This document shows positions 1 to 12,812 of a stretch of DNA of 12,812 nt, piece after piece. Each line of letters begins with the position of its first letter. The stretch's first letter is position 1. The notes beneath the pieces are model-generated. The model was not told where the DNA came from, did no database searches, and was given only the letters and a program-made list of their open reading frames with translations. Source of the DNA: Candidatus Lithacetigena glycinireducens (lineage in GTDB: Bacteria > Coprothermobacterota > HKB111); the NCBI GenBank assembly GCA_018725485.1, contig QLUP01000016.1, forward strand, positions 1 to 12,812. Reading direction: 5' to 3'. Position numbers and translations under genes: made by a program.

Positions 1-29
1 TATGAAGGATAGAATAAATTGGGGTATAT

Positions 30-58
30 TTGTTGTAGATTAGAACAAGTTATATGAA
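30..58 (+). promoter_or_regulatory. Possible weak promoter for mntA-hepT
   Basis: TTGTTG at 30-35 and TATGAA at 53-58 are separated by 17 bases, which would place a transcript start near 65, just ahead of the Shine-Dalgarno site of mntA. Both boxes match the sigma-70 consensus only partly (3 of 6 and 4 of 6). The only other content of the first 90 bases is a short open stretch ending in TAG at 41-43, which could be the tail of an upstream gene but is too short to identify. Confidence 0.25.
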
Positions 59-90
59 ATTCAGAACCCTGTTATAAGAGGTGAAAAACT

Positions 91-375
91 ATGAAGAGAG
101 AAGAAATATTTGAAAAGATTATTCGGATGCTAAAGAATCGTGGGGTAAAAAAAATAGCTATCTTTGGCTCTTATGTTAGAGGAGAGGAGAAACCAGAAAG
201 CGATATAGATGTTATTGTGGAATTTTCAGAAAGGAGAAGTCTTCTTGAAATTGTGGGAATAGAGCAAGAGTTATCCGATGCGATAGGCTTGAAAGTTGAT
301 CTGCTCACTGAAAAATCTATAAGCCCCTATTTGATCGATAGAATCAAGAAAGAAATGGTGGTGATTTATAGATGA
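91..375 (+). CDS. mntA: MNT-type minimal nucleotidyltransferase, antitoxin of an MNT/HEPN pair
   Basis: A 94-residue protein that is almost entirely one minimal nucleotidyltransferase domain. It shows the nucleotidyltransferase signature Gly26-Ser27 followed by the Asp38-x-Asp40 pair in SDIDV, and a plausible third metal ligand, Asp70, in KVDLL. In characterised MNT/HEPN systems this enzyme transfers AMP units from ATP to a tyrosine of the partner HEPN RNase and so silences it. An AAGAGGTG ribosome site at 76-83 lies 7 bases before the ATG. The stop codon overlaps the start of the next gene (ATGA, 372-375), typical of a translationally coupled toxin-antitoxin pair. All three acidic residues are present, so the enzyme looks active. 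The family and the pairing are clear; action as an antitoxin is inferred from homologous systems. Confidence 0.88.
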
Positions 376-719
376 AAAAAGACAAACTCGTATATCTGAG
401 ACATATTATAGATGCAATAAACCGAATCGAGGAATACACAAAAGGATTGGAGTATATTGATTTTATGAAGATTAATCTGATTCAAGCAGGGGTAATCAGG
501 GAGATTGAGATTATTGGCGAGGCCACGAAGAGATTATCCGATGAGATCAAAGAGAAATATTCCGGCATACCTTGGAGGAAAATAGCAGGGATGAGAGATA
601 AATTGATACACGATTATATGGGGGTAGACCTGGACGCTGTCTGGGATACAGTTGAAAGAGATATCCCCCAACTAAAGGAGAAGATAAAGGGTGTAATTGA
701 AAGGGAAGAGGCAACATGA
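372..719 (+). CDS. hepT: HEPN-domain RNase toxin (HepT, DUF86 family)
   Basis: A 115-residue, largely alpha-helical protein of the HepT/DUF86 family, the usual partner of MNT antitoxins. The catalytic HEPN motif R-x4-H is seen as Arg75 to His80 in RDKLIHDY, and Tyr82 sits two residues after the histidine. That is the R-x4-H-x-Y form in which the tyrosine is the residue AMPylated by MntA in studied systems. The upstream helix pair includes [13 protein letters not shown] (residues 40-52), also typical of the family. The gene overlaps mntA by 4 bases and ends with TGA at 717-719. Known members dimerise and cleave RNA, including tRNA. Toxicity here is inferred from the intact motif. No further gene follows before the grd promoter, so this is a self-contained two-gene unit. 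Confidence 0.88.
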
Positions 720-840
720 GCCTGGTTCAGACAAATAGGTCCAACTCAATTTTTACCCTATTTTTATTGAATGGGGTTATGGTAAGGCTATTAAAGGTAT
801 TTAAGTGTTAAAGAGAAGATTCTTCATAGAGTGTAGGGAA

Positions 841-884
841 GGGAAAAGATGGGATTGCCGCAGGGCTTCGCCCTTCGCAATGAC
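841..884 (+). repeat. Degenerate palindromic intergenic repeat, copy 1
   Basis: An imperfect palindrome lies at 854-881. ATTGC (854-858) pairs with GCAAT (877-881), and inside it AGGGC (862-866) pairs with GCCCT (870-874) around a TTC loop. The flank GGGAAAAGATG at 841-851 recurs, slightly changed, before copy 2. It resembles the dispersed REP/MITE-like palindromes found between genes in many bacteria. Whether it is dispersed in this genome cannot be seen from one window. Confidence 0.6.
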
Positions 885-904
885 TTTCGGGGGATGACAG
901 GGGT

Positions 905-942
905 GGGGAAAGATGAGGCTGCCGCGCTTCGCTCGCAGAGAC
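905..942 (+). repeat. Degenerate palindromic intergenic repeat, copy 2
   Basis: Direct, diverged repeat of the element about 60 bases upstream: GGGGAAAGATG, then GCCGC, CTTCGC, CGCA and GAC in the same order. Its stem is CTGC (919-922) with GCAG (935-938), plus an inner GC/GC pair around TTC. It is shorter than copy 1 by a few bases. The grd promoter begins only 11 bases after it ends, so the hairpin would lie just upstream of the -35 box. Confidence 0.55.
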
Positions 943-952
943 AATTATTTAT

Positions 953-981
953 TTGTTTAAAAACCACCGATATAGTATAAT
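953..981 (+). promoter_or_regulatory. Likely sigma-70 type promoter of the grd operon
   Basis: A perfect -10 box TATAAT at 976-981 is preceded, after 17 bases, by TTGTTT at 953-958 as a -35 box. Transcription would start near 988 and give a leader of roughly 35 bases ending in AAGGGAGG (1004-1011), 10 bases before the grdE ATG. This placement argues that the open frame running upstream of 1022 is not translated. No operator or riboswitch-sized leader is seen between promoter and gene. Confidence 0.6.
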
Positions 982-1021
982 TTTTAATGAAATTAACACC
1001 CATAAGGGAGGCAATTTAAGA

Positions 1022-2662
1022 ATGATTGTTATAACACCTGATAATTTTCAAAAAGAGGTGTTGGAATCTTCTGTTCCAGTAGTTCTGGACTGCTGGAGGC
1101 CGGGATGCCACATCTGTGAAGAATTAGAACCTCAGGTAGAAGAGTTAAATAAGGAGTTGGCAGGAAAAGTTAAGTTTGGGACTTTAAATGTAAGCGATTA
1201 TAGAGCTTTTGCTCTGGCTAACCTGGAAAAAAAGGTGATGTTTCCTACTTACTACTTTTTCATCAAAGGGCAAATCGTGGATAAACTATGTGGCACAGAA
1301 TGCTCTCTCAGCACCATTAAAGCCAAGACTAAAAAGGTTTTGGAATTAAGCGAAGTAAAAGAAATTTCAAAAGTATTAGATTTGAAGTTTAATTATTTTT
1401 ACATCAAAGAAGTTAAATTTGGTTCTAAAACTGAAATAAAGGACAGTACATTATTCATTAATTCAGAAGAGCTAACCAGCAAGATTCTGGAAGACCCTCG
1501 CATTAAAAGCGTTGTTCTGGAGATTGCCCATCCGGGAGAATCGGTTAGAATTATGCCGGTAAAAGATGTGGTAGAACCAAGAACTAAAGTTAACGGAGGC
1601 AAAGGATACTTTTCAGGAGTATTGGGAGAACCGCAACCTGTGGGTGAAGGTGTTACCAATGTGCTTAAGGGTGTGGGAGTGGTAACTGTTGGTAAAATGG
1701 TGGCTTTTCAGGAAGGCATCATTGATATGAGCGGTCTTGGAGCACCCTACTCTATTTTTTCCCGGAATATTAATATCTGCTTAGTAATAGAACCTGTTGA
1801 TAATATTGAAAGACATGCTCATGAAGAAGCCTTACGTCTGGCTGGATTCAAGGCAGCTAATTACTTGGCTGAAGCGTCGGTTAATCTGGAACCGTGTGAA
1901 GTTAAGCACTATGTCAGGGAACCCATGATTGATTTACCTGAAAAATATCCCGGCTTACCTAAGGTAGGATATGTGAAGCTTATTCTTGCCCAGGGGTTAT
2001 TACACGATACCTATGTTTATGGGTGGGATGCCAAGAAGATGATAGCCACAGTTATGGAACCTATGGAAGCAGTTGATGGAGCGATCGTCAGCGGAAACTG
2101 CGTTTCATCCTGCGATAAAAGCACTACCTACCACCATCAAAATGACCCGGTGATTTTTGAGCTATTGGAAAAACATGGAAAAGAAGTTAATTTTATTGCC
2201 ACTATTATTGCACCAGAAGGGGTAACCCTGGAAATAAAAAAACGCTCTACTTTTATGGTTGGAAAAATAGCTAAATCTCTTGGTCTTGAGGGAGCTGTAG
2301 TAACTCAGGAAGGCTTTGGCAACCCGGATACTGATTTAATGCTTGCCTGTAAGAACCTGGAAAAAAATGGCATTAAAACGGTTTTAATAACCGATGAATA
2401 TGCCGGGAGGGATGGTTCTTCACAGTCTTTAGCTGATGCTACACCTGAAGCCAATGCCGTGGTAAGTTCAGGAAACGCCAATGAGCTGATTACTATTCCC
2501 CCTATGAAAAAAATTATTGGAAATAAAGAATCAGTTAAGGTAATCGCTGGAGGATCTGATAACTCTTTGAATCCAGACGGGAGTATGACTGTAGAATTGC
2601 AGGTATTTGTTGGAGCTACCAATCAACTTGGTTTTACTTATCTTTCTGCGAAAACCGTTTAG
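1022..2662 (+). CDS. grdE: Thioredoxin-GrdE fusion: glycine reductase protein B proprotein with N-terminal thioredoxin domain
   Basis: The protein has 546 residues. Residues 1 to about 110 form a thioredoxin fold with redox motif Cys29-His-Ile-Cys32 (in WRPGCHIC) and a cis-proline candidate Pro75 in MFPTYYFF. From about residue 119 it follows GrdE, with PGESVRIMPVKDV, FQEGIIDMSG, TQGLLHDTYVYG-like and QEGFGNPDTDL motifs. GrdE is a proprotein of selenoprotein B; family members are cleaved before a cysteine to leave a pyruvoyl group that forms a Schiff base with the amino substrate. Here that site is Asn359-Cys360 in SGNCVSSC. Cleavage would leave a ~359-residue chain carrying thioredoxin and a 187-residue chain. 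In studied grd operons trxA is a separate gene, so the fusion is unusual. The start is set by AAGGGAGG 10 bases upstream; an in-frame start at 953 would lie in the promoter. No plausible separate grdE start exists near the junction. Assignment to glycine rather than sarcosine or betaine reductase is likely, not proven. Confidence 0.9.
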   Translation: MIVITPDNFQKEVLESSVPVVLDCWRPGCHICEELEPQVEELNKELAGKVKFGTLNVSDYRAFALANLEKKVMFPTYYFFIKGQIVDKLCGTECSLSTIKAKTKKVLELSEVKEISKVLDLKFNYFYIKEVKFGSKTEIKDSTLFINSEELTSKILEDPRIKSVVLEIAHPGESVRIMPVKDVVEPRTKVNGGKGYFSGVLGEPQPVGEGVTNVLKGVGVVTVGKMVAFQEGIIDMSGLGAPYSIFSRNINICLVIEPVDNIERHAHEEALRLAGFKAANYLAEASVNLEPCEVKHYVREPMIDLPEKYPGLPKVGYVKLILAQGLLHDTYVYGWDAKKMIATVMEPMEAVDGAIVSGNCVSSCDKSTTYHHQNDPVIFELLEKHGKEVNFIATIIAPEGVTLEIKKRSTFMVGKIAKSLGLEGAVVTQEGFGNPDTDLMLACKNLEKNGIKTVLITDEYAGRDGSSQSLADATPEANAVVSSGNANELITIPPMKKIIGNKESVKVIAGGSDNSLNPDGSMTVELQVFVGATNQLGFTYLSAKTV

Positions 2663-2676
2663 GAGGTCCGTATTAA

Positions 2677-3153
2677 ATGGGAAAATTTGAGGGTAAGAAA
2701 TTTTGTGCAATTGGAGAACGCGATGGAATTCCCGGTCCTGCCATGGCAGAATGCCTGAATTCCCTCGGTGGAGAAGTAGTATTTATTACTTCCGAGTGTT
2801 TTGTCTGAACGGCTGCAGGTTCAATGGACCTGGAAAATCAAGGAAGGATTAAAGAAATAGCTGAAAAATATGGTCAGGATGAAGTTGTCGTGGTTTTAGG
2901 TAACGCTGACCCAGGTGGAGCAGAGGTTTTTGCTGAAACCGTGACCATAGGCGACCCTTCTTACGCAGGTCCATTGGCTGGAGTCTCGTTGGGACTCCCC
3001 GTATATCATATTTTTGAATTAAAAAGTGAAGTTGACCCTTCAGTCTGGCAGGAAAATATAGAAATGATGGAATTAGTTCTTGATGTTGAAGGGCTGATTA
3101 ATTCCATTAAAGAAAGACGAGAAAAATACAGCAGGTATAGCATACCGGTATAG
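2677..3153 (+). CDS. grdA: Glycine reductase selenoprotein A (Sec44)
   Basis: The 158-residue selenoprotein is read through an in-frame TGA at 2806-2808, which encodes selenocysteine 44. The redox motif is Cys41-Phe-Val-Sec44, followed by [11 protein letters not shown], the family hallmark. The N-terminal part (FEGKK, then [10 protein letters not shown]) and the end ([25 protein letters not shown]) also match GrdA, and the length equals the usual one. The small acidic protein takes the carboxymethyl group from protein B as a Se-carboxymethyl selenoether, hands a ketene-equivalent to protein C, and is re-reduced by thioredoxin. AGGAGG at 2661-2666 overlaps the grdE stop, with 10 bases to the ATG. 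GrdA is shared by glycine, sarcosine and betaine reductases. A standard gene caller would stop at 2808 or begin falsely at 2824. Confidence 0.96.
2809..2835 (+). promoter_or_regulatory. Candidate bacterial SECIS hairpin of grdA
   Basis: Just after the Sec codon (2806-2808), CAGGT at 2816-2820 pairs perfectly with ACCTG at 2828-2832 around a 7-base loop, which a T-G pair could shorten to 5. The stem begins 7 bases after the UGA, within coding sequence, where bacterial SECIS elements sit to recruit SelB. The stem is short and the fold was judged by eye. Confidence 0.55.
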
Positions 3154-3164
3154 GAGGCTGATTA

Positions 3165-4478
3165 ATGGAAAAGATAAGAGTAGTTCATTATATCAACCAA
3201 TTTTTTGGAGGAATCGGAGGAGAAGATAAAGCAGGTTTAGAGCCTCTGGTGAGAACCGGGAAAGTTGGACCTGGAATTGCCTTACAGAATATTCTTGGTG
3301 ACGAATATGAAATCGTAGCAACTATTGTCTGTGGTGATAATTATTTTGTAGAAAATCTGGAGAAAGTTAAACTGGAATTACTGAAACTTATTAAAGAATC
3401 CAATCCCCAAATCTTTTTTGCTGGTCCAGCGTTTAATGCGGGGAGGTACGGAGTAGCCTGTGGAACTATCTGTGAAGTGGTGCAAAAGGAACTGGGAATT
3501 CCAGTGGTTACCGGTGTTTTCTCGGGTAGTCCAGCGGCTGAGATGTTTAATCGGAATCTTTACATCGCAACTACTGCTGATTCAGCCCGGGGTATGGAAG
3601 AAGCAGTTAGAAGAATGGTTAACCTGGGTGTTAAGCTTCTGCAGAAACTTCCGATTGGCGACCCTGAAGTTGAAAATTATATTCCCCGGGGTATAAGGCA
3701 AAATATTTTCAGTGAAGATTTAGGGGCCAAAAGAGCTGTGGATATGTTAGTTAAAAAACTGAACCAGGAACCCTTTAAAACAGAATATCCTATGCCTTCC
3801 TTTGATAGGGTCCCACCTGCTCATCCCGTTGAAAGTTTATCCGAGGCTGTAGTGGGACTTACCGGGTGTGGTGGAATTGTACCTAAAGGTAATCCCGACC
3901 GAATTGAAGCCTCCAGCGCTTCTAAGTATGGAACTTACGAAATTACTGGAGTTGCTAACCTCACCGGAGAGATGTTTGAATCTGCCCATGGAGGATACGA
4001 TACCACCTATGCCAATGAGGACCCGGATAGGGTTCTACCGGTTGATGTTCTCAGAGACATGGAAAGAGAAGGTAAAATAAAGAAACTCCACGATATTTTC
4101 TATAGTACTGTGGGTAATGGTACTTCGGTAGAAAATGCTAAAAGATATGGCCAGGAAATTGCTCAGAAGTTTAAAGATGCGGCGGTCAACGCGGTTATGG
4201 TAACCTCTACCTGAGGCACCTGCACGCGTTGCGGCGCAACGCTGGTTAAAGAAATTGAAAGAGCAGGTATTCCCACAGTGCATATTGCTACGGTGGTGCC
4301 TATTTCTCAAACTGTTGGCGCTAACAGGATTGTTCCTGCAGTAGCTATTCCTTACCCCTTAGGTGACCCCAAATTATCCAGGGAAGAGGAATATAAACAA
4401 CGTAGGAAAATTGTGGAGACTGCTTTAAGAGCAGTATCAACTCATATAGATACTCAAACCGTTTTTGAGGTAAAATAA
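3165..4478 (+). CDS. grdB: Glycine reductase protein B selenoprotein subunit (Sec350)
   Basis: A 437-residue selenoprotein read through an in-frame TGA at 4212-4214, giving Sec350 in the motif TST-Sec-GTCTRCGA; Sec350 and Cys353 form a U-x2-C pair. Strong family blocks are HYINQFF near the start, GPAFNAGRYG, EYPMPSFDRVPPAHP, HGGYDTTYANEDPDRV and, after the Sec, TVGANRIVPAVAIP. With the processed GrdE chains it forms substrate-specific protein B, whose selenol is thought to attack the carbon of the activated amine. AGGAGG at 3152-3157 is 7 bases before the ATG and overlaps the grdA stop. The frame ends in tandem stops TAA TAG at 4476-4481. Sarcosine (GrdF) and betaine (GrdH) paralogs are close relatives, so the substrate is inferred from the GrdE-type partner. 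Confidence 0.95.
4215..4242 (+). promoter_or_regulatory. Candidate bacterial SECIS hairpin of grdB
   Basis: GCGTTGC (4226-4232) and GCAACGC (4236-4242) form a perfect 7-bp stem with a GGC loop, starting 11 bases after the Sec UGA (4212-4214). The GC-rich stem stands out in AT-rich surroundings. Position, size and a G-containing loop fit bacterial SECIS elements read by SelB. It lies within the codons for CTRCGATL, so it must serve both coding and structure. Confidence 0.7.
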
Positions 4479-4481
4479 TAG

Positions 4482-4530
4482 CGTTAAGACTAAGAGATTT
4501 CAACACGGTATTTAGTCTAAGAGAATAACG
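4482..4530 (+). promoter_or_regulatory. Long-range inverted repeat between grdB and grdC
   Basis: AGACTAA (4487-4493) is complementary to TTAGTCT (4512-4518) with an 18-base loop. Outside it CGTTA (4482-4486) is complementary to TAACG (4526-4530), with a 7-base asymmetric bulge on the 3' side. It begins four bases after the grdB stop codon. It could be an RNA processing or stability element, or an operator. Function is unknown. Confidence 0.4.
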
Positions 4531-4560
4531 GGGGAGGTATAATAAACCTCCCCTCTTACT
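4530..4560 (+). terminator. Hairpin between grdB and grdC (possible attenuator or weak terminator)
   Basis: GGGGAGGT (4531-4538) pairs perfectly with ACCTCCCC (4546-4553) around a 7-base AT-only loop, and a G-T pair at 4530/4554 can extend it. The stem is strong, but what follows (CTTACT) is not a run of T, so full intrinsic termination looks unlikely. It may reduce read-through, or protect the upstream mRNA and so set a lower level of grdCD than of grdEAB. The grdC Shine-Dalgarno GGAGG at 4563-4567 lies just outside the stem, though its bases could compete for the CCTCCCC arm. Confidence 0.45.
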
Positions 4561-4576
4561 ATGGAGGTAATTTAAT

Positions 4577-6115
4577 ATGAGACCAGTGGTAAAAGGAGTA
4601 GCACTCTCACTTTTTCATGTGCCTACCCTGATGGCTTATTATGGGAATGTTCCATATTATGAAAGAGTGTTTAAGCCTGATTCTGAATACTTATCTAAAC
4701 TTACTTCAACTGCAAGAACCTATGATGAGGTGGTAAAATATCCCCCCAACCAGGTATTTATTGGAAATTATTCACCTGAAGATTTAAGAAAGATTAGCAG
4801 ACCCTGGTCAGTCAATGATAACTTCTCAGCAAATAGAGCAGGGGAGTTTGGTGAAATATTCAATGAACTGGAATTCTATGGGTGGTTAAAAATCGCCGAT
4901 TCTTTTGACCTGGTATGGTTAGAAAAAAGCTTTTTAGCCCGGGTAAAAGAAATTCTTTCCGGGCATTCTTTATTTAATCCATCTGACCTGAAGGATTTAG
5001 GTGAAGGCAGGGACTTGGAAGATGTTAAAAATGAGATTAATAAGGGTAATGCTATACCTTTACTTTGTGGTTCAGAAATAGTTGGTAGTGTTAGAAACGC
5101 ACATAGTTACGATGAAAATCTGAAAGGCTATCCCCTCCTGGAAAAATTATCTAATAAGGCTTCAGCAATAGTAGTTTTAAGGCAGGTTATTAACAATTGT
5201 GCTATGGAAGCTAAATCCATAGATTTCGTCATAGAATCCTCTGAAGAAGCGGTAGGAGATATGTTTCAACCTGGAGGTGGAGACCTGGCTAAAGCCATCG
5301 CTGAAAAAGCTCAATGTGTTAATGCTAATGGAGTGGATGTTCGGGCATTTTGTGCTGGACCGGCTGGAGCAGTCGTTATAGCATCTTCCCTGGTTAAATC
5401 AGGGCTGTTTAAAAATGTGGCGGTTATCGGTGGAGGCTCAATACCTAAATTAGGAATGAACTCCCGGGAGCATGTGGCTAAAGGTTTGAAACCCTTAGAA
5501 GATTGCCTGGGAGCAGTAGCCATACTTATTTCTGAAGATGACGGTGTATCACCGGTGATAAATCTTGATTCCGTCGGTAGACATAAAGTCGGGACAGGGT
5601 CTTCGCCACAGGCAATCACCACAGCCCTGGTTTCTGAACCACTGAAAAAACTGGGACTCAGTTTTTCAGATGTAGATAAATATGCTCCCGAACTTCATAA
5701 CCCTGAAATAACCGAACCTGCAGGAGCAGGTGATGTTCCCCTGGCTAATATCAAAATGATTGCCGCCTTAGCTACCATGCAGGGTGAGATAAAACGAGAA
5801 CAAATGGACAGTTTTATTGTTGAGAGAGGTATAGTTGGCTTTTCTCCAACCCAGGGACATATTCCCTCAGGGGTACCTTTTCTGGGGTGGGCAAGGAAAG
5901 AGATTCTAAAGGGAAACTGGAAAAGGGTTATGGTAATTGGAAAAGGAAGTCTGTTTTTAGCCCGAATGACTAACCTTGCTGAAGGGTTTTCTTTCCTGGT
6001 GGAAAAGAATGAACCACTCAGGGAATTACCACAACCGTCAACCCTGAGCAGGGAATATATAAGAGAGGTAATAATTGAAGTTTTACAGGAAATATCAGGT
6101 AATCTTGGAGGGTGA
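4577..6115 (+). CDS. grdC: Glycine reductase protein C, beta subunit (ketoacyl-synthase-like)
   Basis: The 512-residue protein matches GrdC in length and motifs. It belongs to the thiolase/ketoacyl-synthase III superfamily, with a nucleophile-type Cys259 in RAFCAGPAGA, IESSEEAVGDMFQPGGGDLAKA upstream of it in shortened form (IESSEEA, GGGDLAKA), NPEITEPAGAGDVP, and His428 in PTQGHIPSGVP as a possible catalytic histidine. With GrdD it makes protein C, which receives the acetyl group from GrdA and releases acetyl phosphate. GGAGG at 4563-4567 is 9 bases before the ATG. It is separated from grdB by 98 bases with two hairpins, the largest gap within the operon. GrdC serves all substrate types of Grd reductase. 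Identification is firm. Confidence 0.94.
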   Translation: MRPVVKGVALSLFHVPTLMAYYGNVPYYERVFKPDSEYLSKLTSTARTYDEVVKYPPNQVFIGNYSPEDLRKISRPWSVNDNFSANRAGEFGEIFNELEFYGWLKIADSFDLVWLEKSFLARVKEILSGHSLFNPSDLKDLGEGRDLEDVKNEINKGNAIPLLCGSEIVGSVRNAHSYDENLKGYPLLEKLSNKASAIVVLRQVINNCAMEAKSIDFVIESSEEAVGDMFQPGGGDLAKAIAEKAQCVNANGVDVRAFCAGPAGAVVIASSLVKSGLFKNVAVIGGGSIPKLGMNSREHVAKGLKPLEDCLGAVAILISEDDGVSPVINLDSVGRHKVGTGSSPQAITTALVSEPLKKLGLSFSDVDKYAPELHNPEITEPAGAGDVPLANIKMIAALATMQGEIKREQMDSFIVERGIVGFSPTQGHIPSGVPFLGWARKEILKGNWKRVMVIGKGSLFLARMTNLAEGFSFLVEKNEPLRELPQPSTLSREYIREVIIEVLQEISGNLGG

Positions 6116-6118
6116 TGT

Positions 6119-7285
6119 TTGGTGGATACAAAGGATTTAAAAAAGATTATAACTGAAGAGTTTAAACAAGTTATTGACAAAATCAAAAGGGACATGATTT
6201 CCAAAACTTGCATAGGTTTGACCCTGGAAGGTAACGAACATGGTCCGAAGGAGCTTATCAAGGGAGCTGAGGAGGCTGGCAGGGATAATCCGATGCTGGA
6301 AGTGGTTTTAATCGGTTCCCAGAATTATGGTTCACAATTATCTTTTTATAAAACTGGAGAGTCTCTGAAGGAATGTCATAAGGAAATGGAATTGCTTCTG
6401 GATGAAGGTGAAATAGATGGAGCGGTAACTCTTCATTACGATTTCCCCATAGGCGTAACCACAGTAGGTAGAGCAATCACTCCTGGAAGAGGCAGGGAAA
6501 TTTATATTTCATCTACTACGGGGACTTCGGCTATTAATAGGGTAGAAGCAATGATATTAAATGTTATTTATGGAGTAGCTATCGCTAAGTCCCACGGCAT
6601 AGAAAAGCCTACGGTGGGGGTGTTGAACATTGAGGGCGGTAGGGTGGTGGAAAAAGCTATAAACGATTTGAACAGGGCTGGTTACCCCATTCAGTCCGGT
6701 ATCTCTTTAAGGTCTGATGGTGGAATGGTATTAAGGGGTAATGACCTGTTAGCTGGTGGAGTGGAGGTAGTGGTATGCGATTCCCTGACAGGTAATATTC
6801 TGGTAAAAATATTTTCAGCTTTTCATACCGGTGGAGACTACGAAGGGGTTGGCTATGGGTATGGTCCTGCAACTGGAAAAGAGTATAAAAGAAAAGTAGC
6901 TATAATATCTCGTGCCTCTGGCGCACCAGTAGTAAAAGGGGCGATTCTGGACATGTTTCGATGCCTTAGGGGAGATTATGTTAAGAAGGTTGAAGAGGAA
7001 TTATTAAAAGCGGAAAAGGCTGGATTAAGAGAAATAATTGGTAGATACACGACTAAATTAGCAGAGAAAAAAGTTGAACCGGTTAAACTTGTGGTAAAAC
7101 CCATACCTGTTGATGAAGAAATACCAGGAATTGATGTATTAATGATAGACGATGCTGTAGATATTCTACTAAACGAAGGAGTTTATGCAGAAGCTTGCAT
7201 GGGTTGCACCGGACCAGCAGTAAGGGTCAGTAAAGAGGATAAAGAGAAAGCATTAAGGTTATTAAAAGAAAAAGGGATGATATAG
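6119..7285 (+). CDS. grdD: Glycine reductase protein C, alpha subunit (acetyl phosphate-forming)
   Basis: A 388-residue protein of the GrdD family, distantly related to PlsX phosphate acyltransferase, as seen in VEVVVCDSLTGNILVK (residues 215-230). Near the C-terminus Cys360 and Cys363 lie in ACMGCTGPAVRV. In the studied GrdD the active-site thiol that forms the acetyl-enzyme is a cysteine at about this place (Cys359), and phosphate then releases acetyl phosphate for ATP synthesis. The start is not ATG: TTG at 6119 lies 7 bases after GGAGG (6107-6111), and GTG at 6122 is an equally plausible alternative; the ATG at 6115 is out of frame. It follows grdC after 3 bases, so translation is probably coupled. 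The stop TAG is 24 bases from the converging mnhG stop. Confidence 0.93.
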   Translation: MVDTKDLKKIITEEFKQVIDKIKRDMISKTCIGLTLEGNEHGPKELIKGAEEAGRDNPMLEVVLIGSQNYGSQLSFYKTGESLKECHKEMELLLDEGEIDGAVTLHYDFPIGVTTVGRAITPGRGREIYISSTTGTSAINRVEAMILNVIYGVAIAKSHGIEKPTVGVLNIEGGRVVEKAINDLNRAGYPIQSGISLRSDGGMVLRGNDLLAGGVEVVVCDSLTGNILVKIFSAFHTGGDYEGVGYGYGPATGKEYKRKVAIISRASGAPVVKGAILDMFRCLRGDYVKKVEEELLKAEKAGLREIIGRYTTKLAEKKVEPVKLVVKPIPVDEEIPGIDVLMIDDAVDILLNEGVYAEACMGCTGPAVRVSKEDKEKALRLLKEKGMI

Positions 7286-7309
7286 CAACTGTAAAATATT
7301 TATCTAAAT

Positions 7310-7663
7310 TCAACCTTTAAAGTTATCTGAACTGTTGTTATCACTTTCCTGGTCTGTATCATCTGTTAAATCATCAAATACTAATCCTTTGGGTTTTACG
7401 ACATAACGATAAGAAAAGTTGGCGAGGATATGAGAGGTTACTGGAGAAAACAATAACATCAATAAGATTATCAGGAGAGACTTTAAACCAAATTCATTGA
7501 AACCATTTTTAACTATGATACTAGCCATGATAAAGAAAATACCCATGGAACTGATTATTGATGCTGAATGAATTTTGGTGTAAAGGTCAAAGAATCTTAA
7601 TAATCCAATACAACCAATAATATGCGCTATAACACCCCATATTATTAATATGTCACTTAACAT
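7310..7663 (-). CDS. mnhG: Na+/H+ antiporter subunit G (MnhG/MrpG)
   Basis: A 117-residue membrane protein with three predicted helices (about residues 3-22, 38-55 and 63-82) and family motifs GVIAHIIGCIGLLRFFDLYTKIHSAS in pieces: GLLRFFDLYTKIH and LLMLLFSPVTSHI, the latter holding the conserved Pro. The C-terminal tail of about 25 residues is rich in Asp, Asn and Ser (DDLTDDTDQESDN) and would lie outside the membrane. It is the last gene of the antiporter operon. ATG at 7661-7663 is preferred: it follows AGGAAA and overlaps mnhF by 11 bases. An upstream in-frame start at 7723 would add 20 residues (MALVDFYK...) and overlap mnhF by 71 bases, which is unlikely. Confidence 0.85.
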   Translation of the reverse strand: MLSDILIIWGVIAHIIGCIGLLRFFDLYTKIHSASIISSMGIFFIMASIIVKNGFNEFGLKSLLIILLMLLFSPVTSHILANFSYRYVVKPKGLVFDDLTDDTDQESDNNSSDNFKG

Positions 7664-7931
7664 GATTTTTCCTGTTATTTTCAACCCTATCGTGGTAATT
7701 TTGTAAAAATCTACCAAAGCCAACTATAACCAGGAAATTTGCAAATACCATTATTATTAGAACATCCATTAAATAACTGAGATTTTTAACCAATGCCAGT
7801 AAACCTATAATTGATATTGTTATGTTTCCCATCACCTCAATTATCAATATAGAATCACTGGAGGTTGGACTTTTAACCAATCTATATATCAATATTAAAA
7901 TGAGGAAACTCAAAAAAGCTATATAAATCAT
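7653..7931 (-). CDS. mnhF: Na+/H+ antiporter subunit F (MnhF/MrpF)
   Basis: A small 92-residue protein with three membrane helices (about 2-17, 30-48 and 55-73). The pattern RLVKSPTSSDSILIIEV matches the MrpF region that normally reads R-x-x-x-G-P-x-x-x-D-R-x-x-x-x-D; here the second half is degenerate. The ATG overlaps the mnhE stop (ATGA, 7928-7931), and its own end overlaps mnhG. Subunits E, F and G form the small-subunit end of the Mrp complex, and their order here is the standard one. Identity rests on position plus this motif. Confidence 0.8.
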   Translation of the reverse strand: MIYIAFLSFLILILIYRLVKSPTSSDSILIIEVMGNITISIIGLLALVKNLSYLMDVLIIMVFANFLVIVGFGRFLQNYHDRVENNRKNHVK

Positions 7932-8440
7932 TCTTCAAAAACCTTTTTCAGGATACTTTCAAATTTCTCAATTATCTCTTTTCTTAAGACCTCTCTATTA
8001 GTGTCTTCAACATTTAATTTATGAATGTAAAGATAATTTCCTACAAGATTAACAGTAAGAGTTCCGGGAGTTAAAGTTATGGAGTTGGCAAGGATAACCT
8101 GTGCTAATTTATTATTCAGATTGGTTTTGCATTTAATTAAAGCTGGTTTAACCGTTATTTTAGGCTGTAAAATAGAGTAACCCACTTTGAGACTGGAAAG
8201 CATTATCTCTTTAAATAAAAATAAAAGGTAATATACGATATAAATTAATCTTTTAAAAGAGATATTTACCTGGAGAAAAGGAAAATCTTTTCCAAAAATA
8301 AAAATTGATAAAAGGGAAATGAATATCCCTAATATTATATAATCGGGAGTTAGTTTATTAGTAATAACTATCCAAAAAATAAAAAATAGTAAAAAAGTTG
8401 GTAGATGTTTTATTATCTTAGTAAAATAAATTCTGACCAC
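7928..8440 (-). CDS. mnhE: Na+/H+ antiporter subunit E (MnhE/MrpE)
   Basis: The 170-residue protein has hydrophobic N-terminal segments (about 12-50 and 62-82) and a soluble C-terminal domain. The family signature NSITLTPGTLTV occupies residues 119-130; Thr124 and Pro125 correspond to residues that mutational work on Bacillus MrpE found important. The start is GTG at 8438-8440, preceded by AGGAAGGAA on the minus strand, and it overlaps the end of mnhD by 28 bases. The overlap and the ATGA junction with mnhF show tight translational coupling. Confidence 0.88.
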   Translation of the reverse strand: MVRIYFTKIIKHLPTFLLFFIFWIVITNKLTPDYIILGIFISLLSIFIFGKDFPFLQVNISFKRLIYIVYYLLFLFKEIMLSSLKVGYSILQPKITVKPALIKCKTNLNNKLAQVILANSITLTPGTLTVNLVGNYLYIHKLNVEDTNREVLRKEIIEKFESILKKVFEE

Positions 8441-9903
8441 TTCCTTCCTAATAAAAGAGTATTTTGTATTATTTCATTAAAATAAATAGAAACTCCATTA
8501 AGCAGGATTAAACTGCTTAAAGCACATAATAAGCTGAGAAAGAGCATTGGTAATATCATAGAGGTTGGGACCTCTTTTATTTCATTCAGGTTAATATCAG
8601 AAGATGCTTCCCCCCAAAAGGCATATTTTAATACTTTGGTAAAACTGGCAAGAGTTAAAATACTAACTAAGGTGGTAATTATAGCCGTTAGGTAGTTACC
8701 AGAATATATGGAAGCAATAATTATTAATAGTTTAGACCAAAACCCATTTAAAGGGGGAATACCTGAAATTGACAAAGAGCCGACTAAATTTGTGAAATAT
8801 GTCCAGGGCATTCTTTGTCTAAGATTTCCCAGTTTTTTTAAGTTTCGGGTTCCTGTCGCATATTCAATAGAACCAGCATTTAAAAAAAGAAGTGATTTAA
8901 AAAGGCTATGATTTATAAGATGTAGTAAACCAGCAAATAATCCCAGAGAAGTGTTTAAACCGAAAGCAGCCAGGACATATCCCATCTGGCTGATAGTATG
9001 GTAAGCTAACAACCTTTTAAAGTCCCATTGGTTTATAGCGAGCAAAACTGCCACCATCATTGATACATTTCCAATAATGAGAAACAAATTAGAAACCTCA
9101 GGGGTTATCCCAATTATGTTATAAATTATTCTAAAAATAGGGTATATTCCCGCAATTTTAATAAGTATTCCTGATGAAATTGCGTTTATAGGAGCAGGAG
9201 CATTTTGATAAGCATCGGGTAACCACATGTGAAGGGAGAAAAGACCTGCTTCAATACCGAAGCCAACCATAAATAATATGGTAGCCATATTGGAAATATG
9301 GGTTGGTATATTTAGCCTGGAGAGGTCAATGAAATTTAAAGTTCCTGTTGAAAAATAGAGGAAAATTATTCCCAGCAAGATAAATGCTGAACCAAGCCTG
9401 CCAAATACCTGGTATTTAAATGATGCCTCCAGTCCCTCCTTACTAAGGTCATAAGCAACTAAAGTATATGCACTTATAAGAGTTAACTCTAAAAAAATGT
9501 AAAGATTAAATATATCTCCCGAGAGAACTACTCCAGATACTCCTGCAAGTATCAGCAGGAGTAAGGAATAATATTTATTCTTCAGGTTATTATCTTTTAT
9601 GTATTTTAAGGAAAATATGGTTGCCGGGAGTACAATCAAGTTTATGATTAAAAGTAAGAGTGCAGATAAACCATCTGCTATTAAAAAAATAGCTATGGGA
9701 ATCCCCAATACATCTTCCCACCCTCCAACTCGGTTAACAATTACCCCACTGCTAAGTGTGTGGAAAAGTACCTGAATGCTTAAAACTGTATTTATTAAGG
9801 GTATAGCAATAGCAAAATATTCTGTAAAACGCTTCTTAAGCATTCCCATTAATAAATTTATAATAGCGGCAAGCAGCGGTATCCCAATAAATAGACTTAA
9901 CAT
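8413..9903 (-). CDS. mnhD: Na+/H+ antiporter subunit D (MnhD/MrpD), proton-channel family
   Basis: A 496-residue polytopic protein of the NuoL/M/N-MrpA/D family, with about 14 helices expected. Conserved features are Glu139 in TM5 (NLYIFLELTLIS), MWLPDAYQNAPAPI after TM7, Lys249 in ILIKIAGIYP, and SGIPPLNGFWSK with a late Lys. One key position differs: TM7 reads GFGIEAGLFSLH, with Glu218 where MrpD and NuoM/N carry a Lys (K219 in Bacillus MrpD). The codon at 9250-9252 is GAA, one base from the Lys codon AAA. The protein is expected to conduct H+ in exchange for Na+. Its ATG directly abuts the mnhC stop (TAA-ATG), with AAAGGA as ribosome site. Confidence 0.92.
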   Translation of the reverse strand: MLSLFIGIPLLAAIINLLMGMLKKRFTEYFAIAIPLINTVLSIQVLFHTLSSGVIVNRVGGWEDVLGIPIAIFLIADGLSALLLLIINLIVLPATIFSLKYIKDNNLKNKYYSLLLLILAGVSGVVLSGDIFNLYIFLELTLISAYTLVAYDLSKEGLEASFKYQVFGRLGSAFILLGIIFLYFSTGTLNFIDLSRLNIPTHISNMATILFMVGFGIEAGLFSLHMWLPDAYQNAPAPINAISSGILIKIAGIYPIFRIIYNIIGITPEVSNLFLIIGNVSMMVAVLLAINQWDFKRLLAYHTISQMGYVLAAFGLNTSLGLFAGLLHLINHSLFKSLLFLNAGSIEYATGTRNLKKLGNLRQRMPWTYFTNLVGSLSISGIPPLNGFWSKLLIIIASIYSGNYLTAIITTLVSILTLASFTKVLKYAFWGEASSDINLNEIKEVPTSMILPMLFLSLLCALSSLILLNGVSIYFNEIIQNTLLLGRKWSEFILLR

Positions 9904-10242
9904 TTATCCTTTAAGATCTTTCAAGTCATTAATATCCAGAGATTTAAATTTTTGGTAAATCTTTACTGTAAAAGATAAGAGTAAAAGAGTAGTGGCAAAG
10001 CCTATCACAATGGCTGTAATAATCATAGCCTGAGCGAGGGGGTCAACATAAACATAATCAGCAATTTCAGCTCCTGTAATTGGAGGAAAGGCATCTTTTT
10101 TATATCCTTTAACAATGAATATGGTGAATATAGCATATTCCATTAAAGTTAAACCAATGATGGTTTTTATGATATTTCTTTTTGTGGTAATGCCATATAT
10201 TCCTATTAATAAAAGCAGAATTGATAAAAAATATATTAACAA
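9904..10242 (-). CDS. mnhC: Na+/H+ antiporter subunit C (MnhC/MrpC), NuoK-like
   Basis: A 112-residue protein with three membrane helices (about 2-19, 28-46 and 70-95), homologous to NuoK. The hallmark DPLAQAMIITAIVIGFA occupies residues 67-83, including Gly81, which matches a glycine (G82) important in Bacillus MrpC, and GLTLMEYAI lies in the second helix. The start is TTG at 10240-10242, supported by GGAGG (complement of 10250-10254) 7 bases upstream. It is 18 bases after mnhB and directly abuts mnhD. Confidence 0.9.
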   Translation of the reverse strand: MLIYFLSILLLLIGIYGITTKRNIIKTIIGLTLMEYAIFTIFIVKGYKKDAFPPITGAEIADYVYVDPLAQAMIITAIVIGFATTLLLLSFTVKIYQKFKSLDINDLKDLKG

Positions 10243-10260
10243 ATTGAAACCTCCAATTAA

Positions 10261-10662
10261 TTATTGTCCTCGTTCTTCATAAAATTCAATGAACATATTG
10301 CTTAACCCCGAAAAAACTTTGATACAGATAAGGAGGTTAAATATCAGGATAGTACCTGAGCTGAATAAACTCTGATTGACACTTACCGGTAAGAAGTTAT
10401 ACATGAAGCTTTTATTAAATAAGAGAGGTATTAAAGCAATTAACATTATAAAGAGGAGAGATGTTAATTCCAGAAAAAGTATAAAGTTTTTAGAAGGCCT
10501 TTTTTCAAATACCAGGGAGTTTATTATTATTAATCCTGCTATTATTACTCCTCCACTAAAACCTCCACCCGGGGAAAGATGGCCCTGAAGGGCGAGGTAT
10601 ATGCCGAAAATTAATAAAAAACCACTAATAAATTTAATGGTTGTTTCTACTATTATTGACAT
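10261..10662 (-). CDS. mnhB: Na+/H+ antiporter subunit B (MnhB/MrpB)
   Basis: A 133-residue protein with four predicted helices. The MnhB signature GHLSPGGGFSGG is at residues 27-38; Pro31 and Phe35 have the same 4-residue spacing as Pro37 and Phe41, which matter in Bacillus MrpB. The rest fits the family: FGIYLALQ before the motif and a long helix ending in VFSGLSNMFIEFYEERGQ. The first 29 bases overlap the end of the preceding gene. Identification is secure. Confidence 0.92.
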   Translation of the reverse strand: MSIIVETTIKFISGFLLIFGIYLALQGHLSPGGGFSGGVIIAGLIIINSLVFEKRPSKNFILFLELTSLLFIMLIALIPLLFNKSFMYNFLPVSVNQSLFSSGTILIFNLLICIKVFSGLSNMFIEFYEERGQ

Positions 10663-11179
10663 TATTGTCCCTTAAAATGAGCATTATCCCGATAATAGCG
10701 CTAAAAAGAATTGATATTTCTCCTAAGGTATCGTATCCCCTAAAATCAAAAAGGATGCTGGTAACAATATTTTTTGAACCTGTTTGAGCTGAAAGCTCAA
10801 TGTATTTATTAGACATCCTCATTATTGGTTCTCCAAATGAGGGCAGCTCCTCTAAAACAGGTAATAACCTTTCGGTAAACACAAAGGCAATGATAATGAG
10901 AAATGTATAGTGCATTACTCTTCTTAAATCAAAACGGGATTTTATGTCAATATTCTGGGTTTTGCTAATGGTGATTAAGAAAATTACTAAAGTCAATGAT
11001 TCAATAATAGCCAGAACGATTGCTAAATCGGGGGCATTTAAGAGAAAGAATAAAATAACTAAGCTATACCCTACCACCCCTAAGGATATCACTGAAGTAA
11101 AAAGGTTTTTCCCTTCTATAGAAATAATACCACCAATAATCATTAAAAATAATAAAAAGATTACATATGACTCTATCAT
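10634..11179 (-). CDS. MrpA C-terminal-like subunit (DUF4040/MbhD domain plus MbhE-like domain)
   Basis: The 181-residue membrane protein corresponds to the C-terminal part of full-length MrpA, which in Bacillus is joined to the NuoL-like part. Residues 1-72 are a DUF4040/MbhD-type helical domain with NAPDLAIVLA (48-57). Residues 139-170 are MbhE-like, with FDFRGYDTLGEISIL, the MrpA tail motif. In the first domain the usual AxTEAxxG pattern reads AIVLAIIE, so the family Glu appears replaced by Leu and a Glu (Glu60) is found one helical turn later. The start overlaps the stop of the mnhA-like gene (ATGA, 11176-11179). Split MrpA is known in archaeal-type and some bacterial operons, where the parts are named MbhD and MbhE. 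Confidence 0.8.
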   Translation of the reverse strand: MIESYVIFLLFLMIIGGIISIEGKNLFTSVISLGVVGYSLVILFFLLNAPDLAIVLAIIESLTLVIFLITISKTQNIDIKSRFDLRRVMHYTFLIIIAFVFTERLLPVLEELPSFGEPIMRMSNKYIELSAQTGSKNIVTSILFDFRGYDTLGEISILFSAIIGIMLILRDNNVNNSRNNH

Positions 11180-12812
11180 CTTAACACTATTAATAACAAT
11201 AACATAAATAACAAAACCCAGTTAAGGTAAGAGTGGAGTAAACCATTTTGGATATGGGATAGGAATTGGTAAACATTGAAAATTAAATGTTTTCCCTGCT
11301 CATATAAATCAAGATAATCTTTGAAAATAATTTTTTTGTTTAATGATTGGTATAAATATAGACCAATAACAATTCCCAGGATGATTTCTAATATTTTTAT
11401 AAAATTGAGAGAAAAAATGGTGGATTGCACAATTTGAGCATTAATTAACTGAGGCAGGGCTGGAAGCACCAATAGTTTTAATGGTAAATTTAGGGCAAAT
11501 ACTCCAAAGAAGATACATAAGATAGACAAAATGACCTGGGGGAATAGCGAAAAAAAGTTAGTACTGGGATAATAATCTCTTCCTTCCCGGGAATCACCAA
11601 ATATAGTAAGAAAGAGATAAAAGATAAATTTAGTAAAGGAAGCTAAAGTAAGGGATGAGCCAATCAGGGAGATGAAAAGAAAAATATTAAAACCCTGAAA
11701 AGCATCTTTAATACCCATATTAATCAGATTCTTAGAAACAAATCCATTAAACGGAGGAATCCCGCTTATAGACAGGGCGCTAATAAGGGTGGTGGCAAAT
11801 ATTAAATAGATAAACAAATTATTTTTATTAAAATAAAACTGTTTTGGTTTTACTGAAAATACATTCATAGTGTAATTACTGTGATTATTGCCAAAAAAGT
11901 GTTCCACGGATAGGAAAAGATTAGATTTAAAAAGGGTGTTGTTGAGCATATGGAATAATCCCCCGATTATACCCAGTATAAATCCTGACCCTATGCCAAT
12001 TACCATATAACCAGCCTGGCTAATGGAACAATATGCAAGTAATTTTGAGGCATCTTTTTGGAACATTGCGTGAACCACTCCATATATTAAGGACACAGAA
12101 CCAATGACCAATATAATCATTTTAGCAACTTCATCAATTATAAACATATCATTCACGATCCTTATTAAGAGGTATATACCTACAAGTTTATCGAGGGTTG
12201 CAGGTAAAAAAGCTAAGACAGAAGGGGTCATTACGGTTGACATTTCAGGAATCCAGCTGTGAAAAGGCACAATACCTATTTTTGATAACACTGCTGTCAT
12301 TAAGCAAAAGAGAGTAATATAACTGAAAAGGGAAGCAAGTTCTACCTGAGTGCCAAAAACCATACTATTGGTCAGGAAGAAATAACCTACGATACCCAGA
12401 ACGAATAAAGAATCGCCTAACCCTAATATTATGAATGTTTTTTTGGCTACAGAAGAGTTAGTATTGGTTTTTCCAATATTAATCAGTAAAACTATAAGAA
12501 TAGTCATTAAAGTAACGAAAGTAGCCAACATTATTAGATTGTCAGTAAATACAGCAAGTATTGAAAAAAGCATGATAAATACATAATATGAATATTTATT
12601 AGAAAGAAAATCTTTATCCTTTAGTGAATATATTGTTATTAGAAAGGTATGTAGAGATATGAAAAGAAATATAACTTTCGAGAAATAATCAACATAGACG
12701 AATTGTATATTAAATTGGGGTAGTGAAAACAGGTAAAATGAAAATACTAGAGAGGATAGAGGAAGAAGGATGGCAAAATATTTTAGATAAATTATGTCAA
12801 ATCTCCCTTTTT
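11176..12812 (-). CDS. MnhA/NuoL-like antiporter subunit, partial (5' end beyond the window)
   Basis: The frame is open from the right edge, so the gene is cut off at its 5' end; 544 residues are visible. The first ~80 read as a hydrophobic N-terminal part (ending SNKYSYYVF) and are in frame ahead of the internal Met at 12573, so that Met is not the start. Family features: GIVPFHSWIPE preceded by Lys in LSKIG (TM7), TLDKLVGIYLL with a TM8 Lys, GGLFHMLNNTLFKSNLF, and SGIPPFNGFVSKN. At TM5, where the family has F-W-E-L-T, this protein has FVTLMT, so the usual Glu is Thr. It lacks the MrpA C-terminal domains, which are the next gene. It could be an MrpA core, an MrpD paralog or a hydrogenase-linked antiporter subunit. 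Confidence 0.8.
   Translation of the reverse strand, partial: KGRFDIIYLKYFAILLPLSSLVFSFYLFSLPQFNIQFVYVDYFSKVIFLFISLHTFLITIYSLKDKDFLSNKYSYYVFIMLFSILAVFTDNLIMLATFVTLMTILIVLLINIGKTNTNSSVAKKTFIILGLGDSLFVLGIVGYFFLTNSMVFGTQVELASLFSYITLFCLMTAVLSKIGIVPFHSWIPEMSTVMTPSVLAFLPATLDKLVGIYLLIRIVNDMFIIDEVAKMIILVIGSVSLIYGVVHAMFQKDASKLLAYCSISQAGYMVIGIGSGFILGIIGGLFHMLNNTLFKSNLFLSVEHFFGNNHSNYTMNVFSVKPKQFYFNKNNLFIYLIFATTLISALSISGIPPFNGFVSKNLINMGIKDAFQGFNIFLFISLIGSSLTLASFTKFIFYLFLTIFGDSREGRDYYPSTNFFSLFPQVILSILCIFFGVFALNLPLKLLVLPALPQLINAQIVQSTIFSLNFIKILEIILGIVIGLYLYQSLNKKIIFKDYLDLYEQGKHLIFNVYQFLSHIQNGLLHSYLNWVLLFMLLLLIVLR

Follow-up and report, generated by a model that had tools for sequence, protein, structure and literature searches.

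The glycine reductase (grd) operon of the window, i.e., the whole 12,812-nucleotide stretch of Candidatus Lithacetigena glycinireducens DNA analysed here, opens with a gene that joins a thioredoxin (Trx) and GrdE in one polypeptide, followed by grdA, grdB and the genes of component C (Table 1). The enzyme is a known one; what is new is the thioredoxin-GrdE fusion, which is a variant of it and not a new kind of system. On balance, the sequence evidence leads us to favour the reading that protein B has acquired the grd-dedicated thioredoxin as a covalently attached N-terminal domain, which would tether the reductant of selenoprotein A to it.

Table 1. Features of the fusion gene and of the grd operon in the window (Trx, thioredoxin; Sec, selenocysteine)
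Feature	Position	Strand	Remarks
Putative -10 box TATAAT	976..981	+	TTGTTT at 953-958, spacer 17; from sequence
Ribosome-binding site GGGAGG of fusion gene	1006..1011	+	Precedes ATG1022; identical in BS5B28
trx-grdE fusion gene	1022..2662	+	546-aa proprotein, 59.6 kDa; translation without internal stop
Thioredoxin domain, residues 1-110	1022..1351	+	Pfam PF00085; AlphaFold2 block with pLDDT about 84-92; fold match 4knd_A
Active site C29-H-I-C32	1106..1117	+	Both Cys invariant in aligned grd-linked TrxA
Linker/hinge, residues 111-118 (8 residues)	1352..1375	+	Occupies the usual trxA/grdE intergenic gap
GrdE part, residues 119-546	1376..2659	+	PF09338; 50-59% identity to separate GrdE
Asn359-Cys360, predicted pyruvoyl-forming cleavage site	2096..2101	+	Invariant; homologous to C. 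difficile GrdE Cys242
grdA, selenoprotein A	2677..3153	+	CFVU, Sec44 at UGA 2806-2808; NF040748 226 bits, cut-off 130
grdB, selenoprotein B	3165..4478	+	Sec350 at UGA 4212-4214; PF07355 E 8.5e-158
SECIS element of grdB	4215..4252	+	RF01990 SECIS_4, 53 bits, E 2.4e-10
Component C subunit beta (GrdC)	4577..6115	+	NF040746 678 bits
Component C subunit alpha (GrdD)	6119..7285	+	NF040747 483 bits

Both parts of the fusion are recognised by Pfam: Thioredoxin (PF00085) covers residues 2-93 (E 3.3e-12, 46.7 bits against a cut-off of 23.5) and Gly_reductase (PF09338) residues 121-544 (E 5.7e-185, 615 bits against a cut-off of 22.2). Since the latter match spans profile positions 3-426 of 426, the GrdE part is complete, and the initial annotation was right in describing a single open frame that joins a thioredoxin to an entire GrdE; the residues it named (C29-H-I-C32, C24, P75, C90 and C94) were also correctly placed. 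The SGNC site, Asn359-Cys360, is invariant in an alignment of 44 rows, which was held in register by treating the stop codons that separate trxA from grdE as residues. Cys360 corresponds to Cys242 of C. difficile GrdE (360 - 118 = 242), the residue for which mass spectrometry demonstrated a pyruvoyl group (PMC9908766). On these two grounds, cleavage at this site is predicted to leave the thioredoxin on the larger, 39.8-kDa chain, as had been proposed, and to release a 19.8-kDa pyruvoyl chain.

The AlphaFold2 model computed from a 44-row alignment (mean pLDDT 84.7, pTM 0.74) comprises a thioredoxin fold, a hinge with pLDDT below 50 at residues 113-116, and GrdE. The predicted thioredoxin part resembles solved thioredoxins at Z about 18, among them 4knd_A (VIA Z 18.7, rmsd 1.3 Å over 104 residues), and in sequence and fold searches of the PDB only this part was matched among the matches listed, the thioredoxin domain filling the list. 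Conserved columns are changed at 25 positions, 22 of which are in GrdE, and the GrdE part is therefore itself divergent. Residues 397-400 (window positions 2210-2221) read APEG here and in the sister species described below, where other GrdE sequences have a near-invariant TNEN.

The same fusion is carried by Ca. Psychracetigena formicireducens BS5B28 (QLTX01000040.1), which is one of the MAGs of PMC9751293 and comes from The Cedars; the two proteins are 92% identical, with no indel and no stops. BS5B28 is the closest genome, and the two organisms share a genus in our genome set. Between these two species, dN/dS (Nei-Gojobori) is 0.062/0.698, or about 0.09, in the thioredoxin part and 0.041/0.708 in the GrdE part, and codons 96-125, which contain the linker, give a dN of 0.065 and a dS of 0.929, rough values from 30 codons. 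The ratio is about 0.06-0.09 over all three segments, and purifying selection acts across thioredoxin, linker and GrdE.

A search of GrdE homologs for N-terminal thioredoxins, as the initial annotation had advised, gave BS5B28 as the sole further case. When 84,980 species genomes were scanned and the best 80 GrdE loci kept, only that of BS5B28 proved to be fused; a separate trxA lies 23-190 nt upstream of grdE in 70 of the other 79, and the remaining nine have no trxA within 600 nt. Three grd-bearing relatives in the window's phylum, as delimited in our genome set, have separate trxA and grdE genes about 30 nt apart. The earlier statement that the two genes are neighbours yet separate elsewhere agrees with our survey: in nearly all other lineages examined they adjoin each other, and none of these lineages has them fused. 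Same-frame trxA/grdE pairs seemed over-represented (55 of 69), but this excess was rejected as ranking bias, because tblastn joins same-frame pairs.

About 1,520 further genomes, in overlapping samples of Clostridia, Synergistota, Bipolaricaulota and another Bacillota group, were screened with the whole fusion in a loose first-look search, Spirochaetota and Chloroflexota lying outside its deliberate coverage. Strong matches were obtained in 46 of 391 genomes of one class, 125 of 185 Synergistota genomes, 26 of 297 and 43 of 249 genomes of two orders, 2 of 100 genomes of a Bipolaricaulota-type phylum and 64 of 299 genomes of one more Bacillota phylum. There was no other fusion among these genomes, every two-domain match listed containing at least one stop. 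Nine long frames from Clostridia and Synergistota and three later ones were read individually and rejected, the thioredoxin being off-frame, past a stop or not found. Plasmid records likewise contained no fusion among the matches listed. By these searches, the fusion appears to be restricted to one genus. No fusion of glycine reductase with thioredoxin was found by a full-text search, which reaches few subscription papers and no supplements, and the main text of PMC9751293 does not mention one. For Brachyspira, PMC2897892 lists trxB with grdE directly after it and no trxA, an arrangement that might or might not be a fusion.

In a tree of 84 thioredoxins, whose few columns do not fix the nearest relative of the fused pair, the two fused domains nest on a long branch inside the clade of grd-linked TrxA (support 100/99), apart from generic thioredoxins. 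By this placement, the fused domain is a descendant of a grd-dedicated TrxA, and a lost stop codon between the operon neighbours trxA and grdE most likely gave rise to the fusion. The domain shares on average 33% identity with other grd-linked TrxA, compared to 44.6 +/- 4.5% for pairs at equal GrdE divergence. The simplest history would be loss of the trxA stop, followed by rapid change in the thioredoxin.

The fusion might, however, merely fix a 1:1 stoichiometry and co-translation of the two partners, with the thioredoxin acting like a diffusible TrxA and gaining nothing in rate or specificity. The adjacency of the partners in 70 of the 79 sampled loci and the small evolutionary step required are in favour of such an explanation, as is the short flexible hinge of the model, which predicts no fixed geometry. 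It accords poorly with the occurrence of the fusion in one genus only, despite widespread opportunity, with the purifying selection on the linker and with the strong divergence of the thioredoxin since fusion; we regard it as possible, although doubtful.

Alternatively, separate proteins could be made in spite of the fusion, by internal initiation or by proteolysis of the hinge, which is predicted to be flexible. The ribosome site of the fusion gene is strong in both species, with an anti-Shine-Dalgarno (SD) duplex of -10.6 kcal/mol at ATG1022. The sole start-like codon at the GrdE junction, a TTG at residue 121, is kept in both species, and in BS5B28 a weak SD-like AGAGG precedes it (-7.0 kcal/mol). 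In the window, however, the TTG has no SD (+0.2 kcal/mol; the median over 78 separate grdE genes is -14.5 kcal/mol), and the codons of the linker show constraint at the level of the protein, so that we consider separate products improbable. The promoter layout of the window recurs in BS5B28 (TTGCCT-17-TATAAT), the window's own putative -35 element (TTGTTT) scoring below the -35 threshold of the promoter tool. An Rfam search revealed neither a glycine riboswitch nor any other Rfam family upstream of the fusion gene.

The CHIC motif, which the initial annotation had singled out as unusual, is absent from all 69 separate grd-linked TrxA surveyed. The commonest motif among these is CEPC (47 sequences), followed by CGPC (6), CEIC (5), which is the nearest to CHIC, CEKC (4) and CDLC (2), with single occurrences of CEHC, CDKC, CAPC, CEYC and CKPC. 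Cys24, Cys29, Cys32 and Cys94 are common to the window and its sister species, and position 90 is Cys in the former and Tyr in the latter. A multi-cysteine relay through C90 and C94 (C-x3-C), as had been suggested, is unsupported because C90 is not conserved.

Could the thioredoxin domain have lost its reductase role, and serve as a structural element or act on a new target, e.g., the Sec/Cys site of GrdB? The long branch is in line with this, as are CHIC in place of CEPC or CGPC, the Cys at position 24, which is aromatic in others (Phe27 of E. coli Trx), and the alteration of the conserved Arg62 and Val71. Nevertheless, both species retain the active-site Cys29 and Cys32, Asp23, Trp25 and cis-Pro75, and the dN/dS of the domain is low, at 0.09; such a loss is very unlikely.

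Although the window derives from a 1.24-Mb draft MAG that is 83% complete, an assembly or sequencing artefact that deleted a stop codon or a frameshift is ruled out, since BS5B28, an independent MAG of another species, has the identical architecture within different flanks: past grdD the window carries Mrp-type antiporter genes and BS5B28 other genes, and the two are therefore not copies of one assembly. Taken from the sequences of both species and the genomes searched, the fusion is real and is kept by selection, and none of the other lineages searched has it.

Glycine is the most likely substrate, since GrdB matches the published GrdB motif (Nobu et al.) and not the sarcosine GrdF motif; as regards glycine versus sarcosine/betaine reductase, TIGR01917 scores 601.4, just below its cut-off of 602.2. 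The grd cluster contains neither trxB nor a separate trxA. In both genomes the TrxB gene lies on a different contig; motifs of NADPH enzymes, CAAC and one of HRR type, are present in the TrxB sequence. The PF00085 search found no thioredoxin but the fused protein in BS5B28, and in the window's genome it gave just one further match, a PDO-like protein of 228 aa with two CxxC motifs. In the three grd-bearing relatives of the GTDB phylum, the only PF00085 protein is the TrxA encoded directly upstream of grdE, so that the lack of a general PF00085 thioredoxin characterises the group as a whole rather than the fusion.

Several other features flank the operon. At 91-719 (plus strand) there is an MntA-like nucleotidyltransferase gene (53.6 bits, below the cut-off of 60) that overlaps a HepT-like gene, a pair that is likely a type VII toxin-antitoxin system just upstream of the grd operon. 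Between this pair and the grd promoter lies a G+C-rich, repeat-like stretch (830-945; cgcttcgctcgcag), which is partly replaced in BS5B28. Downstream, genes resembling those of Mrp-type Na+/H+ antiporters (7310-12573, minus strand; two of the large subunits examined by Pfam) converge on the operon, and such a run would fit an alkaline habitat. What comes after grdD in the sister species, as judged by eye, is a set of genes similar to those for 2-oxoacid:ferredoxin oxidoreductase and glutamate dehydrogenase (L021, 724-4485), which suggests that amino acid oxidation may be tied to glycine reduction there.

By the established mechanism (work of Andreesen), selenoprotein A is oxidised on leaving protein C, and its reduction has to precede carboxymethyl uptake from protein B. 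Glycine reduction consumes thioredoxin dithiol (PMC10298544), and the TrxA3/TrxB3 of the C. difficile operon have been assigned to glycine reductase and the reduction of selenoprotein A (PMC10880999). For a thioredoxin tethered to protein B, we infer the cleavage, the electron path, the docking and any gain in rate as follows. After self-cleavage at Asn359-Cys360, the thioredoxin would remain part of protein B's N-terminal chain, and its CHIC pair would receive electrons from the NADPH-thioredoxin reductase, whose gene lies elsewhere in the genome. The pair would in turn reduce the Sec-Cys bond of selenoprotein A at its loading site on protein B, whereupon reduced selenoprotein A could take the carboxymethyl group from protein B and move to protein C, yielding acetyl phosphate. 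Against this tether stand the unusual divergence of the thioredoxin, which is compatible with a changed role, the SD-like AGAGG near the TTG in BS5B28, from which some separate GrdE might be produced, and the PDO-like protein, which might compete for TrxB. A bolder proposal, which we put forward only tentatively and think rather unlikely, is that protein B is here an electron-channelling form, in which electrons would pass from NADPH through TrxB and the tethered thioredoxin to selenoprotein A on the same particle, which would adapt the organism to alkaline, H2-rich water with little glycine.

The fusion shares with GrdE proteins at large the complete PF09338 match, the SGNC site and an operon with grdA, grdB, component C and selenocysteine codons, and differs from them by the N-terminal thioredoxin and by APEG for TNEN. 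With the TrxA of other grd operons (e.g., C. difficile TrxA3, [G/S]C[V/E]PC), the fused domain has in common its place upstream of grdE, its clade, its fold, the CxxC motif and the cis-Pro. Unlike them, it is not a separate protein, contains CHIC and, although it lies in the grd-linked clade, scores 71.4 bits against the cut-off of 140 for the clostridial grd TrxA profile (NF047697). Ndh-SelD and Prx fusions (PMC2398784) similarly join a redox partner to a selenium-related enzyme; they involve different enzymes, and glycine reductase is in none of them. The glycine reductase of Ca. Lithacetigenota was described by Nobu et al. 2022 (PMC9751293), whose BS5B28 carries the fusion gene; the main text of that paper treats thioredoxin as a separate electron carrier, in contrast to the fused form found here.

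The lineage is known from alkaline, hydrogen-rich springs, and has been proposed to live on H2 plus glycine with a basal form of the enzyme (PMC9751293). Thioredoxin, usually free beside glycine reductase, is in this genus part of one of its subunits, and the fusion bears on how proteins A, B and C and thioredoxin meet in glycine reduction. As a covalent link that exists in nature, it is evidence for a reductant that acts near protein B, and it offers a ready construct for structural and kinetic work.
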